From Leptotrichia hofstadii (GTDB lineage: Bacteria > Fusobacteriota > Fusobacteriia > Fusobacteriales > Leptotrichiaceae): a stretch of 64,000 nucleotides of DNA. The notes under the pieces are model-generated. The model had not been told where the DNA came from and did no database searches. It saw only the letters and a program-made list of their open reading frames with translations. A program made the translations under genes and the position numbers. The stretch lies in NCBI RefSeq assembly GCF_007990525.1, contig NZ_AP019823.1, forward strand, positions 1,240,001 through 1,304,000, in the 5' to 3' direction. Within the stretch, counting starts at the first letter, position 1, and each line of letters starts with the position of its first letter. This document shows, in pieces, positions 1 to 64,000 of this stretch.

Positions 1-326
1 TTACAAGGAAAAGTTTACAGAAAGACATAAAAGAATTGCAGCAGAAAATTAATAAAACAATTGTTTTTGTAACACATGATATTGAAGAAGCCTTTTATCT
101 GGGAGACAGGATTTTTATAATTAAAGACGGGAAAATCCTTCAATCTGGGACGAAATCTGAGTTAATTAATAATCCGAAAGATGAATTTGTAAGGGAATTT
201 ATCAGTTTGGAGCAAAATAAGAATGCTGAAAATGAAATTGATAAAAAAATTATTGAAAAATTAAAGGAAAATGGGGAATATGCAAAACTGGTTATGGAAA
301 TAGAAAATTGTAGAAGTAAAGATTAA
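1..326 (+). CDS. opuCA: OpuC-type glycine betaine/choline ABC transporter ATP-binding protein (C-terminal part)
   Basis: The reading frame is open from base 3, so the gene begins before the window and only its last ~107 codons are present. The visible part follows the order of an ABC ATPase C-terminus: a post-D-loop helix (TRKSLQKDIKELQQKI), the H-loop segment TIVFVTHDIEEAF, then LGDRIFIIKDGKILQSG, typical of the ProV/OpuCA family. Walker A, Q-loop and signature lie outside. No CBS domain follows the nucleotide-binding domain, unlike many OpuCA proteins. The protein would energise import of a compatible solute through the fused permease/binding protein at 1177-2697. An internal ATG at 36 is not a real start because the upstream codons are clearly coding. 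Confidence 0.88.
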   Translation, partial: TRKSLQKDIKELQQKINKTIVFVTHDIEEAFYLGDRIFIIKDGKILQSGTKSELINNPKDEFVREFISLEQNKNAENEIDKKIIEKLKENGEYAKLVMEIENCRSKD

Positions 327-458
327 AAAATTTTCAAAAGATCATCATTTTAATAGTTTTCGGACATACCTTAATAAAGAACTAACTTTAATAATTTTTG
401 AAAATGAATTATTAATAAAACAAATATGAAAAATTTGAAAGAAAGAAGGAAAATAAAA

Positions 459-989
459 ATGAAAAAAACATTAGTAGTTATGGCACATCCTAATATAGAA
501 AATTCAAGAGCGAACAAAGCCTTTAAAGAAGAAGTAGAAAAATTATCAAATGTAGAATTGTATAATGTTTATGAAAAATATCCTGATGGAAAAATTGACG
601 TTGAAAAAGAATTAAAATTATTGTCTGAAACTGGTACTTTAATATTGCAGTTTCCTTTATACTGGTTTAATTGTCCATCTTTAATTAAAGAATGGATAGA
701 TACAGTATTTATGGCAGCTCATTATGGTGAAAATAAAGTGCTTAAAGGTAAAAAAATTGGAGTTGCAGTGACAACTGGAGGAATTGCATCAAGATATGAT
801 GGAACAAATGGATTGACAATAAAAGAAGTGTTAAAACCATTTTTATTAAGCATAGCTCATGTCGAAGGAATTGAATTGCCAATTTATTCATTATATGGGG
901 CAATGCCTGATTTAAGCGATGAAAAGATTGTTGAAAGTGCAAAAAAATATGCAGAATATATAAAAAATAATTCACAAGATTTAGATTAA
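459..989 (+). CDS. NAD(P)H-dependent flavodoxin-fold oxidoreductase (KefF/MdaB-like)
   Basis: 176 aa. The start is taken at ATG 459, eight bases after GAAGGA, rather than the ATG at 426, which has no ribosome site and would add eleven charged residues. The N-terminus KKTLVVMAHPN is the first strand and phosphate loop of the flavodoxin-like NAD(P)H quinone reductase family. FPLYWFNCPSLIKEWID matches the conserved QFPLYWxxxPxxLKxWxD block, and the VTTGG segment is the second flavin-contact loop. Known members reduce quinones or azo compounds with FMN or FAD; the cytoplasmic substrate here cannot be told. The gene sits between the two halves of an OpuC transporter, which is odd; a shared role in osmotic or redox stress is only inferred. 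Confidence 0.85.
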   Translation: MKKTLVVMAHPNIENSRANKAFKEEVEKLSNVELYNVYEKYPDGKIDVEKELKLLSETGTLILQFPLYWFNCPSLIKEWIDTVFMAAHYGENKVLKGKKIGVAVTTGGIASRYDGTNGLTIKEVLKPFLLSIAHVEGIELPIYSLYGAMPDLSDEKIVESAKKYAEYIKNNSQDLD

Positions 990-1176
990 ATTCAAAATAA
1001 TCAGTTATAATTAGGTATACTGAAAACTATTAAAATAATAATTTTTTTAAATTAAAAATAACAGTATAGGTTTTATAACAATTCATAAACCAAACACAAC
1101 ATAGATTTTGAATTTTTTAGATACTCCCTGATTTAACTTTAAATGAGAAAATTTTAGAAATAAAAGGAGAAAAATA

Positions 1177-2697
1177 ATGAATAATAACTTTTTTCAAGTA
1201 TTTTATGAGCGTAAAGAGGAGTTTTTTAAGGCTGTTCTTGAGCATATCCAGATTTCATTTTATGCACTTGTAATTGCCTTGATTATCGCAATTCCACTTG
1301 GAATTTATTTGACATATAAAAAGAAAATAGCAGAAATAATTATCGGACTTACAGCAGTAATGCAAACTATTCCTTCACTTGCATTGCTTGGATTATTGAT
1401 TCCAATTATGGGAATTGGTAGAAAACCTGCAATTACGGCACTTGTAATTTATGCCTTGCTTCCACTTTTACGAAATACATATACGGGAATAAATGGCGTT
1501 GATCCAGTGTATATGGTGGCTTCAAGGGCAATGGGAATGAATAAGATGCAACAGCTTTTTAAAATTCAGCTGCCACTTGCGATGCCTGTGATTATGGCTG
1601 GAATCCGTACAGCGACAGTGCTTATCATTGGAACGGCAACGCTTGCTTCGTTAATTGGTGCAGGAGGGCTTGGAAAACTAATTTTACTTGGACTTGACAG
1701 AAACAATATGAACTTAATTTTGCTTGGAGCAATTCCGTCTGCATTGTTAGCAGTTTTATTTGATTTTGTGCTTAAAAAACTGGAAAATAAAAACTGGAAA
1801 GTGATTGTAATTTCATTTATGAGTCTATTTATAATATTTTTTGCTGGAAATTTAGTTATGAATAAACAAAGCAAAAGGGATAAAATTGTAATTTCGGGGA
1901 AATTGGGAACAGAGCCGGAAATATTGATAAATATGTATAAACTTCTGATTGAAGCGGAAATGAACGTGGATGTGGAACTAAAAGCAGGATTTGGAAACAC
2001 ATCATTTAACTTTAATGCCTTGAAATCAGGAGATGTTGATATTTATCCTGAATTTACAGGAACTGTAGTATTCACATTCCTTAACGAAACGCCAGTAAGC
2101 AATATAAAAGAGAAAGTTTATGAGCAGGCTAGAAATGGAATCTTGAAAAAATACGACATGGTACTGTTAAAGCCAATGGCTTACAATAACACTTATGCAG
2201 TTGGAGTTACGCAAAAATTTGCAAGTGAAAATAATATTACAAAAATATCAGACTTGGCACGAGTGAAAGATAAAGCAAAAGTTGGTTTCACAAGAGAATT
2301 CGTTGACAGGGAAGACGGATACAAGGGGATGAAGAAACTATATAACTTTGAATTTTCAAGTGTGAAGGAATTTGAGCCTAAATTACGGTATGTGGCGGTG
2401 CAAAGTGGAGATATAAATGTGATTGACGCTTATTCTACGGATAGTGAGCTGGAGCAGTATAAAATTACAGTTCTGGAAGACGATAAGAATTTATTTCCGC
2501 CTTATCAGGGAGCTCCTTTAATGAAAAGAGAAACTTTGAAAAAATATCCAAAATTAGAGCAAATTTTGAATAAATTACATGATAAAGTTACAGATGATGA
2601 AATGCGTAAAATGAACTTTGAAGTAGGAGTCAATGGAAAAAAAGCTTATGATGTGGCAAAGGAATATTTAATAAAAAATGGAATGATAAAAAAATAG
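1177..2697 (+). CDS. Fused compatible-solute ABC permease and substrate-binding protein (OpuCB-OpuCC type)
   Basis: 506 aa. Residues ~1-205 are an OpuCB/ProW-like permease with several hydrophobic helices and the EAA-type loop (ASRAMGMNKMQQLFKIQLPLA). A further hydrophobic helix at ~207-226 (VIVISFMSLFIIFFAG) tethers residues ~235-506, an OpuAC/OsmF-like binding domain (ISGKLGTEPEILINMYKLLIE, GDVDIYPEFTGT, NVIDAYSTDSEL). Permease-receptor fusions of this kind are known for choline and betaine importers in several Gram-positives and in Fusobacteriota. In this diderm host the binding domain would face the periplasm while remaining membrane tethered. AAAGGAG precedes the ATG by about 7 bases. 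It presumably works with the ATPase at 1-326. Confidence 0.9.
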   Translation: MNNNFFQVFYERKEEFFKAVLEHIQISFYALVIALIIAIPLGIYLTYKKKIAEIIIGLTAVMQTIPSLALLGLLIPIMGIGRKPAITALVIYALLPLLRNTYTGINGVDPVYMVASRAMGMNKMQQLFKIQLPLAMPVIMAGIRTATVLIIGTATLASLIGAGGLGKLILLGLDRNNMNLILLGAIPSALLAVLFDFVLKKLENKNWKVIVISFMSLFIIFFAGNLVMNKQSKRDKIVISGKLGTEPEILINMYKLLIEAEMNVDVELKAGFGNTSFNFNALKSGDVDIYPEFTGTVVFTFLNETPVSNIKEKVYEQARNGILKKYDMVLLKPMAYNNTYAVGVTQKFASENNITKISDLARVKDKAKVGFTREFVDREDGYKGMKKLYNFEFSSVKEFEPKLRYVAVQSGDINVIDAYSTDSELEQYKITVLEDDKNLFPPYQGAPLMKRETLKKYPKLEQILNKLHDKVTDDEMRKMNFEVGVNGKKAYDVAKEYLIKNGMIKK

Positions 2698-3269
2698 AGA
2701 AAAACATATATAAATAAACATAAAAATTATTAAAAAACTCTGTGATAAGTATTTAGAAATATTTATTTTTCTATCTTTATACATTAAAATAAAATTAATT
2801 ACACATTATTTTCTAAAAAAATATTTGACCATTCTTTTTTGATATTGTATAATGTAACAGAACAAATTTTGAAAAGATTACAATAGTGTGAATATAATAA
2901 AACTATTTTAATTAAATATGAGAATTAAGATAATTTTTGAAATTATAGATAGTTTTATATTTAGGAGTTTAGATGTATATTAAAGTAGATTACTGTATTT
3001 TATACAATCTATCTGTAAAATAAAAAAGTTTGGACTAAATGATGTACAATAGCCAAACTTTCAATGTGAAATAATTTTTTACTAAAATAATGATCATCAC
3101 TTAATCTTATAAATAAAAAAATATAACTATAAAATCATGTTTTAGTAAAATTTTATGATTAAAAACAAGAAATTTAAATAATACATTATTATTCTTTGAA
3201 AAAATATTGTTTTTACTGATAATATCTTGTAGTTTTTAGATTTTAACTACAAAAAATAAAATAGAAAGG
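2698..3269. other. AT-rich intergenic region before the first autotransporter
   Basis: About 570 bases without a supported gene. It holds one clear inverted repeat, AAAGTTTGG (3025-3033) and CCAAACTTT (3053-3061), a 9-bp stem with a 19-base loop and no strong T run, so it is only a possible terminator or mRNA structure. The promoter of the next gene lies at its right end. The rest is A/T-rich with nothing else recognisable. Confidence 0.6.
3196..3223 (+). promoter_or_regulatory. Sigma-70-type promoter for the first autotransporter
   Basis: TTGAAA (3196-3201), a 16-base spacer, then GATAAT (3218-3223), about 60 bases before the start codon. It is the best -35/-10 pair in the intergenic region. 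Confidence 0.6.
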
Positions 3270-3281
3270 ATGATAAAAAGA

Positions 3282-6200
3282 ATGGCAAATGATTTACAGA
3301 GTTTACGGAAAGGATTAAAAAGCTTTGCGAAAAGGTGTAAGGATTTTAAGTATACAGAATCTGCATTACTTACGTTTTTATTATGCGGGACAATAGTGTC
3401 AAATAATTTATTTTCGGCTGAAGTTAAGAAACAGACAAGTGTTGGAAGTAATACACAAGCATTGAATAATTTTGTTAAAAATGAAAAATTGAAAATAAAA
3501 ACATCGAGGTCAAGACATAAAAAACTATTAAATGGATTGAATTTAGAATTAATTGAGCTTATGGAACAAGGGGAACATGTAACAAAAAGTCCATGGAGCA
3601 GCTGGCAATTTGCAATAAATGAATTTTCTAATGATTGGAATGGAACTTATAAAGGTCGTGGAGATAAAACAGGAGGATTTATTTATGCTAGAGAAGTAGG
3701 AAAAGCAAAATATACTCAAAAAACGAATAACAATCGTTATGGAACAACAAGATTAAATTTAATAGATACGGCTGAACCAAAAGTACCAATACATATGAAT
3801 GCTTCGATAAATCCAAGAGTTCTAACAAAAGGACGGATAACACCACCTGATAAAACAGTGAATGTTCCGACTTTACCAGAAACTGTTGAATTTACACCAG
3901 TTAGTCCAAGTATTCCGACAATAACTCCGTCAACAATTACAATCACACCGATTACATTATCAGCAATTTGGAATAGTAGTGGATTGGATACTGTAGGATT
4001 GAATAGAGATGTAACAACTCCTGGTAGTTATGATTTACTTCCGACTACAAAAGCAAGGAATCAGACGGATCCTGGTGGGAAGAATTGGAATGGAGCAAGA
4101 ATAGCAGAAACAATTATGGATATAGGAGGTACTCCAGGAAAAGGCTTTACTATTGCTGCAGGGGTAACTATAAACATAAAAAGAGATGGAACAAGAGCTG
4201 CGGTTATTGATGCAGGAAATTGGGGACTAAGTACACTACAAACAACATCAGTAACTAATAATGGAAAAATTAATCTTTATAATCAAACTACTGCAGGTCT
4301 AGAGGTACAAGGTAATCCACTAGTTGGTGATTTTTCATTGATAAATAATGGAGAAATAATCGGACATGGGAGTAAGCAAGTCGCTTTAACATTGACACCA
4401 GAGCAACCAAATGCACACGGAAGTATTCAAACTTTGAAAAATAATACTAAAATTGATATGGCTGGAAGTCAGTCGGTAGGATTAAATATTGTTAATCGAA
4501 AACTTTATCGAAGTAGAGAGAATGCAGCATTAAATACAATTTATCCAGGTGGTTTTTATAATGATTTAAAAACAGTAGCAATAAATAGCAGTGGTGCTGA
4601 AATAACACTTGGTGGAACAAATAGTTATGGTATTGCTTTTGGAGCATTGGGTCATGATAGTCAATTAACTGAAGGCTCAGTATTTCAAAATTCAGGAGAT
4701 ATAAATGTTAATAATGATAGTTCAGGTGGAATTGCTGTAAAAGCTGCTAAATATTGGGTTGATGTTTCAGGAAAAGATAAAACATTTACGGCGACAGATA
4801 CTATTTCTGCAACGCTTGAAAATACTTCTACTGGAAAAATTACTGTAAAAGGAACAAATTCATTTGGAATTTATTCTGAAGAGATAAATGGAACAAATCA
4901 TGGAGCTATAAATATAGAAGGCAGTAAAGATTACTCAATAGCTCTTCGTGCGAATAAAACTGGAACTGTGATACCAACATTAACTAACAATGGTACAGTT
5001 TCTATTTCAAGTACTGGAAAGGAAAATATTGGTTTTTATACGAAGAATGCGAAAGTTGTTAATAACGCTGGGAAAACAGTCAGTATAACTGCTGGTCAAA
5101 ATATTGGAATGGCGGTTTATGGGACTAGTAAGACTGATTATGGAGAAGGAACTAATGCTGGAACGATTACAGCTAATTCGGCTGGATCTATTGGAGTTAT
5201 AACTTCTAATTATGGGAAAGTAACAAATACAGGAACTATAGGTGTTACTGGTGGAAATACGTCAGATAATAACAAAGGTACTGTTGCGGTAATTGTTGGG
5301 AAAAATTCAACGATTGATAGTAGTAATGGAACGATTAATGCAACTGTAACTGATAACAAATCTATTGGGGTTTATTCTGATGGAACATTAAAATTAGGTA
5401 CTGGAACGATTTCGGCTGATGTAGGAGCGATTAACTATTTTGCTGATAATAATGGAGAAATTGAAGTTGTAAGTGGAAAAACATCTACAGCTACGACTGG
5501 ACAAAAATCGCTATTATTTTACAATGGTACAAATGGAACTGGGAAAGTTAAAATAAGTGGGACTTTGAATGCAACAGTTGCTGGTGGGACAGATGCAACT
5601 AATAGAGGGACTGCATTTTACTATGTACCAAGTACGACTTCAGCTACTGGAAGTGCGGTTGGATATAATAATACTGTAAATTACGGTGCTTTTGGAGCTT
5701 CTGATATTAGTGGTTATTTTGCTACTACTTTTAGTGGAACAATTGCAAATCTTAATTTAACAATGCAAAATGATTCAAGATTGTTTTTAGCTTCAAAAGT
5801 TAAGATGAATTTAAGTGATACGAATATTTCATCTGTGCCTGGTGGTCCAACTATAACAGGAAGTAACTATAAAAATTTCATGCTTTATTTAAGTGAAGTT
5901 AAAGTAGACAATGCAGTTGATCTTGATAATGCTACAGATCTGTATAATACTTTGGAAATTTCTAATTCATCAATAATTAACCAAAACAAGATAAGCGGAA
6001 ATGATGACGGTCGTGTTGCAATGGCTCAAGAAAATAAAACAGTATCAAAACCAGCAGTAACTCTAATGAATGACACAGCAGGAACGATTGAACTAAATGG
6101 GAAAAATGCGCTTGCAATTTATGCGAAATACGGAAATGTAGTTAATAGAGGGCAAATTACGCTAACTGGAAAGGATTCGACAGGACTTTACGGTGTTGAA

Positions 6201-9200
6201 AACTCAAAAGTAATTAATGAATCAACTGGAAAAATTACATTAGACGGTGAATCTGGAGCTGCAATGTACTATACAAATACATCTGCAACTAAATTAACTT
6301 CTGAAATAATGCAAAATGATGGAACAATTGATGGAGAAAGTGATTCTTCAATCGGAATGATTTACGATGCAGGAAAATTAGATGCGTCAGTTTCAAGTGG
6401 AACAGCAACATTAGTAAAAAATACAGGAACAATCTCACTAACAGGAGATAAAAATGTAGGAATCTTTACAAAACCAGATACATTAAACAAAGGGTATGTA
6501 ACTGAAAATAGTGGAAATATTATATTAACAGGAGATTCTGCAACATTAAGTAATCCAAATGTTGGAATTTATACAACCGGAAAAAACAATACAATTAAAA
6601 CGAATGCAGGCTCTAAAATTGAGACAGGAGCGAAAACAGTTGGAATATTTGGATATGCAGTGGAAAACTCTGGAGATATAACAGTTGGAAGTGGCGGAGT
6701 TGCAATTTATTCACAAAATGGTGATATTGCATTAAGTGATGGAACGATAAAAACTGGAAATGATGAGGCTGTAGGACTTTATTTGGTGGGAGAAAATCAA
6801 AATGCTCATGTCAATGTCAATGCAAAATTTGATCTTGGAGATAATTCATTTGGAATTGTAAATGCCAACGCAACTGGAAATAACTATATTACGAGTAGTG
6901 CGACAAGTGTTGGATTAGGAAGTAGATCTGTTTACGCATACTCAGCTGATAAACTTGGAGTAATTGCCAATTACACAGATATTAGTACAAAAAATGCAAC
7001 AAGTAGAGAAAACTTTGGTATTTATTCATCAGGAAGAGTTGATAATCATGGAAATATTAACTTTGAGAACGGTATTGGAAATGTCGGAATTTATGTAACT
7101 GGAACAGATGGGAAAGCCTTTAACTTAAATGGTGGAACAATAACAATAAGTAAATCTGATGTTGTTGGAAACAATTATTCAATAGGAATGGCAGCTAAAA
7201 ATGGTGCAGTTGCTGAAAATGAAGGAATAATCAATGTTACAGGTGACAATGGAATTGGAATGTATGCAAGTGGGCCTGGTTCTAAAGTTATAAATAAGGC
7301 AACTGGAGTAATAAACTTATCTGGAGATAGCACAATCGGAATGTATCTTGATGATTATGCAGTTGGAGAAAATTATGGAACGATTCAAACTACTCCAAAT
7401 TCTACAGGTGAAGGAATTATGGGAGTTTATGTCCTTAATAATGCAGTTATTAAAAACTACGGTACAATCAGAATTAATGCAGTTGATGGAATTGGAGTAT
7501 ATGTTGGAAAAGATGCAAGTTTAGAAGGAAATACATCAACAAATGATATTAACGCCACAGGAACTGATTCAGAACATATTTACAGAACGAGTGGAACTGA
7601 TACTTCAAAAGGTGTTAAAGGAATAAGATTTAGTTTGCCTCATTTAGGCTCATTAACAGCCGATGTAATTAGAAATGATGTAAATGTAACTCCAACATTA
7701 GTCGACACAGATATAGCGACACCTTCTCCAAATTATGTTCATTTAGCAGCAGGAGATATTAATTTGAATACTTTTGATCCATTGTTTACTCAAAATAACG
7801 GTGGAGGTTCAAGTATTGGAATGTATGTAGATACTTCTGGTGTAAGATACACTAATCCAATTCAAGGGTTAGAAAATCTAACAAGATTGAGAAAAATAAA
7901 CTTAATTTTTGGAATAGAAGCAACGCAGTATACTGACTCTAAAGATATACAAATTGGAAATAACATTATAGCACCTTATAATGCAGCAATAATGAGTGTC
8001 AGCCATGTAAATCCAGCTGCAAAATGGGAAATTTTTTCAAGTAGTTTATTATGGATAGCAACTGCAACACAAAATCCAGATCAAACAATTGCAAATGTAT
8101 ATCTATCAAAAATACCATTTAATTCATTTGCAGAAGATGGAGATATAGATAACTATAATTTCCTAACAGGTTTAGAAGAAAAAGAAGCTTTAAAAGATGT
8201 TACAGAAAGAAAGATATTCAATAAATTAAATGGATTAGGAAAAGGAGAGGCCCACATCTTAGCACAAGCAGTTGACGAAATGAAAGGGCACCAATATTCA
8301 AATATTCAACAAAGAATATACGAAACAGGAAATACTTTAAGTAAAGAGTTTAAGTATTTACAAGAAGAATGGAGAAATCCTTCAAAACAAAGTAATAAAA
8401 TAAAAGCCTTTGGAAATAAAGGAGAATTAAAAACTAATACAGCAGGAGTAATTGACTATACAAATAATGCTTATGGTGTAGCATATGTTCACGAAGATGA
8501 AGCAATTAAACTTGGAAATTCAAGTGGATGGTATGCGGGAGTGGCAAACAACCAATTCAAGTTAAAAGACATAGGACATTCACGTGAAAATCAAACAATG
8601 ATAAAAGCAGGAATATTTAAAACAATGGCACCAAAACAAGATCACAACGGTTCATTAACTTGGAGAATTTCCGTAGAAACATTTGCAGGACGTGGAAATA
8701 TGAAGCGTAAGTACTGGGTTGTAGACGATACTTATGAAGCTAAAGGTGATTACAACATTTACGGAGTCGCATTAAAAAATGAAATTGGAAAAACGATCAG
8801 AACAACTGAAAAAACAAGTATAAGACCATATGGATTATTAAATATGGAATACGGAAAATACTCAAACATTAAAGAATCTGGTCCAATGGCACTTGAAATA
8901 AAAGGAAACGATTATTTTTCAGTAAAACCAGAAGCAGGACTTGCATTTAACTTCAAACAAACACTAGGAGCAAGAAGTAATCTAAAAATAAACGTAACAG
9001 CAGCCTATGAAAATGAATTAGGAAAATTAAACAATGTTCAAAACAAAGCTAGATTTAGAGGGACACAATCAGAATACTACAATCTTCACGGAGATAAAGA
9101 AAATCGAAAAGGAAATGGTAAATTTGATTTAAATTTAGGATGGGATAACACATTGTTTGGAATTACAGTTAATGCTGGATATGATACGACTGGGAAGAAT

Positions 9201-9236
9201 TTTAGAAGTGGAATAGGATTTAGAGCAATTTATTAA
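3282..9236 (+). CDS. Giant type V autotransporter adhesin-like protein
   Basis: 1984 aa from ATG 3282, which lies 11 bases after AGAAAGGA; an upstream in-frame ATG at 3270 overlaps that ribosome site and is less likely. Residues 1-26 are a basic pre-segment, 27-46 a hydrophobic signal ending FSA-E, i.e. an extended signal peptide. Residues ~85-125 carry LMEQGEHVTKSPWSSWQF, a motif shared almost exactly with the second autotransporter. The passenger (~200-1660) is a long run of Gly/Asn/Thr-rich beta-helix-like repeats (N.G.I...G..S.GIY). Residues ~1695-1984 form a beta-barrel ending GIGFRAIY. It should be secreted and surface-displayed. No protease triad is evident; an adhesin or interbacterial contact role is inferred. 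Confidence 0.93.
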   Translation: MANDLQSLRKGLKSFAKRCKDFKYTESALLTFLLCGTIVSNNLFSAEVKKQTSVGSNTQALNNFVKNEKLKIKTSRSRHKKLLNGLNLELIELMEQGEHVTKSPWSSWQFAINEFSNDWNGTYKGRGDKTGGFIYAREVGKAKYTQKTNNNRYGTTRLNLIDTAEPKVPIHMNASINPRVLTKGRITPPDKTVNVPTLPETVEFTPVSPSIPTITPSTITITPITLSAIWNSSGLDTVGLNRDVTTPGSYDLLPTTKARNQTDPGGKNWNGARIAETIMDIGGTPGKGFTIAAGVTINIKRDGTRAAVIDAGNWGLSTLQTTSVTNNGKINLYNQTTAGLEVQGNPLVGDFSLINNGEIIGHGSKQVALTLTPEQPNAHGSIQTLKNNTKIDMAGSQSVGLNIVNRKLYRSRENAALNTIYPGGFYNDLKTVAINSSGAEITLGGTNSYGIAFGALGHDSQLTEGSVFQNSGDINVNNDSSGGIAVKAAKYWVDVSGKDKTFTATDTISATLENTSTGKITVKGTNSFGIYSEEINGTNHGAINIEGSKDYSIALRANKTGTVIPTLTNNGTVSISSTGKENIGFYTKNAKVVNNAGKTVSITAGQNIGMAVYGTSKTDYGEGTNAGTITANSAGSIGVITSNYGKVTNTGTIGVTGGNTSDNNKGTVAVIVGKNSTIDSSNGTINATVTDNKSIGVYSDGTLKLGTGTISADVGAINYFADNNGEIEVVSGKTSTATTGQKSLLFYNGTNGTGKVKISGTLNATVAGGTDATNRGTAFYYVPSTTSATGSAVGYNNTVNYGAFGASDISGYFATTFSGTIANLNLTMQNDSRLFLASKVKMNLSDTNISSVPGGPTITGSNYKNFMLYLSEVKVDNAVDLDNATDLYNTLEISNSSIINQNKISGNDDGRVAMAQENKTVSKPAVTLMNDTAGTIELNGKNALAIYAKYGNVVNRGQITLTGKDSTGLYGVENSKVINESTGKITLDGESGAAMYYTNTSATKLTSEIMQNDGTIDGESDSSIGMIYDAGKLDASVSSGTATLVKNTGTISLTGDKNVGIFTKPDTLNKGYVTENSGNIILTGDSATLSNPNVGIYTTGKNNTIKTNAGSKIETGAKTVGIFGYAVENSGDITVGSGGVAIYSQNGDIALSDGTIKTGNDEAVGLYLVGENQNAHVNVNAKFDLGDNSFGIVNANATGNNYITSSATSVGLGSRSVYAYSADKLGVIANYTDISTKNATSRENFGIYSSGRVDNHGNINFENGIGNVGIYVTGTDGKAFNLNGGTITISKSDVVGNNYSIGMAAKNGAVAENEGIINVTGDNGIGMYASGPGSKVINKATGVINLSGDSTIGMYLDDYAVGENYGTIQTTPNSTGEGIMGVYVLNNAVIKNYGTIRINAVDGIGVYVGKDASLEGNTSTNDINATGTDSEHIYRTSGTDTSKGVKGIRFSLPHLGSLTADVIRNDVNVTPTLVDTDIATPSPNYVHLAAGDINLNTFDPLFTQNNGGGSSIGMYVDTSGVRYTNPIQGLENLTRLRKINLIFGIEATQYTDSKDIQIGNNIIAPYNAAIMSVSHVNPAAKWEIFSSSLLWIATATQNPDQTIANVYLSKIPFNSFAEDGDIDNYNFLTGLEEKEALKDVTERKIFNKLNGLGKGEAHILAQAVDEMKGHQYSNIQQRIYETGNTLSKEFKYLQEEWRNPSKQSNKIKAFGNKGELKTNTAGVIDYTNNAYGVAYVHEDEAIKLGNSSGWYAGVANNQFKLKDIGHSRENQTMIKAGIFKTMAPKQDHNGSLTWRISVETFAGRGNMKRKYWVVDDTYEAKGDYNIYGVALKNEIGKTIRTTEKTSIRPYGLLNMEYGKYSNIKESGPMALEIKGNDYFSVKPEAGLAFNFKQTLGARSNLKINVTAAYENELGKLNNVQNKARFRGTQSEYYNLHGDKENRKGNGKFDLNLGWDNTLFGITVNAGYDTTGKNFRSGIGFRAIY

Positions 9237-9288
9237 TCTAAGTAATTTAAGTAGTTTAGTTGACTTTAAAATAATTTAATTGATAATG

Positions 9289-9325
9289 AAAAAACAGTGG
9301 AATTTTTAGGTTTCACTGTTTTTTT
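9289..9325 (+). terminator. Rho-independent terminator of the first autotransporter
   Basis: AAAAAACAGTG (9289-9299) pairs with CACTGTTTTTT (9314-9324) around a 14-base loop and runs into T residues, about 50 bases after the stop codon. Confidence 0.85.
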
Positions 9326-9485
9326 AGAGTTTTAAGGATGATTCTATTATTATTTTTTATTATAATTTTAATTAATATTTTAAAAATTGAAAAATACTCA
9401 ATCTTACTAGTTTAGTAATGTATAATAATAAGATATAAAGTTTATTCAGTTAGTATTATTATTAATATGATTTTTATTAACCAAA

Positions 9486-9983
9486 TTAATTTGAAGGAAT
9501 ATCGTTAGGTTTAGACCCTCTAGGTCTGTGATTTAACATTTCTATTAGTTTGTTTGCTTCGTCTTTTGAGACTTTTCCGCTATTTAAAGATTTTGTAAGA
9601 GACTGAATTTCTGTGTCAGTTAATCTTTTTGGTGCGTCTTTTGGCTTGCATTTATCATTTGGTTTAGCGTGCGGACCTTTTCTTTCCAGCATTTTTGCAA
9701 TTTCTGTACCTTCATCTTTTGTAATTTTTCCATTAGTCAGTTTTTTCTTCAGCTCTTCTATTTTGGCGGGATCAGGTTTTCTTATGATATTTCCATTTTC
9801 ATCCACAAGGTTTCCGTTGCTGTCCCTTTGTAATTTATGTGGCGGTTTACATTCATCATTAGCTGTGCTATTGGCAGTAGCAGTTCTGCTGGAATTATTT
9901 GCCGCAATGGTTGTTCCTGCAAATATTGATAATGATGTCAGTAAAGCGATTCCTAAAATTCTTTTCTTACCTATTTTTTTCAT
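9486..9983 (-). CDS. Small secreted protein with two SHOCT-like helical repeats
   Basis: 165 aa. A typical signal peptide (KKIGKKRILGIALLTSLSIFAGTTIAA) is cleaved near residue 28. The mature part is Asn/Lys-rich with an Asp/Asn segment (RDSNGNLVDENGNIIR) followed by two related units: EELKKKLTNGKITKDEGTEI near 85-104 and IQSLTKSLNSGKVSKDEANK near 128-147. The pattern L..L..GKITKDE....IEML resembles SHOCT oligomerisation helices. The start ATG follows GGAGGAAATGCT. It stands alone, convergent with the autotransporter upstream. Function unknown; a periplasmic or secreted oligomerising protein is an inference. The weakest point is the SHOCT relation, judged by eye. Confidence 0.75.
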   Translation of the reverse strand: MKKIGKKRILGIALLTSLSIFAGTTIAANNSSRTATANSTANDECKPPHKLQRDSNGNLVDENGNIIRKPDPAKIEELKKKLTNGKITKDEGTEIAKMLERKGPHAKPNDKCKPKDAPKRLTDTEIQSLTKSLNSGKVSKDEANKLIEMLNHRPRGSKPNDIPSN

Positions 9984-10150
9984 AGCATTTCCTCCGATTA
10001 TTTATTTTATATTTTTTACATCGTTCCTTATCGACAGGAATATAATATCAATAAATTTTGACAAAATTATGTAAAATTTGTGTCTTTTTTGTGAAGTTTT
10101 AAAATTTTTTTGAAAAAATATTCTGCTTTGGTAATTTTAAGTTAATATAA

Positions 10151-10179
10151 TTGAATAAAAAAGATTTTTTTAGTATAAT
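10151..10179 (+). promoter_or_regulatory. Promoter of the yqkA/ykvA-like gene and ylmH
   Basis: TTGAAT (10151-10156), a 17-base spacer and a perfect TATAAT (10174-10179), 34 bases before the start codon at 10213. Confidence 0.75.
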
Positions 10180-10212
10180 TAAGAAAGATAATTTTATGAA
10201 GGGGGGAAAATT

Positions 10213-10620
10213 ATGTTAAAAAGAGCAAAAAAATTATATGAAAAATATAAAAAGACAAATATTACAGTAGAAGATTTGAAAAAGGCTGGAAAGTTGAAAA
10301 ATAATTTAGGAGCAGTTGCATCAAAGTTTGGACTTCTTGTGAGAATGTTGCAAGCGGACAAAAGAGGGGAATTTAAGATTCCAACGATGGATAAGGTAAA
10401 AATTATTGGAGCGATTATTTATGTGATTTCTACAATTGATGCAGTGCCTGATATTTTGCCGATTATTGGGTTTGGTGATGATATAGGTGTTGTGGCGTAT
10501 GTGATTTCAAAGCTGGGAAGTTTGATTTCTGAATATGAAAAATTTGAGCTTCAGAAGAAAAGGGAAGAGAAGGACAGAAATGTAGATTGGGATAATCTAA
10601 GAGTTGTAAATGAAGATTAG
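10213..10620 (+). CDS. YkvA-like DUF1232 protein
   Basis: 135 aa. The central block KIIGAIIYVISTIDAVPDILPIIGFGDDIGVVAYVI (written here by its key parts: ISTIDAVPDILP and GFGDDIGV) is the DUF1232 signature, in which a hydrophobic hairpin surrounds a D.iPD..P..G..DD motif. Such proteins are small membrane-associated factors of unknown biochemical activity. A purine-rich GGGGGG ribosome site lies 6 bases before ATG. The stop is 12 bases from the ylmH start, so the two genes form an operon from the promoter at 10151. Charged coiled N- and C-termini flank the hydrophobic core. Confidence 0.85.
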   Translation: MLKRAKKLYEKYKKTNITVEDLKKAGKLKNNLGAVASKFGLLVRMLQADKRGEFKIPTMDKVKIIGAIIYVISTIDAVPDILPIIGFGDDIGVVAYVISKLGSLISEYEKFELQKKREEKDRNVDWDNLRVVNED

Positions 10621-10632
10621 AAGTGGAGAAAT

Positions 10633-11529
10633 ATGAAAAAAGAAAATTTTTTGAGGCAGTTTCCGAAAGAAATGGAGTATTTGGCTAGTAAATTGTATAA
10701 TTCTTATGAAGTGGCAAAGGAATATGAGATTATGAGCTTTACTGAGGAGTTTTATACGCCGAATTTTTGGAAGAAACTGGGGAAAAGGATGGATGGACTT
10801 GATGTTATTTGTGATGGAGTTTTTGCGGATAGTGATAGACGGCAAATTGCATTTGTGCCTGATAGTTTTATAGCTGGAAATAGAGATGTTTATGATAATT
10901 TTGCAAAAAATGGCAAAAGTTTAGAACAAGATGATGAAAAATTTGAAGATTATGCGGACTGTAATAATGAGTTTAATGAGAATAGTTTTCAATTTCCAAA
11001 TAAATTGTTAAAAATATCAATAGATTCAAGATTCCGTGAATATTTACACAAAGATTTTTTGGGAAGCCTTATGGGTCTTAATATAAAAAGAGAACTTATG
11101 GGGGATTTGATTATTGAAAGTGAAAATAAACAGGTTTTGGGATACATTCCAGTTTCTGAAAAAATTGCAGATTACATTATTTCAGAATTAAAACAAATTG
11201 GAAAAGCGCCTTGTGAAATTGAAATTATTGAAACCAAAAATAAAAACAGTCTTCCAAAATACAAGTATGATGATAAGTTGGTAACTGTTCCCTCAAAACG
11301 TCTAGATAGTATAGTTTCAACAATTACCAATTTATCCCGTACAAAAGTAATTGATCCGATTGAAAAAGGAAAAGTGCTGGTAGATTATGTGGAAGAAAAG
11401 GACAAGTCAAAAATGCTTGAGATTGGTAGTTTAATTACAGTAAGAGGATTTGGAAAGTATAAGTTATTTTTGGATAAAGGGGAAACAAAAAAGGGAAAAG
11501 AACGAATTCTTGTGAAAAAATATATTTAG
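10633..11529 (+). CDS. ylmH: YlmH-family S4-domain RNA-binding protein
   Basis: 298 aa. The middle contains RDFLGSLMGLxIKRE..GDI-type sequence (KDFLGSLMGLNIKRELMGDL), the hallmark of YlmH/YggW-type proteins. The C-terminus (~218-285) is an S4 RNA-binding domain: PSKRLDSIVSTITNLSR followed by the KVLVDY and GSLITVRGFGKY strands. In Bacillus subtilis YlmH binds stalled 50S subunits and can act in ribosome-associated quality control; the same cytoplasmic role is likely here by family. It is translationally close to the DUF1232 gene upstream. The length is slightly above the usual ~260 aa because of an acidic insert (KSLEQDDEKFEDYADCNNE) near residues 94-112. Confidence 0.9.
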   Translation: MKKENFLRQFPKEMEYLASKLYNSYEVAKEYEIMSFTEEFYTPNFWKKLGKRMDGLDVICDGVFADSDRRQIAFVPDSFIAGNRDVYDNFAKNGKSLEQDDEKFEDYADCNNEFNENSFQFPNKLLKISIDSRFREYLHKDFLGSLMGLNIKRELMGDLIIESENKQVLGYIPVSEKIADYIISELKQIGKAPCEIEIIETKNKNSLPKYKYDDKLVTVPSKRLDSIVSTITNLSRTKVIDPIEKGKVLVDYVEEKDKSKMLEIGSLITVRGFGKYKLFLDKGETKKGKERILVKKYI

Positions 11530-11596
11530 AATAAAAAAAATATATATTTATGGATTTTAATTTAAATATTTTAAATTAAAGAAAGAAGGTAGAAAA

Positions 11597-11779
11597 ATGA
11601 AAGATGTTACGCCAAAAAGTAATTTTGAAATACTTATAAGATGTCTTGTAATAGCAATTGGAATTGTGGCAGTGATTGCATTTCTGAAATTAGCACTTTC
11701 GGTATTTTTATCAGTTGCAGCTTGGATAATTCCGATTGCGTTGATATTATTTTTGTATGAAAAATTTAAAGAAAAATAG
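11597..11779 (+). CDS. Small hydrophobic membrane protein, function unknown
   Basis: 60 aa with GAAGG ten bases before ATG. Two hydrophobic stretches (ILIRCLVIAIGIVAVIAFL and LALSVFLSVAAWIIPIALIL) separated by a short turn make it a two-helix inner-membrane protein with charged ends. No recognisable motif. It lies 67 bases after ylmH and may be the last gene of that operon. Coding status rests on the ribosome site, the amphipathic organisation and absence of an alternative gene. Confidence 0.7.
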   Translation: MKDVTPKSNFEILIRCLVIAIGIVAVIAFLKLALSVFLSVAAWIIPIALILFLYEKFKEK

Positions 11780-11843
11780 TTTTTTTAAAAAATTTTTATC
11801 AAATTGATAATTAAGTAATTTTAGGGCTTGAAAATATGTAACT

Positions 11844-11871
11844 TTTACATTTGGATTTGAAAAAGTATTAT
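11844..11871 (+). promoter_or_regulatory. Promoter of pepF
   Basis: TTTACA (11844-11849), 16-base spacer, TATTAT (11866-11871), 27 bases before the pepF start. Confidence 0.5.
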
Positions 11872-11898
11872 TATAAAAAATAGAAAAGGAATGAAAAG

Positions 11899-13698
11899 AT
11901 GGAAAGAAGTGAAATAAAACAGGAATATAAATGGAATTTATCGGATATTTATGAAAATTATTCAGCTTGGGAAAAGGATTTTGAAAAAGTTAGTGAGTTG
12001 AAAAAAGAATTGGCTGGGTTTAAAGGGCAATTTGGGAATGAAGAGAAGTTGTTGGAGTTTTTTCAGAAGCAGGAGGAAATGGATAAGATTTCTTATAAAT
12101 TGTATCGTTATCCTCAGCTTGCGAGGGATTTGAACTCATCGGATAAGGAGGCTGTGGAGCATTTACAGAAGGTGCAGTTTTTGTTTGCAGAGATTTCTAC
12201 TGAATTGTCCTGGGTAAATTCGGAACTGGTTGATAATCGTGAGAATATTGAAAAATGGATTGAAAAAAAAGAATTTGATGATTATAGATTTGGACTGAAA
12301 AATTTATTTAGGTTGCAAAAGCATATTCTGGAAGAAAAGGAAAGCAAATTGCTGTCGTACTACAGCTCATTCTTTTCAGCACCGAGAAGCATTTATTCGG
12401 AAGTTACAGTTACGGATGTGGAATGGCCTCAAGTTACGCTTAGTTCTGGAGAAAAAGTGGATGTAACGCCTGCTAATTATTCTAAAATTTTGTCTACAAA
12501 TAGAAATCAGGAAGACAGAAAACTGATGTTTCAGACGTTTTATACAATTTATGAAAAGAAAAAAAATACAATTGCTGCAATTTATAACTCAATTTTGCAA
12601 AAAGGAATTGCTTCAAAGAAAGCCTACGATTACGATTCATTTTTGTTAAGCCATCTGGAAAGTGACAATATTCCAGAAGAAATTTACTTAAATCTTGTCA
12701 ATACAGCGAAAAATAATACAAAACCATTGCAAAGATATTTAAAATTGAGAAAGAAAATTTTGGGACTTGAAAAATATTATAATTTTGATGGCTCAATTAA
12801 TCTAATAGAATTTGACAAGGAATACGAGTATGATGAAGCGAAGGAAATAGTGTTAAATTCAGTTGCTCCACTTGGAAAAGATTATGTAGAAAAAATGAAA
12901 AAAGCGATTTCAGAAGGTTGGCTGGATGTATTTGAGGCGAAAGGGAAAAGAACGGGAGCGTATTCTGCAGGAGTTTACGGAGTTCACCCATATATGCTTC
13001 TAAATTACAACAAGACTTTAGACAGTGTATTTACATTGGCACACGAGCTGGGACATACCTTGCACACACTTTATTCAGATGAAAATCAGCCTTTCTCGAT
13101 GGCAGACTACACAATTTTCGTAGCAGAAGTGGCTTCCACATTTAACGAAAGACTACTGCTCGACTACATGCTAGAAAATACCGATGATCCAAAAGAGAGA
13201 ATCGCACTACTGGAGCAGGAAATTGGAAATATTGTCGGGACATTCTATTTTCAGGCATTGCTGGCAGATTATGAATATCAGGCACACAAGCTGGCAGAAG
13301 CTGGAGAACCAATCACAGCGGAAGTTTTGAGCAAAATAATGGAAGACTTGTTTGATAAATATTACGGCGACATAATCGAAAAAGATGATTTAATCTATAT
13401 TTTCTGGGCAAGAGTTCCACACTTTTTCAACTCGCCATTTTACGTGTATCAATACGCCACTTGCTTTGCCTCATCAGCAATTTTATATGAAAAAATGATA
13501 AATTCAAGTGATGAAAGCGAAAGAAAACAAACGCTTGACAAGTATATTAAATTATTAAGCTCAGGAGGAAATGACTTCCCAATGGAACAGCTTAAAAAGG
13601 CAGGAGTTGACTTGTCAAAAATTGAAACAATCGAGGCTGTAGCAAAACAGTTTGATTTGTTGCTAGATAAATTGGAAGTGGAGATTGGGAAGTTGTAG
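11899..13698 (+). CDS. pepF: Oligoendopeptidase F (M3 metallopeptidase)
   Basis: 599 aa, the normal length for PepF. The zinc motif HELGHTLH starts near residue 382, with the third ligand in the downstream EVASTFNE segment near 410. The N-terminal ~110-200 region has the M3 helical domain (YKLYRYPQLARDLNSSD). The enzyme is a cytosolic zinc peptidase that cleaves peptides of roughly 7-17 residues, supporting use of imported oligopeptides. The start ATG follows AAAAGGA. The gene appears monocistronic with its own promoter at 11844. Its last bases run into the promoter of the small lipoprotein gene. Confidence 0.97.
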   Translation: MERSEIKQEYKWNLSDIYENYSAWEKDFEKVSELKKELAGFKGQFGNEEKLLEFFQKQEEMDKISYKLYRYPQLARDLNSSDKEAVEHLQKVQFLFAEISTELSWVNSELVDNRENIEKWIEKKEFDDYRFGLKNLFRLQKHILEEKESKLLSYYSSFFSAPRSIYSEVTVTDVEWPQVTLSSGEKVDVTPANYSKILSTNRNQEDRKLMFQTFYTIYEKKKNTIAAIYNSILQKGIASKKAYDYDSFLLSHLESDNIPEEIYLNLVNTAKNNTKPLQRYLKLRKKILGLEKYYNFDGSINLIEFDKEYEYDEAKEIVLNSVAPLGKDYVEKMKKAISEGWLDVFEAKGKRTGAYSAGVYGVHPYMLLNYNKTLDSVFTLAHELGHTLHTLYSDENQPFSMADYTIFVAEVASTFNERLLLDYMLENTDDPKERIALLEQEIGNIVGTFYFQALLADYEYQAHKLAEAGEPITAEVLSKIMEDLFDKYYGDIIEKDDLIYIFWARVPHFFNSPFYVYQYATCFASSAILYEKMINSSDESERKQTLDKYIKLLSSGGNDFPMEQLKKAGVDLSKIETIEAVAKQFDLLLDKLEVEIGKL

Positions 13699-13722
13699 GA
13701 AGATATCGAAATATAAAATAGC

Positions 13723-13751
13723 TTGCATCCAAACTCAAAATATTGTATAAT
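13723..13751 (+). promoter_or_regulatory. Promoter of small lipoprotein cassette, copy 1
   Basis: TTGCAT (13723-13728), 17-base spacer, TATAAT (13746-13751). The same TTGCAT-17-TATAAT pair, with much of the surrounding sequence, recurs at 50530 and 51962. Confidence 0.85.
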
Positions 13752-13843
13752 AAAAATATAAAAAAACACATAAATAGTTAATACATGAAATGGAATGATA
13801 ATTTGATATAGAAAAAAACAATATAAAAGGAGATGATGTATTT

Positions 13844-14020
13844 ATGAAAAAAATAATTATGTTGGTTATATTGGCCATGACATTGTTCAGCTGTGAACTG
13901 CTTGATCCAAGTGCTTGGGAAAGAGCTCATCAAAAAGCAGCTGAAAGAGGAAGAAAATGTTATAGGAATCAATATGGAAATGTATATTGTGAGGATAGAT
14001 ACGGAAATAGGGAATACTAA
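13844..14020 (+). CDS. Tiny Cys-pair lipoprotein, copy 1
   Basis: 58 aa. A perfect ribosome site (AAAGGAG) precedes ATG 13844. The N-terminus MKKIIMLVILAMTLFSC is a lipoprotein signal with lipobox LFSC, giving a 42-residue mature lipoprotein. The C-terminus ERGRKCYRNQYGNVYCED carries two Cys nine residues apart that are conserved in the two homologues at 50648 and 52079, as are ERG, the YGN/NG turn and Y-C-acidic/basic-D. A disulfide outside the cytoplasm is a likely inference. Promoter, leader and terminator hairpin are shared with the other copies, so this is a mobile or duplicated transcription unit. No known family is recognised. Confidence 0.85.
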   Translation: MKKIIMLVILAMTLFSCELLDPSAWERAHQKAAERGRKCYRNQYGNVYCEDRYGNREY

Positions 14021-14066
14021 TGTATACTGCAAAGGTACAAAATAAAAAATAATGAATTTATATTAG

Positions 14067-14118
14067 GAAGGGCAGAGGATTCTCGTTTGGGGAGGATGTA
14101 TCTTGCTCTTTTTATTTT
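14067..14118 (+). terminator. Conserved terminator hairpin of lipoprotein cassette, copy 1
   Basis: AGGGCAGAGG (from 14069) pairs with the CTTGCTCT segment (14102-14109), with an inner CTC/GGG helix, then TTTTTATTTT. The equivalent hairpins of the other two cassettes keep the pairing with different bases, and even the sequence after the T run (TTTTGGTTAAATAATT) is conserved. Confidence 0.8.
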
Positions 14119-14198
14119 GGTTAAATAATTGTATTTTTTAATTAATTTTCTAATTGAAATCAATTCTGTTTTCAATATTAAAAACATTGGTTTGTTGT

Positions 14199-14228
14199 AT
14201 TGACAATGTAATTAAAAATTGATACAAT
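14199..14228 (+). promoter_or_regulatory. Promoter with paired palindromes, TA unit 1
   Basis: TTGACA (14200-14205), 17 bases, TACAAT (14223-14228). Palindrome ATTGaCAAT (14199-14207) covers the -35 and ATTGataCAAT (14218-14228) covers the -10, centres about 20 bp apart. This is what an autoregulatory RHH-antitoxin operator would look like; the operator role is inferred. Confidence 0.75.
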
Positions 14229-14251
14229 GAAGAAAAAAGGAGGTATTTGTT

Positions 14252-14527
14252 ATGGCAAATGCAAATTTAAGTATTAGAGTTGATAAAGAAACAAAAGAAA
14301 AAGCGAATGAATTGTTTAACAAATTTGGCTTGACAATGACAACCGCAGTAAATATGTTCTTAAAAACTGCAATTAGAGAAAATAGAATCCCTTTTGAATT
14401 GAAATTGGAAGAAGAGCCAAATGAAGTAACTTTAGAAGCAATGAGAGAAGCTGATAGAATTGCAAGAGATGATAGTGTAAAGGGATATGACAGCATAGAG
14501 GAGTTGAGAGAGGCACTTGGTGTATAA
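14252..14527 (+). CDS. RelB/DinJ-family antitoxin, unit 1
   Basis: 91 aa. The N-terminus ANANLSIRVDKETKEKANEL is a ribbon-helix-helix DNA-binding module typical of RelB/DinJ antitoxins; FGLTMTTAVNMFLKTAIREN continues the helices. The C-terminal half (EEPNEVTLEAMREADRIARD ... YDSIEELREALGV) is the toxin-wrapping tail. AAAAAAGGAGG precedes ATG by 9 bases. It overlaps the toxin gene by 11 bases (14517-14527), giving coupled translation. The protein is identical to the unit 2 antitoxin. It should neutralise the YafQ-like toxin and repress the promoter at 14199-14228. Confidence 0.93.
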   Translation: MANANLSIRVDKETKEKANELFNKFGLTMTTAVNMFLKTAIRENRIPFELKLEEEPNEVTLEAMREADRIARDDSVKGYDSIEELREALGV

Positions 14528-14792
14528 AATTAAATTTACAGGACAATTCAAGAAAGAATTGAAATTAGCCAAAAAGCAAGGAAAAGATATTAATAAATTA
14601 TTTAAAATCGTTGATATTTTAGCTCAAAAGAAAGTATTAGACATTAAATATAAAGATCATGCATTAATCAGTAATTACAAAGGATTCAGAGAATGCCATA
14701 TTGAACCTGATTGGCTATTAATATACAAATATTATGATGATATTTTAGTGTTATCCTTATCTCGTTTAGGTTCACACTCAGAACTGTTTTAG
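14517..14792 (+). CDS. YafQ-family mRNA interferase toxin, unit 1
   Basis: 91 aa, full length for YafQ/RelE toxins. The C-terminal half shows the YafQ catalytic layout: DHALIS..YKGFRECHIEPDWLLIY and the closing LGSHSELF, corresponding to the His, His, Asp, and His-x-x-x-Phe residues of Escherichia coli YafQ. Known members cleave mRNA on the ribosome. The start GTG at 14517 lies inside the antitoxin gene, so translation depends on antitoxin translation. All key residues are present, so it is probably active. Identical at protein level to unit 2. Confidence 0.93.
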   Translation: MVYKIKFTGQFKKELKLAKKQGKDINKLFKIVDILAQKKVLDIKYKDHALISNYKGFRECHIEPDWLLIYKYYDDILVLSLSRLGSHSELF

Positions 14793-15112
14793 TATGTTTC
14801 TGAAATTTGAAAAACATTAAATAAGCAAAATTTCGTTAAAGAAAAAATAACTAAATACGAATGTATTTCTTTCGCCATAATTTTTATAATGATAAAACTT
14901 ATTTATGCAAAAATAACTTTTGTTTGCGAAAGTGAGTGTAGTTTCTACGAAGCGAGTTTTATTTTTTCTTTATAAGAAAGTTTTGCGTAAAGCGGGATAG
15001 TTCGTAGAACGTTTCGCCAGTATCTCTAAGTAGCAGTCAGTTAAAGATGTTAAAATAACTGTTATTGCGAAAGAGGGCATGGCGTTTGATGCCCTTACGT
15101 AAAAAAACATCG
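14793..15112 (+). repeat. Spacer repeat R2, copy a (between TA units 1 and 2)
   Basis: No gene in this stretch. It begins just after the toxin stop and contains short complementary segments around GCGAAAGTGAG/ACGTTTCGCC, then a conserved block GTTAAAATAACTGTTATTGC followed by the hairpin GGGCAT-GGCGTTTG-ATGCCC (about 15074-15094). The same arrangement occurs at 15716-16035, 23700-23945 and partly at 42235-42336. Confidence 0.75.
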
Positions 15113-15121
15113 GTTTATTGT

Positions 15122-15151
15122 ATTGACAATGTAATTAAAAATTGATACAAT
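15122..15151 (+). promoter_or_regulatory. Promoter with paired palindromes, TA unit 2
   Basis: TTGACA (15123-15128), 17 bases, TACAAT (15146-15151), with the same ATTGaCAAT and ATTGataCAAT palindromes as unit 1. Confidence 0.75.
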
Positions 15152-15174
15152 GAAGAAAAAAGGAGGTATTTGTT

Positions 15175-15450
15175 ATGGCAAATGCAAATTTAAGTATTAG
15201 AGTTGATAAAGAAACAAAAGAAAAAGCGAATGAATTATTTAACAAATTTGGATTGACAATGACAACCGCAGTAAATATGTTCTTAAAAACTGCAATTAGG
15301 GAAAATAGAATCCCTTTTGAATTGAAATTGGAAGAAGAGCCAAATGAAGTGACTTTAGAAGCAATGAGAGAAGCTGATAGAATTGCAAGAGATGATAGTG
15401 TAAAGGGATATGACAGCATAGAGGAGTTGAGAGAGGCACTTGGTGTATAA
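15175..15450 (+). CDS. RelB/DinJ-family antitoxin, unit 2
   Basis: 91 aa, protein identical to the unit 1 antitoxin; only a few silent changes separate the genes (for example in the codons for ELF and FGL). Same ribosome site, same 11-base overlap with its toxin gene. The near absence of divergence indicates a recent duplication or gene conversion, and means antitoxin 1 and 2 are fully interchangeable. Confidence 0.93.
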   Translation: MANANLSIRVDKETKEKANELFNKFGLTMTTAVNMFLKTAIRENRIPFELKLEEEPNEVTLEAMREADRIARDDSVKGYDSIEELREALGV

Positions 15451-15715
15451 AATTAAATTTACAGGACAATTCAAGAAAGAATTGAAATTAGCCAAAAAGC
15501 AAGGAAAAGATATTAATAAATTATTTAAAATCGTTGATATTTTAGCTCAAAAGAAAGTATTAGACATTAAATATAAAGATCATGCATTAATCAGTAATTA
15601 CAAAGGATTCAGAGAATGCCATATTGAACCTGATTGGCTATTAATATATAAATATTATGATGACATTTTAGTATTATCCTTATCTCGTTTAGGTTCACAC
15701 TCAGAACTGTTTTAG
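15440..15715 (+). CDS. YafQ-family mRNA interferase toxin, unit 2
   Basis: 91 aa, protein identical to unit 1 toxin, with all catalytic His/Asp/Phe positions (CHIEPDW, GSHSELF) intact. Start GTG at 15440 within the antitoxin gene. Two identical intact toxin genes side by side imply doubled dosage rather than a new specificity. Confidence 0.93.
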   Translation: MVYKIKFTGQFKKELKLAKKQGKDINKLFKIVDILAQKKVLDIKYKDHALISNYKGFRECHIEPDWLLIYKYYDDILVLSLSRLGSHSELF

Positions 15716-16035
15716 TATGGTTCTGAAATTTGAAAAACATTAAATAAGCAAAATTTCGTTAAAGGAAAAATAACTAAATACGAATGTATTTCTTTCGCCA
15801 TAATTTTTATAATGATAAGACTTATTTATGCAAAAATAACTTTTGTTTGCGAAAGTGAGCGTAGTTTCTACGAAGCGAGTTTTATTTTTTCTTTATAAGA
15901 AAGTTTTGCGTAAAGCGGGGTAGTTCGTAGAACGTTTCGCCAGTATCTCTAAGTAGCAGTCAGTTAAAGATGTTAAAATAACTGTTATTGCAAAAGAGGG
16001 CATGACGTTTGATGCCCTTACGTTAAAAAAACATT
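15716..16035 (+). repeat. Spacer repeat R2, copy b (between TA units 2 and 3)
   Basis: Nearly identical to 14793-15112, with a handful of substitutions (for example GGGCATGACG instead of GGGCATGGCG in the hairpin loop side and GCAAAAGAG for GCGAAAGAG). The GGGCAT/ATGCCC stem is unchanged. No gene. Confidence 0.75.
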
Positions 16036-16045
16036 GGTTTGTTGT

Positions 16046-16075
16046 ATTGACAATGTAATTAAAAATTGATACAAT
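16046..16075 (+). promoter_or_regulatory. Promoter with paired palindromes, TA unit 3
   Basis: TTGACA (16047-16052), 17 bases, TACAAT (16070-16075). Palindromes as in units 1 and 2, so all three promoters probably answer to any of the three antitoxins. Confidence 0.75.
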
Positions 16076-16099
16076 GAAGAAAAAAAGGAGGTATTTGTT

Positions 16100-16375
16100 A
16101 TGGCAAATGCAAATTTAAGTATTAGAGTTGATAAAGAAACAAAAGAAAAAGCAAACGAATTATTTAACAAATTTGGCTTGACAATGACAACAGCAGTAAA
16201 TATGTTCTTAAAAACTGCAATTAGGGAAAATAGAATCCCTTTTGAATTGAAATTGGAAGAAGAGCCAAATGAAGTGACAATGAAAGCAATTGAAGAAGGA
16301 AGACGGATTGCAAAAGACGATAGTGTAAAGGGATATGACAGTATAGAGGAGTTGAGAGAGGCACTTGGTGTATAA
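16100..16375 (+). CDS. RelB/DinJ-family antitoxin, unit 3 (diverged tail)
   Basis: 91 aa. Residues 1-60 are identical to units 1 and 2, keeping the ribbon-helix-helix DNA-binding part. The next segment differs: VTMKAIEEGRRIAKDDS instead of VTLEAMREADRIARDDS, then identity returns (VKGYDSIEELREALGV). The changed stretch is where such antitoxins contact their toxin, and toxin 3 is also diverged, so partner co-variation is likely. Overlaps its toxin gene by 11 bases like the others. Confidence 0.93.
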   Translation: MANANLSIRVDKETKEKANELFNKFGLTMTTAVNMFLKTAIRENRIPFELKLEEEPNEVTMKAIEEGRRIAKDDSVKGYDSIEELREALGV

Positions 16376-16640
16376 AGTTAAATTTACAGGACAATTTAAA
16401 AAAGATCTGAAATTAGCGAAAAAACAAGGAAAAAACCTTGATACATTATTTAACGTGATAAAAGTCTTGGAAAAAGGTGAAAAACTTGATGATAAATATA
16501 GAGACCATAGTTTATTTGGAAAATATAAAGGGACAAGAGAATGCCATATTGAGCCTGATTGGTTGTTAGTTTATGAAATAATAGATAATGTGCTGGTACT
16601 TGTATTGTATAGATTAGGTTCACACTCAGAACTGTTTTAA
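16365..16640 (+). CDS. YafQ-family mRNA interferase toxin, unit 3 (diverged)
   Basis: 91 aa. Start GTG 16365. The N- and C-termini match the other copies (YKVKFTGQFKK, GTRECHIEPDWLLVY, LGSHSELF), but the middle is different (KNLDTLFNVIKVLEKGEKLDDKYRDHSLFGKYKG). Catalytic His, Asp, His and Phe are all kept, so activity is expected. Compared with copies 1 and 2 it is the older paralogue. The gene is followed within 50 bases by the promoter of the next gene rather than by an R2 spacer. Confidence 0.92.
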   Translation: MVYKVKFTGQFKKDLKLAKKQGKNLDTLFNVIKVLEKGEKLDDKYRDHSLFGKYKGTRECHIEPDWLLVYEIIDNVLVLVLYRLGSHSELF

Positions 16641-16649
16641 AAATCGGGT

Positions 16650-16677
16650 TTTGTATTACAAAAAAATATGGTATAAT
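16650..16677 (+). promoter_or_regulatory. Promoter of small secreted protein gene
   Basis: TTTGTA (16650-16655), 16 bases, perfect TATAAT (16672-16677), 35 bases before ATG 16713. Confidence 0.55.
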
Positions 16678-16712
16678 TATTATGAAAAAGATTGAAGGAG
16701 AAGGTGGTTTTA

Positions 16713-17081
16713 ATGAAAAAAATTTTTAATAAAAAGATTGGTGTTTTGATTTTTTCTTTGGTATGTGCGGGATTGGCAAACGCTGCACCTGTAAGAAGTG
16801 AGAATGAAGCTTTGAGACTTGTGCAAAATTCAATAGCTAAGCATAAATTTGGTGGTAGTCAAGGGACAAAATGCATGAGATTTTATGTTGATGAAACTGA
16901 TGAAGAATTTGAAATTGATGTGCGAAGCAATAATATGAAATGCGGTGGAGATCCAAATGTTGAGCCACGTTTGTTCAGTTATACTGTAAACAAAAGAACT
17001 GGTAAACTTGCAACAGATAACATTAGTTATGCTAACAGTTTAGGGTTGGAATGGGACGGAAGCTATAATCCGATAGATTAA
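16713..17081 (+). CDS. Small secreted protein, function unknown
   Basis: 122 aa from ATG 16713, which follows GAAGGAGAAGG; an in-frame TTG at 16692 overlaps the ribosome site and is rejected. Signal peptide MKKIFNKKIGVLIFSLVCAG...ANA is cut before APVRSENE. The mature ~96 residues contain two Cys (KCMRF and MKCGG) likely to pair, with alternating strand-like segments (RFYVDETDEEFEIDV, FSYTVNKRTGKLAT) that recall PepSY/YpeB-like small domains, although I cannot assign one. Own promoter upstream and a strong terminator downstream make it monocistronic. Confidence 0.8.
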   Translation: MKKIFNKKIGVLIFSLVCAGLANAAPVRSENEALRLVQNSIAKHKFGGSQGTKCMRFYVDETDEEFEIDVRSNNMKCGGDPNVEPRLFSYTVNKRTGKLATDNISYANSLGLEWDGSYNPID

Positions 17082-17101
17082 TTGTAATTGTATTTAAAAA
17101 A

Positions 17102-17142
17102 AGAGTTGTCTAAATTGTTAAACTAGGCAACTCTAATTTTTT
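17102..17142. terminator. Bidirectional terminator
   Basis: AGAGTTGTCTA (17102-17112) pairs with TAGGCAACTCT (17124-17134, one G-T pair), followed by T8 on the plus strand and preceded by A7 for the minus strand. It serves the secreted protein gene and the convergent PLD-like gene, whose stop codon at 17133 lies inside it. Confidence 0.85.
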
Positions 17143-17948
17143 TTGCTAATTTTATATTTCAATTCTTTTAGTGATATTGGGTTTACTTTCAGTAAATCTT
17201 TATAAACTTTATTTAAGTGCTTAATTGCAGTTTTGTCGGTTGTTTTTATGCAAGTTTCGTGATTTAGCATAAATCCTGTGTCGGTAAAGTTTAAGGAACC
17301 TAAAAATGCAATTTTATTGTCAATTATGTAGATTTTGCTGTGAAGATCGTAGTTCTTGCTTAAAATATGAATATTAAAATTATCACGCAATGAATAGTAA
17401 AATTCATTGTTTTTTATTACTGTTCTTAAGAAAAATGTAAAAAGTCCTAGAAAAATTGTTAAAGCTAAAAGATTAGCTTTTGCAATTGGAAATACAGACT
17501 TTATAAAGGAAACATCAAAGAGAAACAGTGTAAAAATTTCCAGTATTGCAATCGACAAAATTAAATAGAGTATTGTCAGTATAAGTTTTCCCAATAGGAG
17601 AATAAAGTTCCCCAAACCTGGCATTGAATGATATTTAAATAAGTTTTTTCGTAAAAAAGGATAAATTTTTTCATTATCTTTTGAAACGATGTTTACCTGA
17701 ACGTCTTTATTTAATGAACTAAAAATATCTTCAGTTATCATATCCCCGCTTAAAAAAGGAGAGATTACTGTGATTGATTTCTTGGCTTTTTGGATAGCAT
17801 TTCGTACACTAATTCCAGCCTTTTTTCCAACATAGATATCACAGGAAATCCCTTCTAAGAAAGGTTGCTCAGCTTTTGGAATATTCCTTGTTCTTGTAGT
17901 TTTTTTTGTTGTGTAGTTAGTTCGTCTTGTCGTCTTTTTTTTTATCAT
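17133..17948 (-). CDS. Phospholipase-D-like protein interrupted by a transmembrane hairpin
   Basis: 271 aa. A basic Thr/Arg/Lys tail (1-25) leads into the first half of a PLD-like fold (DIYVGKKAGISVRNAIQKAK..ITVISPFLSGD, ~37-70). Two strong hydrophobic segments at ~113-145 and ~153-177 follow, then a single HKD motif at 203-218: LHSKIYIIDNKIAFLGSLN with His203, Lys205, Asp210. Only one HKD is present, so the active site would need a dimer, as in Nuc-type nucleases. Members act on phosphodiesters; phospholipid or nucleic acid cannot be told apart here. Its start overlaps the hydrolase gene upstream by 32 bases, so the two are translationally coupled. Confidence 0.8.
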   Translation of the reverse strand: MIKKKTTRRTNYTTKKTTRTRNIPKAEQPFLEGISCDIYVGKKAGISVRNAIQKAKKSITVISPFLSGDMITEDIFSSLNKDVQVNIVSKDNEKIYPFLRKNLFKYHSMPGLGNFILLLGKLILTILYLILSIAILEIFTLFLFDVSFIKSVFPIAKANLLALTIFLGLFTFFLRTVIKNNEFYYSLRDNFNIHILSKNYDLHSKIYIIDNKIAFLGSLNFTDTGFMLNHETCIKTTDKTAIKHLNKVYKDLLKVNPISLKELKYKISKKN

Positions 17949-18828
17949 TTTCTTTTATATCAGGACTTTTTAAAAAGTCAGAAATCTCCTTCATTGTTCG
18001 GTTATCTTTCAAAATACTCGTGTGAGTAGTATTATTAATAATTTTAAAATTATCAGATTCCATTTTTGCAGTTTCCAAAGGTACCATTCCATCGTCCTTG
18101 CCACGAATTATCATTGAATACAGCGGATTATTTGTCTTGTTTCCAATCAGAATCATATAATCGTAATTAGGCTCGCCAAGCTGATTTACAAAACTATCCT
18201 TTTTTGTGCTAAATTGTGGAACGACTTTTCCGAGCATAACTGGGAGTTTGTCTACAAACGGAACATCTGCTAGATGGCTTCCGTGCGATGGCGGAGAAAT
18301 AAATACAACTTTTCCTAAATTTTCAAGAGGATTTTCCTTTAAATAATATCGTAAAATCCCAGTTCCCATCGAGTGTGCTACAAAATTAATCTTTACATTT
18401 TTTTGTGCATTTTCATCATTTGTTTTCTCTTTCCGTTTTCCATTTTCATCAATTTCATAATACTGATTTTCTATTTTTCTATGCAGATTGTCTGTATAAA
18501 TCTGCCCGTTAATATCCTCAATATTTGGCTTTATATAACGTTCAACAATCTCTTCAGCAGTGTCCTTGGTAGTAGGATACTGAATATTGATAATTCTGTA
18601 ATCATTCTTAAATTTTTGTGCGATACTTTCCATATCCGAACTTTTCCCGTAAATACCGTGAAGAAGTACCATAAAATCTTGATTTTTTCGAGATTTGTCA
18701 TCTTTTTCATAGTAAGTCTTGATTTTATACTCATGGTAAAGAAGTCCACCAACAACATTTTGAGTTGCAACTGCTCCAGCTACTGTAATTATTGAGCCAA
18801 TTAATATATTTTTTGCTATTTTTTTCAT
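17917..18828 (-). CDS. Membrane-anchored alpha/beta hydrolase (lipase-like)
   Basis: 303 aa. An N-terminal signal or anchor (NILIGSIITVAGAVATQNVVGGLL) precedes an alpha/beta-hydrolase domain: oxyanion segment MVLLHGIYG (53-61), nucleophile elbow FVAHSMGTG with Ser153, acid in GKDDGMVP (Asp245/246), and His269 in NTTHTSIL. The layout matches triacylglycerol-lipase/PGAP1-like families that act on lipids or acylated polymers. A charged insert (~113-142) separates strands. It sits 17 bases after coaX and overlaps the PLD-like gene, so lipid or envelope turnover by the pair is plausible. Substrate unknown. Confidence 0.85.
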   Translation of the reverse strand: MKKIAKNILIGSIITVAGAVATQNVVGGLLYHEYKIKTYYEKDDKSRKNQDFMVLLHGIYGKSSDMESIAQKFKNDYRIINIQYPTTKDTAEEIVERYIKPNIEDINGQIYTDNLHRKIENQYYEIDENGKRKEKTNDENAQKNVKINFVAHSMGTGILRYYLKENPLENLGKVVFISPPSHGSHLADVPFVDKLPVMLGKVVPQFSTKKDSFVNQLGEPNYDYMILIGNKTNNPLYSMIIRGKDDGMVPLETAKMESDNFKIINNTTHTSILKDNRTMKEISDFLKSPDIKENDKKKDDKTN

Positions 18829-18845
18829 ATTATTTTCCTTTTTAT

Positions 18846-19619
18846 TTATTTTTTGCAGTTCAATTTATAAAATTCAAAAATTCCCATTTCTCCAAGTTTT
18901 GCTACATATTCATCAATTTCTTTGATATATTCTGAAATTTTCTGTCCCTGTCCGCCAGTTGCGATAACGTAAGCGTTTGGAAAGGAATTTTGGTATTGTA
19001 AAATTAATTCTTTTATTGCGCCAACATTTCCGTAAAAGATACCGGCATTTATTTGTGAAATTGTATTTATTCCCAAAACTGTTTCAGGCTCGGTAAATTC
19101 AATTTTTGGCAAAGCAGCGGTATTGCTAAACAAGGCATTTATTGAAAGTGTGATTCCAGGAAGAATGCAGCCGCCCATATAAGTGGAATCTTTTATCATG
19201 TCAAAAGTTGTGGCTGTACCAAAATCAATTATTAAAAGTTCCTTTTCTGGATATAGTTTTTTTGCGGCCAAAATGTCTACAATCCTGTCTGCGCCAAGAC
19301 CACGCTCCATATTTGGCAAAATTTTTATTTCATTTTCTACATTGTCAAGTATTACAAACATTGGATTGATGTTAAAATATTTTTTCCCAAGCCTTGTAAA
19401 ATTTTCGTTAATATTTGGAACAACTGATGAAATAACAATATTTTTAATATCTGAAATTTCTAAATTGCTGTTTTTTGCAAATTCCTTTAACATTACAAAA
19501 AGAGTATCTTCGGTAAATTCCAGATGTGTCGGTATTCTGAAAGTTGCTAGAATATCACCATTTTCATTATAAAAAATTGGTATAATATGTGTATTTCCAA
19601 TATCAAATCCTAAAATCAT
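18846..19619 (-). CDS. coaX: Type III pantothenate kinase
   Basis: 257 aa, the usual CoaX size. Motifs: phosphate loop GFDIGNTH at 4-11, the GLGADR segment at 107-112, and DFGTATTFD at 132-140, all diagnostic of CoaX rather than CoaA. The enzyme phosphorylates pantothenate in the first step of CoA synthesis, needs a monovalent cation and is not feedback inhibited by CoA. The ATG at 19619 follows AAAGGAAAAATA. It heads a three-gene unit with the hydrolase and PLD-like genes. The upstream region is occupied by a dispersed repeat (R1 copy a). Confidence 0.95.
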   Translation of the reverse strand: MILGFDIGNTHIIPIFYNENGDILATFRIPTHLEFTEDTLFVMLKEFAKNSNLEISDIKNIVISSVVPNINENFTRLGKKYFNINPMFVILDNVENEIKILPNMERGLGADRIVDILAAKKLYPEKELLIIDFGTATTFDMIKDSTYMGGCILPGITLSINALFSNTAALPKIEFTEPETVLGINTISQINAGIFYGNVGAIKELILQYQNSFPNAYVIATGGQGQKISEYIKEIDEYVAKLGEMGIFEFYKLNCKK

Positions 19620-19639
19620 TATTTTTCCTTTCTGTTAGT

Positions 19640-19975
19640 GATACTAATCCCCTTTTAAATAGCGGATTTATTATAAACTTATCTAATAAATGATATAAAC
19701 CCAATATTTTCAAATAATTTAAGATGTAATTTTTATTTTTTAAACAGGATTTAGTATAAATTAATCCGTCGGAGCATTTTTCTGTGCTGACAAAACTGTT
19801 TGAGCATAGCGAGTTTTTTGTCAGTGCAGGAAAATGTCGTAGACTAGCCATAGGTTGTAGGATTTGCGGCAATGAGCAATCCTACGAAAATAAAATAGAA
19901 AAAAATTGAATGATTATGAATGAACTATTGAAAAATCCTATTATAAAAATTTATTCTCATTTTTAAACGGAGTTT
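19640..19975 (-). repeat. Dispersed repeat R1, copy a (core 19766-19897)
   Basis: This gene-free stretch of about 420 bases between the OPT gene and coaX holds a ~330-base repeat oriented on the minus strand. The core includes, read on the minus strand, TTTTCGTAGGATTGCTCATT, CAAATCCTACAACCTATGGC and TAGTCTACGACATTTTCCTG. Copies lie on the plus strand at 50180-50512 and 51570-51955, and a fragment at 52442-52530. Internal complementarity (GTAGGATTx...AATCCTAC and CATTTTCCTG..CAGaAAAATG) predicts a branched hairpin. Short ORFs here are by-products of the repeat. Confidence 0.8.
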
Positions 19976-20038
19976 AGTATGAGTTTATTAAAAGATTAAA
20001 CTCAAAATCTTGTCTAAATTTAAATATATAAAGATATT

Positions 20039-21700
20039 TTATTTTACAAACAGCTTGATATAAGCAACAATTGATAAAATAACACCTATAATCGCTTCTC
20101 CGCTCATTAATCCATTAGAAATTAAAAGCAGGTTTGAGTGAGATTTTTGTGAAATTCTGTTTCCAAAAAAACTTGCAAGTCCGCCTAAAAATACAGTTGA
20201 AGTTAAATAAAACGGTACATAGATTCCAATCCCAAAAGTTAAAACCGGTAAATTTAACAGGCTTAAAAGTAGTCCCGCTGCAAGTCCAATAAAGAAAATA
20301 TTCAAAAACGGAATTCCGTTTATTACCGTTGCTACAATTGAGGCTTGTAATGCTATTAAATCCGTATTTTCTACTGGACCGATAGTTTTATAGACTTTGA
20401 AAAATACAAAAAACAAGAATGTTATTACAAAAGAACTTGCAATTGAGCCGATTAATTCACCAAAAAGCTGTTCTGATGGATTTACTTTCATTTTATATCC
20501 TGATTTAAAATCGTTTAGAATATCGCCAGAAAGACCGCATGCGACAGCTATAATGCAAGCCAGTAAAAATAGCGTCAGAGTGTTTAAGTTTGTAGAAAAT
20601 TTTATTCCGCCAATGTTTAATCCATTTAACATTTTATTTAAAAATGAAATTACAAGAATTGTGATTATGGCGTAAATTTCCATTGGATTAACTCCAGTTT
20701 TTCCAGTTGAATAACCTGCGATTATTGTGCATAAAATCGAGATTAGGACTAAAACTAACGCAAGAAATATTGGAAGTTTATAAATAAAAATTATTACAAT
20801 TATCGAAACGGCTGATAAAATAAATAATTTGGTAATGATACTTCTATTTTCTGAATTATTCTTTGATTTATTAGAAAAAATAATTTTCAAAATTACAGCG
20901 ATTCCAATTCCAATCATAAATCCCATTCCAAAACTATTTTTCATAATGGGAAAATCAGCAATTTTAAACATTTTTGCAAGCGGTTCCCCAACAAAAATTA
21001 CAGCAGCGCCCCCTAAAAACCAGACAAATGTATTTACAAATCCAAGCACATACCCGATTCCGACTAAAAGAGGCGACACATAAAAGCTGAAAGGCACATT
21101 TTTTAGTGAGACTAATGCTGGAATAATAGGAGCTTTTCCCTTTGTAAAGCTAAAATCACGAAAAAGAGCTACAGCAGAGCTAAATAATGTTCCAAATGAA
21201 ACGTAATGGAAACTTGCATTGTTTTTACCAGAATTTACAAGATTGTAAGCCGCTTCCCCAATTGGAAATTCCAAATCTTCTTCTTCAATTAATTTTGAAC
21301 GAAAAATGTAGGACAAAAATGAACCTGCAATGCTTCCAATCAAAATTGTGATAAAAAGCAGCCGCTGATTTATGTCTGTTAATTTTCCGCCTAAAATAAT
21401 GTAGGCTGGAACTGTAAAGGCAACTCCTCCCGCCACCATTGAACCAGCGCTCATAATGGTATGTGTAATTGTAATTTCCTTATTATTCGTCTTTTTAAAG
21501 AATTTTAGCGCCATCATTGATAAAAGTGTAACCATTATCGTTGGCCATGGCAATGCCCCAAATTTAAGCACGATATAGAAAGAGCTGGCAGATACAAGTA
21601 CAGCTCCGATAATTCCAATTAAAATTGATTTAAATGTTATATTTAATCCGCTGCTTTTGTTGTTGTTTTTATTTGTTTTTGATGCTCTCTTTTTTGCCAT
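20039..21700 (-). CDS. OPT/YSL-family oligopeptide transporter
   Basis: 553 aa, strongly hydrophobic with about 14 membrane segments after a basic N-terminus (AKKRASKTNKNNNKSSG). Conserved OPT features are LEFPIGEAAYNLVNSG (~140-155), the GxGFMIGIGIA segment, and the Gly-rich C-terminal FGIGIYVPFYLTSTVFLGG. OPT proteins import peptides or metal chelates using the proton gradient; bacterial members are seldom characterised and the substrate here is unknown. GAGGAGG lies 8 bases before ATG. Together with PepF in this window it would support peptide use, but the genes are far apart. Confidence 0.9.
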   Translation of the reverse strand: MAKKRASKTNKNNNKSSGLNITFKSILIGIIGAVLVSASSFYIVLKFGALPWPTIMVTLLSMMALKFFKKTNNKEITITHTIMSAGSMVAGGVAFTVPAYIILGGKLTDINQRLLFITILIGSIAGSFLSYIFRSKLIEEEDLEFPIGEAAYNLVNSGKNNASFHYVSFGTLFSSAVALFRDFSFTKGKAPIIPALVSLKNVPFSFYVSPLLVGIGYVLGFVNTFVWFLGGAAVIFVGEPLAKMFKIADFPIMKNSFGMGFMIGIGIAVILKIIFSNKSKNNSENRSIITKLFILSAVSIIVIIFIYKLPIFLALVLVLISILCTIIAGYSTGKTGVNPMEIYAIITILVISFLNKMLNGLNIGGIKFSTNLNTLTLFLLACIIAVACGLSGDILNDFKSGYKMKVNPSEQLFGELIGSIASSFVITFLFFVFFKVYKTIGPVENTDLIALQASIVATVINGIPFLNIFFIGLAAGLLLSLLNLPVLTFGIGIYVPFYLTSTVFLGGLASFFGNRISQKSHSNLLLISNGLMSGEAIIGVILSIVAYIKLFVK

Positions 21701-21831
21701 TAAGTTTCCTCCTCATTTTGTTATTAAAATTTTACTTCATTTCCAGGGTGTTTGTCAATGAAATTTTACGAAGCTGGAGTACTAATGTTTGGATTTGCAG
21801 TTTCGTGGCAAGAAATTTTGATAAATTTTTC

Positions 21832-21860
21832 TTGCAAAATAAAATAAAATATGATAAACT
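21832..21860 (+). promoter_or_regulatory. Probable infC promoter with extended -10
   Basis: TTGCAA (21832-21837), 17 bases, then TGaTAAACT with the extended TG at 21852-21853 and -10 hexamer TAAACT (21855-21860). It would give a leader of about 250 bases before infC. Confidence 0.5.
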
Positions 21861-21867
21861 GTTTTAG

Positions 21868-22110
21868 TAATTAAATTAGAAGTAGAAACATTGTTTCTCA
21901 CCTTTCCATCAATATATTTAGATTTTGGATTGATTTTCCAAATAAAAGTAGAATGTTTTGTTCTATTTTCAAGATGAGTTGGGTATTAGTTATTTGATGT
22001 TTTATAATAAAATAAGTATTTTTGTTATGCTGATTTTGTTGTGAATTTATTTATATAATAACTATTGAGCAAGGTTTCTTATATCTTGTTTTTTTATTGT
22101 AAAAAAATTA
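21868..22110 (+). promoter_or_regulatory. Long infC-operon leader with a candidate attenuator
   Basis: About 240 bases with no gene between promoter and infC. AGCAAGG (22068-22074) can pair with TCTTGTT (22084-22090; includes G-T pairs) and is followed immediately by a T8-10 run (22086-22095), placing an intrinsic-terminator-like element just 15 bases before the ribosome site. Near the 5' end GTAGAAACA..TGTTTCTCAC forms another stem. Position and shape fit a ribosomal-protein (L20-type) leader, but I cannot confirm the known L20-leader consensus. Confidence 0.5.
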
Positions 22111-22123
22111 GGAGGTGTTTTTT

Positions 22124-22648
22124 ATAAGAGGAAATAACCGATCTGATGAGCCAAGAATGAATGAGCGAATTAGGGCAAGAGAAATTAGAGTCGTTGGTGA
22201 TGATGGAGAACAGTTTGGAGTAATGTCGGCTAGAGATGCGCTGGCGCTTGCGGCAGAAAAGGAATTGGACTTAGTTGAAATTTCGCCAAATGCAACACCG
22301 CCTGTATGCAAAATTATGGACTATGGAAAATTCAAGTATGAGAAAACGAAGAAAGACAAGGAAAATAAGAAAAAACAAAAAAATGTCGTTATTAAAGAGA
22401 TTAGAATTAAGCCTCATATTGACGAGCATGATAAAGAAACAAAAATTTCTCAAATTGAAAAATTTATAGCCAAGGAGCATAAGGTAAAAGTCAGTTTAAG
22501 ACTTACAGGTAGAGAAAGATTACATGCAGAATCTGCTATTAAAGTATTAGACGAGTTTGCAAGCCATTTTGAAGAAACTGCGACAGTTGAAAAAAAATAT
22601 GGAAAAGAACAGGTTCAAAAATTTATTTTATTATCGCCTAAAAAATAA
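22124..22648 (+). CDS. infC: Translation initiation factor IF-3, apparently starting at ATA
   Basis: 174 aa from ATA 22124. IF3 N-domain: [20 protein letters not shown], then [20 protein letters not shown] and [15 protein letters not shown]-domain: [13 protein letters not shown] and [20 protein letters not shown]. The ribosome site GGAGGT (22111-22116) is spaced 7 bases from ATA. A GTG at 22115 overlaps the ribosome site, and the first ATG (22157) is 40 bases away with no site. infC in Escherichia coli uses AUU and is autoregulated because IF3 rejects such starts, so ATA would be a parallel solution. First gene of infC-rpmI-rplT. Confidence 0.93.
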
Positions 22649-22692
22649 AGGCAAAATTTAAAAAAGTGAAAAGTGATTTAGGAGGAAAGAAA

Positions 22693-22899
22693 ATGCCAAA
22701 AATGAAAACACATAAAGGAACAAAAAAAAGAGTTAAAGTTACAGGAAGTGGAAAAATTTCTATAAGACATTCAGGAAAGAGCCATATCTTGACTAAAAAG
22801 ACTCATAAAAGAAAAAAACGTCTAGGACAAGACGCAATCGCTCCAAAAGGTGCTGAAAGAAAAATCAAAAAAGCATTGGCTGGACAAGAAGGAAGATAG
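22693..22899 (+). CDS. rpmI: 50S ribosomal protein L35
   Basis: 68 aa from ATG 22693 after GGAGG (22681-22685). The sequence [20 protein letters not shown] begins a standard L35 and [14 protein letters not shown] continues it. An in-frame start further upstream at 22666 lacks a ribosome site and would add nine residues not found in L35. It sits 44 bases after infC in the classical infC-rpmI-rplT order. Confidence 0.97.
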
Positions 22900-23104
22900 T
22901 TTAAGTAATTACTTTAAAATTATTTTTAAAAAAGTAATTTAACAAATTTATTACTTTGTATTTAAAAGTTAAGTAAAAAAAGCGGTTTAAAACAAGAATT
23001 AACGGCTTTTTATTAAAAAATCAAAATTAAAAATTAACAAAAGTTAGTTCTGAATATTAAATATAAAGAACAAAAAACGGCTAAAATATTAAGGAGGAAA
23101 GAAG
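22900..23104 (+). promoter_or_regulatory. rpmI-rplT intercistronic region with competing hairpins
   Basis: 205 bases, unusually long for this gene pair. AATTACTTT (22906-22914) can pair with AAAGTAATT (22931-22939), while AAAGTAAT (22931-22938) can pair with ATTACTTT (22950-22957); the two are mutually exclusive. A third hairpin AAAAAGCGGTT (22976-22986)/AACGGCTTTTT (23001-23011), one mismatch, ends in T residues. AACGGCT is repeated at 23077-23083 just before the rplT ribosome site. The layout resembles attenuation or L20 autocontrol of rplT; untested. Confidence 0.45.
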
Positions 23105-23449
23105 ATGCCAAGAGTAAAAACAGGAATAGTTAGAAGAAAAAGACATAAAAAAGTTTTAAAAGAAGCAAAAGGTTATAGAGGAGCCATAAAAACAAATTAT
23201 AAAAAAGCTAATGAAGCAGTTAAAAAAGCTATGGCTTACGCAACTGAACATAGAAAATTGAAAAAAAGAAAAATGCGTGAATTATGGATTATCAGAATTA
23301 ACGCCGCTGCAAGATTAAATGGAATTTCTTACTCAAGATTAATGAACGGACTTAAAAAAGCCGGAATTGAACTTGACAGAAAAGTTTTAGCAGACTTAGC
23401 ATTAAATAACCCTGCTGAATTTACAAAATTAGTAGAAAAAGTTAAATAG
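23105..23449 (+). CDS. rplT: 50S ribosomal protein L20
   Basis: 114 aa, close to the standard ~118. [20 protein letters not shown] and [17 protein letters not shown] are the conserved rRNA-binding N-terminus; [20 protein letters not shown] is the globular part. AAGGAGG lies 8 bases before ATG. L20 is a primary 23S rRNA binder essential for early 50S assembly and a known autoregulator of its own operon in several bacteria. Last gene of the operon, followed by a strong terminator. Confidence 0.97.
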
Positions 23450-23465
23450 AAATAAATAACAAATC

Positions 23466-23519
23466 AATACTCAAATGGTAATTTTTAATAAAATAAGCTA
23501 TTTGAGTATTAATTTTTTT
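23466..23519 (+). terminator. Rho-independent terminator of the infC operon
   Basis: AATACTCAAAT (23466-23476) pairs perfectly with ATTTGAGTATT (23500-23510), followed by AATTTTTTT. Confidence 0.88.
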
Positions 23520-23639
23520 AATACGATTTCCCATTTAAATAGTAAGAATCAGAAAATTCATGGAATTAAAGCCTTTTTTACAAGATTGTACTGTTTACAA
23601 CCTATGTAATTATAAAATATCCTTTAATTAAATTTAATC

Positions 23640-23945
23640 ATTAAGTATACATCTTAAAGACTTTTGTAATTTTATTTATATATTTTATAGAGTTGTTCCA
23701 ATCTTTATTTGCGAAAGTGAGCGTCAGCGAGTTTCGTTTTCGTAGTACTTCAAGTTTATCCAAATAATAAATGTTTTGACTACTTTCCCAAATAAAATTT
23801 GTGAATATTTCAAAAAAATTCTTAGACGAGCCAGGGTTAGTGCGTAGCACTTTCGCCATTCTCTTTAATATGTCATTATTTAAATTTGTTAGAATAACTA
23901 TTATTGCGAAATGAGGGGAAATGGCGATTGATTTCCCTTGCTTAT
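23640..23945 (+). repeat. Dispersed repeat R2, copy c
   Basis: Part of a 1-kb gene-free stretch (23450-24487). It has the R2 features: GCGAAAGTGAGCG and GCGAGTTTCG, the ACTTTCGCCAT segment, then GTTAGAATAACTATTATTGC followed by the hairpin GGGAAAT-GGCGATTG-ATTTCCC. Compared with copies a and b the stem bases differ (GGGCAT/ATGCCC there) while pairing is kept. A short minus-strand ORF inside is a by-product. Confidence 0.7.
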
Positions 23946-24105
23946 ATAAAAAGAAAAAACATGAAATTATGAAAAATATTTATTAATAATAAGCAGTTTT
24001 TCAAACCTTAAATAAAAATCCCTATGGATTCTGGATACTTAAAAAATTAGATTTGAGCAGAAAGGGATATATTTTTAAGTCTTGTAAAAGTAAAACGACT
24101 GTAAG

Positions 24106-24210
24106 TTATGAGATAGCCCTTTTTATATAGGGAAATTAAATAAATAATGTTTTTTTTGGGGCTATCTCATAAAATGGTCTTTTATTCAAAAAAACAAATT
24201 TCCCTATATA
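24106..24210. repeat. Interleaved pair of perfect 14-bp inverted repeats
   Basis: Arm A TTATGAGATAGCCC (24106-24119) is complementary to A' GGGCTATCTCATAA (24159-24172); arm B TATATAGGGAAATT (24124-24137) is complementary to B' AATTTCCCTATATA (24197-24210). Order A-B-A'-B' allows either two alternative hairpins or a pseudoknot. GGGGCTATCTCAT also resembles the termini of some insertion sequences, and A/A' face outward as in two abutted ends. No transposase gene is nearby. Confidence 0.75.
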
Positions 24211-24379
24211 GTCAAATGATTGTTAATTATTAATTAACCCTCTTTTGACAATACTATTATAACATGAAAATTAAAAAAGTCAATATCATAAATTAAATAT
24301 CTTTAAATTTTTTTTGAATTTTTTTAAAAATATACATTTTTAATTCTTGAGAAGGAATTTAAATAAATTTAAATTATGT

Positions 24380-24407
24380 TTGAAATTATTGAAAATCGAG
24401 GTAAAAT
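24380..24407 (+). promoter_or_regulatory. Promoter of hpt-rsmA
   Basis: TTGAAA (24380-24385), 16 bases, TAAAAT (24402-24407), 80 bases before hpt. Confidence 0.5.
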
Positions 24408-24487
24408 AGAGTTTAAGAGAAACGGTTTAGTGTCTGTGTATTTTTTTGCAAGTATTTGGGGAAAGAAATTAATAATGGAGGAAGATT

Positions 24488-25042
24488 ATGACAAAAGATG
24501 TTGAATTTGGAATAAAAGAGCAGCTGATTACTAAAGAAGAAATTCAGAAAAGATTAAGAGAATTAGGAGAACAAATTACAGAAGATTTTAAAAATGAAAA
24601 TGAACCGCTTATAGTTGTTGGGCTTTTAAGAGGATCTATCGTGTTTATGGCTGATTTGATCAGAGAAATAAGATTACCGCTTGAAATCGACTTTATTGAG
24701 GCTTCCAGCTATGGAGAAGGAACGCAGACTTCTAGAGAAGTTAAGATTCTAAAAGATTTAAGAAGTACAATCAGCGGGAAAAATGTGTTAGTTGTAGAAG
24801 ATATTATTGATTCAGGATTTACACTGAAAAAAATATTACAGCTTTTAGGAAGCAGAAATCCTAAGAAAGTATCATTGTGTACATTGCTGGATAAACCTGA
24901 AAGAAGGGAAGTTGAAATTGATGTGCAGTATATAGGTTTTGAAATTCCAAATGAATTTGTTGTGGGATACGGGCTTGATTTTGATGAAATTTACAGAAAC
25001 CTTGAGTACGTTGGAATAGCTGAGCCATCGGTTTTTGAATAA
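24488..25042 (+). CDS. hpt: Hypoxanthine phosphoribosyltransferase
   Basis: 184 aa. The PRPP-binding loop VLVVEDIIDSGFTL is at ~98-111, with the preceding LLRGSIVFMADLIRE segment and the C-terminal YIGFEIPNEFVVGYGLDF block that contacts the purine. The cytosolic enzyme converts hypoxanthine or guanine plus PRPP to IMP or GMP in purine salvage. ATGGAGGAAGATT supplies the ribosome site. It is 39 bases before rsmA and probably shares its transcript. The NCS2 permease at 61206 could supply its substrate. Confidence 0.95.
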   Translation: MTKDVEFGIKEQLITKEEIQKRLRELGEQITEDFKNENEPLIVVGLLRGSIVFMADLIREIRLPLEIDFIEASSYGEGTQTSREVKILKDLRSTISGKNVLVVEDIIDSGFTLKKILQLLGSRNPKKVSLCTLLDKPERREVEIDVQYIGFEIPNEFVVGYGLDFDEIYRNLEYVGIAEPSVFE

Positions 25043-25081
25043 TTTATAATAGTTCTAGGGTACATTAAATAAGGAGAAATA

Positions 25082-25930
25082 TTGAAAAGAAATAAAGAAA
25101 AACATCATAAAAAGAATAAAAACTTCGAGAATGAAAATCATAAGGCTAAAAAAAAATATGGACAGAATTTTTTAAATGACAGCAATTTATCAGATGAAAT
25201 TTTAGACATAGCAAATATAGATGAGAAAACAGAAGTTTTGGAAATAGGACCAGGATTGGGATTTTTGACAGAAAAATTGATTGAAAATTCTAAATTTTTG
25301 ACTGCTTTTGAGATAGATGATGACTTGATACCGTTTTTGAATAAAAAATTTGAAAACAAGCAAAATTTTAAGTTGATTCATCAGGATTTTATGGAAGCAG
25401 ATTTGGAAAAATTTTTTGAAGATAAGAAAAATGTCAAAGTTGTGGCAAATATTCCGTATTATATAACTTCGCCGATTATTAACAAACTTTTGGAATACCG
25501 TGAGAATATTGATGAAATTTATTTGATGGTGCAAAAGGAAGTGGCAGAACGGATTGCCTCCCAGCCCCATAGTAAAAATATGAGTCTGCTTACACACGCA
25601 GTTCAATTTTATGCTGAAGCAGAATATCTGTTTACTGTGCCTAAAGAAAAATTTGATCCTGTTCCAAAAGTTGATTCTGCATTTTTAGGAATAAAAATTT
25701 TGAAAGATAAAAGATACGAAAGCCAGATTTCAGAAGAAAAATATTTTAAATATTTAAAAGAAGCATTTTCCAATAAACGAAAGAGTATTGCTAACAATTT
25801 AACAAAATTAGGATTCTCAAAGGATGTCGTTGGAGCTGCGCTAGAAAAAGTTGGAAAGACAAGGCTTGCACGGACTGAAGAGTTTTCTGTTCAGGAATTT
25901 ATTGATTTTATTGGGATTTTGGAAAAATAA
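25082..25930 (+). CDS. rsmA: 16S rRNA dimethyladenosine transferase (KsgA)
   Basis: 282 aa from TTG 25082, spaced 6 bases from AAGGAG; no ATG exists upstream of the conserved core. A basic extension (KRNKEKHHKKNKNFENENHK) precedes the fold: KKYGQNFLND, SAM-binding LEIGPGLGFLTE (~55-66), the catalytic NIPYYITSPII (~122-132), then MVQKEVAERI. RsmA dimethylates two adjacent adenines near the 3' end of 16S rRNA. The Lys/His/Asn-rich tail is longer than usual. Ends close to a convergent terminator. Confidence 0.95.
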   Translation: MKRNKEKHHKKNKNFENENHKAKKKYGQNFLNDSNLSDEILDIANIDEKTEVLEIGPGLGFLTEKLIENSKFLTAFEIDDDLIPFLNKKFENKQNFKLIHQDFMEADLEKFFEDKKNVKVVANIPYYITSPIINKLLEYRENIDEIYLMVQKEVAERIASQPHSKNMSLLTHAVQFYAEAEYLFTVPKEKFDPVPKVDSAFLGIKILKDKRYESQISEEKYFKYLKEAFSNKRKSIANNLTKLGFSKDVVGAALEKVGKTRLARTEEFSVQEFIDFIGILEK

Positions 25931-26022
25931 ATTAATATTGCAATTTATGATTTTATAAAATTTTAGTTTAAAACAAGAGCAGAATATTAGTAAGTAAATT
26001 CATGATAATTTGTAAATGAAAA

Positions 26023-26048
26023 GGCTTGGAATTATAATACTCCAAGCC
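26023..26048. terminator. Shared hairpin between rsmA and the DUF4911 gene
   Basis: GGCTTGGA (26023-26030) pairs with TCCAAGCC (26041-26048); the DUF4911 stop codon (26032) lies in the loop. T-rich tracts lie on both sides, so it may stop transcription in both directions. Confidence 0.65.
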
Positions 26049-26292
26049 ATTCTCTTTTTTCCAGAATTTCTATTTCGATATTTTTTTGCTTTAATGTTTC
26101 GATTGCGTTATCCATATCATCTAAAAGATAAGAATTTGTAAGAATTTTTATTAAACCGTTCTGATTGTCAAGAGTTCTTACGTTTCCTAAGCCATCGTAT
26201 GCTTCTATGATTTTATTGATAAAGTCGATATGTTCTTTTTTTGTTTGAATAATGTATTCCCAGCTTTTCATCTCTTTTTCATTCTTGTTCAT
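26032..26292 (-). CDS. DUF4911 domain protein
   Basis: 86 aa. The core KKEHIDFINKIIEAYDGLGN, VRTLDNQNGLIKILTNSYLL and the AIETLKQKNIEIEIL helix match the small DUF4911 family found in Firmicutes and Fusobacteriota, a ferredoxin-like alpha/beta fold without known activity. It follows ttcA by 16 bases on the same strand, so it is in its operon. Ribosome site AAAGGAT. A link to tRNA thiolation is only guilt by association. Confidence 0.8.
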   Translation of the reverse strand: MNKNEKEMKSWEYIIQTKKEHIDFINKIIEAYDGLGNVRTLDNQNGLIKILTNSYLLDDMDNAIETLKQKNIEIEILEKREWLGVL

Positions 26293-26308
26293 ATTTTTAT
26301 CCTTTCTT

Positions 26309-27241
26309 TTAAAACTTGTCTAAGTATGAATATTTTCCGTCAGAGTCTTTCCAGCCTAATATTTTTTCTAAATTTACATTTTGTGTTGATTGAACTATAC
26401 GTTTTTTTATATCAGGATTATTTTTTACAAGCTGTGCAATTAAGTCCTTGGTTTCACGGCGTTTGCTGGAAGTCTTTTCAGCAGCTACAGTACAGCCACA
26501 GTTCATCGGTAAGATACCGTTATTTCGTACCCATTTTATAATTGCTTTTTCTTCTACATAAAATAATGGACGTATTAATTCTATCTCAAAATTATCGGAC
26601 TTTAGTTTTGGCAGCATTGTTTCAAATTTTCCCATATAAAACATGCTCATTAGAGTGGTTTCGATAACATCGTCAAAATGGTGTCCAAGTGCTAGTTTGT
26701 TGCATCCAAGTGAAGCTGCTTTTGTGTAAAGGCTCCCACGACGCATTTTGGCACACATATAGCAAGGATAGTCTTTTGCAATCTTTTCTGCAATTTCAAA
26801 AATATTATCATTATAAATCTCACATGGAATATTCAGATGTTCTAGATTTTTTTTCAAATTATTCAAATTGGCAGGGTTAAATCCAGGATTCATTGAAATA
26901 AATACCAGTTCAAAATTAGTTCTGCTGGCTCTTTTCAGTTCCTGAAACAGTTTTGAAAGCAAAAGGCTGTCTTTACCCCCAGAAATAGCAACTGCAATCC
27001 TGTCGCCATCCTTTACCATTTCAAATTCCTTTAAAGCTCTTATAAAAGGTGTCCAAAGAGCTGAACGGTATTTTTTCTGAATGCTTTTTTCAATAGTTTC
27101 CAGCGGCTGAAGCGGGACAGACGGCAAAATTGTTTCACAAACTGCACTTCCGAGAGAAGTAGAAGCAATGTTGTCAGTATTTATTTTATTATTTATTGTA
27201 TTTCCATTATCGAAATCGTTTTCGATGTTTTTTAGGTTCAT
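26309..27241 (-). CDS. ttcA: tRNA 2-thiocytidine synthetase, TtcA-like
   Basis: 310 aa, matching TtcA length. PP-loop AVAISGGKDSLL with SGGKDS at 87-92; CYMCAKMRRG with Cys160 and Cys163; a later Cys pair in MNCGCTVAAEK (248, 250). LALGHHFDDVIETTLMSMFY is the conserved HxDDxxET block. TtcA uses a 4Fe-4S cluster bound by three Cys to thiolate C32 of some tRNAs. The first ~55 residues are Asn/Ile-rich and poorly conserved-looking. The gene has a TTGACA/TACAGT promoter and AAAAGGAG ribosome site. Confidence 0.88.
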   Translation of the reverse strand: MNLKNIENDFDNGNTINNKINTDNIASTSLGSAVCETILPSVPLQPLETIEKSIQKKYRSALWTPFIRALKEFEMVKDGDRIAVAISGGKDSLLLSKLFQELKRASRTNFELVFISMNPGFNPANLNNLKKNLEHLNIPCEIYNDNIFEIAEKIAKDYPCYMCAKMRRGSLYTKAASLGCNKLALGHHFDDVIETTLMSMFYMGKFETMLPKLKSDNFEIELIRPLFYVEEKAIIKWVRNNGILPMNCGCTVAAEKTSSKRRETKDLIAQLVKNNPDIKKRIVQSTQNVNLEKILGWKDSDGKYSYLDKF

Positions 27242-27278
27242 TAATTTATAACTCCTTTTAAAATTTGTTTCTTTATAG

Positions 27279-27307
27279 ACTGTATCAAGTTTTTAGGAGA
27301 TTGTCAA
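27279..27307 (-). promoter_or_regulatory. Promoter of ttcA-DUF4911
   Basis: On the minus strand TTGACA (27307-27302), 17-base spacer, TACAGT (27284-27279), 37 bases before the start codon. Confidence 0.75.
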
Positions 27308-27393
27308 GTAGTTTAGGTTTTGCTTTGGTATAGCAAAGAATATTAAATTAACAAATTTTTATATTGTATTTCAATAAAATTTAAAAACAAAAT

Positions 27394-27423
27394 TTGATAA
27401 GAATATTGAAATTATGGTATAAT
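27394..27423 (+). promoter_or_regulatory. Promoter of khpA-thioesterase
   Basis: TTGATA (27394-27399), 18 bases, perfect TATAAT (27418-27423). Confidence 0.65.
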
Positions 27424-27472
27424 AGTTATAAGAAAATAAAATTTTAAATAAAAAATGGAGGAAAGAAATAAA

Positions 27473-27715
27473 ATGAGCAAATATTTTGAAACTGTGGATT
27501 TTTGGGTTGAAAATTTATTGGATTCGACTGAAAGCTATACAATTGAAAGCAATGAAAAAGGGAAATTTGTGGATATTACGATTAATGTTACAAAAGATGA
27601 TATGGGGAAAGTAATCGGAAAAAATGGAAGAATAATCACAGCGCTTAGAGTTCTTATGTCTTCACTTGCAAAAAAAGATAGAAAAAGTGTAAAAATTGAA
27701 GTTAAGGAAATGTAA
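27473..27715 (+). CDS. khpA: KH-domain RNA-binding protein KhpA
   Basis: 80 aa from ATG 27473 after GGAGGAAAG; an ATG at 27455 overlaps that ribosome site. The protein is a single KH domain: VDITINVTKDDMGKVIGKNG with the GxxG loop GKNG, then RIITALRVLMSSLAKKD. KhpA pairs with KhpB/Jag in other bacteria and binds many RNAs, linked to cell division and envelope control. Here the next gene is a thioesterase overlapping by one base (TAATG), not the usual rpsP/rimM/trmD neighbours. Confidence 0.92.
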   Translation: MSKYFETVDFWVENLLDSTESYTIESNEKGKFVDITINVTKDDMGKVIGKNGRIITALRVLMSSLAKKDRKSVKIEVKEM

Positions 27716-28107
27716 TGAAAAAGAAAAGCTTTAAACTTAGAGTTTATTATTATGATACTGATAAAATGGGAGTTGTGTACCATTCAAATTATTTAAAATG
27801 GATGGAAATGGCACGAACTGAATATTTTAGGGATGTTTTTCCATATAAGAATATGGAAGATATGGGATTTATTTTGCCAGTAAAGACGCTGAATATCGAA
27901 TATATTAATTCTGCAAAATACGATGAAGAAATTGAAGTTTCTGTGAAAATTGAAGAAATAAACAATATTAAAATCAGGTTTTCTTATGAAATGCACAATT
28001 CAGACGGAGTTTTAAAGGCAAAGGCTGAAACTGTAAATGTTTTCGTGGATGAAAAAGGAAAATTAAAAAGAATTTCAAATGAATTGCTGGAAAAACTCAT
28101 TAAATAA
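27715..28107 (+). CDS. YbgC/FadM-type acyl-CoA thioesterase
   Basis: 130 aa hot-dog-fold protein. The signature YYYDTDKMGVVYHSNYLKWM near 11-30 contains the catalytic Asp16 and the conserved H-x-N-Y. The family hydrolyses short to medium acyl-CoA thioesters; in some bacteria YbgC is tied to the Tol-Pal system. No tol genes are near. Translation is coupled to khpA by the TAATG overlap. Exact substrate unknown. Confidence 0.9.
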   Translation: MKKKSFKLRVYYYDTDKMGVVYHSNYLKWMEMARTEYFRDVFPYKNMEDMGFILPVKTLNIEYINSAKYDEEIEVSVKIEEINNIKIRFSYEMHNSDGVLKAKAETVNVFVDEKGKLKRISNELLEKLIK

Positions 28108-28210
28108 CCATTTGTAATATTTATAGTATTATTAAAATAATTTTGTGAAATAAAATTAAAATTATGAAATAAATTTAATATAAATCATAAAAAGAAAAGG
28201 GGTATTAAAA

Positions 28211-28639
28211 ATGAAAATAGCGATTGGAAATGATCATGCAGGGGTAGAATTTAAGAATAAAATTATGAAAGAACTTAGAAGCAACGGGTATGAAGTTGTA
28301 AATGTGGGAACTAATACTTTGGATTCAGTTGATTATCCTGATATTGCTAAGGAAGTTAGTAAAAAAGTTCTGGATGAGGAAGTTAACTTTGGAATTTTGA
28401 TTTGTGGGACTGGAATTGGAATTTCTATTGCTGCAAATAAAATAAAAGGAATTCGTGCGGCTCTTTGTCACAACGAGTATACAGCAAAACTTTCAAGGCT
28501 TCACAATGATGCAAATATTATAGCGTTAGGAGCGAGAGTTTTAGGTGAAGATTTAGGGCTGGCTTGTGTTGAAGCGTTTGTAAATACAGAGTTTGAAGGT
28601 GGCAGACATGCTAAAAGAGTTGGGAAAATAGAATTATAA
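28211..28639 (+). CDS. rpiB: Ribose-5-phosphate isomerase B
   Basis: 142 aa, standard RpiB/LacA length. Motifs GNDHAGVEFK near the start, the catalytic Cys in LICGTGIGISI (~66), and ALCHNEYTAKLSRLHNDANI with the phosphate-binding His/Arg residues. The enzyme interconverts ribose-5-phosphate and ribulose-5-phosphate in the cytosol; RpiB may also act on allose-6-phosphate. AAAAGGGG lies 8 bases before ATG. Confidence 0.93.
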   Translation: MKIAIGNDHAGVEFKNKIMKELRSNGYEVVNVGTNTLDSVDYPDIAKEVSKKVLDEEVNFGILICGTGIGISIAANKIKGIRAALCHNEYTAKLSRLHNDANIIALGARVLGEDLGLACVEAFVNTEFEGGRHAKRVGKIEL

Positions 28640-28759
28640 TTTAGAAAATATATTAAAAGATTCTAATTAAATTTTATCGTTAAATATTTGTTAGACTTTT
28701 TCGGAGATAACTAAAGTTTAGCAAAATATATATTATTATAAAATAAGGAAGTGATTGTT

Positions 28760-29101
28760 ATGTCAACAATTTTTAAAAAGATAATAGATAAGGAAATACC
28801 AGCAAATATTGTATATGAAGATGAGGAGTTTCTTGCTTTTCATGATATAAATCCAGCGGCGAAAGTCCACGTGCTTGTAATTCCAAAAAAGGAAATTAAA
28901 AATTTGGATGCGGCAACTGAGGAAGATGCTCTACTGCTTGGTAAATTACAGTTGACTGTGGCAAAAGTGGCTAGAATTCTGGAATTGGATAAAGATGGGT
29001 ATAGAGTTATAACTAACATTGGGGACAATGGTGGACAGGAAGTTTATCATATTCATTACCATATTTTAGGTGGAGAAAAATTGCCAGTTACATTGAAATA
29101 G
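28760..29101 (+). CDS. HIT-family nucleotide hydrolase (HinT-like)
   Basis: 113 aa from ATG 28760; AGGAAG is spaced 8 bases, whereas the in-frame GTG at 28751 overlaps it. TIFKKIIDKEIPANIVYEDE is the typical HinT opening and HIHYHILGG (~96-104) the histidine triad. HinT proteins hydrolyse nucleoside phosphoramidates. The gene ends 36 bases before the first DKNYY gene. Confidence 0.93.
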   Translation: MSTIFKKIIDKEIPANIVYEDEEFLAFHDINPAAKVHVLVIPKKEIKNLDAATEEDALLLGKLQLTVAKVARILELDKDGYRVITNIGDNGGQEVYHIHYHILGGEKLPVTLK

Positions 29102-29137
29102 AAACAGTAAAATTTTCTAAAATTATGGAGGAAGTGC

Positions 29138-31321
29138 ATGAAAAGCAGACTTTCTAAAATTGTAATTCTTGTCTTTCTTGTGACAAATCTAGGAATAGCT
29201 GAATATATAAAAAAAGATAATGCTGTTTACTATAAGGATGAAATATGGCAGGATGATGAGAAAAAGGTAAATGATGCGAATTTTAAAACATTTGTAGAAT
29301 TGAATAAGATTTATGGGAAAGATAATAAAAATGTTTTTTATGGAGACGAAAAACTAGAAAATGCAGATTTTAAAACGTTTCAGGCAGTTGGAGAAAATAC
29401 TGGAAGAGATAAAGACAACTTTTATTGGTATAACCAGAAAGTAAAAATAAATCCAAAAGATTTTAAACTTTATAAAAATAATGATAAAATAAGATATTTT
29501 AGAAATAATGGGAAAATATATGATTTAGAAGGATTAAATGAACTTAATGGAATTGAAGATGTAGATACTTTTGAAGTACTGGATGATGAGTATTCAAGAG
29601 ATAAACATAATATTTATTATGATGGAGTAACTTTGTCTGATGTGGATATGGATACTTTTCAGATAATAATGCGAGATGCTTATGCGAAAGATAAAAACAA
29701 GGTGTATTATGGTTCAAGACCAATAAGGGAAGTGAATCCAAAAACAGTAAAAATTTTAAGTGAAATTTATTTGAAAGATGATAAAAGTGTATTTACAAAA
29801 TATGGGAAAATTGAAAATGCTGATTTGAACAGTTTTGAAGTTTTAGGAGAAATGCATATTTACGCAAAAGATAATAAAAATGTTTATTTATTTGGTGAAA
29901 TAATTAAAAAAGCAGATCCTAGAACTTTTGAAATAATTTCAGAAATAGCTTTTGCAACATATTCAAAAGATAAAGACAAAGTTTATATTTCTGGAATGGA
30001 AATAAAAGGAGCAGATTCAAAAACATTTGAAAAATTAGAAAAATCAACTTTTTATTCAAAAGATAAAAATAACTTGTACTATCAAGAAGTAAAAATTGAT
30101 GAAATTAGAGATAATTTAGAAGACATGAGTGCTGGAGTGCTTGATATTATAAAAAATGGAAACAGAATTTATGCTAATGGAAATAGGCTTGATATAGAAA
30201 ATCCAGAAAATTTTAAAATAATAAAAAATGATTATTACAATAATCCAAATATAATTTATGGGAAAAACAATAAAAATATATATGTAATTATAGGAAATGG
30301 ACAAAAAATTCGTAGTAAAATAATAAAAGATGCGGACATAAATTCTTTTGAAATAATGGAAATTGGTGCATATTCACGAGATAAAAATAATATTTATTTT
30401 ACGTATTCTGATGTTGTGCAAATGAAAGATGTAGATAAAGACAGTTTTACTGTCGGAGAACATGGCTTTTCGTATGATAAAAACAGTGTTTATTTTTATG
30501 GGAAAAAGATAGATGGAATCAGTCCAAAAAGCTTTAAGATTGTTGATTTAGCTGTTAACTCTTGGAAACCTGTAACATTTGCACTATTGACAGACAGTAA
30601 AAATTTATATAAATTTATTTATGAATTTGATCCTGAAACGTATAAATTGAAAAATACAAAATTGGTTACTGTAACGAATGTAAAAGTAGATGCTCCGAGT
30701 TTTGAGATTGTTAAAGAAGACACGGGAAGTTATTATAGGGATAATGACAGCGTTTTTTATTATGATATGAATAAAAAAGAACTTATAAAAGTTGAAGGTG
30801 CAGATAGAAATAGTTTTGCTGAAATGGATAATTTTTTTGCAAAGGATAATAAAAATGTCTATTATCTTGGGAAGCAAATTAGGAATATCAGCTCAGAAGG
30901 GTTTAAATTTGTTGGTCCAGATATTGCAAAAAATAAAAATGGTGTATATTTTTTGAAAGATAAAACTGGAGAAGGAGATTATGAGATAGTACCTTTAAAT
31001 TTTGACAGTGCTTCATTTGATATAGCGAATAAGGATACAAGTAATTATTTTAAAGATAAAAATGGGATTTATTATCTTGATTACGGTAAACTGTTAAATT
31101 CAGAATTAAAGGATGTGCAGAATGCCTTCATTAAACTCGAAGGAGCAGATATTCCAACATTTAAAGCATTTGGATATGGGTATTCCAAAGATAAGAATAG
31201 AGTTTATTGTGGATATAAGGAATTTAAAGGGGTGGATGTGCCAAGTTTTACTGTCGTGCGGGAAGATGAGGGAGTTGTAGTTAAGGATAAAAATAGGACT
31301 TATGAAATTGATTGTGAGTGA
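29138..31321 (+). CDS. DKNYY-repeat secreted protein, copy 1
   Basis: 727 aa. Signal peptide MKSRLSKIVILVFLVTNLGI is cut near AEY. The rest is about twenty degenerate units of ~30-45 residues with the core YSKDKNNVYY.G.KI..AD..SFE, the DKNYY family. Such proteins are exported, repeat-built and of unknown function, common in Fusobacteriota and some Gram-negatives. GGAGGAAG gives the ribosome site. The next gene is a full-length paralogue with almost identical signal peptide and first ~60 residues, so this is a tandem duplication with later divergence. Confidence 0.9.
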   Translation: MKSRLSKIVILVFLVTNLGIAEYIKKDNAVYYKDEIWQDDEKKVNDANFKTFVELNKIYGKDNKNVFYGDEKLENADFKTFQAVGENTGRDKDNFYWYNQKVKINPKDFKLYKNNDKIRYFRNNGKIYDLEGLNELNGIEDVDTFEVLDDEYSRDKHNIYYDGVTLSDVDMDTFQIIMRDAYAKDKNKVYYGSRPIREVNPKTVKILSEIYLKDDKSVFTKYGKIENADLNSFEVLGEMHIYAKDNKNVYLFGEIIKKADPRTFEIISEIAFATYSKDKDKVYISGMEIKGADSKTFEKLEKSTFYSKDKNNLYYQEVKIDEIRDNLEDMSAGVLDIIKNGNRIYANGNRLDIENPENFKIIKNDYYNNPNIIYGKNNKNIYVIIGNGQKIRSKIIKDADINSFEIMEIGAYSRDKNNIYFTYSDVVQMKDVDKDSFTVGEHGFSYDKNSVYFYGKKIDGISPKSFKIVDLAVNSWKPVTFALLTDSKNLYKFIYEFDPETYKLKNTKLVTVTNVKVDAPSFEIVKEDTGSYYRDNDSVFYYDMNKKELIKVEGADRNSFAEMDNFFAKDNKNVYYLGKQIRNISSEGFKFVGPDIAKNKNGVYFLKDKTGEGDYEIVPLNFDSASFDIANKDTSNYFKDKNGIYYLDYGKLLNSELKDVQNAFIKLEGADIPTFKAFGYGYSKDKNRVYCGYKEFKGVDVPSFTVVREDEGVVVKDKNRTYEIDCE

Positions 31322-31484
31322 CAAGTAAAAATTATTTTGAGTTATATTTTGGTAAGATTGCTTTAAAATAGAATTTAGAAATCATAATTGTCCTGCTAAA
31401 ATTCTTTTTAATTATCTGATTTAATTTTGAAAGGTTTTAAATGTTTTTTGATAAATTGTTTAAAAAAGGAGTTGGAGAATTTTT

Positions 31485-33692
31485 ATGAAAAGCAAACTTT
31501 CTAAAATTGTAATTCTTGTCTTTCTTGTGGCAAATCTAGGAATGGCTGAATATATAAAAAAAGATAATGCTGTTTATTATAAGGATGAAATATGGCAGGC
31601 TGATGAAAAAAAGGTAAATGATGCGGATTTTAAAACATTTGTGAAATTAAATGATATTTATGGAAAAGATGGGAAAAGAGTTTTTTATCTTGATGAGAAG
31701 TTAGATGGTGCTGATGTTCGGTCTTTTCAGGTAATTGGAGAAGTCAGTGGAAAAGATAAAAAATATATTTATAATTATGATGAAAAAATGGAGATAAATC
31801 CGAAAGATTTCAAACTTTATAGAAATAAAGACAAACTTCTGTATTTTAGAAATAATGGTAAACTGTATATTGGAGGAAGTTTTCTTGAAGTTGAATATAT
31901 TCAGGATTTGGACAGTTTTGAGGCAATTGATCAAGGTTATTCAAAGGACAAGTATAATATTTATTATGCTGGAACGCCAATATATGATGTTGATAAAAGT
32001 ACATTTCAGATAATAATGCCTGATTATTACGCAAAAGACAAGAATAATGTGTACCGTGGCTATGATAAAATAAAAGATGCGAATCCTGATACGATAAAAA
32101 TATTAAATGAGGTTTACTTGAAGGATGATAAAAATGTATTTCTGAATTTTGGTCAAAAAATAGAAAATGTCGATGTGGCTGCTTTTCAAGCGATAGAAGG
32201 AAATGTAGCTTATGGAAAAGATAAAAATAATGTCTACTATCTTGGTGAAAAAATAAAAGGAGCTGATGCAAAATCTTTTGAAGTTATTTTAGAGCCTAGC
32301 GATCTTATTCAGATGTATTCAAAAGATAAAAATAGTGTCTTTATAGGAGGACTAAAAATAAAAGAGGCTGATTTGAAAACTTTTGAAAGACTTTCTGGAA
32401 CAACTTATTATTCAAAGGATAAAAATAACTTGTACTATCAAGAAGTGAAAATTGATAAAATTGACAATAAAAATCTTAAAATTTTGTATTCTGATGGAAT
32501 TGACTTGGTAAAAAATGGAAATAAAATTTTTTCAGAAGGGAAAAAATTGAATATAAAAAATCCAAAAACTTTTGAAATAATTTCGAATGAATATAATAGT
32601 GTTCCAAGTTTGATTTATGGAAAAGATGATAAAAATGTATATGCAATTACAAGATTTGATGAAGTTTATTCAAGTAAAATAATAAAAAATGCAGATGTAA
32701 ATTCTTTTGAAATAATGAAAAATAATATGTATACAAAAGATAAAAATAATATTTATTTTACACGAAATGATGTTGTAAAGTTAGAAGGTGCTGATAAAGA
32801 TAGTTTCGTTATTCAAGAAAATGATAATGACTTTTCTTATGATAAAAATAACGTATATTTTATGGGAAAAAAGATAAACGGAATAAATTCTAATGAATTT
32901 AGAATTATAGATTTGAATAACAAAAATGAATCTTTCTATTTCCTGACTGACAATAAAAATTTATATAAATTGATTACTATTTTTGATGAAGATAGTGGTA
33001 AAATTGTAAAAACTAAGTTAGTTATAATAGAAAATCCAAAAGTGGATACTAAAAGTTTTGAAGTGATAAATAAAAACTTTGATACTTATTATAGAGATAA
33101 AAATTCTGTTTATTATTATGATGCGGATTTTGGCAAAGAATTGAAAAAACTGGAAGCAGCTGATAGTAACAGTTTTATAAGTTTGGAAGCAGACTTTGGA
33201 AAAGATGACAGGAATGTTTATTATAACGGAAATAAATTGGAAGGCGTAAATTCTGATGGACTTGAAATTTTAGATGAAAATGCTATAATTTTTAAAAATA
33301 AGGATGGAGTTTATCTTTTAAAAAATGACGAAAAAGTAAAGTATGAGCTTGTATCTTTAAATTTCGATAGTAATTCTTTTAAACCTGTCCATAGACGAAG
33401 TAATTATTTCAAAGATAAGAACGGAATTTATTATCTTGATTTTTTTGATTTAGAATATTTAGATGTAAAGAAAGAAAAAGATATTCAAAGCAAATTTTTC
33501 TTTAAGATAGAAGATGCTGATGTTCCAACATTTAGAGAACTGCTATTTGATTTTGCAAAAGATAAGAACAAGGTTTACTGTAAATATAAAGAAATTAAAG
33601 GTGCTGATGTTCAAAGTTTTTCTGTTGTGTCAGGAGACGAAGGAATTGTAATTAAAGATAAGAATAGAACTTATGAAAATGATTGTGAATAA
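31485..33692 (+). CDS. DKNYY-repeat secreted protein, copy 2
   Basis: 735 aa, paralogue of the preceding gene: signal peptide MKSKLSKIVILVFLVANLGM, then the same EYIKKDNAVYYKDEIWQ opening and repeat core. Unit boundaries correspond along the whole length and the C-termini (KDKNRTYE.DCE) are nearly identical, each ending in a single Cys. AAGGAGTTGGAG precedes ATG. A 163-base gap with no evident terminator separates the copies. Periplasmic or surface location is expected; function unknown. Confidence 0.9.
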   Translation: MKSKLSKIVILVFLVANLGMAEYIKKDNAVYYKDEIWQADEKKVNDADFKTFVKLNDIYGKDGKRVFYLDEKLDGADVRSFQVIGEVSGKDKKYIYNYDEKMEINPKDFKLYRNKDKLLYFRNNGKLYIGGSFLEVEYIQDLDSFEAIDQGYSKDKYNIYYAGTPIYDVDKSTFQIIMPDYYAKDKNNVYRGYDKIKDANPDTIKILNEVYLKDDKNVFLNFGQKIENVDVAAFQAIEGNVAYGKDKNNVYYLGEKIKGADAKSFEVILEPSDLIQMYSKDKNSVFIGGLKIKEADLKTFERLSGTTYYSKDKNNLYYQEVKIDKIDNKNLKILYSDGIDLVKNGNKIFSEGKKLNIKNPKTFEIISNEYNSVPSLIYGKDDKNVYAITRFDEVYSSKIIKNADVNSFEIMKNNMYTKDKNNIYFTRNDVVKLEGADKDSFVIQENDNDFSYDKNNVYFMGKKINGINSNEFRIIDLNNKNESFYFLTDNKNLYKLITIFDEDSGKIVKTKLVIIENPKVDTKSFEVINKNFDTYYRDKNSVYYYDADFGKELKKLEAADSNSFISLEADFGKDDRNVYYNGNKLEGVNSDGLEILDENAIIFKNKDGVYLLKNDEKVKYELVSLNFDSNSFKPVHRRSNYFKDKNGIYYLDFFDLEYLDVKKEKDIQSKFFFKIEDADVPTFRELLFDFAKDKNKVYCKYKEIKGADVQSFSVVSGDEGIVIKDKNRTYENDCE

Positions 33693-33713
33693 TTAAAGAA
33701 GTAAATTTAGAAA

Positions 33714-34499
33714 GTGAAAAAATATAAAATGAGAGATGTAATAGCAAGTCCAGATAACAAATTTTATAAATTGTTAAAAAAACTGGATAAAAAGAAGTAT
33801 CGTGATGAAAATAGCATTTTTAAGGCTGAAGGGGAAAAGTTTCTGAATGAGAATATCAATTTTAATAAAATAATTGTAAAAGAATCAAAATTTGAATATT
33901 TTGATGAAAAATATGAAATTTCTAGACATGATAATTTGACAATTTTGAAGGATAATCTGTTTGATGAAGTTTCAACACAGGAAAATAGTCAAGGGATAAT
34001 TTTTTTATATTCTAAAAATTTGAATACAATTGAGGATATAAAGGGAGATGTGGTAATTTTAGATGATATTCAGGATCCAGGAAACGCTGGAACAATTATC
34101 AGAACAATGATTGCTGCAAACTTTCAGAATTTAATTCTGACAAAGGGTTCAGTAGATGTTTATAATCCAAAGACGGTACGTGCTACAATGAGTGGAATTT
34201 TCAAGCTGAACATAATTTATGAAACACCTGAAAAAATTGTGGAATTTTTGAATAATAAAAATTATTTAAAAATAGCGACTGCTTTACACGAAGATTCGAT
34301 TTTCTATGAAAAAATAGAATTACGCGAAAATAATGCGTTTATCTTTGGTCACGAAGGTGGTGGAGTATCTGATTATCTGATAGAAAATTCTGATATAAAG
34401 GCAATTATTCCGATTTATGGGAATATAGAATCATTGAATGTGAGTGTAGCGACAGGGATTTTTCTTTATAAGATGAGGGAGAAATTGCAAGGCTTGTAA
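33714..34499 (+). CDS. TrmH/SpoU-family RNA 2'-O-methyltransferase
   Basis: 261 aa from GTG 33714; ATG 33729 (MRDVIASPDNKF) is an equally possible start. The N-terminal ~100 residues are the substrate-binding domain (FKAEGEKFLNE). The SPOUT knot carries VVILDDIQDPGNAGTIIRTM, the KTVRATMSG segment, IFGHEGGGVS and IPIYGNIESLNVSVATGIFL, the three TrmH motifs. The enzyme would methylate a ribose 2'-OH in rRNA or tRNA; the target is not readable from sequence. Confidence 0.9.
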   Translation: MKKYKMRDVIASPDNKFYKLLKKLDKKKYRDENSIFKAEGEKFLNENINFNKIIVKESKFEYFDEKYEISRHDNLTILKDNLFDEVSTQENSQGIIFLYSKNLNTIEDIKGDVVILDDIQDPGNAGTIIRTMIAANFQNLILTKGSVDVYNPKTVRATMSGIFKLNIIYETPEKIVEFLNNKNYLKIATALHEDSIFYEKIELRENNAFIFGHEGGGVSDYLIENSDIKAIIPIYGNIESLNVSVATGIFLYKMREKLQGL

Positions 34500-34596
34500 A
34501 AATTGTGGAGATAATAATACGAGTGAAATTTTGTGATTATGCAAAATAATATAAATATTAATAAAGTTCGAAAAACTACATAAGGGGTGGGAAATA

Positions 34597-35481
34597 ATGG
34601 AGAATAATATACAAATATTTGAAGGTAAAAAAATTAGGTCTGTTTGGGATAATGAAAAAGAAGAATGGTATTTTTCTGTTGTCGATGTTGTAGGAGCATT
34701 AACGGATAGTGTAAATGCCAGAGATTATTGGTATAAAATGAAAAAAAGGATGACAGATGAGGAAAAAAGTGAATTGTCGACAATTTGTCGACAGTTGAAG
34801 TTAAAAGCACCTGATGGAAAAATGAGATTAACAGATGTTGCTGATATACAAGGAATTTTCCGTGTTATTCAATCAATTCCGTCTCCTAAGGCAGAACCAT
34901 TTAAAATGTGGTTGGCACAAGTGGGAAAAGACAGAATAGATGAAATTACAGATCCAGAACTAACTATTGACAGGGCATTGGAAACATATTTGAAAAAAGG
35001 ATATTCAAAAGAATGGATAAATCAGAGATTACAAGCGATTCAAGTTAGAAAGGAATTGACAGATGCTTGGCAAGAGCATGGAGTAAAAAAGGGAATAGAA
35101 TATGCAATTCTTACAGATGAAATTTCAAAGGCATGGTCTGGGATGGCAACTAGAGAATATAAAGATTTAAAAGGATTAAAAAAAGAGAATTTAAGGGATA
35201 ATATGTCAACTTTAGAACTTGTACTTAATATGCTTGCAGAAGCTACAACAACAGAATTAACTAATATTCATAATCCAAATGGCTTGGAAGAAAATAAAAA
35301 AGTTGCAAAACGAGGTGGAACAATAGCAGGAAATACTAGAAAAGAGATTGAAGCAGATACTGGAAGATCTGTTATTACAACTAAAAATGCAGTAGATTTT
35401 TCTAAATTAATTGAAGATGTAGTAAAAGATATTCCTGATATAGTTAAAAATTGTAAAGATGAAGTAAAAAGCAAGGAGTGA
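34597..35481 (+). CDS. BRO-N domain antirepressor-like protein
   Basis: 294 aa. Residues ~1-115 are a Bro-N domain (IQIFEGKKIRSVWDNEKEEW, YFSVVDVVGALTDSVNARDY), the DNA-binding module of phage antirepressors. The C-terminal part (GVKKGIEYAILTDEISKAWS, YKDLKGLKKENLRDNMSTLE) matches the chromosomal DinD-like/Bro group. GGGGTGGG lies before ATG. No other phage genes are near, so it is either a domesticated antirepressor or a relic. It is 7 bases upstream of the TfoX-like gene, which suggests one transcript. Confidence 0.85.
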   Translation: MENNIQIFEGKKIRSVWDNEKEEWYFSVVDVVGALTDSVNARDYWYKMKKRMTDEEKSELSTICRQLKLKAPDGKMRLTDVADIQGIFRVIQSIPSPKAEPFKMWLAQVGKDRIDEITDPELTIDRALETYLKKGYSKEWINQRLQAIQVRKELTDAWQEHGVKKGIEYAILTDEISKAWSGMATREYKDLKGLKKENLRDNMSTLELVLNMLAEATTTELTNIHNPNGLEENKKVAKRGGTIAGNTRKEIEADTGRSVITTKNAVDFSKLIEDVVKDIPDIVKNCKDEVKSKE

Positions 35482-35488
35482 ATTAAAT

Positions 35489-35809
35489 ATGGCTTCAAGT
35501 AAAGAATATTTAAATTTTGTATTGGAACAGCTGTCGGAAGTGGAAAATATTAGATATAGAGCGATGATGGGGGAATATATTCTTTATTATAGGGAAAAAG
35601 TTATTGGTGGGATTTATGATGACAGGTTTCTTGTGAAGGCTGTAAAATCGGCGAAAGAACTTATGCCGAATGCTTTACATGAAATTCCTTATGAGGGGGC
35701 AAAGGAAATGTTGCTTGTTGATGATGTTGAAAATAAAGAGTTTTTGAAGAATTTATTTGAAGCAATGTATGATGAACTTCCTGTTTTAAAGAGAAAAAAG
35801 AAACAATAG
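35489..35809 (+). CDS. TfoX N-terminal-domain protein
   Basis: 106 aa. [20 protein letters not shown] followed by [16 protein letters not shown] is the TfoX-N pattern (R-x-M-M/F-G-x-Y). Only the N-terminal domain is present; the C-terminal helix-hairpin domain of classical TfoX/Sxy is missing, as in many stand-alone members. It lies 7 bases after the BRO gene and 23 bases before nfo. A role in competence cannot be inferred from this domain alone. Confidence 0.88.
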
Positions 35810-35832
35810 AAATAAAGAAAGGTAAAAAAGAA

Positions 35833-36756
35833 ATGTCGAAAAAAGAAATTTTTAAAATTGGATCACATGTGGGAATGAGTGGGAAAGATATGCTTTTGGG
35901 ATCGGTTAAGGAAGCGGTTTCTTATGGATCGAATACTTTTATGATTTATACTGGAGCACCGCAGAATACACGGAGAAAGCCGATTGATGAGCTGAATATT
36001 GAGGCTGGGCTTAAACTTATGAAAGAAAATCATATTGATATTGATGATATTGTTGTGCATGCTCCTTATATAATTAATCTTGGGAATGCGGTAAAGCCTG
36101 AAACTTTTGAGATTGCAGTGCAGTTTTTGAGAACGGAGATTGAAAGGACAGATGCCATTGGGGCGAAAAGAATTGTTCTTCATCCAGGTGCTCACGTTGG
36201 AGAAGGTGAAGAAGTTGGGATTAATAAGATTATTGAAGGACTGAATGAAGTTTTGACAAAAGATCAGAAAACGACTGTGGCACTTGAAACGATGGCTGGA
36301 AAAGGTACAGAATGCGGAAGAAGTTTTGAAGAAATTGCAAAAATTATTGATGGTGTGAAATTGAAGGATAAACTGACAGTATGTTTTGACACTTGCCACG
36401 TTCACGACGCTGGATATGATATTGTAAACGATTTTGAAGGAGTTATTGAACAGTTTGACAAAATTGTAGGAATTGACAGAATATCAGTAATTCACTTGAA
36501 TGATAGTAAGAATGTGTGTGGCGCACATAAAGATAGGCACGAAAATATAGGGTTTGGAAACATTGGCTTTGAAGTGTTAAATAAAATTGCACATTTTGAA
36601 AAATTTTCTCATTTGCCAAAAATTCTAGAAACGCCTTATGTGGCTTTGAGCGATGATAAAAAGGCTAAGAAAGTTCCGCCGTATAAATTTGAGATTGAGA
36701 TGTTGCGAGCTGGGAAGTTTGATGAAGATGTGCTGGAGAAAATAAAAAATCAGTAA
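35833..36756 (+). CDS. nfo: Endonuclease IV
   Basis: 307 aa. The AP-endonuclease-2 signatures are present: [38 protein letters not shown] and [20 protein letters not shown], supplying the zinc-binding His/Asp/Glu residues. Nfo cleaves 5' of abasic sites in base excision repair. AGAAAGGTAAAAAAGAA precedes ATG. It follows the BRO and TfoX-N genes closely, so it may be expressed with them under DNA damage; that is an inference from spacing. Confidence 0.96.
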
Positions 36757-36955
36757 AATCTTTTTTAGATAGTTGTGTAGGCAAAATTTTTAAAAATCAA
36801 GCAGGAATAGAATTTACGGTAGCAAGGAATTAAGACTTTCACTAGAAAATGTAAAATAAAGTAAGAAAATTAAATGTAAAAAATGCTCTGTTTATTAGAA
36901 TTTTTATACCTTTGGAAATAACTATACGATAAAAAATAAGGAGATTTGTGGAACA

Positions 36956-37486
36956 TTGAAAAAATTACAAGAAGATTTTTTTAAAAAATTAAATAGTATA
37001 ATAAAAGATATGGCATATCAACTAGAATATGGAATATCAGATGAATGGGAAAAAATGTACTTTCGTGCAGATATGGATGATAATTTTGGTGGAAAAGTAA
37101 ATTTTTACTTTAATACGACTGAAAACAAAGAATATAAGTGTTGTACAGAGATTCCTAAAATGTATAATGTACCCGAAAAAGAATATTATGAATATTTTGG
37201 AAAGGTGTATGAATCATTAATATTCTTGAAAGAGTTATTTTTAGAATATAAACGGACAACTTGGAAGGCGATAACTATAATTGTAGATAAAAAAATGACA
37301 ATAAAAACAGATTATGATTATACGGATTGGTTAAGCAGCCCTTATGATTCAGATTTATTGCTAGAATATTTTTTTAAGTATAAATATTTGGGGGAAATGC
37401 CTAAAACTGAAAATCAGGAAAAGTTATTTAAAGAAATTGAAAAATATCAGAAACGAGTAGTTACATGCGTTTCGAATAAAAAATAG
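36956..37486 (+). CDS. YezG/DUF600-like immunity-type protein
   Basis: 176 aa from TTG 36956, 12 bases after AAGGAG; no ATG is available nearby. Pattern MAYQLEYGISDEWEKMYFRA, then KVNFYFNTTENKEYKC, the helix YEYFGKVYESLIFLKELFLE and TDYDYTDWLSSPYDSDLLLE recall the YezG/DUF600 group, whose members neutralise LXG-type polymorphic toxins. No toxin gene is adjacent, so it may be an orphan immunity gene. Family call is from the overall pattern only. Stand-alone between nfo and a nitroreductase gene. Confidence 0.55.
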   Translation: MKKLQEDFFKKLNSIIKDMAYQLEYGISDEWEKMYFRADMDDNFGGKVNFYFNTTENKEYKCCTEIPKMYNVPEKEYYEYFGKVYESLIFLKELFLEYKRTTWKAITIIVDKKMTIKTDYDYTDWLSSPYDSDLLLEYFFKYKYLGEMPKTENQEKLFKEIEKYQKRVVTCVSNKK

Positions 37487-37541
37487 TATATTTAATAAAG
37501 CAAGATGAAACTACAAAAAATAATAGAAAGAAGTGATAAAA

Positions 37542-38216
37542 ATGACAAAAAATGAAGAATTAACAAAAAAGGAAATGCTTGAAATATTTAACAGAAGATA
37601 TGCGTGCAAAAAATATGATAAGGCAAAAGTTGTTTCAGATGAAGATTTTATGGCAATTATTGAGGCAGGGAGACTTTCTCCTAGTTCTTTTGGGCTTGAG
37701 CCTTGGAAATTTATTCTTGTGAAAAATAAGGAAATGCTAAATGACATGAGAGAGTTTGCTTGGGGGGCGATTAATAGCTTGAATGGGGCGAGCCATATTG
37801 TTATGGTGCTAGCTAGAAAAGGTGTTACTGGTGATAGCGAGTATTTTGATAGAATTGGGAAGGAAATAAAAAATATTTCTGATGAAAATTTGAAGATCAG
37901 AAAAGAATTCTTTACAAAATTTCAAAAAGAGCATTTTAAGTTGCTGGAAAGTGAAAGAGCATTATTTGACTGGGCTTCAAAACAGACTTACATTGCAATG
38001 GTAAATATGATGAATATGGCTGCGGCTCTTGGGATTGACAGCTGTGCGATTGAAGGGTTTAATAAAGAAATTGCTGAAAAATACTTCTCTGAAAAAGGTG
38101 TCTTTGATTTGAAGGAATATGGAATTTCATATTTTGTAAGTTTTGGGTATAGAGATGAAGATATTACTCCAAAAACTAGAAGAGAACTTTCGGAAGTTTA
38201 TGAGGTTGTTGAGTAG
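37542..38216 (+). CDS. NAD(P)H-dependent nitroreductase
   Basis: 224 aa from ATG 37542 after AGAAAGAAGTG; the in-frame GTG 37533 overlaps the ribosome site. FNRRYACKKYDKAKVV and AGRLSPSSFGLEPWKFILV are the FMN-binding N-terminal blocks of NfsB-like nitroreductases; QTYIAMVNMMNMAAALGIDS and the SYFVSFGYRDED C-terminus complete the fold. The enzyme would reduce nitro compounds or quinones with FMN. A decayed copy of its C-terminus lies at 38941-39076. Confidence 0.93.
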   Translation: MTKNEELTKKEMLEIFNRRYACKKYDKAKVVSDEDFMAIIEAGRLSPSSFGLEPWKFILVKNKEMLNDMREFAWGAINSLNGASHIVMVLARKGVTGDSEYFDRIGKEIKNISDENLKIRKEFFTKFQKEHFKLLESERALFDWASKQTYIAMVNMMNMAAALGIDSCAIEGFNKEIAEKYFSEKGVFDLKEYGISYFVSFGYRDEDITPKTRRELSEVYEVVE

Positions 38217-38276
38217 TTTTCGAATGCTTAAATTTTAAATATACCAAAATTAATTTATTGCAGAAAGAGGATTTTT

Positions 38277-38936
38277 ATGAAAAAAATTTTTTTAATTATG
38301 TCTTTAGTAATGGCATTCTCATGTGGAAATAAAAATAAAAATAACATAGACAAGAATAAAAAAATTAAAAAAAATATAACTAATACTGAGCAAGTGAAAC
38401 AAAATCAACAAGAGGAAAAAACTGATTTTGATAAACTTAGTAAAAAAGAACAAGAAGAATATTTACAAAAACTGGAAAAGATAGAAGCAAAATATGAAAA
38501 GGAATTAATGGAATTAAAAATACCAGAGTTCAATAAGTCCCAAACTAATGATTCTAAGCAACTGACTGAAGAAGAGGTAAAGGAAATAAAGGATGTATTA
38601 CGTAAAAAATTTAAGAGAATAGGGTTGACAGCGGCAACAAAAGATGGCAGATTTTACATAATAGAAGTTATTAAAGATGGAAAAAACAAAGAAGAGACTG
38701 CAAAGGAAGTTGCTCTTGAGAGACCTGATATTATTGATACTATTGGTGAATGGTGTAAAAATAAAGGAATGGAATTTAAAGTTGTTTTTGTTGAATTCTA
38801 TGATAAAGTTCAAAATAAAAAGATTAGTCAGTCTGCATACCATTCTCACCTTTTGGAAATTCAGTATGAAGATAAAGAATATAAAGATGCACTGAGAGAA
38901 GGCTTTTCTAAATATAAGAGGGCTACAAAATTTTAA
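38277..38936 (+). CDS. Lipoprotein of unknown function
   Basis: 219 aa. MKKIFLIMSLVMAFSCGNKN has a lipobox AFSC with Cys16. Residues 17-95 are Lys/Asn/Glu-rich with coiled-coil character (KKEQEEYLQKLEKIEAKYEK). The C-terminal ~110 residues look folded: VLRKKFKRIGLTAATKDGRF, then EVIKDGKNKEETAKEVALER and WCKNKGMEFKVVFVEFYD. I do not recognise the domain. AGAAAGAGG precedes ATG. It lies between the nitroreductase gene and its pseudogene fragment, so its insertion may have accompanied the duplication. Confidence 0.8.
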   Translation: MKKIFLIMSLVMAFSCGNKNKNNIDKNKKIKKNITNTEQVKQNQQEEKTDFDKLSKKEQEEYLQKLEKIEAKYEKELMELKIPEFNKSQTNDSKQLTEEEVKEIKDVLRKKFKRIGLTAATKDGRFYIIEVIKDGKNKEETAKEVALERPDIIDTIGEWCKNKGMEFKVVFVEFYDKVQNKKISQSAYHSHLLEIQYEDKEYKDALREGFSKYKRATKF

Positions 38937-38940
38937 AATA

Positions 38941-39076
38941 GAAAATATTTTTATAAAAAAGGTGTATATTTAAAGAAATATGGAGTTTCTGTAGTAGTAA
39001 GTTTTGGGTATAGGAATGAAGAGTGCCAAAAAAAGTAAGAAAATCACTTTAAGAGTTTTTGGAAATAATTGAGTAA
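38941..39076 (+). pseudogene. Decayed C-terminal fragment of a nitroreductase
   Basis: Translation gives KGVYLKKYGVSVVVSFGYRN, matching KGVFDLKEYGISYFVSFGYR of the intact gene at 37542-38216. After a shift the remainder reads PKKVRKSL-stop-EFLEIIE-stop, matching PKTRRELSEVYEVVE. There are a frameshift, an internal stop and no 5' part, so it is a remnant of a partial duplication. Confidence 0.75.
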
Positions 39077-39136
39077 AGAGTTTTACTTCTTGTTACAAGA
39101 TAAAAAAGTAAAAAGTCGAGAAATAAAATAAAGATA

Positions 39137-39230
39137 AAAACACAGTTCTGGTTGGTAGTCCAGACGCAGTAATGTAAGTAACCTGCCTCCTTAGGTTGTC
39201 CATTCTTTATTATAAATTTTTTAAGGAGGC
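39137..39230 (+). promoter_or_regulatory. yjdF-motif riboswitch
   Basis: Directly precedes a yjdF gene. It contains the stem TCTGG-TTGGTAGT-CCAGA (39147-39164), then ACGCAGTAATGTAAGTAACC, and a 9-bp segment GCCTCCTTA (39185-39193) that is perfectly complementary to the ribosome site TAAGGAGGC (39222-39230). The yjdF RNA class is known to sense azaaromatic compounds and to control translation of yjdF. Here ligand binding could free or mask the ribosome site through that 9-bp stem; direction is inferred. Confidence 0.82.
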
Positions 39231-39237
39231 TGAAATT

Positions 39238-39654
39238 ATGAGAAAGATTTCAGGAAAATTGACAGTTTTTTTTGAAAATCCTTTTTGGGTAGGAATTTTT
39301 GAAAATTTTGAAAATGGTAATTTATCAGTTTGTAAAGTAACTTTTGGTTCAGAACCTAAAGAATATGAGATTTATGATTTTATATTAAAAAAGTTTTATA
39401 ATCTTCGATTTAGTAATGAAATGAAGTCAAATTTTAATGAGAAAGCCAAAAATCCAAAACGTAGACAAAGAGAAATAAAAAAAGAGCTTCAAAGTAAAAA
39501 AATTTTGAAAAAATCGGAAGAAATTTTAAAATTACAATACGAAGAGAATAAAAAGGAACGAAAAGTTAAAACAAAACAAGAAAAGGAAGCTGAAAAACAG
39601 AGAAAATTTTTATCGAAACAAAAGAAAAAGAAACAAAAACATAAAGGAAAATAA
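39238..39654 (+). CDS. yjdF: YjdF family protein (DUF2992)
   Basis: 138 aa from ATG 39238; an in-frame start at 39196 lies inside the riboswitch. KISGKLTVFFENPFWVGIFE and CKVTFGSEPKEYEIYDFIL are the conserved DUF2992 core, followed by NPKRRQREIKKEL. The C-terminal ~60 residues are highly basic and coiled-coil-like, ending KKKKQKHKGK, which suggests nucleic-acid binding. Function unknown; the riboswitch implies response to aromatic heterocycles. Downstream genes at 39696 and 39869 may share its mRNA. Confidence 0.93.
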   Translation: MRKISGKLTVFFENPFWVGIFENFENGNLSVCKVTFGSEPKEYEIYDFILKKFYNLRFSNEMKSNFNEKAKNPKRRQREIKKELQSKKILKKSEEILKLQYEENKKERKVKTKQEKEAEKQRKFLSKQKKKKQKHKGK

Positions 39655-39695
39655 AAAGTTTTTATTTGATAATCAAAAAACATCAGGAGGGAAAA

Positions 39696-39869
39696 GTGGA
39701 TTTAAAAAAGGAAAATTTAAAAGATTTTATATTGACATTAAATCAAAAAGACATTAATGATTTGATGGCAAAATCTGAAAAAGAAGAAGATAAAATTTTT
39801 TATAATAAGTTATTTAATTTAATTTTAGAAACAAAGCAGAATGAATTAATAAAAAAAGGTGTATTTTAA
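39696..39869 (+). CDS. Small protein preceding a zeta-toxin-like kinase
   Basis: 57 aa from GTG 39696, spaced 6 bases from AGGAGGG; upstream in-frame starts lack a ribosome site. Sequence is helical and charged: LKKENLKDFILTLNQKDIND ... YNKLFNLILETKQNELIKKG. Its stop overlaps the next start by one base (TAATG). Size and position fit the antitoxin of a zeta-like pair, though no epsilon homology is apparent. It begins 41 bases after yjdF. Confidence 0.65.
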   Translation: MDLKKENLKDFILTLNQKDINDLMAKSEKEEDKIFYNKLFNLILETKQNELIKKGVF

Positions 39870-40459
39870 TGAAAAAAGTTTTATATATTTTTGCAGGAGT
39901 AAACGGAGCAGGGAAGTCAACTTTATATAATTCCGAAAATTTAGATAATGAGATAAAGTACAGTACGAGAATTAATACAGATGAAATTGTTAGAAAAATC
40001 GGAGATTGGAAGAATAATTCCGATCAAATAAAAGCAGCGAAAATAGCAATAAATTTGAGAAATGACTGCCTGCAGAATGGAAAATCGTTTAATGAAGAAA
40101 CAACTCTAACTGGAAAAACGATTTTAAAAACTATTGATAAAGCAAAAGAACTAGGTTATGAATTACAGCTGTTCTATATTGGTGTAAATAATCCTGAAAT
40201 AGCAAAAGAAAGAATAAGAAATAGAGTAGAAAAAGGCGGCCATAATATAGCCGATGAAATAGTTGAAAAAAGATATTACGAATCTTTAAAAAATTTAAAA
40301 CATGTAATTACAAAGTTTGATGAAGTTTACCTATACGATAATTCTATAAAATATAAACATATTTTTTCATTTATAAATAATAAAATTTTATATAAAGAAA
40401 AAAATGTAAATTGGTCTAAAGACGCTATAGAAATAATTGAAAATAAAAAAATGAAGTAA
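39869..40459 (+). CDS. Zeta-toxin-like P-loop kinase
   Basis: 196 aa. Walker A FAGVNGAGKSTLYNSE at ~7-22; the NTDEIVRKIGDW segment and SFNEETTLTGKTILK match the zeta-toxin pattern in which Asp binds the substrate sugar nucleotide; RIRNRVEKGGHNIADEIVEK is the lid with Arg residues. Zeta toxins phosphorylate UDP-N-acetylglucosamine and so block peptidoglycan synthesis; other members are harmless kinases. It forms a coupled pair with the 57-aa gene. Whether it is toxic is not shown by sequence. Confidence 0.8.
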   Translation: MKKVLYIFAGVNGAGKSTLYNSENLDNEIKYSTRINTDEIVRKIGDWKNNSDQIKAAKIAINLRNDCLQNGKSFNEETTLTGKTILKTIDKAKELGYELQLFYIGVNNPEIAKERIRNRVEKGGHNIADEIVEKRYYESLKNLKHVITKFDEVYLYDNSIKYKHIFSFINNKILYKEKNVNWSKDAIEIIENKKMK

Positions 40460-40505
40460 AAAGGTAAATAAATTAAATTTATTGTAATATCATAAAATCA
40501 AATTG

Positions 40506-40534
40506 TTGCACAATACTTTATTTTATTATATAAT
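40506..40534 (+). promoter_or_regulatory. Promoter of gltX
   Basis: TTGCAC (40506-40511), 17 bases, perfect TATAAT (40529-40534), 41 bases before the start codon. Confidence 0.8.
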
Positions 40535-40575
40535 ATACAAAGAATAACAAAATAGATAGGAGAAAAAAGAAAAAA

Positions 40576-42090
40576 ATGTCAAATAGTGATAATAAAAGAG
40601 TAAGAGTTAGAATAGCGCCATCTCCAACTGGAGATCCGCACGTAGGAACTGCCTACATTGGATTATTTAATTATGCGTTTGCAAAACATAATGGCGGAGA
40701 TTTTATTTTAAGAATAGAAGATACGGATAGAACAAGATTCTCAGAAGATTCAGAACAGCAAATTTTTGATGCGATGAAATGGCTTGGGTTAAATTATGAT
40801 GAAGGTCCAGATGTTGGGGGAGAAGCAGGGCCTTATAGACAGTCGGAAAGATTTTCGATTTATAAGGATTATGCTGAACAATTGGTGGAAAAAGGAGAAG
40901 CGTACTACTGTTTTTGTACTGCTGAAAGATTGCAGAAATTAAGAGAAAGACAGGCGGCTATGAAACAGGCACCAGGATACGACGGGCATTGCAGAAACTT
41001 GTCAAAAGAAGAAGTGGAAGCAAAATTAGCGGCTGGAGAGCCTTATGTTATCAGATTGAAAATGCCTTACGAAGGTGAAACTGTTGTAAATGATGGATTA
41101 AGAGGAGAAATTAGATTTGAAAATAGTAAAATTGACGATCAGGTACTGCTAAAATCTGATGGATTCCCAACTTATCATTTGGCAAATATTGTTGATGATC
41201 ATTTGATGGCGATAACTCACGTTATAAGAGCGGAAGAGTGGATTTCTTCTACGCCTAAGCATATTCAATTATACAAAGCATTTGGATGGGATGAGCCAAA
41301 ATGGTATCACATGCCACTTTTGAGAAATGCTGACAAAACTAAAATTTCAAAAAGAAAAAATCCAGTTTCATTGAACTATTACAAAGAAGAAGGTTACTTA
41401 AAAGAAGGATTACTAAACTTCCTTGCACTTATGGGATGGAGCTTTGGAGAAAACAAGGAAATTTTTACTATTGATGAAATGATACAAAATTTCTCATTTG
41501 ATAAAATTTCTCTTGGAGGGCCTGTATTTGACTTAGTTAAATTAGGATGGGTAAACAATCATCACATGAGATTAAAGGATTTGGATGAATTGACAAAATT
41601 GGCTATTCCGTATTTTGTGCAAGCTGGTTACTATGAAAATGAAAACTTGTCAGATGAAGAATTTTCAAAATTAAAAAGAATTGTGGAAATTACAAGGGAA
41701 GGTTCACAAACATTAAAGGAATTGCCAGTAAATGCTTCAATTTACTTTGAAGATGAATTTGAATTGCCAGTAATTGAAGAAGGAATGAATAAAAAAGAAA
41801 GAAAATCAATCGAAAAACTGACTTCTTCACTTGAAACAGAAACTGGTAAAAAATCTATCCAGATGTTTATTGAAAAAATCAATAAATTAAATGAAGAAAT
41901 TTCAGAAGACGAAGCGAAACAAATCCTGCACGAACTGCAAGATGAAATTGGAGAAGGTCCAGCAGCAGTATTAATGCCACTTAGGGCAGTTATTACAGGA
42001 AAAGCCAGAGGAGCGGATTTATACACGGTAATTGCAGTTATCGGAAAAGAAAGAACGTTGGCTAGGATAAATAATATTTTGAATAGATAA
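40576..42090 (+). CDS. gltX: Glutamate-tRNA ligase
   Basis: 504 aa. HIGH-type motif in [19 protein letters not shown] and KMSKS-type motif KISKRKNP; the bacterial-specific VRIAPSP start and RIEDTDR segment are present. The enzyme charges tRNA-Glu, and often tRNA-Gln in bacteria lacking GlnRS. The anticodon-binding C-terminal domain (~340-504) is helical and complete. Own promoter and terminator make it a single-gene unit. Confidence 0.97.
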
Positions 42091-42096
42091 AATAAT

Positions 42097-42147
42097 AAAA
42101 AAGTGATACTTTTAGAAAAATTATTCTAAATATCACTTTTTATTTTT
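42097..42147 (+). terminator. Terminator of gltX
   Basis: AAAAAAGTGATA (42097-42108) pairs with TATCACTTTTT (42131-42141), with an inner TTTAGAA/TTCTAAA helix, followed by ATTTTTT. Confidence 0.88.
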
Positions 42148-42234
42148 TGTAATGTTGTAATGCGATTTCCTGTTTGAATAATAGAAATCAAAAATATAAT
42201 AATTAATTAATGTAGAATGTTGTGTATTTAATGT

Positions 42235-42336
42235 GTTAAAATAACTGTTATTGCGAAATAAAGGGAAATGGTAACAGAAATAAAAAGACTACTTCAGAAT
42301 TTCATTTCCATTTCCCAAAATAGCCTTTTTTTAAAT
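42235..42336 (+). repeat. Dispersed repeat R2, copy d (split hairpin)
   Basis: GTTAAAATAACTGTTATTGC (42236-42255) matches the R2 core, followed by GGGAAATGG (~42263-42271). Its complement CCATTTCCC lies at ~42308-42316, so the loop is some 36 bases instead of 8. It may act as terminator of the minus-strand asr unit, because T-rich sequence follows on that strand. Confidence 0.6.
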
Positions 42337-42375
42337 TTAATTTTTAATATCATGAATTATAATATTTTACAAATT

Positions 42376-42534
42376 TTATTCTTTAGTTTCATCATCATTA
42401 TCTTTATCCTGATGCTCTTCGTATTCGTCATATTCATCATACTCATTAACTTCACTGGGATCTTCACCATGATAATCTTTTTTGTTAAAATCTTTTTTAT
42501 ATTTTTTGTATTTATCCATCCAAGATGAAGACAT
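42376..42534 (-). CDS. Small acidic protein downstream of asrC
   Basis: 52 aa. On the minus strand AAGAAAGGGTG lies 7-8 bases before ATG 42534. Sequence: SSSWMDKYKKYKKDFNKKDY, then a very acidic tail HGEDPSEVNEYDEYDEYEEH and a final DKDNDDETKE. Basic-aromatic head and acidic tail give a polar, probably disordered protein. It starts 53 bases after the asrC stop on the same strand, with no terminator between, so it is probably the last gene of the sulfite reductase unit. No family recognised; function unknown. Confidence 0.7.
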   Translation of the reverse strand: MSSSWMDKYKKYKKDFNKKDYHGEDPSEVNEYDEYDEYEEHQDKDNDDETKE

Positions 42535-42587
42535 ACAAATCACCCTTTCTTGTATTTTTATTTTTTATTTAAAATTAATCTTAATAT

Positions 42588-43562
42588 TTATAATATTCCT
42601 TGATATTTTATACCTTTCCAATACACATTATTTACAATTACAGCTTCTTCTGGAAGATTAACATCTTTTAATGCCCATTTTTTAAACTCTTCAAAACCTG
42701 TTCTGTCAACAATGTAACCAATATGCTCTTTTGGCAGACTTCTGTCGATATATTTGTCAACATATTCGTAAGTATTTTTTATAATTTTTATTATTGATTC
42801 TTCATCTGCCCAGAATAGCCAGTCTTCTGCCAATCTTGGATTTTGTTTCCCAGTTCTTCCCATTATTGCAAGTTTGTAATATTTTTTAGGAGATCTTGTC
42901 CATGCTCCTGTTGGACAGTTTAGGACACATTCTCCACAACCTATGCATCTTTGGTGATCTCTTACAGGTTTATAGTTTTTATATGAAATTGCTCCTGTTG
43001 AAAGCTTTTTACATTTTCTTTCACACATTCCGCAAGAAACACATTTAGATTCATCAAGTTCAGGTTTTGCCATTCCAATTATTCCAAAATCATGCATTCT
43101 AACTTTTTGACAATCATTTGGACAACCTGTTAATGCTACTTTGAAGTGAAAATCATGCGGGAATATTGCTTTTTCAATTTTTTTTGCAAATTCCGTCGTA
43201 TTATAGGCACCTTTTGGACACACTTTGTTTCCGATACAAGCGGCAATATTTCTTGTACCAGCAGCGGCATATCCTTTATCTTTATCCTTATAATTAATTT
43301 CCAATTTTTCCATGATTGGCTGCACCATTTTATTTACTTTCTCAATATCATTCCAAGAAATTCCCAACACTTCAAAACCTTGACGAGTTGTAATATGAAC
43401 ATTTCCATCTCCGTAAGTATTAGCTATTTTTGCAACCATTTCCATTATTTCCCCAGTAATTGCTCCTCCTGGTACTCTCACACGCAATGCTGTTTTAGAT
43501 CTGTCCTTTGTTACCCTGAATGCATTTTTTGTAACAATTTTTCTATTTAAATCCATGCTCAT
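42588..43562 (-). CDS. asrC: Anaerobic sulfite reductase subunit C
   Basis: 324 aa. It has the nitrite/sulfite reductase ferredoxin-like half domain and siroheme-4Fe4S region (TRQGFEVLGISW, AACIGNKVCPKGAYNT, ALTGCPNDCQKVRMHDFG), then two 4Fe-4S ferredoxin motifs CVSCGMCERKC and CIGCGECVLNCP. AsrC is the catalytic subunit of the six-electron reduction of sulfite to sulfide. Length and order agree with Salmonella and clostridial AsrC. It follows asrB by 42 bases; AGAGGTA is the ribosome site. Confidence 0.95.
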   Translation of the reverse strand: MSMDLNRKIVTKNAFRVTKDRSKTALRVRVPGGAITGEIMEMVAKIANTYGDGNVHITTRQGFEVLGISWNDIEKVNKMVQPIMEKLEINYKDKDKGYAAAGTRNIAACIGNKVCPKGAYNTTEFAKKIEKAIFPHDFHFKVALTGCPNDCQKVRMHDFGIIGMAKPELDESKCVSCGMCERKCKKLSTGAISYKNYKPVRDHQRCIGCGECVLNCPTGAWTRSPKKYYKLAIMGRTGKQNPRLAEDWLFWADEESIIKIIKNTYEYVDKYIDRSLPKEHIGYIVDRTGFEEFKKWALKDVNLPEEAVIVNNVYWKGIKYQGIL

Positions 43563-43604
43563 TGTTTTTACCTCTTCTTTTGTTTTTTCTTAAAATTTCA
43601 TATC

Positions 43605-44483
43605 TTAATCAAGTAATTTTTTTGCAAAATCATATCTAAATACTGGCCCTTCAAGGCAAATATATGTTTCATCGATTTTACAATGTCCGCATTTCCCAAC
43701 GGCACAGGACATCTTTCTTTCAAACGAAACCCATATTTTTTCAGTTGGAATACCTGTTTTTAGGATTTCAAGGCAAGAAAAATGCATCATTACTGGTGGA
43801 CCTACAACAATGTATTCAACTTCATCCATATTTTCAGGAATTTTTAAATCGGGAATATATTTGGTAACCATTCCTTCATGAATTTCGTCTTCTGTCTTTC
43901 CAATATTTCTTGCTGTTTCTACATTATCCAATGTTACAAGTATTTCAATATTTTCTCTCCAACGTGAAAATTCCTCTTCAAAAATAACACTTTCATAATT
44001 TTTATATCCAACAATGATTTTAAAGGACTTCATTTCATCAGGATGTTTCGTAAAATATTCAATAATTGGACGAACTGGAGCAATTCCACTTCCTCCAACA
44101 ACCATTACAATATGCTTATTTTTGTATTGTTGAATTGGAAAGCCGTGTCCATAAGGTCCTCTCAAAAAAATTCTATCTCCTGCTTTCAATTCAAAAATCT
44201 TGTCTGTAACTTTTCCAACTTTTCTAATAAGGAAATCAAGATAACCTTCCTCCAAGTCAAAATTCGCAATGGAAATAGGGGCTTCTCCAACTCCTGGTAA
44301 TGAAACCTGCATAAACTGTCCAGCTTCTACACTTCCCTTTTTATATTCTACACGAAATAGCCATTCTAGCTCAGTAACTTTTTCAATAAACAAAAGTTTG
44401 TGAACAGTCGGTAAATATACATTCATATCCATTATAGCCTGTTCATCCATATTTATTGTATTTAATGTGTTAATTGTACTCAT
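43605..44483 (-). CDS. asrB: Anaerobic sulfite reductase subunit B
   Basis: 292 aa ferredoxin-NADP reductase-like subunit. FAD/NAD domain motifs: LRGPYGHGFPIQQY, VVGGSGIAPVRPIIEYF, and the C-terminal 2Fe-2S cysteine cluster CAVGKCGHCKIDETYICLEG. AsrB takes electrons from NADH and passes them to AsrA/AsrC. Its start codon overlaps the asrA stop (ATGA), so translation is coupled. Confidence 0.95.
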   Translation of the reverse strand: MSTINTLNTINMDEQAIMDMNVYLPTVHKLLFIEKVTELEWLFRVEYKKGSVEAGQFMQVSLPGVGEAPISIANFDLEEGYLDFLIRKVGKVTDKIFELKAGDRIFLRGPYGHGFPIQQYKNKHIVMVVGGSGIAPVRPIIEYFTKHPDEMKSFKIIVGYKNYESVIFEEEFSRWRENIEILVTLDNVETARNIGKTEDEIHEGMVTKYIPDLKIPENMDEVEYIVVGPPVMMHFSCLEILKTGIPTEKIWVSFERKMSCAVGKCGHCKIDETYICLEGPVFRYDFAKKLLD

Positions 44484-45640
44484 TCTGATTTTTCACCTCT
44501 TTTTTCAGCCGAAATTCTTTTTAGTTCGGCACTTAACTTGTTTATGCAATTTGAGAATGAAATGTATTCAGGACATGCATCATCACATCTTCCACACCCT
44601 GTACACATCTGATATCCAAATCTTTTTTTAAAATCAGATATTTTGTGCATTACCTTAAATCTCATCCTATCTCCATGTCTTTGTCTGAATGAATGTCCAC
44701 CAGCCATATCTGTAAATCCATTCACATGACATGAAGCCCACACACGTCTTCTTTCTCCATTGTTTTCATTTTCGCTGTAAAAAACATCTTGTGTAGTCGT
44801 GCAGGTACAAGTTGGACAAACAAAGTTACATTTTCCGCAGGCTATGCAACGACTGTCGTATTCACGCCATAAATCCAGATTTATTATATCTTCAAGCTCA
44901 ATATTGTCAGGAATATCCACATGGATTTCATTATCTTCTACGAATTCCATTTCAAATTCAACATTTTCCTTTATTTTATTGCTATTATTTTCAGCAATTA
45001 TTTCTTCAAGATATTTTTTCATTTTTTCATCTTTTACATCCAGGTACATTTCATTTATTTTATTTTCATCAGCGTTTCTGGTATTTTTTTCAGCTATAAG
45101 TTCATCAAAGTATACCTTCAATTCATCATCTTTTATATCAGCAAATATTTCCTTTTCTGTAACTTTTATTCCAATATTATATTCATCAGTCTTGTTAGTG
45201 CCCATATCTACACAAAAACAGTTCTCAAATGAATTTGGACATCCAAACACTACAAATTTAACTTTATCTCTAACCCTCTTGTAGTAAATATCCAAAAATT
45301 TATTATTCAAGTAAATATCATCAACTCTTTTGACACCATGTAAATCACAGCTTCTAAGAAATATAAGATATTTTTGCTCCTGTTCTTTGGGCATCTTGCA
45401 TCCTTCTTCTGTAAAATAAAACATTGTTTGTGTTATTGGCAACATTATTTCTTTTGCTGAAAAATGAGATTTTTTGTCAAAACATATTTCATCAATTTTT
45501 TCAATTTCAGAATATCTGATTACAGAAGTATCTGAAAATGTACCACGAAATGGTATCTCAATTGGAGCATATATCTTGTATTCTTTTTTCAGCTTTTCAA
45601 GTGCCAGATTAAAATTTTCACGATTTAAACTGATTTTCAT
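44480..45640 (-). CDS. asrA: Anaerobic sulfite reductase subunit A with internal insert
   Basis: 386 aa, about 40 longer than typical AsrA (~340-350). Two 4Fe-4S clusters are visible: CIACGKCNFVCPTCTC and MCTGCGRCDDACPEY. The central segment ~165-225 contains a two-fold imperfect repeat, DIKDDELKVYFDELIAEKN and DVKDEKMKKYLEEIIAENN, which accounts for the excess. AsrA is the electron-transfer subunit between AsrB and AsrC. AGGAGGG lies 6 bases before ATG. It is 63 bases downstream of the FNT gene. Confidence 0.93.
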   Translation of the reverse strand: MKISLNRENFNLALEKLKKEYKIYAPIEIPFRGTFSDTSVIRYSEIEKIDEICFDKKSHFSAKEIMLPITQTMFYFTEEGCKMPKEQEQKYLIFLRSCDLHGVKRVDDIYLNNKFLDIYYKRVRDKVKFVVFGCPNSFENCFCVDMGTNKTDEYNIGIKVTEKEIFADIKDDELKVYFDELIAEKNTRNADENKINEMYLDVKDEKMKKYLEEIIAENNSNKIKENVEFEMEFVEDNEIHVDIPDNIELEDIINLDLWREYDSRCIACGKCNFVCPTCTCTTTQDVFYSENENNGERRRVWASCHVNGFTDMAGGHSFRQRHGDRMRFKVMHKISDFKKRFGYQMCTGCGRCDDACPEYISFSNCINKLSAELKRISAEKRGEKSE

Positions 45641-45703
45641 TTTCCCTCCTAAATTTTACTTTATCTCTCCATTTAAAAATTATTTTTCTTTTTATTTAAA
45701 TTA

Positions 45704-46468
45704 TTATTTATCCTTTTTTGCTAAATAATAGCAAGCAAAACCAACAAATGCTCCACCAACAATATTCCCCAATGTTACAAATAATAAATTATAAAAATAA
45801 CCATTTAATGTTATTTCTTTTGCTCCATTGTATATTATCCCCATCATTAAAAGAGTCATATTAGCAACACTGTGCTCAAATCCAGCAGTTATAAATGCAA
45901 ATAAACACCAGAATACCATTATTAGCTTAGCGGTTTCCTCTTTTAACTTTATTCCAGCCAGAACCGCAAGGCACACAAGAATATTACATAAAATTCCTTT
46001 AAAAAACAGTTCGTGAGGCAATGCAGTAATCTTTGCCTTTGAAACTTTCACAATAAATTCTACAACAGGTTTTGAAGCAGAATTTGAAAATACATACGCT
46101 ATTGCAAGCATAATTGACCCTACGATGTTTCCCACATAAGATGCTGCCCACATAAGAATCATATCTTTAAAACTTATTCCCTTGTTTAAAAACCCTGCTA
46201 CTCCAATCATATTATTTCCTGTGAAAAGCTCAGTTCCAAAAACAACTACAAGGCTAAGCGCTATCCCAAAACTAACTCCCATAAGAATTTTGTTAGTCGG
46301 CAATCCGCTGCTAACTCCTCCTACTGTGAAAGTCAATAAAATTCCTATCCCAATAAACATTCCAGCCAAAAATGCAGACAGGAAGTACTTTCCTTTACCT
46401 TCTTTTAAAAGTCCAATTTTACTTTTCGAGGCATTTGTTATTGATTCTAAAGTTTCTTTATTTCGCAT
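45704..46468 (-). CDS. Formate/nitrite-type channel, likely hydrosulfide or sulfite channel
   Basis: 254 aa with six membrane segments and the FNT fold (GIGILLTFTVGGVSSGLPTN, FTGNNMIGVAGFLNKGISF, AFITAGFEHSVANMTLLMMG with the EHSVANM block). FNT proteins are pentameric anion channels. A clostridial member encoded beside asrABC conducts hydrosulfide (HSC), so with asrA 63 bases downstream this one probably exports sulfide or admits sulfite. The true ribosome site AGGAAAGGAG is ~38 bases before ATG 46468, with a hairpin between them (see 46479-46503). Confidence 0.9.
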   Translation of the reverse strand: MRNKETLESITNASKSKIGLLKEGKGKYFLSAFLAGMFIGIGILLTFTVGGVSSGLPTNKILMGVSFGIALSLVVVFGTELFTGNNMIGVAGFLNKGISFKDMILMWAASYVGNIVGSIMLAIAYVFSNSASKPVVEFIVKVSKAKITALPHELFFKGILCNILVCLAVLAGIKLKEETAKLIMVFWCLFAFITAGFEHSVANMTLLMMGIIYNGAKEITLNGYFYNLLFVTLGNIVGGAFVGFACYYLAKKDK

Positions 46469-46478
46469 TCTTTACATG

Positions 46479-46503
46479 GTAATAAAATCTCTTATTTTAT
46501 TAC
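46479..46503 (-). promoter_or_regulatory. Perfect 25-base palindrome between ribosome site and FNT start
   Basis: GTAATAAAAT (46479-46488), five-base loop, ATTTTATTAC (46494-46503). On the minus-strand mRNA it falls between AGGAAAGGAG (46516-46507) and ATG (46468). Folding shortens the ribosome-site-to-start distance from ~38 to ~13 bases. It could also be a protein-binding operator. Confidence 0.7.
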
Positions 46504-46565
46504 ATTCTCCTTTCCTAAAAATTTGGCCTTTCTTATTTTGTGAAAAATTTCTTATCTTTTATTAA

Positions 46566-46594
46566 ATTATCACATAAAAAAAGTAAAAAGTCTA
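46566..46594 (-). promoter_or_regulatory. Promoter of the FNT-asrABC unit
   Basis: On the minus strand TAGACT (46594-46589), 17 bases, GATAAT (46571-46566). The -10 lies inside TGTGATAAT, and a second TCACA 26-30 bases away gives an imperfect TGTGA..TCACA inverted repeat that could bind a CRP/FNR-type regulator; inference only. Confidence 0.5.
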
Positions 46595-46731
46595 CCCAAA
46601 AAAAATATTTTTTATATTTGCAGTTAGAATATTTTGATTAGCTAATTAAAAATAATTTTCAAAAAAAAATCGCTGTCTTTTAAAACAACGATTAATTTAA
46701 CAAAATTCTTTTCACTAATGCCTTCATATCC

Positions 46732-47739
46732 TTAAAAATTTTCAATTTTTTTCAGCAGTTCCCTTAATGTTTCAGAATTCGCCTTTGGCTCATTAATTGC
46801 CCGCTTCCAAGCCTTGCTGCCGCGTACATTGTGAAATAATCCATGTGCATGCATCAGGAATAGATGTGGTCGAAGCTGCTGTTTTTCCATATTTTCAACA
46901 TAATGTATCATTTTTTCTATAATTTCTTTGCGAGTGATGTTTATTTCCTTTCCATAATATTTTTCAAATTCAGCTAAAATCATAGGATTGTCGTAAATTT
47001 CACGTCCTAACATCGCAGAATCCACGTATTTTAAATGTTCGTCAATTTCTTCAACTGTTTTTATTCCGCCGTTAATTTCTATGTGCAAATCAGGGTTATC
47101 TTTCTTTACACGGTAAACTTCATCATATCTGAGTGGCGGTATGCTTCTGTTCTGCTTCGGATCAAGTCCTGCAAGTATCGCTATCCGTGCATGAATAATG
47201 TATTTGCTGACACCGGCTTGTTTAGTGATGCTAATAAAATTTTCCATATCCTCGTATTTATCTAGCAATGTTCGTTTGAAAGAATCTGGCAATACATTTT
47301 TTCCATCAATTCCAATTCTATGTTTTACAGACACCGGCTTTCCTGTTGCGTCTTTCATTGATTTCACAATGTTTGCCACTTCTTCTGGAAATGCCATAAG
47401 ATAAGCTCCCATCATGTTTCCTGAGACTCTGTCAGAAGGACATCCGACATTTAGATTGATTTCGTCGTAATTATATTTTTCAGCAATTTTTACAGCCTGA
47501 TACGCTTCTTTGGGATTAGTCGCCGCAATTTGCAGCACGATAGGATGTTCCACTTCATCAAATCCCAAAATATAGTCCAAATCCCCATTAAGAACAGCCT
47601 GTGCCGTTATCATCTCCGTGTACAGCAAAACATCCTTATTTATCATTCTCACGAAATTTCTAAAATTTCTGTCCGTCCTGTCCACCATCGGAGCTATACT
47701 TATCTTATTTTTCACAGCATTTCCTTTCATTGATTTCAA
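46732..47739 (-). CDS. dusA: tRNA-dihydrouridine synthase, DusA type
   Basis: 335 aa. ISIAPMVDRTDRNFRNFVR, LYTEMITAQAVLNGD, INLNVGCPSDRVSGNMMGAY with the catalytic Cys, and VKHRIGIDG are DusA features; IHARIAILAGLDPKQNR near the middle is the DusA-specific segment. DusA reduces U20/20a of tRNA with FMN and NADPH. It ends at the left of a gene-free 263-base stretch. The M48 lipoprotein gene lies 11 bases upstream, so both may share a transcript. Confidence 0.92.
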   Translation of the reverse strand: MKSMKGNAVKNKISIAPMVDRTDRNFRNFVRMINKDVLLYTEMITAQAVLNGDLDYILGFDEVEHPIVLQIAATNPKEAYQAVKIAEKYNYDEINLNVGCPSDRVSGNMMGAYLMAFPEEVANIVKSMKDATGKPVSVKHRIGIDGKNVLPDSFKRTLLDKYEDMENFISITKQAGVSKYIIHARIAILAGLDPKQNRSIPPLRYDEVYRVKKDNPDLHIEINGGIKTVEEIDEHLKYVDSAMLGREIYDNPMILAEFEKYYGKEINITRKEIIEKMIHYVENMEKQQLRPHLFLMHAHGLFHNVRGSKAWKRAINEPKANSETLRELLKKIENF

Positions 47740-47750
47740 AAATTATCAGT

Positions 47751-48545
47751 TTATCTTGCATTATAATATTTCATTGCTTCAGGCAGGAATTTTCTTGCCG
47801 CTTCAATTCTATTTTTTCCAGATGGATGCGTTGACAGAATTTCAGCTCCTTTTCCTGCTCCTATTGAGTCCATTCTCTCAAGAGCCGTGATTGCTTCGGA
47901 CGGATTGTATCCAGCCATTGCCATAAATATCATTCCGTATTTATCCGCCTCGTATTCCTGAGTTCTGTTAAATTTCAGAAGAGTAATTGAAAGTCCGCCA
48001 GAAACAAGTGAAGATACAGCATTTCCGCCTGTTACAGCATCTGTTACGGTTGCGGCGATTCCTGCAAGCGCCTTGTTGCTTGAAGCTTCAGCATGATGAC
48101 CTCCAATAACATGACCAATTTCGTGCCCCATTACAAACGCAATTCCTGCATCGGTATTCAGAACTGGCAATATTCCAGTATAAAAGGCAATCTTACCGCC
48201 CGGCATTGCAAACGCATTTATTTCATTAGTTTTTATCAGATTAAATTCCCACTGCAGGCTGGACACCTTATTTGACATTCCGTTTTCTCTTAGATACTGC
48301 TCAACTGCTGTAGAAATTTTTCCTCCAATTCTTCTCAGACGCTGCCCTTCAGCTGTATTATTTGCCAAAAGCCCCTTAGCTCCTGCCTGCTGAATAAGCT
48401 GCCTGTAACTGGAAACCGAGCTTTCCGCCACGCTTTCGTCACTTACCAGTTTTAGCTGCCTTCTCCCTGTAAGCGGAGCTACTGCACAGCTGGAAATCAT
48501 CGTTGCCGCTGTTACTAAAAATAATATTTTTGAATACTTTCTCAT
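47751..48545 (-). CDS. M48-family metalloprotease lipoprotein
   Basis: 264 aa from ATG 48545 after AAAGGAG; a GTG at 48563 precedes the ribosome site and is rejected. Lipoprotein signal MRKYSKILFLVTAATMISSC with lipobox ISSC. The protease domain has zinc motif VMGHEIGHVIGGHH near residue 140 and the third ligand in NRTQEYEADKYG. It resembles LoiP/YcaL/BepA-type periplasmic lipoproteins that degrade misfolded outer-membrane proteins. A link to quality control of the giant autotransporters is a reasonable but untested idea. Confidence 0.92.
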   Translation of the reverse strand: MRKYSKILFLVTAATMISSCAVAPLTGRRQLKLVSDESVAESSVSSYRQLIQQAGAKGLLANNTAEGQRLRRIGGKISTAVEQYLRENGMSNKVSSLQWEFNLIKTNEINAFAMPGGKIAFYTGILPVLNTDAGIAFVMGHEIGHVIGGHHAEASSNKALAGIAATVTDAVTGGNAVSSLVSGGLSITLLKFNRTQEYEADKYGMIFMAMAGYNPSEAITALERMDSIGAGKGAEILSTHPSGKNRIEAARKFLPEAMKYYNAR

Positions 48546-48722
48546 TTTTGAACTCCTTTCCACTTTTTAAAATATGATACCCATTAAATTGTACAATTTT
48601 TTTCAGTAATTTTCAATATGATTTTCTTATAAAAAATTTTATTTTAAAAAAACTATAATTTATTCAGAAAAATAAAATTTAATCATATTTTTTTATTTAT
48701 TTCAATTTATCCTTGCATGCTC

Positions 48723-48751
48723 TTTAAAAATAAGGTTTTATTTGATATAAT
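48723..48751 (+). promoter_or_regulatory. Promoter of argH
   Basis: TTTAAA (48723-48728), 17 bases, TATAAT (48746-48751), 38 bases before ATG. Confidence 0.55.
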
Positions 48752-48789
48752 ATACAAATAAATTATGTTTTTAGAAAGGGCTGAGAAAT

Positions 48790-50169
48790 ATGAAAAAAAT
48801 GTGGGAAGGGCGATTTCATAAGGAAACTAACAAATTGTTAGAAAAATTTAATGCGTCCATTACGTTTGATAAAAGAATGTATGAAGAGGATATTGCTGGA
48901 AGTATTGCACACAGCAGAATGCTTGCTAAACAAGGGATTATTTCAGAAAATGAACAAAAAGATATTGAAAATGGGCTGCTTCAGATAAAGGATGAAATTG
49001 AAAAGGGAGAATTTGAGTTTAGAATTGAAGATGAAGATATTCATATGTCGATTGAGAAAAGGCTGACACAGATTATTGGGGCTGTGGCTGGAAAACTGCA
49101 TACTGCCAGAAGCCGAAACGATCAGGTGGCTCTTGACGTACGAATGTATGTACGAAAAGAAGCTCGTAAAATCTCAAATTTGCTTGTAAAAATGGAAAAT
49201 GTACTGCTAGGGCTTGCTGAAAAATATAAAAATGTTATTATTCCTGGATATACTCATTTACAAAGGGCTCAACCGATTTTATTCTCTCATCACCTGATGG
49301 CTTACTTTCAAATGTTTAAAAGGGATATTTCGAGAATTGAGGACTTTCTCAAAAGAAGTGATGAAATGCCACTTGGAGCAGGGGCATTAGCTGGAACTAC
49401 ATTTAATCTTGACAGACATTTTGTGGCAGAAGAACTTGGATTTTCAAAGCCTACGGAAAATAGTCTTGATTCTGTAAGCGACAGGGATTTTATAATTGAG
49501 CTTGCAATGATTATTTCAGTAATTTCAATGCACTTATCAAGATTTTCAGAAGAAATTATTATCTGGTGCACATCCGAATTTTCATTTATAAATCTGGATG
49601 ATGCCTTTGCAACTGGCTCTTCAATTATGCCACAGAAAAAAAATCCCGACATTGCCGAACTTGTAAGAGGGAAAACAGGCAGAATCTACGGAAATCTTAT
49701 GGGAATCTTAACAACAATGAAAGCACTCCCACTAGCTTATAATAAGGATATGCAGGAAGATAAGGAAGGAATTTTTGACTCTATTGACAATATCAAATTA
49801 TCCATCGAAATTTTTTACCTAATGCTTGATACAATAACAGTAAATAATGAAAAAATCTATGCTTCAATGCGAGCAGGATTCCTAAACGCAACAGATGTAG
49901 CCGATTACCTTGCAAAACACAACGTTCCGTTCAGACAGGCACATAAAATCGTTGGAGAAATCGTATCCTACTGCGAAGATAAGAAAATCGCAATTGATGA
50001 CATGAAACTCGAAGAATTTCATAAATTTTCTGATGTTTTCAAAGATGATATTCTTTCAGAAATCACAATTGAAAACTGCGTAAACAAACGAAATTCATTT
50101 GGTGGAACCTCCATAAAAAATGTTGAAATGCAAATTGAAAATGGAAAGAAATTTTTAGAAACTTTATAA
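48790..50169 (+). CDS. argH: Argininosuccinate lyase
   Basis: 459 aa. The fumarase/aspartase superfamily signature GSSIMPQKKNPD with its catalytic Ser loop is at ~279-290, and the start MWEGRFHKETNKLLEKFNAS and LHTARSRNDQVALDVRMY are specific to argininosuccinate lyase. It splits argininosuccinate into arginine and fumarate in the cytosol. No argG or other arginine gene is beside it. AGAAAGGGCTGAG supplies the ribosome site. Repeat R1 copy b begins right after the stop. Confidence 0.95.
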   Translation: MKKMWEGRFHKETNKLLEKFNASITFDKRMYEEDIAGSIAHSRMLAKQGIISENEQKDIENGLLQIKDEIEKGEFEFRIEDEDIHMSIEKRLTQIIGAVAGKLHTARSRNDQVALDVRMYVRKEARKISNLLVKMENVLLGLAEKYKNVIIPGYTHLQRAQPILFSHHLMAYFQMFKRDISRIEDFLKRSDEMPLGAGALAGTTFNLDRHFVAEELGFSKPTENSLDSVSDRDFIIELAMIISVISMHLSRFSEEIIIWCTSEFSFINLDDAFATGSSIMPQKKNPDIAELVRGKTGRIYGNLMGILTTMKALPLAYNKDMQEDKEGIFDSIDNIKLSIEIFYLMLDTITVNNEKIYASMRAGFLNATDVADYLAKHNVPFRQAHKIVGEIVSYCEDKKIAIDDMKLEEFHKFSDVFKDDILSEITIENCVNKRNSFGGTSIKNVEMQIENGKKFLETL

Positions 50170-50179
50170 TATTATCCCC

Positions 50180-50512
50180 ATTTTAAAATGAGAATAAATT
50201 TTTATAATTAGGTTTCATAATCATTCAACTTTTTCTTTTTTATTTTCGTAGGATTGCTCATTGCCGCAAATCCTACAACCTATGGCTAGTCTACGACATT
50301 TTCCTGCACTGACAAAAAACTCGCTATGCTCAGACAGTTTTGCCAGCACAGAAAAATGCTCCGACAGATTAGTTTATCGCAGACTCTGTTTAAAAGATAA
50401 AAATTATATCTTATAATTACTTGAAAATATTAGATTTAGAAAAATTTGTAATAATTTCGTTATTTAAATAGGATTTAGTATCAGGTATAATTTTATTTTC
50501 TATTAAATTTTT
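50180..50512 (+). repeat. Dispersed repeat R1, copy b (core 50241-50366)
   Basis: Fills the stretch from just after argH to the promoter of lipoprotein copy 2. Core TTTTCGTAGGATTGCTCATT, CAAATCCTACAACCTATGGC and TAGTCTACGACATTTTCCTG is nearly identical to copies a and c; homology continues through CTGTTTAAAAGATAAAAATT, TTGAAAATATTAGATTTA and TTTCGTTATTTAAATAGG. Same orientation as the flanking genes. Confidence 0.8.
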
Positions 50513-50529
50513 GGAAGAAATATAATAAA

Positions 50530-50558
50530 TTGCATTTTAACTTAAAATATTGTATAAT
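50530..50558 (+). promoter_or_regulatory. Promoter of small lipoprotein cassette, copy 2
   Basis: TTGCAT (50530-50535), 17 bases, TATAAT (50553-50558), as at 13723 and 51962. Confidence 0.85.
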
Positions 50559-50647
50559 AAAAATATAAAAAGAACACAATTAATTAATACAAAAAATGAA
50601 ATACATATTCAACTTAGATAAGACAATATAAAAGGAGATGAATATTT

Positions 50648-50803
50648 ATGAAAAAGATTATTATGCTAGTTATATTAGCTATGACTGTGTTCAGCTGCAG
50701 TATTATAGATGAATACAATGAAGCTAAACGAGAAGCTTCTGAAAGAGGAAGAGAATGTTACAGAGACCGTTATGGTAATTTTTATTGCGAAGATACAAAA
50801 TAA
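50648..50803 (+). CDS. Tiny Cys-pair lipoprotein, copy 2
   Basis: 51 aa. MKKIIMLVILAMTVFSC (lipobox VFSC) is almost the same as copy 1. Mature part SIIDEYNEAKREASERGREC then YRDRYGNFYCEDTK keeps ERG, the two Cys nine residues apart, YGN and YCED; the C-terminal RYGN extension of copies 1 and 3 is absent. AAAGGAG lies 9 bases before ATG. Conserved promoter and terminator as in the other cassettes. Function unknown. Confidence 0.85.
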   Translation: MKKIIMLVILAMTVFSCSIIDEYNEAKREASERGRECYRDRYGNFYCEDTK

Positions 50804-50825
50804 GAAATGATGAATTTATATAAGA

Positions 50826-50874
50826 AGGGTGAGGCTTCTCGTTCAGGAGAATATATTCTTGCTCTTTTTCTTTT
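50826..50874 (+). terminator. Conserved terminator hairpin of lipoprotein cassette, copy 2
   Basis: AGGGTGAG (50826-50833) pairs with CTTGCTCT (50858-50865), inner TCTC/GGAGA helix, then TTTTCTTTT. Confidence 0.8.
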
Positions 50875-51084
50875 GGTTAAATAATTATAAAATTATATCT
50901 AATTTTTAAATTTTAATAAACTGATTGAGTTTTCATTATTAAACCTTATTCAGAAAATAGAAACTATTTTAAGAACAAGAAGTTTAGATATATAATTCAA
51001 AATTTATTAAATATTCTCTATTTAAATAGTAAATAATAGTAAATAATATTAAAAAAAATTTAAATGAAAGGAAAAATTATTACA

Positions 51085-51558
51085 ATGAAAGAAATTAGAC
51101 TAGCACAAGAAAAAGATATTCCAAAAATAGAAAATCTGCTGGAACAAATTTTATTAATTCATCATGAAGGTCGTCCAGACATTTTCAAGGCAACTGGAAA
51201 AAAATACACAGCAAAAGAATTAACAGAAATGTTAAACGATTCAAACAAGCCAATATTCGTAGCAACTGATGAAAATGATAACGTAATTGGCTATATTTTC
51301 TGTATTTTCAAGCAACAAACAAATCACAACGTACTAACTGATATAAAAACATTGTTTATTGATGATCTTTGCGTTGATGAAAGCACTCGTGGGCAGAATA
51401 TCGGAAAGAAATTATATGACTTTGCCTTAGATTTTGCAAAAAAAGAAGGCTGTTACAATTTAACATTGGATGCTTGGGCTAATAATGCTGGAGCTGTTAG
51501 ATTTTATGAAAGGTTGGGAATGAAAGTTCAGAAGTATGTTTTTGAAGAGATTTTGTAA
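51085..51558 (+). CDS. GNAT-family N-acetyltransferase
   Basis: 157 aa from ATG 51085, which follows AAAGGAAAAATTATTACA; an ATG at 51064 overlaps the ribosome site. EIRLAQEKDIPKIENLLEQI is the GNAT N-terminus, DLCVDESTRGQNIGKKLYDF the acetyl-CoA loop (motif A), and LDAWANNAGAVRFYERLGMK the motif B end. Substrate unknown; the family acylates amines of small molecules or protein N-termini. It lies between two R1-lipoprotein units, so it may have been flanked by the duplication. Confidence 0.92.
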   Translation: MKEIRLAQEKDIPKIENLLEQILLIHHEGRPDIFKATGKKYTAKELTEMLNDSNKPIFVATDENDNVIGYIFCIFKQQTNHNVLTDIKTLFIDDLCVDESTRGQNIGKKLYDFALDFAKKEGCYNLTLDAWANNAGAVRFYERLGMKVQKYVFEEIL

Positions 51559-51569
51559 TTTTTTATTGT

Positions 51570-51955
51570 TTATAATAGCTAATTCATAATCATTCAATTA
51601 AATTATTTTTTAGATATTTTGATTAATAAGTATTTTTTCATATTACTATGTTTTTTCTTTTTTATTTTCGTAGGATTGCTCATTGCCACAAATCCTACAA
51701 CCTATGGCTAGTCTACGGCATTTTTCTGCACTGCCAAAAAACTCGCTATGCTCAGACAGTTTTGCCAGCACAGAAAAATGCTTCGACAGGCTATTTATAC
51801 TGAAATCTGTTTGAAAAATGAAAATTATATTTTAATTATTTGAAAATATTAGATTTATGCCCTTTATTAGAAAAGATTGTAATAATTTCGTTATTTAAAT
51901 AGAATTTAGTATTAGATATAATTTTATTTTTTATTAAATTTTTGGAAGAAATATA
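51570..51955 (+). repeat. Dispersed repeat R1, copy c (core 51661-51788)
   Basis: Starts just after the GNAT stop and ends at the promoter of lipoprotein copy 3. Core nearly identical to copy b (GCCACAAATCC for GCCGCAAATCC, CTGCCAAAAA for CTGACAAAAA). Relative to copies a and b it has about 45 extra bases between TCATAATCATTCAA and the core. Same orientation as neighbours. Confidence 0.8.
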
Positions 51956-51961
51956 AAAAAA

Positions 51962-51990
51962 TTGCATTTTAACTTGAAATATTGTATAAT
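51962..51990 (+). promoter_or_regulatory. Promoter of small lipoprotein cassette, copy 3
   Basis: TTGCAT (51962-51967), 17 bases, TATAAT (51985-51990). Confidence 0.85.
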
Positions 51991-52078
51991 TAAAATATAA
52001 AAAGAACACAAATAATTAATACATAAAATGGAATAAATATCTGACATAGATATTTAAAACAGAAGGAGATGATATGCA

Positions 52079-52258
52079 ATGTTTAAGAAAATTTTACTCA
52101 TGATTATACTGACTGTGGCAATTATGGGATGCAGTGCACGTGATATTGCCCTGTGGAAAGAATCAGATCGGAGAGCTGCTGAAAGAGGTGTAAGATGTTT
52201 TAAGAGGGCTAATGGTGATTATTACTGTAAAGACAAGTATGGAAACATAACATACTAG
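52079..52258 (+). CDS. Tiny Cys-pair lipoprotein, copy 3 (diverged)
   Basis: 59 aa. MFKKILLMIILTVAIMGC carries a lipobox IMGC. Mature part SARDIALWKESDRRAAERGV, then RCFKRANGDYYCKDKYGNIT, keeps ERG, the Cys pair nine apart, N-G turn, YYC-x-D and YGN. It is the most divergent of the three, with about half its mature residues changed while the motif is kept, indicating selection. AGAAGGAG precedes ATG; an out-of-frame ATG at 52074 is irrelevant. Confidence 0.85.
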   Translation: MFKKILLMIILTVAIMGCSARDIALWKESDRRAAERGVRCFKRANGDYYCKDKYGNITY

Positions 52259-52323
52259 CCTATATGTGACATAGAAAAGATAAGATGGATGACAATGGTT
52301 TAAAAGCTATGAAATATATACAG

Positions 52324-52374
52324 AGGGCAGGGGCTTCCCATACAGGGGAATGTACTCCTGTCTTTTTTCTTTTG
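52324..52374 (+). terminator. Conserved terminator hairpin of lipoprotein cassette, copy 3
   Basis: AGGGCAGG (52324-52331) pairs with CCTGTCTT (52357-52364), inner CTTCCC/GGGGAA helix, then TTTTCTTTT. Several stem bases differ from copies 1 and 2 on both sides. Confidence 0.8.
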
Positions 52375-52441
52375 GTTAAATAATTATAAAAATAAATCTA
52401 ATTTTTAAATTTTAATAAACTGATAGAGTTTTCATTTGTTT

Positions 52442-52530
52442 AGCTACGGCTATTGACTGTAAGCCGGAGTTTCGGAGCTGGGCAAATAAAAGTCGTAGTC
52501 TAGCCATAGGTATTGCTTTAGATTTTGTAA
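52442..52530. repeat. Fragment related to repeat R1
   Basis: GTCGTAGTCTAGCCATAGGT at about 52491-52510 matches the reverse complement of the R1 core with one change. The rest of R1 is missing. GCTACGGCTATTGACTGTAAGCCGGAG precedes it in part as an unrelated imperfect inverted segment (GGCTa..aAGCC). Confidence 0.5.
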
Positions 52531-52860
52531 TTTTCTGTTTTCTTAACTAAAATTGCTATAGATTAAATTTATTTTATTTTTGATATTTTTCCTGTTAAAA
52601 AACTGATAAAAATATTATTTTTTTTATAAAAAGCACTGTTATTTTCTTTTTTTTTATGATATAATACGCCTTGTAATAATTTTGAAATCTTTTCAATTAA
52701 GTTATCATAACTCTTTAGCTTGATTTTAAAGAGGAACTTTTAAAGTTATAACTTTTATCCGATTCCAAATTTTATTTATTTTTAAACATAAAAAAGGGAT
52801 TAGAAGCAAAAGGATTTTAAATGACATCATGGAAACTAAAAATAAAAAAGGAGACAAAAA
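52531..52860 (+). other. Leader region of the second autotransporter
   Basis: About 330 bases without a gene. A TATAAT at 52660-52670 follows a T-rich tract and is the likely -10. The leader then contains two perfect short palindromes, AGTTATcATAACT (about 52699-52711) and AAAGTTATAACTTT (about 52742-52755), which may pair with each other. AAAAAGGAGAC is the ribosome site. Confidence 0.5.
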
Positions 52861-55800
52861 ATGACAAATAATCTTAAAACTTTACAAAAAGATTTACGTG
52901 CATTTGCAAAAAAAACGAAAAATTTTAAATATACAGATTCTGCATTTATCAAGTTTTTAATAACAGGAATGGTATCAGTTGCAAGCAATGTGTTTTCAGC
53001 AGCACCAGATAAAAGCGTGAAAGATCACAAATTAGAGATTTCATCTTCAATAAAGAATTTGCATCAAAAAGTTAAGGATACAAAACAGAAAAACAGCAAA
53101 TTAATAAAAAACTTAAATCTTGAACTGATTCAATTAATGGAGCAGGGAGACCACGTGACAAAGTCACCTTGGAGCAGCTGGCAGTACGGAGCAAACTATT
53201 TTTACAGCGGCTGGCACACAAACTTTAAAGGAAAAGGGAACAAAACTGGCGATGTTATCTATCAAAGAGACAAAACTTTAAGAAAATATTTAGCAAAACC
53301 AGTAAGCGAAGGCAGTTCAAATGCAACTACGTTAGGATTTGTCTATGAGCCAAATGCGGCAATTCCAATAAACGCCGCAATTACACCAAAATCAATAACA
53401 AAAACTAATCCAAATATTCAAAAGCTTGTGACAATTGCCAGCCTTCCTTCGTTTGAGCCAAGAGTTGTGCAGGAGCCTTCCTCTCCAATCATAAACGTAC
53501 CTAACCCAAGTCAGCCTGCACCATTTAACGTGGTAGCCGTATCTAACGGAAATGACTTTGACAGCGCCTATGACGATGCTCTTCAGAATCAAGGAAACGA
53601 TGACGGAGTCATAGAAGGGGGAGTCGCGATAACAGCGGGGAATTTTAATGTAGAAAGAATTGGAAGAACGTTCAGATATAACTATTCAGGATATTCAGGA
53701 AGAGCAGACAACGGATCTTTGGCTTACAGGGATATATCAGGTTCCAGAGTTTATCTCCCAGCGACAATAGGGACCTGGTCAAATTTAAGCAGACCGTCAA
53801 CGACAACGATTGACAGAAATGGATTTTTAAAAATGGCTGGATACAGAAAAAAGGGAGATGCTACAATGTTATCTGATGCCACTTTTGTGTATTCAAGACG
53901 GGAAGAAAACAGTTCTACTAATTTGGGAGAATTTGCACACTTAGATTTGCACGGCGCTCAGAACATAACGGACCAGACTGCCTGGATTACCGCCTCTTCC
54001 AGCGCGAGCCTTGCAGCCTATAATGATGCAATATCCTATTTAAATTCCGCAAACCCAAACGTAACGGCGGCATCTGATTCACAGACATATATAAACGCTG
54101 GAAAAATAACTATGAAAGGGGGAAATATATCATTAACAAACAGCTATAACCATAATACCGAAGGAAATAAAAGGGCTATAGTGATAAATACTGGCGATGT
54201 TGCTATCGAACCGTTAGAAGATAATGGAATCTTTGGAAAATATAATGCCATATTTGTTGTTTCAAATGATAACTGGACTCCAAATCAGCAGACTTTATAT
54301 AATTCTGGACAAATAGACATCTGGACTCCAAATTCAACTTTTGCCTTAATTGACCCTAACATTACAACAACTGCCGTATCGTCATTATCTTTGGCTTCAG
54401 GTCTAAAACGTCCTGTTGACATTGTAAACAGGTCAAGCTCGGTTAGCGTACATGGTGAAAATTCAACTGGCATCTACTTAAAAAGAAATGTTGATGCCTA
54501 TCTTGACTTTACTGATGGAACAGATATGGCAACTGTTGGAAACGGATGGAATCCTGTAGTTATCTATGGAGATAAGAGTACAGGGCTATTTGTTAATACT
54601 TCCGGAACAACTGTAAAAGGATATTTTGCCGCCGATATTGGGAGCGCTGGGCAAGGAAACAAGGCTTTTAACGGTACAGGAGGACTCGCAAATTATGATA
54701 TAAATAGAACTGACGATGCTAACGCTGGAATAAGCGAAGATTTGTCCAATCCCTCACTAACAGCTGATGATAAAGCCAAAATAGAGGAAAACAATCTTAT
54801 TACAAAATCCACTGGAATTTACACTGTAGCGCCTATTAATTTAACTAAGCATCAAATAAGAATATATGACAAGACAAAAGGAAATGTCGGAATTTATCCT
54901 GATGGAGAAGTAGCCGTTACATTGGGAGCAGGAGACATATTATTAGAAGGCGGTACAAACAACACTGGAATTGCAGTTAAAGTAAAAGGTTCCTCGGTAA
55001 CTTCAGATGGCACGGTAACCCTTTCTAAAGGTAACGCAAATATGGCTATTTACACCGACGGATTATCTGACAGCGGTAAAACTACACAAGTAACCGTAAA
55101 AAATGTAGACACTTCAAATCAAACTGAGAACTCAGTGGGAGTTTATGCCAAAGATGCTTCAGCTGTCGATGTAAAAGAAAAATTTGTCATAAATTCAAAA
55201 GTTACCAGCACAAAAGAAACGGCTATTGCGTCAAAAGCTGGCGGAGGATTAGATAAAAGCACAGAAAATGCTGGAGGTGTCTATGCTGCTGGTGCAGATA
55301 CTAAAGTGAGCCTTGCTTCTGATATTGCAGCAGTCAGTCCGGCTCCAGCTTCAGAATTAGTTAATATAAAAATTACCGGTGCTGAAATAGTGGATTCTAA
55401 AGGAGCAGGAACAGGCGAGTATGCAGGATTTGGGTTATTTGCAGAAAACGGGGCAAAAATTACTACAGCAGGAACTTCGCTTGCAACAGACGGACCAAAA
55501 ATAGAAGTGGAAGGCGGTTCAGTCGCTCTCGCTTCAGTAGGAGCAAATTCAGAAGTGGTAGTCGACAAAGGAACTGTTACTTATGATGGAAAAGGTTATG
55601 CCCTTTATTCAAAAAATAATGGAAAAGTTCATTTAACTGACGGAAAGCTTGTGTTAAAAGGAGAAGCAACTGGATTTTCAGTGGATGCCTCAGTTCCTGC
55701 ATCAGCACAGCCAATAAAACTGACTGGCTCAAAAGTTGACATGCAGTCAGACAACGCAATACTAATGAGCATAAAAAATGCAACTAATTTAAGTACAACA

Positions 55801-58800
55801 GGAATCGCGGCAACGCTGCTAGGGTATTCTGGACTTAATCCATCGGATGTTTCAACTAGCACTGGAAACAATTATTATAAACTTGCAGTTTTAGATGGAG
55901 CAAAAATTAATATTGATGGAACTGGAATTGATAAGTCTGATTCGACTGCAGGCTCAGACAGTGAAGTATTTACAAGAAGGCTGCTTATTCAAAATTCAAT
56001 TTTAAATGTAGATTCAAAAGTTTTGGCTCAATTAAACACAACACAAATTACAGATATTGACAGTAATTTAGCAATTCCAGTCGGATTAGCCGTGAGTGCC
56101 AGCGGAAACTCCCAAAACAGAAGCACAACTGGAGTAAATGTTGCAAATGGCGCTACAATCACTGTAGACAGAACAGATAGTGGAAATGGTGGAGTAGGTG
56201 CGTATGTAAACTACGGAACCATCTCTAATGACGGAAAAATTGAAGTTGAAAAGACAACTCCAAATGATTTTGCAGTAGGACTTTATGCTACAAATGGAAC
56301 ACAAGTGGATAATAAATCTAATGGAACTATTGAAGTTGGTGGTAAAGACAGTATTGGTATTCTTGGACTTTCATATAGAATAGACAGTAAAGGCAATGTT
56401 GTGTATGAAAAATTTGGAACTACTGGTCCATCTTCGCCTATAAACAAATTAGGAACAGTAGATATTACAAATAGTGGTAAAATCACTCTTGATGGAGAAA
56501 ATTCTTTAGGAATTTATGCTAAAAATAACAGTTTAGATGCTGCTGGAACAAATATGGACTACACAAGAATAGGAAATAGCTATACTCAAACTACGAATAA
56601 AGGTGAAATTACAATGTCAGGCAAGAACGCTATTGGTATGATTACTGAAGGTGGATTACTTACAAACGATACAGCAGGTAAGATTACAATAAGTGGACAA
56701 GAAGGCGTTGCAATGTATGGAACTTATGGTGCAATTAATCCTGCTGTTGTAACAGCACAAGGGCTAACAACTGATAGATTAAGTGCAGCTCTTATAAATA
56801 AAGGAACACTTGAACTTGCAGATACAACAGGAGCTGCGCCAATAATCGGTATGTTTACAAATGATGCTGATACAGAAATAGAAACATCAGGAACATTAAA
56901 TATTGGCAAGAAATCTTATGGTATTTATGGAGTTTCAAATAGTGTAGTTATGTCAGGTGGAACAATTAATGTTGGAGAAGACGGAGTAGGTATCTTTGCA
57001 ACAGGTTCATCTGATAAAAAATTAACATCAGGTTCAGATGTAATATTACAAAGTGGAACAATTAATGTCGGAGATAATCAAGCAGTAGGAGTATTTATTG
57101 CAGATGATGCTATAAATCCTTTAAAAACGACAGTTATAAATACAGGAACTAACATGACTGTTGGAACTAATGCATTTGGTTATGTTGTGGATTCTACAAC
57201 AGGAACTGATTTATTGCTTGGTTCAGCGACAAATAAATTAACAGCTTCACTTGGACCAGATTCAGTTTATGCTTATTCAAACGATAAAAATGGATATGTC
57301 TACAGTAATACTGACATCACAACTGCCGGAGGAAAATCGTACGGACTTTACACTGCGGGAAAAACTGAAAATTACGGAAATATTGATTTGACTGGCGGAA
57401 ATGGGAATGTTGGTATTTATTCAACAGGAGCAAATTCAGATGGAACAGGTGCGATTAACCACGGAACAATATTAGTTGGCGGAACTGACCGAATTGCCAA
57501 GGAATATGGTATCGGTATGGCGACAGGATATTATGATGAAAATACCAAGGCTGTTTCAAATGAAGGTGTTATCGAAAATAGAGGAACTATTAATGTAGCA
57601 TCTGACAATTCAATCGGAATGTACGCCGCAGGAAGCGGTTCAAAAGCCATAAACTATGATGTAATTAACATTTCTGGTAAAAATGCTACTGGTATGTACA
57701 TTGATCGTGGAGCTGAAGGTATTAACTACGGAACTATCAAATCTACGGGAACTGCCTCAGGAATTAAAGGGGTTGCAACAGTAAATGGCGGATATATTAA
57801 AAACTATGGAACAATTTTGATTACTTCTCCAGGAGGTATAGGAATATATCAGGATGCCGACTCGGCGCTGGCTGCCCAAAATGAGCCAAGAGCGACAGGA
57901 GTCAATCCGCTGATATTGGCTAATCAGACAGGAACAGTCCATGGAACAAGAGCTGATGTATATTCTGCAACTTCCACAGAAGAAAAATACATAATATCGC
58001 CAAAAGGGAACCTGCTTATTCAAAATCCTCCAAGAGAGCCTAGATTGACAATCAACGGAAGAGAAGTTGCGCTTACAGGAATAGATACAAATATTGCAAG
58101 TCCATCACCAGCATTTGTAACTGCTGGATCAACAATTCTGGATCTTTCATTGCCGCAATATTTAAATCTAGTTTCAAAGGCAGAAGTAAATGAAATCGGA
58201 ATGTATGTGGATACTTCCGGAGTAAACTACACAAATCCTATTCAAGGATTAGATAATCTGATTGGACTTGAGGATATAAACCTTATTATTGGTACGGAAG
58301 CGGCAAAATACACTAACACAAAAGCAATTGAAATTGGTGAAAATATTTTACATCCTTACAATGAAGCTATTTCTTCGTTAACTTCATCAGGAACAACGTT
58401 AAATATTAATTCTGCCGGACTGACTTGGCTTGCGCAGCCTGTAAAGGGGACAACAAGACCAATCGAAACTTTGTATATGGTAAAAATTCCTTATACTTTC
58501 TTTACGAGCGAAAAAGATGAAAATACATATAATTTCCTTGATGGTCTGGAGCAGAGATACGGTGTTGAGGCTCTTGGTTCGAGAGAAAGACTGATTTTTG
58601 ACAAGCTTAACGATCTTGGTAAGGGGGAAACTCAGATTTTTACACAGTCTGTGGATGAAATGAAGGGGCATCAGTATGCAAATCTTCAGCAAAGAATTAA
58701 CGCAACTGGAAATACTTTGGATAAAGAGTTCAGATATCTAAGGGATGAGTGGAGAAACCCTTCTAAGCAGAACAACAAGATAAAAGTGTTTGGTGCAAGA

Positions 58801-59616
58801 GATGAATATAGCACAGACACAGTTGGAATAATTAACTATAGAAGCAATGCTTATGGTGTAGCCTATGTTCATGAAGATGAAAAAGTTAAAATGGGCAACT
58901 CAATCGGATGGTACGCAGGAGCCGTAACAAACAGATTCAAATTTAAAGATATTGGTAAATCAAGAGAAGAGCAGACAATACTTAAAATAGGAGCATTTAA
59001 AACAATGTCGCCCAAAAAGGATCATAACGGAGCATTGCAATGGACAGTTTCAGGAGATGTATTTGCTGGAGTCAATAGCATGAAACGTAGATTTTGGGTA
59101 GTAGACGATACTTTTGAAGCGAAATCTTCTTACAATTCTTACGGAGCTGCCCTTAAAAATGAGATTGGCTACGATATAAGAATGAGCGAAAAAACACATT
59201 TACGTCCATACGGATATGTAAAAATGGAATATGGTAAATTTAATAATATAAAAGAGAAATCAGGACAAATGAGACTGCAAGTAAAAGGAAACGACTACTT
59301 CTCAGTCAAGCCTGAAGTTGGAATGGAGTTCAAATATGTCCAGCCAATGGCGGTAAGAACAAATTTATCAGTAGGGCTGACAGCGGCTTACGAAAACGAA
59401 ATTGGAAAACTTCAGGAAAGAAATCAGGCGAGAGTAGGACATACAACTGCTGGATGGTATAACTTGGAGAAAGAAAAGGAAGATAGACGCGGAAACGGCA
59501 AGTTTGACCTAAACATTGGAGTTGATAACACAAGATTTGGAGTTACTGTAAATGCCGGATATGACACAAAAGGCAACAATGTAAGAGGTGGAATAGGATT
59601 TAGGGCTATTTACTAA
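52861..59616 (+). CDS. Second giant type V autotransporter
   Basis: 2251 aa. Same architecture as the 3282-9236 protein: basic pre-segment (TNNLKTLQKDLRAFAKKTKN), hydrophobic signal 28-47 ending VFSA-A, the shared LMEQGDHVTKSPWSSWQYGA block near 95-115, a proline-rich stretch (PSSPIINVPNPSQPAPFN, ~205-225), a long Gly/Asn/Thr-rich beta-helical passenger to ~1930, and a ~290-residue barrel ending GIGFRAIY. The helix linker GHQYANLQQRIN and barrel are highly similar between the two proteins, the passengers much less so. Surface display is expected; role unknown. ATG follows AAAAAGGAG. Confidence 0.93.
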   Translation: MTNNLKTLQKDLRAFAKKTKNFKYTDSAFIKFLITGMVSVASNVFSAAPDKSVKDHKLEISSSIKNLHQKVKDTKQKNSKLIKNLNLELIQLMEQGDHVTKSPWSSWQYGANYFYSGWHTNFKGKGNKTGDVIYQRDKTLRKYLAKPVSEGSSNATTLGFVYEPNAAIPINAAITPKSITKTNPNIQKLVTIASLPSFEPRVVQEPSSPIINVPNPSQPAPFNVVAVSNGNDFDSAYDDALQNQGNDDGVIEGGVAITAGNFNVERIGRTFRYNYSGYSGRADNGSLAYRDISGSRVYLPATIGTWSNLSRPSTTTIDRNGFLKMAGYRKKGDATMLSDATFVYSRREENSSTNLGEFAHLDLHGAQNITDQTAWITASSSASLAAYNDAISYLNSANPNVTAASDSQTYINAGKITMKGGNISLTNSYNHNTEGNKRAIVINTGDVAIEPLEDNGIFGKYNAIFVVSNDNWTPNQQTLYNSGQIDIWTPNSTFALIDPNITTTAVSSLSLASGLKRPVDIVNRSSSVSVHGENSTGIYLKRNVDAYLDFTDGTDMATVGNGWNPVVIYGDKSTGLFVNTSGTTVKGYFAADIGSAGQGNKAFNGTGGLANYDINRTDDANAGISEDLSNPSLTADDKAKIEENNLITKSTGIYTVAPINLTKHQIRIYDKTKGNVGIYPDGEVAVTLGAGDILLEGGTNNTGIAVKVKGSSVTSDGTVTLSKGNANMAIYTDGLSDSGKTTQVTVKNVDTSNQTENSVGVYAKDASAVDVKEKFVINSKVTSTKETAIASKAGGGLDKSTENAGGVYAAGADTKVSLASDIAAVSPAPASELVNIKITGAEIVDSKGAGTGEYAGFGLFAENGAKITTAGTSLATDGPKIEVEGGSVALASVGANSEVVVDKGTVTYDGKGYALYSKNNGKVHLTDGKLVLKGEATGFSVDASVPASAQPIKLTGSKVDMQSDNAILMSIKNATNLSTTGIAATLLGYSGLNPSDVSTSTGNNYYKLAVLDGAKINIDGTGIDKSDSTAGSDSEVFTRRLLIQNSILNVDSKVLAQLNTTQITDIDSNLAIPVGLAVSASGNSQNRSTTGVNVANGATITVDRTDSGNGGVGAYVNYGTISNDGKIEVEKTTPNDFAVGLYATNGTQVDNKSNGTIEVGGKDSIGILGLSYRIDSKGNVVYEKFGTTGPSSPINKLGTVDITNSGKITLDGENSLGIYAKNNSLDAAGTNMDYTRIGNSYTQTTNKGEITMSGKNAIGMITEGGLLTNDTAGKITISGQEGVAMYGTYGAINPAVVTAQGLTTDRLSAALINKGTLELADTTGAAPIIGMFTNDADTEIETSGTLNIGKKSYGIYGVSNSVVMSGGTINVGEDGVGIFATGSSDKKLTSGSDVILQSGTINVGDNQAVGVFIADDAINPLKTTVINTGTNMTVGTNAFGYVVDSTTGTDLLLGSATNKLTASLGPDSVYAYSNDKNGYVYSNTDITTAGGKSYGLYTAGKTENYGNIDLTGGNGNVGIYSTGANSDGTGAINHGTILVGGTDRIAKEYGIGMATGYYDENTKAVSNEGVIENRGTINVASDNSIGMYAAGSGSKAINYDVINISGKNATGMYIDRGAEGINYGTIKSTGTASGIKGVATVNGGYIKNYGTILITSPGGIGIYQDADSALAAQNEPRATGVNPLILANQTGTVHGTRADVYSATSTEEKYIISPKGNLLIQNPPREPRLTINGREVALTGIDTNIASPSPAFVTAGSTILDLSLPQYLNLVSKAEVNEIGMYVDTSGVNYTNPIQGLDNLIGLEDINLIIGTEAAKYTNTKAIEIGENILHPYNEAISSLTSSGTTLNINSAGLTWLAQPVKGTTRPIETLYMVKIPYTFFTSEKDENTYNFLDGLEQRYGVEALGSRERLIFDKLNDLGKGETQIFTQSVDEMKGHQYANLQQRINATGNTLDKEFRYLRDEWRNPSKQNNKIKVFGARDEYSTDTVGIINYRSNAYGVAYVHEDEKVKMGNSIGWYAGAVTNRFKFKDIGKSREEQTILKIGAFKTMSPKKDHNGALQWTVSGDVFAGVNSMKRRFWVVDDTFEAKSSYNSYGAALKNEIGYDIRMSEKTHLRPYGYVKMEYGKFNNIKEKSGQMRLQVKGNDYFSVKPEVGMEFKYVQPMAVRTNLSVGLTAAYENEIGKLQERNQARVGHTTAGWYNLEKEKEDRRGNGKFDLNIGVDNTRFGVTVNAGYDTKGNNVRGGIGFRAIY

Positions 59617-59672
59617 ATTCTAGTTTTTTGAACAAAAAATTTGAGTCAAAAAGTAAAACCAATGAAGCGAGA

Positions 59673-59708
59673 AGAACAGTGAAACTTAAAAGTTTACCGT
59701 TCTTCTTA
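59673..59708 (+). terminator. Terminator of the second autotransporter
   Basis: AGAACAGTGAAACTT (59673-59687) pairs with AAGTTTACCGTTCT (59690-59703) with one bulge, followed by TCTTATTT. Confidence 0.8.
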
Positions 59709-59803
59709 TTTAAATAATTTTTATTTTAAAATCAATTTTTAAATTTTTTAAAAATATGCTATAATATGCTAATTACTTTAAAAAATTTAGGAGGAAAAAT
59801 AAA

Positions 59804-61156
59804 ATGTCTGAGGGCAGTTTATTATTACAGATTGTAATAATAATAATTTTAACGGGAATTAATGCTTTCTTTTCGAGTGCGGAAATGGCGATTGTTTCGT
59901 TAAATAAAAACAAATTAAAAATATTAATTGAAGATGGAAATAAAAAGGCAATTTTACTTGATAATTTGCTGCAGGAACCTAGCAAATTCCTGTCTACTAT
60001 TCAGGTTGGGATTACTTTGGCAGGTTTTTTTGCGTCAGCATCGGCGGCGACTGGTTTATCGCAATATTTGTCGAGTGCATTGCGACCTTTGAATATTCCA
60101 TACAGTAATCAAATTTCGATGATTTTAATAACTTTTTTGTTATCATACATCACTCTTGTTTTTGGGGAACTGATTCCAAAGAGAATTGCACTTAGAAACT
60201 CAGAAAAGATCGCTTTATCGTCAATTGGAGTTGTTGTATTTATTTCAAAGTTATTTTCTCCATTTGTAAAATTTTTGACATTTTCTACAAATTTGGTGCT
60301 TACAATCTTGAAAATGAAAGAAGACAATATCGAAGAAAAGGTTTCTAAGGAGGAACTGCGTTCACTTGTGGAAGTTGGTAAGGAACACGGTGTTATCAAT
60401 GAAACTGAACAGGAAATGATTGAAAATATTATTGAATTTGATGAAAAAATTGCAAGAGAAATAATGATTCCGAGGACAAAAGTATTTTTGATTGATAAAA
60501 ATATCTCAATTCATGAGCTTTTTGAAAATAAGGAAATTGGAAAATATTCACGTATTCCAGTTTATGAAAATGAAGCTGACAATATTGTTGGAGTTTTGCT
60601 AACTAAAGATTTGATGATGGAAGCCTATAAAAAAGGGTTTGATAACATAAAAGTTGCTGATTTGCTGCAAGAGGCGTATTTTGTTCCTGAAACAAAAAAT
60701 GTAAATGAACTTTTTAATGAGATGCAGCTTGAGAAAAAGCACATTACTATACTGATTGATGAATATGGAGGTTTTTCGGGAATTGTTACCCTTGAAGACT
60801 TGATTGAGGAAGTCATGGGAAATATTGCCGATGAATTTGATGATGAGGACTTGTCAATCCGTCAGTTGTCACGAAATAAATATTTAATTAGTGGGGAAGT
60901 TTCGCTAAATGACTTGAATGATAACTTTAACTTTGAACTTGAATCGAAATATTATGATACTTTGAGCGGAATTTTAATTGAAAATTTAGGATATATTCCC
61001 GAAGACAACGAAAATATTGAGCCAATTACAATTAATGGTGTTGTATTCAAGCCACAGCGAGTCAGAAATAAAAAAATTGAAAAAGTTGTTATGACTTTTG
61101 ACAAAGATAAAACAGAAGATGAAAAGGCTAAAAATAAATCGAATGAAGATGAATAA
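59804..61156 (+). CDS. CNNM/HlyC-CorC family CBS-domain membrane protein
   Basis: 450 aa. DUF21 membrane domain (~1-185) with ITGINAFFSSAEMAIVSLNK-like opening (visible GINAFFSSAEMAIVSL) and FGELIPKRIALRN; two CBS domains at ~210-330 (MIPRTKVFLID, YSRIPVYENEADNIVGVLLT, IDEYGGFSGIVTLEDLIEEV); then a CorC/HlyC transporter-associated domain to ~435. Such proteins are linked to Mg2+ or other cation efflux and are often misnamed haemolysins. GGAGGAAAAATAAA precedes ATG. The NCS2 permease gene starts 49 bases later. Confidence 0.92.
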   Translation: MSEGSLLLQIVIIIILTGINAFFSSAEMAIVSLNKNKLKILIEDGNKKAILLDNLLQEPSKFLSTIQVGITLAGFFASASAATGLSQYLSSALRPLNIPYSNQISMILITFLLSYITLVFGELIPKRIALRNSEKIALSSIGVVVFISKLFSPFVKFLTFSTNLVLTILKMKEDNIEEKVSKEELRSLVEVGKEHGVINETEQEMIENIIEFDEKIAREIMIPRTKVFLIDKNISIHELFENKEIGKYSRIPVYENEADNIVGVLLTKDLMMEAYKKGFDNIKVADLLQEAYFVPETKNVNELFNEMQLEKKHITILIDEYGGFSGIVTLEDLIEEVMGNIADEFDDEDLSIRQLSRNKYLISGEVSLNDLNDNFNFELESKYYDTLSGILIENLGYIPEDNENIEPITINGVVFKPQRVRNKKIEKVVMTFDKDKTEDEKAKNKSNEDE

Positions 61157-61205
61157 TATTTGTAACAACATAAATAATACATAGAAATGGAGTTGATTAA
61201 TCAAA

Positions 61206-62588
61206 ATGGGCATCACTAATGTTCAACAAACAGGCGGACTTAAACGACTTTTCCCGCTTCTAGCAAATGAAAATGTCAATATGAAAAAGGAAATTATGGC
61301 AGGGATTACAACATTTCTTACAATGGCGTACATAATTGCTGTAAATCCAAATATTTTGTCAAAAACTGGTATGGATGCAGGGGCATTAGTTACAGCAACT
61401 TGTTTTTCAGCCGCAATTGGCTGTTTTCTTATGGGCCTTATTGCAAATCTGCCTTTCGCTCTTGCCTCAGGTATGGGATTAAACGCATTTTTTGCATTTA
61501 CAGTTGTATTAAAAGGTGGTATCAGCTGGCAAACTGCTTTGACTGCTGTCTTCTGTGAAGGAATTATATTTATCTTCTTAACCCTTTTTAAAGTGCGTGA
61601 AGCCGTAGTAAATTCCATTCCAGAAAATATGAAACACGCTGTTACTGGTGGAATTGGAGTATTTATCGCATTTGTCGGCTTTTCAGGGAGTGGGCTGGTT
61701 GTTTTAAATGAATCTACCAAAGTTAGCATGGGACATTTTTCTCCAGCCGTTATTATTTCATTTATCGGATTAATTTTAATAGCAATTCTGGATAAAAAGA
61801 ATGTACGTGGCTCAATTCTTTATGGAATTGTTTTAAGTTCTTTGCTGGCTTGGGGATATGCGCTTATAAATCCTGCACATGCAAAAGATTTAGGAATTTA
61901 TTTACCATCTGGTATTTTTAAATATGAATCAATGATGCCTGTTATGGGAAAATTGGACTTTAAGCTATTTACAGATTTTAAAACATTTGGAAATTTATTT
62001 GTTATAGTTTGTACATTCTTATTTGTAGACTTTTTTGATACTGTCGGAACATTGGTTGGTGTATGTTCAAAAGCTGATATGTTGGATGAAAATGGAAATG
62101 TACCAAACGTAGGACGTGCTTTAATGGCAGATGCGCTTGCAACTACAGCTGGTGCCGCGCTTGGAGTTTCAACAGTTACAACTTATGTAGAAAGCTCAAC
62201 AGGAGTTATCGCGGGAGGAAGAACAGGATGGACTGCCATCACAACAGGATTCCTATTCCTAATATCAATGTTTTTCTCACCAATATTTATTTCAATACCA
62301 GGATGTGCCACAGCTCCAGCCCTAATTTACGTTGGTTACCTAATGCTAAGTTCAGTTAAGAACATAGACTTGCATGATATTCTGGAAGGTGTTCCATCTT
62401 TCGTAACAATTACAACAATGGCTCTAACTTACAGTATCGGAGATGGTTTGACATTAGGAATATTATCTTACGTATTAATAAATCTATTTTACAATTTATT
62501 CTCGAAAAAAGAAGACAGAAGACATGTTTCATGGGTAATGGTTATTTTAGGGGCATTATTTATAGTTAAATTATTATTTATGTCATAA
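61206..62588 (+). CDS. NCS2-family purine permease (AzgA type)
   Basis: 460 aa, about 12-14 membrane segments. AGITTFLTMAYIIAVNPNIL near 28-47 and GMGLNAFFAFTVVL are the AzgA-type signatures; FVDFFDTVGTLVGVCSKADM and TVTTYVESSTGVIAGGRTGW are the conserved substrate-binding helices. Members import adenine, guanine or hypoxanthine with protons. It could feed the Hpt salvage enzyme at 24488, far away in the window. No strong terminator is seen after its stop. Confidence 0.93.
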   Translation: MGITNVQQTGGLKRLFPLLANENVNMKKEIMAGITTFLTMAYIIAVNPNILSKTGMDAGALVTATCFSAAIGCFLMGLIANLPFALASGMGLNAFFAFTVVLKGGISWQTALTAVFCEGIIFIFLTLFKVREAVVNSIPENMKHAVTGGIGVFIAFVGFSGSGLVVLNESTKVSMGHFSPAVIISFIGLILIAILDKKNVRGSILYGIVLSSLLAWGYALINPAHAKDLGIYLPSGIFKYESMMPVMGKLDFKLFTDFKTFGNLFVIVCTFLFVDFFDTVGTLVGVCSKADMLDENGNVPNVGRALMADALATTAGAALGVSTVTTYVESSTGVIAGGRTGWTAITTGFLFLISMFFSPIFISIPGCATAPALIYVGYLMLSSVKNIDLHDILEGVPSFVTITTMALTYSIGDGLTLGILSYVLINLFYNLFSKKEDRRHVSWVMVILGALFIVKLLFMS

Positions 62589-62691
62589 TCAAATTTATAA
62601 ATTCTTATAAACAAAAAATATAATCTCTCATACATTAATCTGTATTTGAAATCATATTTTTTATTACTTTTACATAAAATAATTTAAAAAG

Positions 62692-62949
62692 TTATTTGTA
62701 ATGAATAGCACAAGCTATTATTATAACTTCATTTTCAGTCAATTTATAAATAAATCTGTGCTTATCAGTTATTCTTCTGCTCCAATACCCACTTAATTCA
62801 TGCTTTAAAGCCTCTGCTTTACCTATTCCTTCATTTCCATTTCTCTGAATATCCTTTATAATTTCATTTATCTTTTTTATAACTTTTTTATCTTTTGATT
62901 GCCAGTCTACATATTCCTTCCATGCTTCACTATTCCAATTTATGTTCAT
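62692..62949 (-). CDS. yoeB: Txe/YoeB-family mRNA interferase toxin
   Basis: 85 aa from ATG 62949, nine bases after GAGGTGGA; a TTG upstream would overlap the antitoxin gene and ribosome site. IQRNGNEGIGKAEALKHELS, GYWSRRITDKHRFIYKL and the end ACAIHYK match YoeB, including the catalytic Glu, Arg and His positions. YoeB cleaves mRNA at the ribosomal A site. The antitoxin gene ends four bases upstream, and its last codons form part of this ribosome site. Confidence 0.93.
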   Translation of the reverse strand: MNINWNSEAWKEYVDWQSKDKKVIKKINEIIKDIQRNGNEGIGKAEALKHELSGYWSRRITDKHRFIYKLTENEVIIIACAIHYK

Positions 62950-62953
62950 GTTA

Positions 62954-63211
62954 TTATTCCACCTCAATTAAATCATGTTTCTCAACCTTCCCTTTTTCAA
63001 CCTCATCTTTTCTTTTCAACAATTCATTATAATAATCTTTATTAGACATAATATACAAATTTTCCATAAGATTATTGTATTCTTCTTCACTCATTAATAC
63101 CACATTTTCATCATTTTTTCTAGTTACAATTATTGTTTCATAATCTCTTGTTGCCTTATCACAATACTTTTTAAAATTATTTCTAATATTAGAATAATTT
63201 GTAGCTATCAT
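62954..63211 (-). CDS. yefM: YefM/Phd-family antitoxin
   Basis: 85 aa from ATG 63211 after AAAGGAG. MIATNYSNIRNNFKKYCDKA is the Phd/YefM fold start and ETIIVTRKNDENVVLMSEEE is its dimer/DNA-binding part; the C-terminal NKDYYNELLKRKDEVEKGKV is the disordered YoeB-binding tail. An upstream in-frame start lies within the promoter region. It represses its promoter at 63245-63273 with YoeB as corepressor, by family knowledge. Confidence 0.93.
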   Translation of the reverse strand: MIATNYSNIRNNFKKYCDKATRDYETIIVTRKNDENVVLMSEEEYNNLMENLYIMSNKDYYNELLKRKDEVEKGKVEKHDLIEVE

Positions 63212-63244
63212 ATTTCTCACTCCTTTTAAACCTTTGTTCAATTT

Positions 63245-63273
63245 ATTGTACAATATATAATGAAAATTGTCAA
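63245..63273 (-). promoter_or_regulatory. Promoter and operator of yefM-yoeB
   Basis: On the minus strand TTGACA (63273-63268), 17 bases, TACAAT (63250-63245). The palindrome ATTGTACAAT (63245-63254) over the -10 contains TGTACA, the core motif recognised by YefM in Escherichia coli. Confidence 0.8.
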
Positions 63274-63289
63274 TTATATTTACAAAAAA

Positions 63290-63316
63290 ATAGAGAACTA
63301 ATTTTTAATTCTCTAT
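63290..63316 (-). terminator. Terminator of the PBP1A-type gene
   Basis: ATAGAGAA (63290-63297) pairs with TTCTCTAT (63309-63316) with an inner TAA/TTA pair; on the minus strand it is followed by T7. Confidence 0.85.
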
Positions 63317-63355
63317 CTTTTATAGTTTCAAATATTAAATTTCTATAACAAAATT

Positions 63356-64000
63356 TTAGAAAGTAATCCCATTCCTAAACTTACCTTCCGACTCAACCGG
63401 CTCTGTTCCAGCCTTAAACAACGCTGTCCGTTTATTCACACCATCTCTGTCAAGAAGTCCGATTTGTAAATCAATATCTCTTGTTGTCAAATCTTTTCTT
63501 GTAATATAGTCATCTATAAATTCAAACACTCCAACATTGTAATTTGGCAAGTCAACTACCGTCTGCATATAAGTTTTCCAAATTGGTGCCGCGGCGGCTC
63601 CTCCCGTCATTCCAGGCCCCATTGACTTGTTATCATCGTTTCCAACGTATACTACAGTCGCAAGAGTTGGAGTATAGCCTGTGAACCATGCTGAAACATA
63701 ATCAGAAGTTGTTCCTGTTTTTCCAGCCATCGGAATAAGCTGTCCGTCCTTAAATACTTTTGCAGATTGTCCAGTTCCATAATTTACAGCATTTTCAAGC
63801 ATGTAAGTTAATATTGCGACATCTTTTGAATCATAAACTTTTTTCATTTTTGGTTTTGCTTCATAAACAACTTCACCATATTTATTTTCGATTTTGTAAA
63901 TATATTGAGGCTGAACTTGATAACCTCCGTTTGCAAGTGCCGCATAAAACATTGCCATATCTATTGGTCTTGTGGAAATTGAACCAAGTGCCAATGTATA
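63356..64000 (-). CDS. Penicillin-binding protein 1A-type transpeptidase (C-terminal part)
   Basis: The frame stays open to the window edge, so the gene continues beyond 64000 and only ~214 residues are seen. The third active-site motif GKTGTTSDYVSAWFTGYTP is present, with RPIDMAMFYAALANGGYQV before it and YVGNDDNKSMGPGMTGGAAA after it, the class A PBP pattern. The SxxK and SxN motifs and the glycosyltransferase domain are outside. It would cross-link peptidoglycan from the inner membrane. A strong terminator follows the stop. Confidence 0.93.
   Translation of the reverse strand, partial: YTLALGSISTRPIDMAMFYAALANGGYQVQPQYIYKIENKYGEVVYEAKPKMKKVYDSKDVAILTYMLENAVNYGTGQSAKVFKDGQLIPMAGKTGTTSDYVSAWFTGYTPTLATVVYVGNDDNKSMGPGMTGGAAAAPIWKTYMQTVVDLPNYNVGVFEFIDDYITRKDLTTRDIDLQIGLLDRDGVNKRTALFKAGTEPVESEGKFRNGITF

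Follow-up and report, generated by a model that had tools for sequence, protein, structure and literature searches.

Three very small lipoprotein genes of Leptotrichia hofstadii were confirmed as real. They are members of a hitherto undescribed family of membrane-anchored mini-proteins centred on Leptotrichia; the family counts about 30 members per genome in some Leptotrichia. The family is very probably a lineage-specific, multi-copy group of tiny lipoproteins in which an acylated cysteine is followed by a helix and a Cys-pair hairpin, and which varies by tandem duplication, loss and module exchange. The three genes lie in a 64 kb stretch of the 2.6 Mb genome (positions 1240001-1304000, G000:C1), hereafter called the window.

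Lipoprotein cassettes in the window

Direct reading of the sequence bore out the preliminary description of three cassettes, each consisting of a TTGCAT-17-TATAAT promoter, a leader, a lipoprotein ORF and a terminator (Table 1). The leaders are A+T-rich, 88-92 bases long and carry the Shine-Dalgarno sequence AAGGAGATG, and the terminator hairpin is trailed in all three cassettes by TTTTTnTTTTGGTTAAATAATTRTA. Over 13 cassettes, the class-A terminator forms a stem in which five pairs show compensatory changes. Folding of the leader alignment yielded zero pairs and no Rfam match was obtained at the cassettes, on which grounds a riboswitch or structured leader was rejected. The lipoboxes of copies 1, 2 and 3 are FSC, FSC and MGC, respectively, and the conserved motif reads (A/S)ERGxxC. 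The spacing of the cysteine pair, initially given as C-x8-C, had to be corrected to C-x9-C in the three window copies.

Table 1. Positions of the cassette elements in the window, with the evidence for each.
Feature	Position	Strand	Evidence
Cassette 1 promoter, TTGCAT-17-TATAAT	13723..13751	+	Sequence; kept in class-A cassettes
Cassette 1 leader, A+T-rich, with ribosome-binding site	13752..13843	+	Alignment folds to 0 consensus pairs
Copy 1, 58-aa lipoprotein, MKKIIMLVILAMTLFSC-ELLDPSAWERAHQKAAERGRKC-YRNQYGNVY-C-EDRYGNREY	13844..14020	+	
Cassette 1 intrinsic terminator	14066..14118	+	Consensus stem, 5 compensatory pairs over 13 cassettes
Cassette 2 promoter	50530..50558	+	Sequence; class-A comparison
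Cassette 2 leader	50559..50647	+	Sequence; leader alignment without consensus pairs
Copy 2, 51-aa lipoprotein, ...FSC-SIIDEYNEAKREASERGREC-YRDRYGNFY-C-EDTK	50648..50803	+	
Cassette 2 intrinsic terminator	50824..50876	+	Consensus stem over 13 cassettes
Cassette 3 promoter	51962..51990	+	Sequence; class-A comparison
Cassette 3 leader	51991..52078	+	Sequence; leader alignment without consensus pairs
Copy 3, 59-aa lipoprotein, ...MGC-SARDIALWKESDRRAAERGVRC-FKRANGDYY-C-KDKYGNITY	52079..52258	+	AlphaFold: predicted helix 2-35, strands 39-42 and 48-51
Cassette 3 intrinsic terminator	52322..52376	+	Consensus stem over 13 cassettes

Family size and distribution

Three copies proved to be a considerable undercount, as a profile built from 17 sequences retrieved approximately 31 full-length members from the genome at 1e-16 or better, making the family ten times larger than first seen. 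A DNA search located the promoter and leader of cassette 2 at some eight additional sites in the genome; relatives are encoded at the sites examined. The view of the genes as self-contained cassettes held for about a dozen of the roughly 31 copies, which share the promoter, leader and terminator set, and failed for the rest, which stand in tandem pairs or behind different, unrelated promoters. The family is not a chance product, since the profile scored 1e-16 to 1e-32 per genome and found zero matches in 3,803 shuffled and 3,803 reversed short ORFs.

The profile search over the Fusobacteriota proposed in the preliminary description covered 98 genomes of the phylum and placed the centre of the family in Leptotrichia. 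At a permissive limit, genomes of the genus gave between 1 and 41 matches each; four Leptotrichia genomes have many strong members, several have few, and the remainder show weak members or none. Beyond Leptotrichia, one or a few members were found in three other genomes of the Leptotrichiaceae (G029, G022 and G017), in one of which a match contained several stops, and the other families of the phylum held no convincing member in these 98 genomes. A tighter, six-sequence profile run on the contigs matched in Leptotrichia only. In oral taxon 879 (G011), family genes are arranged in tandem, one array having at least 22 members and another at least 10, each about 200 bases apart. The contig with the larger array (G011:C13:1-7074) consists mostly of family genes, and the array extends to the contig end and is therefore probably longer.

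Larger variants with more cysteines also exist. The apparent stops in some matches (e.g. 2177757 and 584237) are the gene's own stop falling inside the longer profile and do not mark pseudogenes; copies 1903435 and 954320 have internal stops with the shorter model. The searches run on phage, plasmid and IMG/VR viral collections found no relatives, and the idea of a mobile cassette carried by phages or plasmids was rejected on these grounds.

Coding evidence and selection

The lipid-bearing cysteine and both C-terminal cysteines are invariant in all 74 aligned members. Among the dispersed copies, dN/dS amounted to 0.14-0.25 for the signal peptide, 0.24-0.52 for the helix and 0.37-0.56 for the hairpin, and the hairpin of the array subfamily reached as little as approximately 0.1. 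The sole exception to these low values was the tail of the array genes (0.5-1.4), which comprises only a few codons. Low dN/dS over most modules and the three invariant cysteines together support the members being coding genes. A ratio near one across copies, which the preliminary description had named as speaking against the family, was thus not found in any module outside the arrays (0.14-0.56), and sustained positive selection is unsupported on average, the average dN/dS being below one.

Protein anatomy and predicted fold

The proteins display the N-terminal positive charge, the hydrophobic stretch and the lipobox ending in Cys that are expected of lipoproteins, with VVGC, VASC, TVSC and VVSC as the commonest lipoboxes among the 84 members scored. 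At position +2 the members have S, E, T, G or A but in no case D; provided that the E. coli rule holds, this would allow sorting to the outer membrane. We infer a surface or periplasmic location. After lipobox cleavage, the mature proteins are mostly 31-42 aa long: the acylated Cys leads into a charged helix, about 20 residues in length (range 14-22), which is followed by a C-terminal Cys-pair segment with the consensus C-Y-x-x-x-[NSD]-G-x-x-Y-C-x-D and a short tail.

AlphaFold models of two members from different subfamilies both predicted a helix and a beta-hairpin with opposed cysteines, namely Cys 40 and 50 on strands 39-42 and 48-51 in a dispersed member (pLDDT 83.5), and Cys 38 and 49 on strands 36-40 and 46-51 in an array member (pLDDT 85.7). 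Independently of the models, the spacing of the cysteines co-varies with the turn glycine, so that the pair stays opposed: spacings of 8, 9 and 10 go with Gly at +5 (4/4), +6 (47/49) and +6 (30/31), respectively. The models and this covariation point to a Cys-clamped hairpin. An actual disulfide is less certain than the clamp and is not assured, since no gene for DsbA, Thioredoxin_4, DsbB or an above-cut-off VKOR was found in the genome; a sub-threshold VKOR candidate (G000:C1:697879) was discarded, its sequence reading as an ABC-transporter permease. Exported proteins of the genome mostly contain no cysteine or an even number, which lends a disulfide weak support. Foldseek returned nothing significant (best E 1.5 in the PDB and 0.34 in a viral library), and matches to WW-domain structures were dismissed as generic small sheets.

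Comparison with known families

No Pfam, NCBIfam, PHROG, PADLOC or PDB family matched the mature part above its cut-off. PADLOC models gave no match to the family, PHROG gave only weak matches of unknown function (best 2e-4, for single members), and no such family was found in the literature on Leptotrichia or Fusobacteria. The proposal that these tiny Cys-pair lipoproteins form an unrecognised family accordingly stands, the match to a described family that would have told against it being absent for the mature part.

Entry-exclusion lipoproteins of the EexN family (NCBIfam NF033894) are similarly short and have a Cys pair behind the lipid anchor, and some members of the Leptotrichia family gave weak matches to this profile, the best with 23 bits and an E of 5e-5. 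That the Leptotrichia proteins are EexN lipoproteins is nevertheless extremely unlikely, and membership was rejected: the 33-bit cut-off was not reached, mature-only sequences gave no NF033894 match at all, so that the similarity stems from the signal peptide, and the genes lie among housekeeping neighbours outside conjugative modules, with no conjugation genes or transfer region nearby. Moreover, the true EexN-domain proteins of these genomes are approximately 211 aa long and have a different charged Cys segment. Chromosomal lipoproteins of this latter kind, whose N-terminal domain is EexN-like and passes the NCBIfam cut-off, occur near 1749849 and 1751122 (G000:C1), in tandem with a paralogue without that domain and in a neighbourhood common to many Leptotrichia.

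LptM, YgdI-YgdR and entericidin are likewise very small outer-membrane lipoproteins, but they matched only at E 0.008-0.3, at the signal-peptide end where the match was located, and occur in single or few copies; we know of no opposed Cys hairpin in these proteins. An Ibs-like type I toxin, which would be a short transmembrane peptide lacking a lipobox, was rejected, as the members have a lipobox and a long polar mature part, and the single Ibs match had an E of 0.039. The multigene variable lipoproteins of spirochaetes and mycoplasmas combine lineage-specific expansion with a constant signal peptide and a variable mature part. In comparison, the Leptotrichia lipoproteins are far smaller, have one Cys-closed hairpin, and are encoded at dispersed sites of a fusobacterial chromosome.

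The phage lipoprotein Rtp45 (about 6 kDa) excludes phage adsorption, and cryo-EM revealed its Cys30-Cys38 disulfide and a beta-hairpin placed in the LptD lumen (PMC12685063). Superinfection-exclusion lipoproteins of this type bind an outer-membrane receptor at its periplasmic face, by which adsorption is blocked. The Leptotrichia proteins resemble Rtp45 and Llp (phages Rtp and T5) in being lipoproteins of about 6 kDa with a Cys pair and, by prediction, a beta-hairpin, and are proposed to reside on the same side of the outer membrane. In contrast to these phage-encoded single genes, however, the family is chromosomal, present in up to tens of copies and module-shuffled, without relatives among the phages, plasmids and IMG/VR contigs searched, and neither a sequence match nor a significant fold match to Rtp45 or Llp was obtained. 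Membership is not claimed, because sequence and phage origin disagree and the binding of a target is putative; working like Rtp45 would be an analogy.

Module shuffling, gain and loss

At orthologous loci, the flanks, leader and terminator are 80-98% identical, whereas the mature helix and hairpin usually reach only 58-79%. The pepF locus compared with that of L. hongkongensis illustrates this: pepF (94%), the leader (95%), the 3'UTR (93%) and the tail (100%) are nearly unchanged, while the lipoprotein is 86% identical in the signal peptide, 62% in the helix and 58% in the hairpin. At the argH locus, the helix of copy 2 shows the same contrast against L. hongkongensis (63%), the contrast against G009 is mild (helix 89%, hairpin 73%), and copy 3 differs throughout, signal peptide included. 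Similarity between modules is weakly correlated (r 0.21-0.29 for 51 dispersed members), and of 53 pairs sharing one module at 92% nucleotide identity or more, just two had all modules at 85% or more; genes with signal peptides 57% alike can even carry identical hairpins. The simplest explanation of this module sharing would be gene conversion between copies, and the family is very probably a recombination-shuffled repertoire in which helix, hairpin and tail are exchanged while signal peptide, leader and terminator stay constant.

The interval between argH and the GNAT gene contains a family gene in the L. hofstadii genome, G007 and G009, a degraded copy in G011 and none in G001, G002, G003, G004, G008 and G010 (intervals partly read), a pattern which indicates gain or loss of copies at fixed positions.

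Genomic neighbourhood

The neighbours of the family genes include pepF, argH, a GNAT acetyltransferase and an autotransporter, and elsewhere a miscellany of housekeeping genes. The suggested check for conserved neighbours was run on loci of seven genomes and found none; the loci examined lack a recurring partner of the toxin, immunity, secretion or conjugation type, and a toxin/immunity or secretion partner was consequently rejected.

Directly downstream of cassette 1, three tandem RelB-like antitoxin/YafQ toxin pairs were observed (14252-14792, 15175-15715 and 16100-16640, + strand), of which the first two encode identical proteins and the third different ones. They are an ordinary toxin-antitoxin cluster, separate from the lipoprotein family. 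Upstream of cassettes 2 and 3 lies a dispersed intergenic repeat of 330-360 bases (50163-50500 and 51566-51930), many copies of which are spread over Leptotrichia, also where family genes are few or absent. Its core of about 130 bases has 24 long copies in the genome; eight of these fall within 500 bases of a family gene, compared to an expected 0.3 or so if copies were uniformly spread and roughly 1-2 if they were confined to intergenic DNA. Elsewhere in the window, an azaaromatic (yjdF) riboswitch aptamer (39124-39219, + strand, E 7e-18) overlaps with the beginning of an ORF of 152 aa (listed from 39196), and two paralogues in tandem, 727 and 735 aa long (29138-31321 and 31485-33692, + strand), are exported proteins with YxKDKNxVYY-type repeats and two Cys each.

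Possible functions

The tiny size, lipid anchor, Cys-pair hairpin, +2 residues, many variants and module exchange suggest a repertoire that binds other envelope proteins. Rtp45 being the best documented protein found of such a build, we tentatively propose, by analogy, that the hairpin lipoproteins may dock on outer-membrane beta-barrels with an exclusion effect, a reading that is possible but short of probable. A docked lipoprotein would alter or block the use of the barrel by phages, bacteriocins or conjugation/contact machinery, as Rtp45 and Llp do, and the many shuffled variants could then serve as a set suited to various barrels or attackers. A more specific version, in which chromosomal, recombination-shuffled, Cys-clamped hairpins would guard outer-membrane channels and provide an exclusion immunity diversified by swapping peptide modules of 30-60 bases among dozens of mini-genes, is decidedly speculative and improbable.

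Other explanations were weighed against beta-barrel docking. Some bacteriocins have lipoprotein immunity proteins, and the family could be an orphan immunity repertoire that neutralises periplasm- or membrane-active toxins or bacteriocins of neighbouring strains, with the arrays as orphan immunity collections. Such repertoires would be expected to show module shuffling and tandem arrays like those of one relative, with more than 20 variants, but the idea appears unlikely: at the loci examined in L. hofstadii and six further genomes, the neighbours are housekeeping or unrelated genes, among which a cognate toxin or secretion gene does not recur. Rather unlikely, too, are variable surface antigens or host/partner-binding ligands, that is, outward-facing lipid-anchored hairpins shuffled for adhesion or evasion of recognition. 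Outer-membrane lipoproteins of host-associated bacteria often form multigene variable families, the mature module is exchanged while signal peptide and tail remain constant, and copy 3 adjoins a large autotransporter (52861-59616). Against this reading stand a mature part of just 31-42 aa under purifying selection on average, the strong conservation of the array-subfamily hairpin (dN/dS about 0.1), and the scattering of copies among housekeeping genes; neither a silent-cassette nor an invertible switch was seen.

An envelope thiol/redox or metal role, in which the Cys pair would work as a dithiol in the reduced state, be it as oxidant sink, sensor or metal site, instead of as a structural disulfide, would agree with the failure to find an oxidative Dsb or VKOR system and with one locus in L. 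hofstadii and L. hongkongensis that, by eye, adjoins genes for a two-component regulator and for TlpA-like thioredoxin-, CcdA-like and MsrA-like proteins. Such neighbours were seen at only one of about 30 loci, however, the cysteines are directly opposed in the hairpin as in a structural clamp, and module shuffling and species-to-species swaps would be left unexplained, which makes this role quite unlikely. Very unlikely, finally, is a selfish or neutral small-gene family that spreads by local duplication with dispersed intergenic repeats and has little organismal function: although a third of the repeat cores (8/24) lie less than 500 bases from family genes, some copies are truncated or have internal stops, and several species have few or no members, dN/dS is well below one, the cysteines are invariant, the terminator is conserved with compensatory changes, and genomes that are poor in family genes or devoid of them have the repeat as well.

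Significance

These genes are small enough for annotation to miss, yet some Leptotrichia have about 30 copies, which amounts to a paralogous family of considerable size. Should the hairpins contain disulfides, the question arises how this is achieved in a bacterium without a recognisable DsbA, DsbB or VKOR. The swapping of mature parts between loci, with signals and regulatory DNA kept constant, is an unusual route to diversity for proteins of 40 residues, and the family offers candidates for outer-membrane guarding or immunity that can be tested directly, in a phylum that has been little studied.
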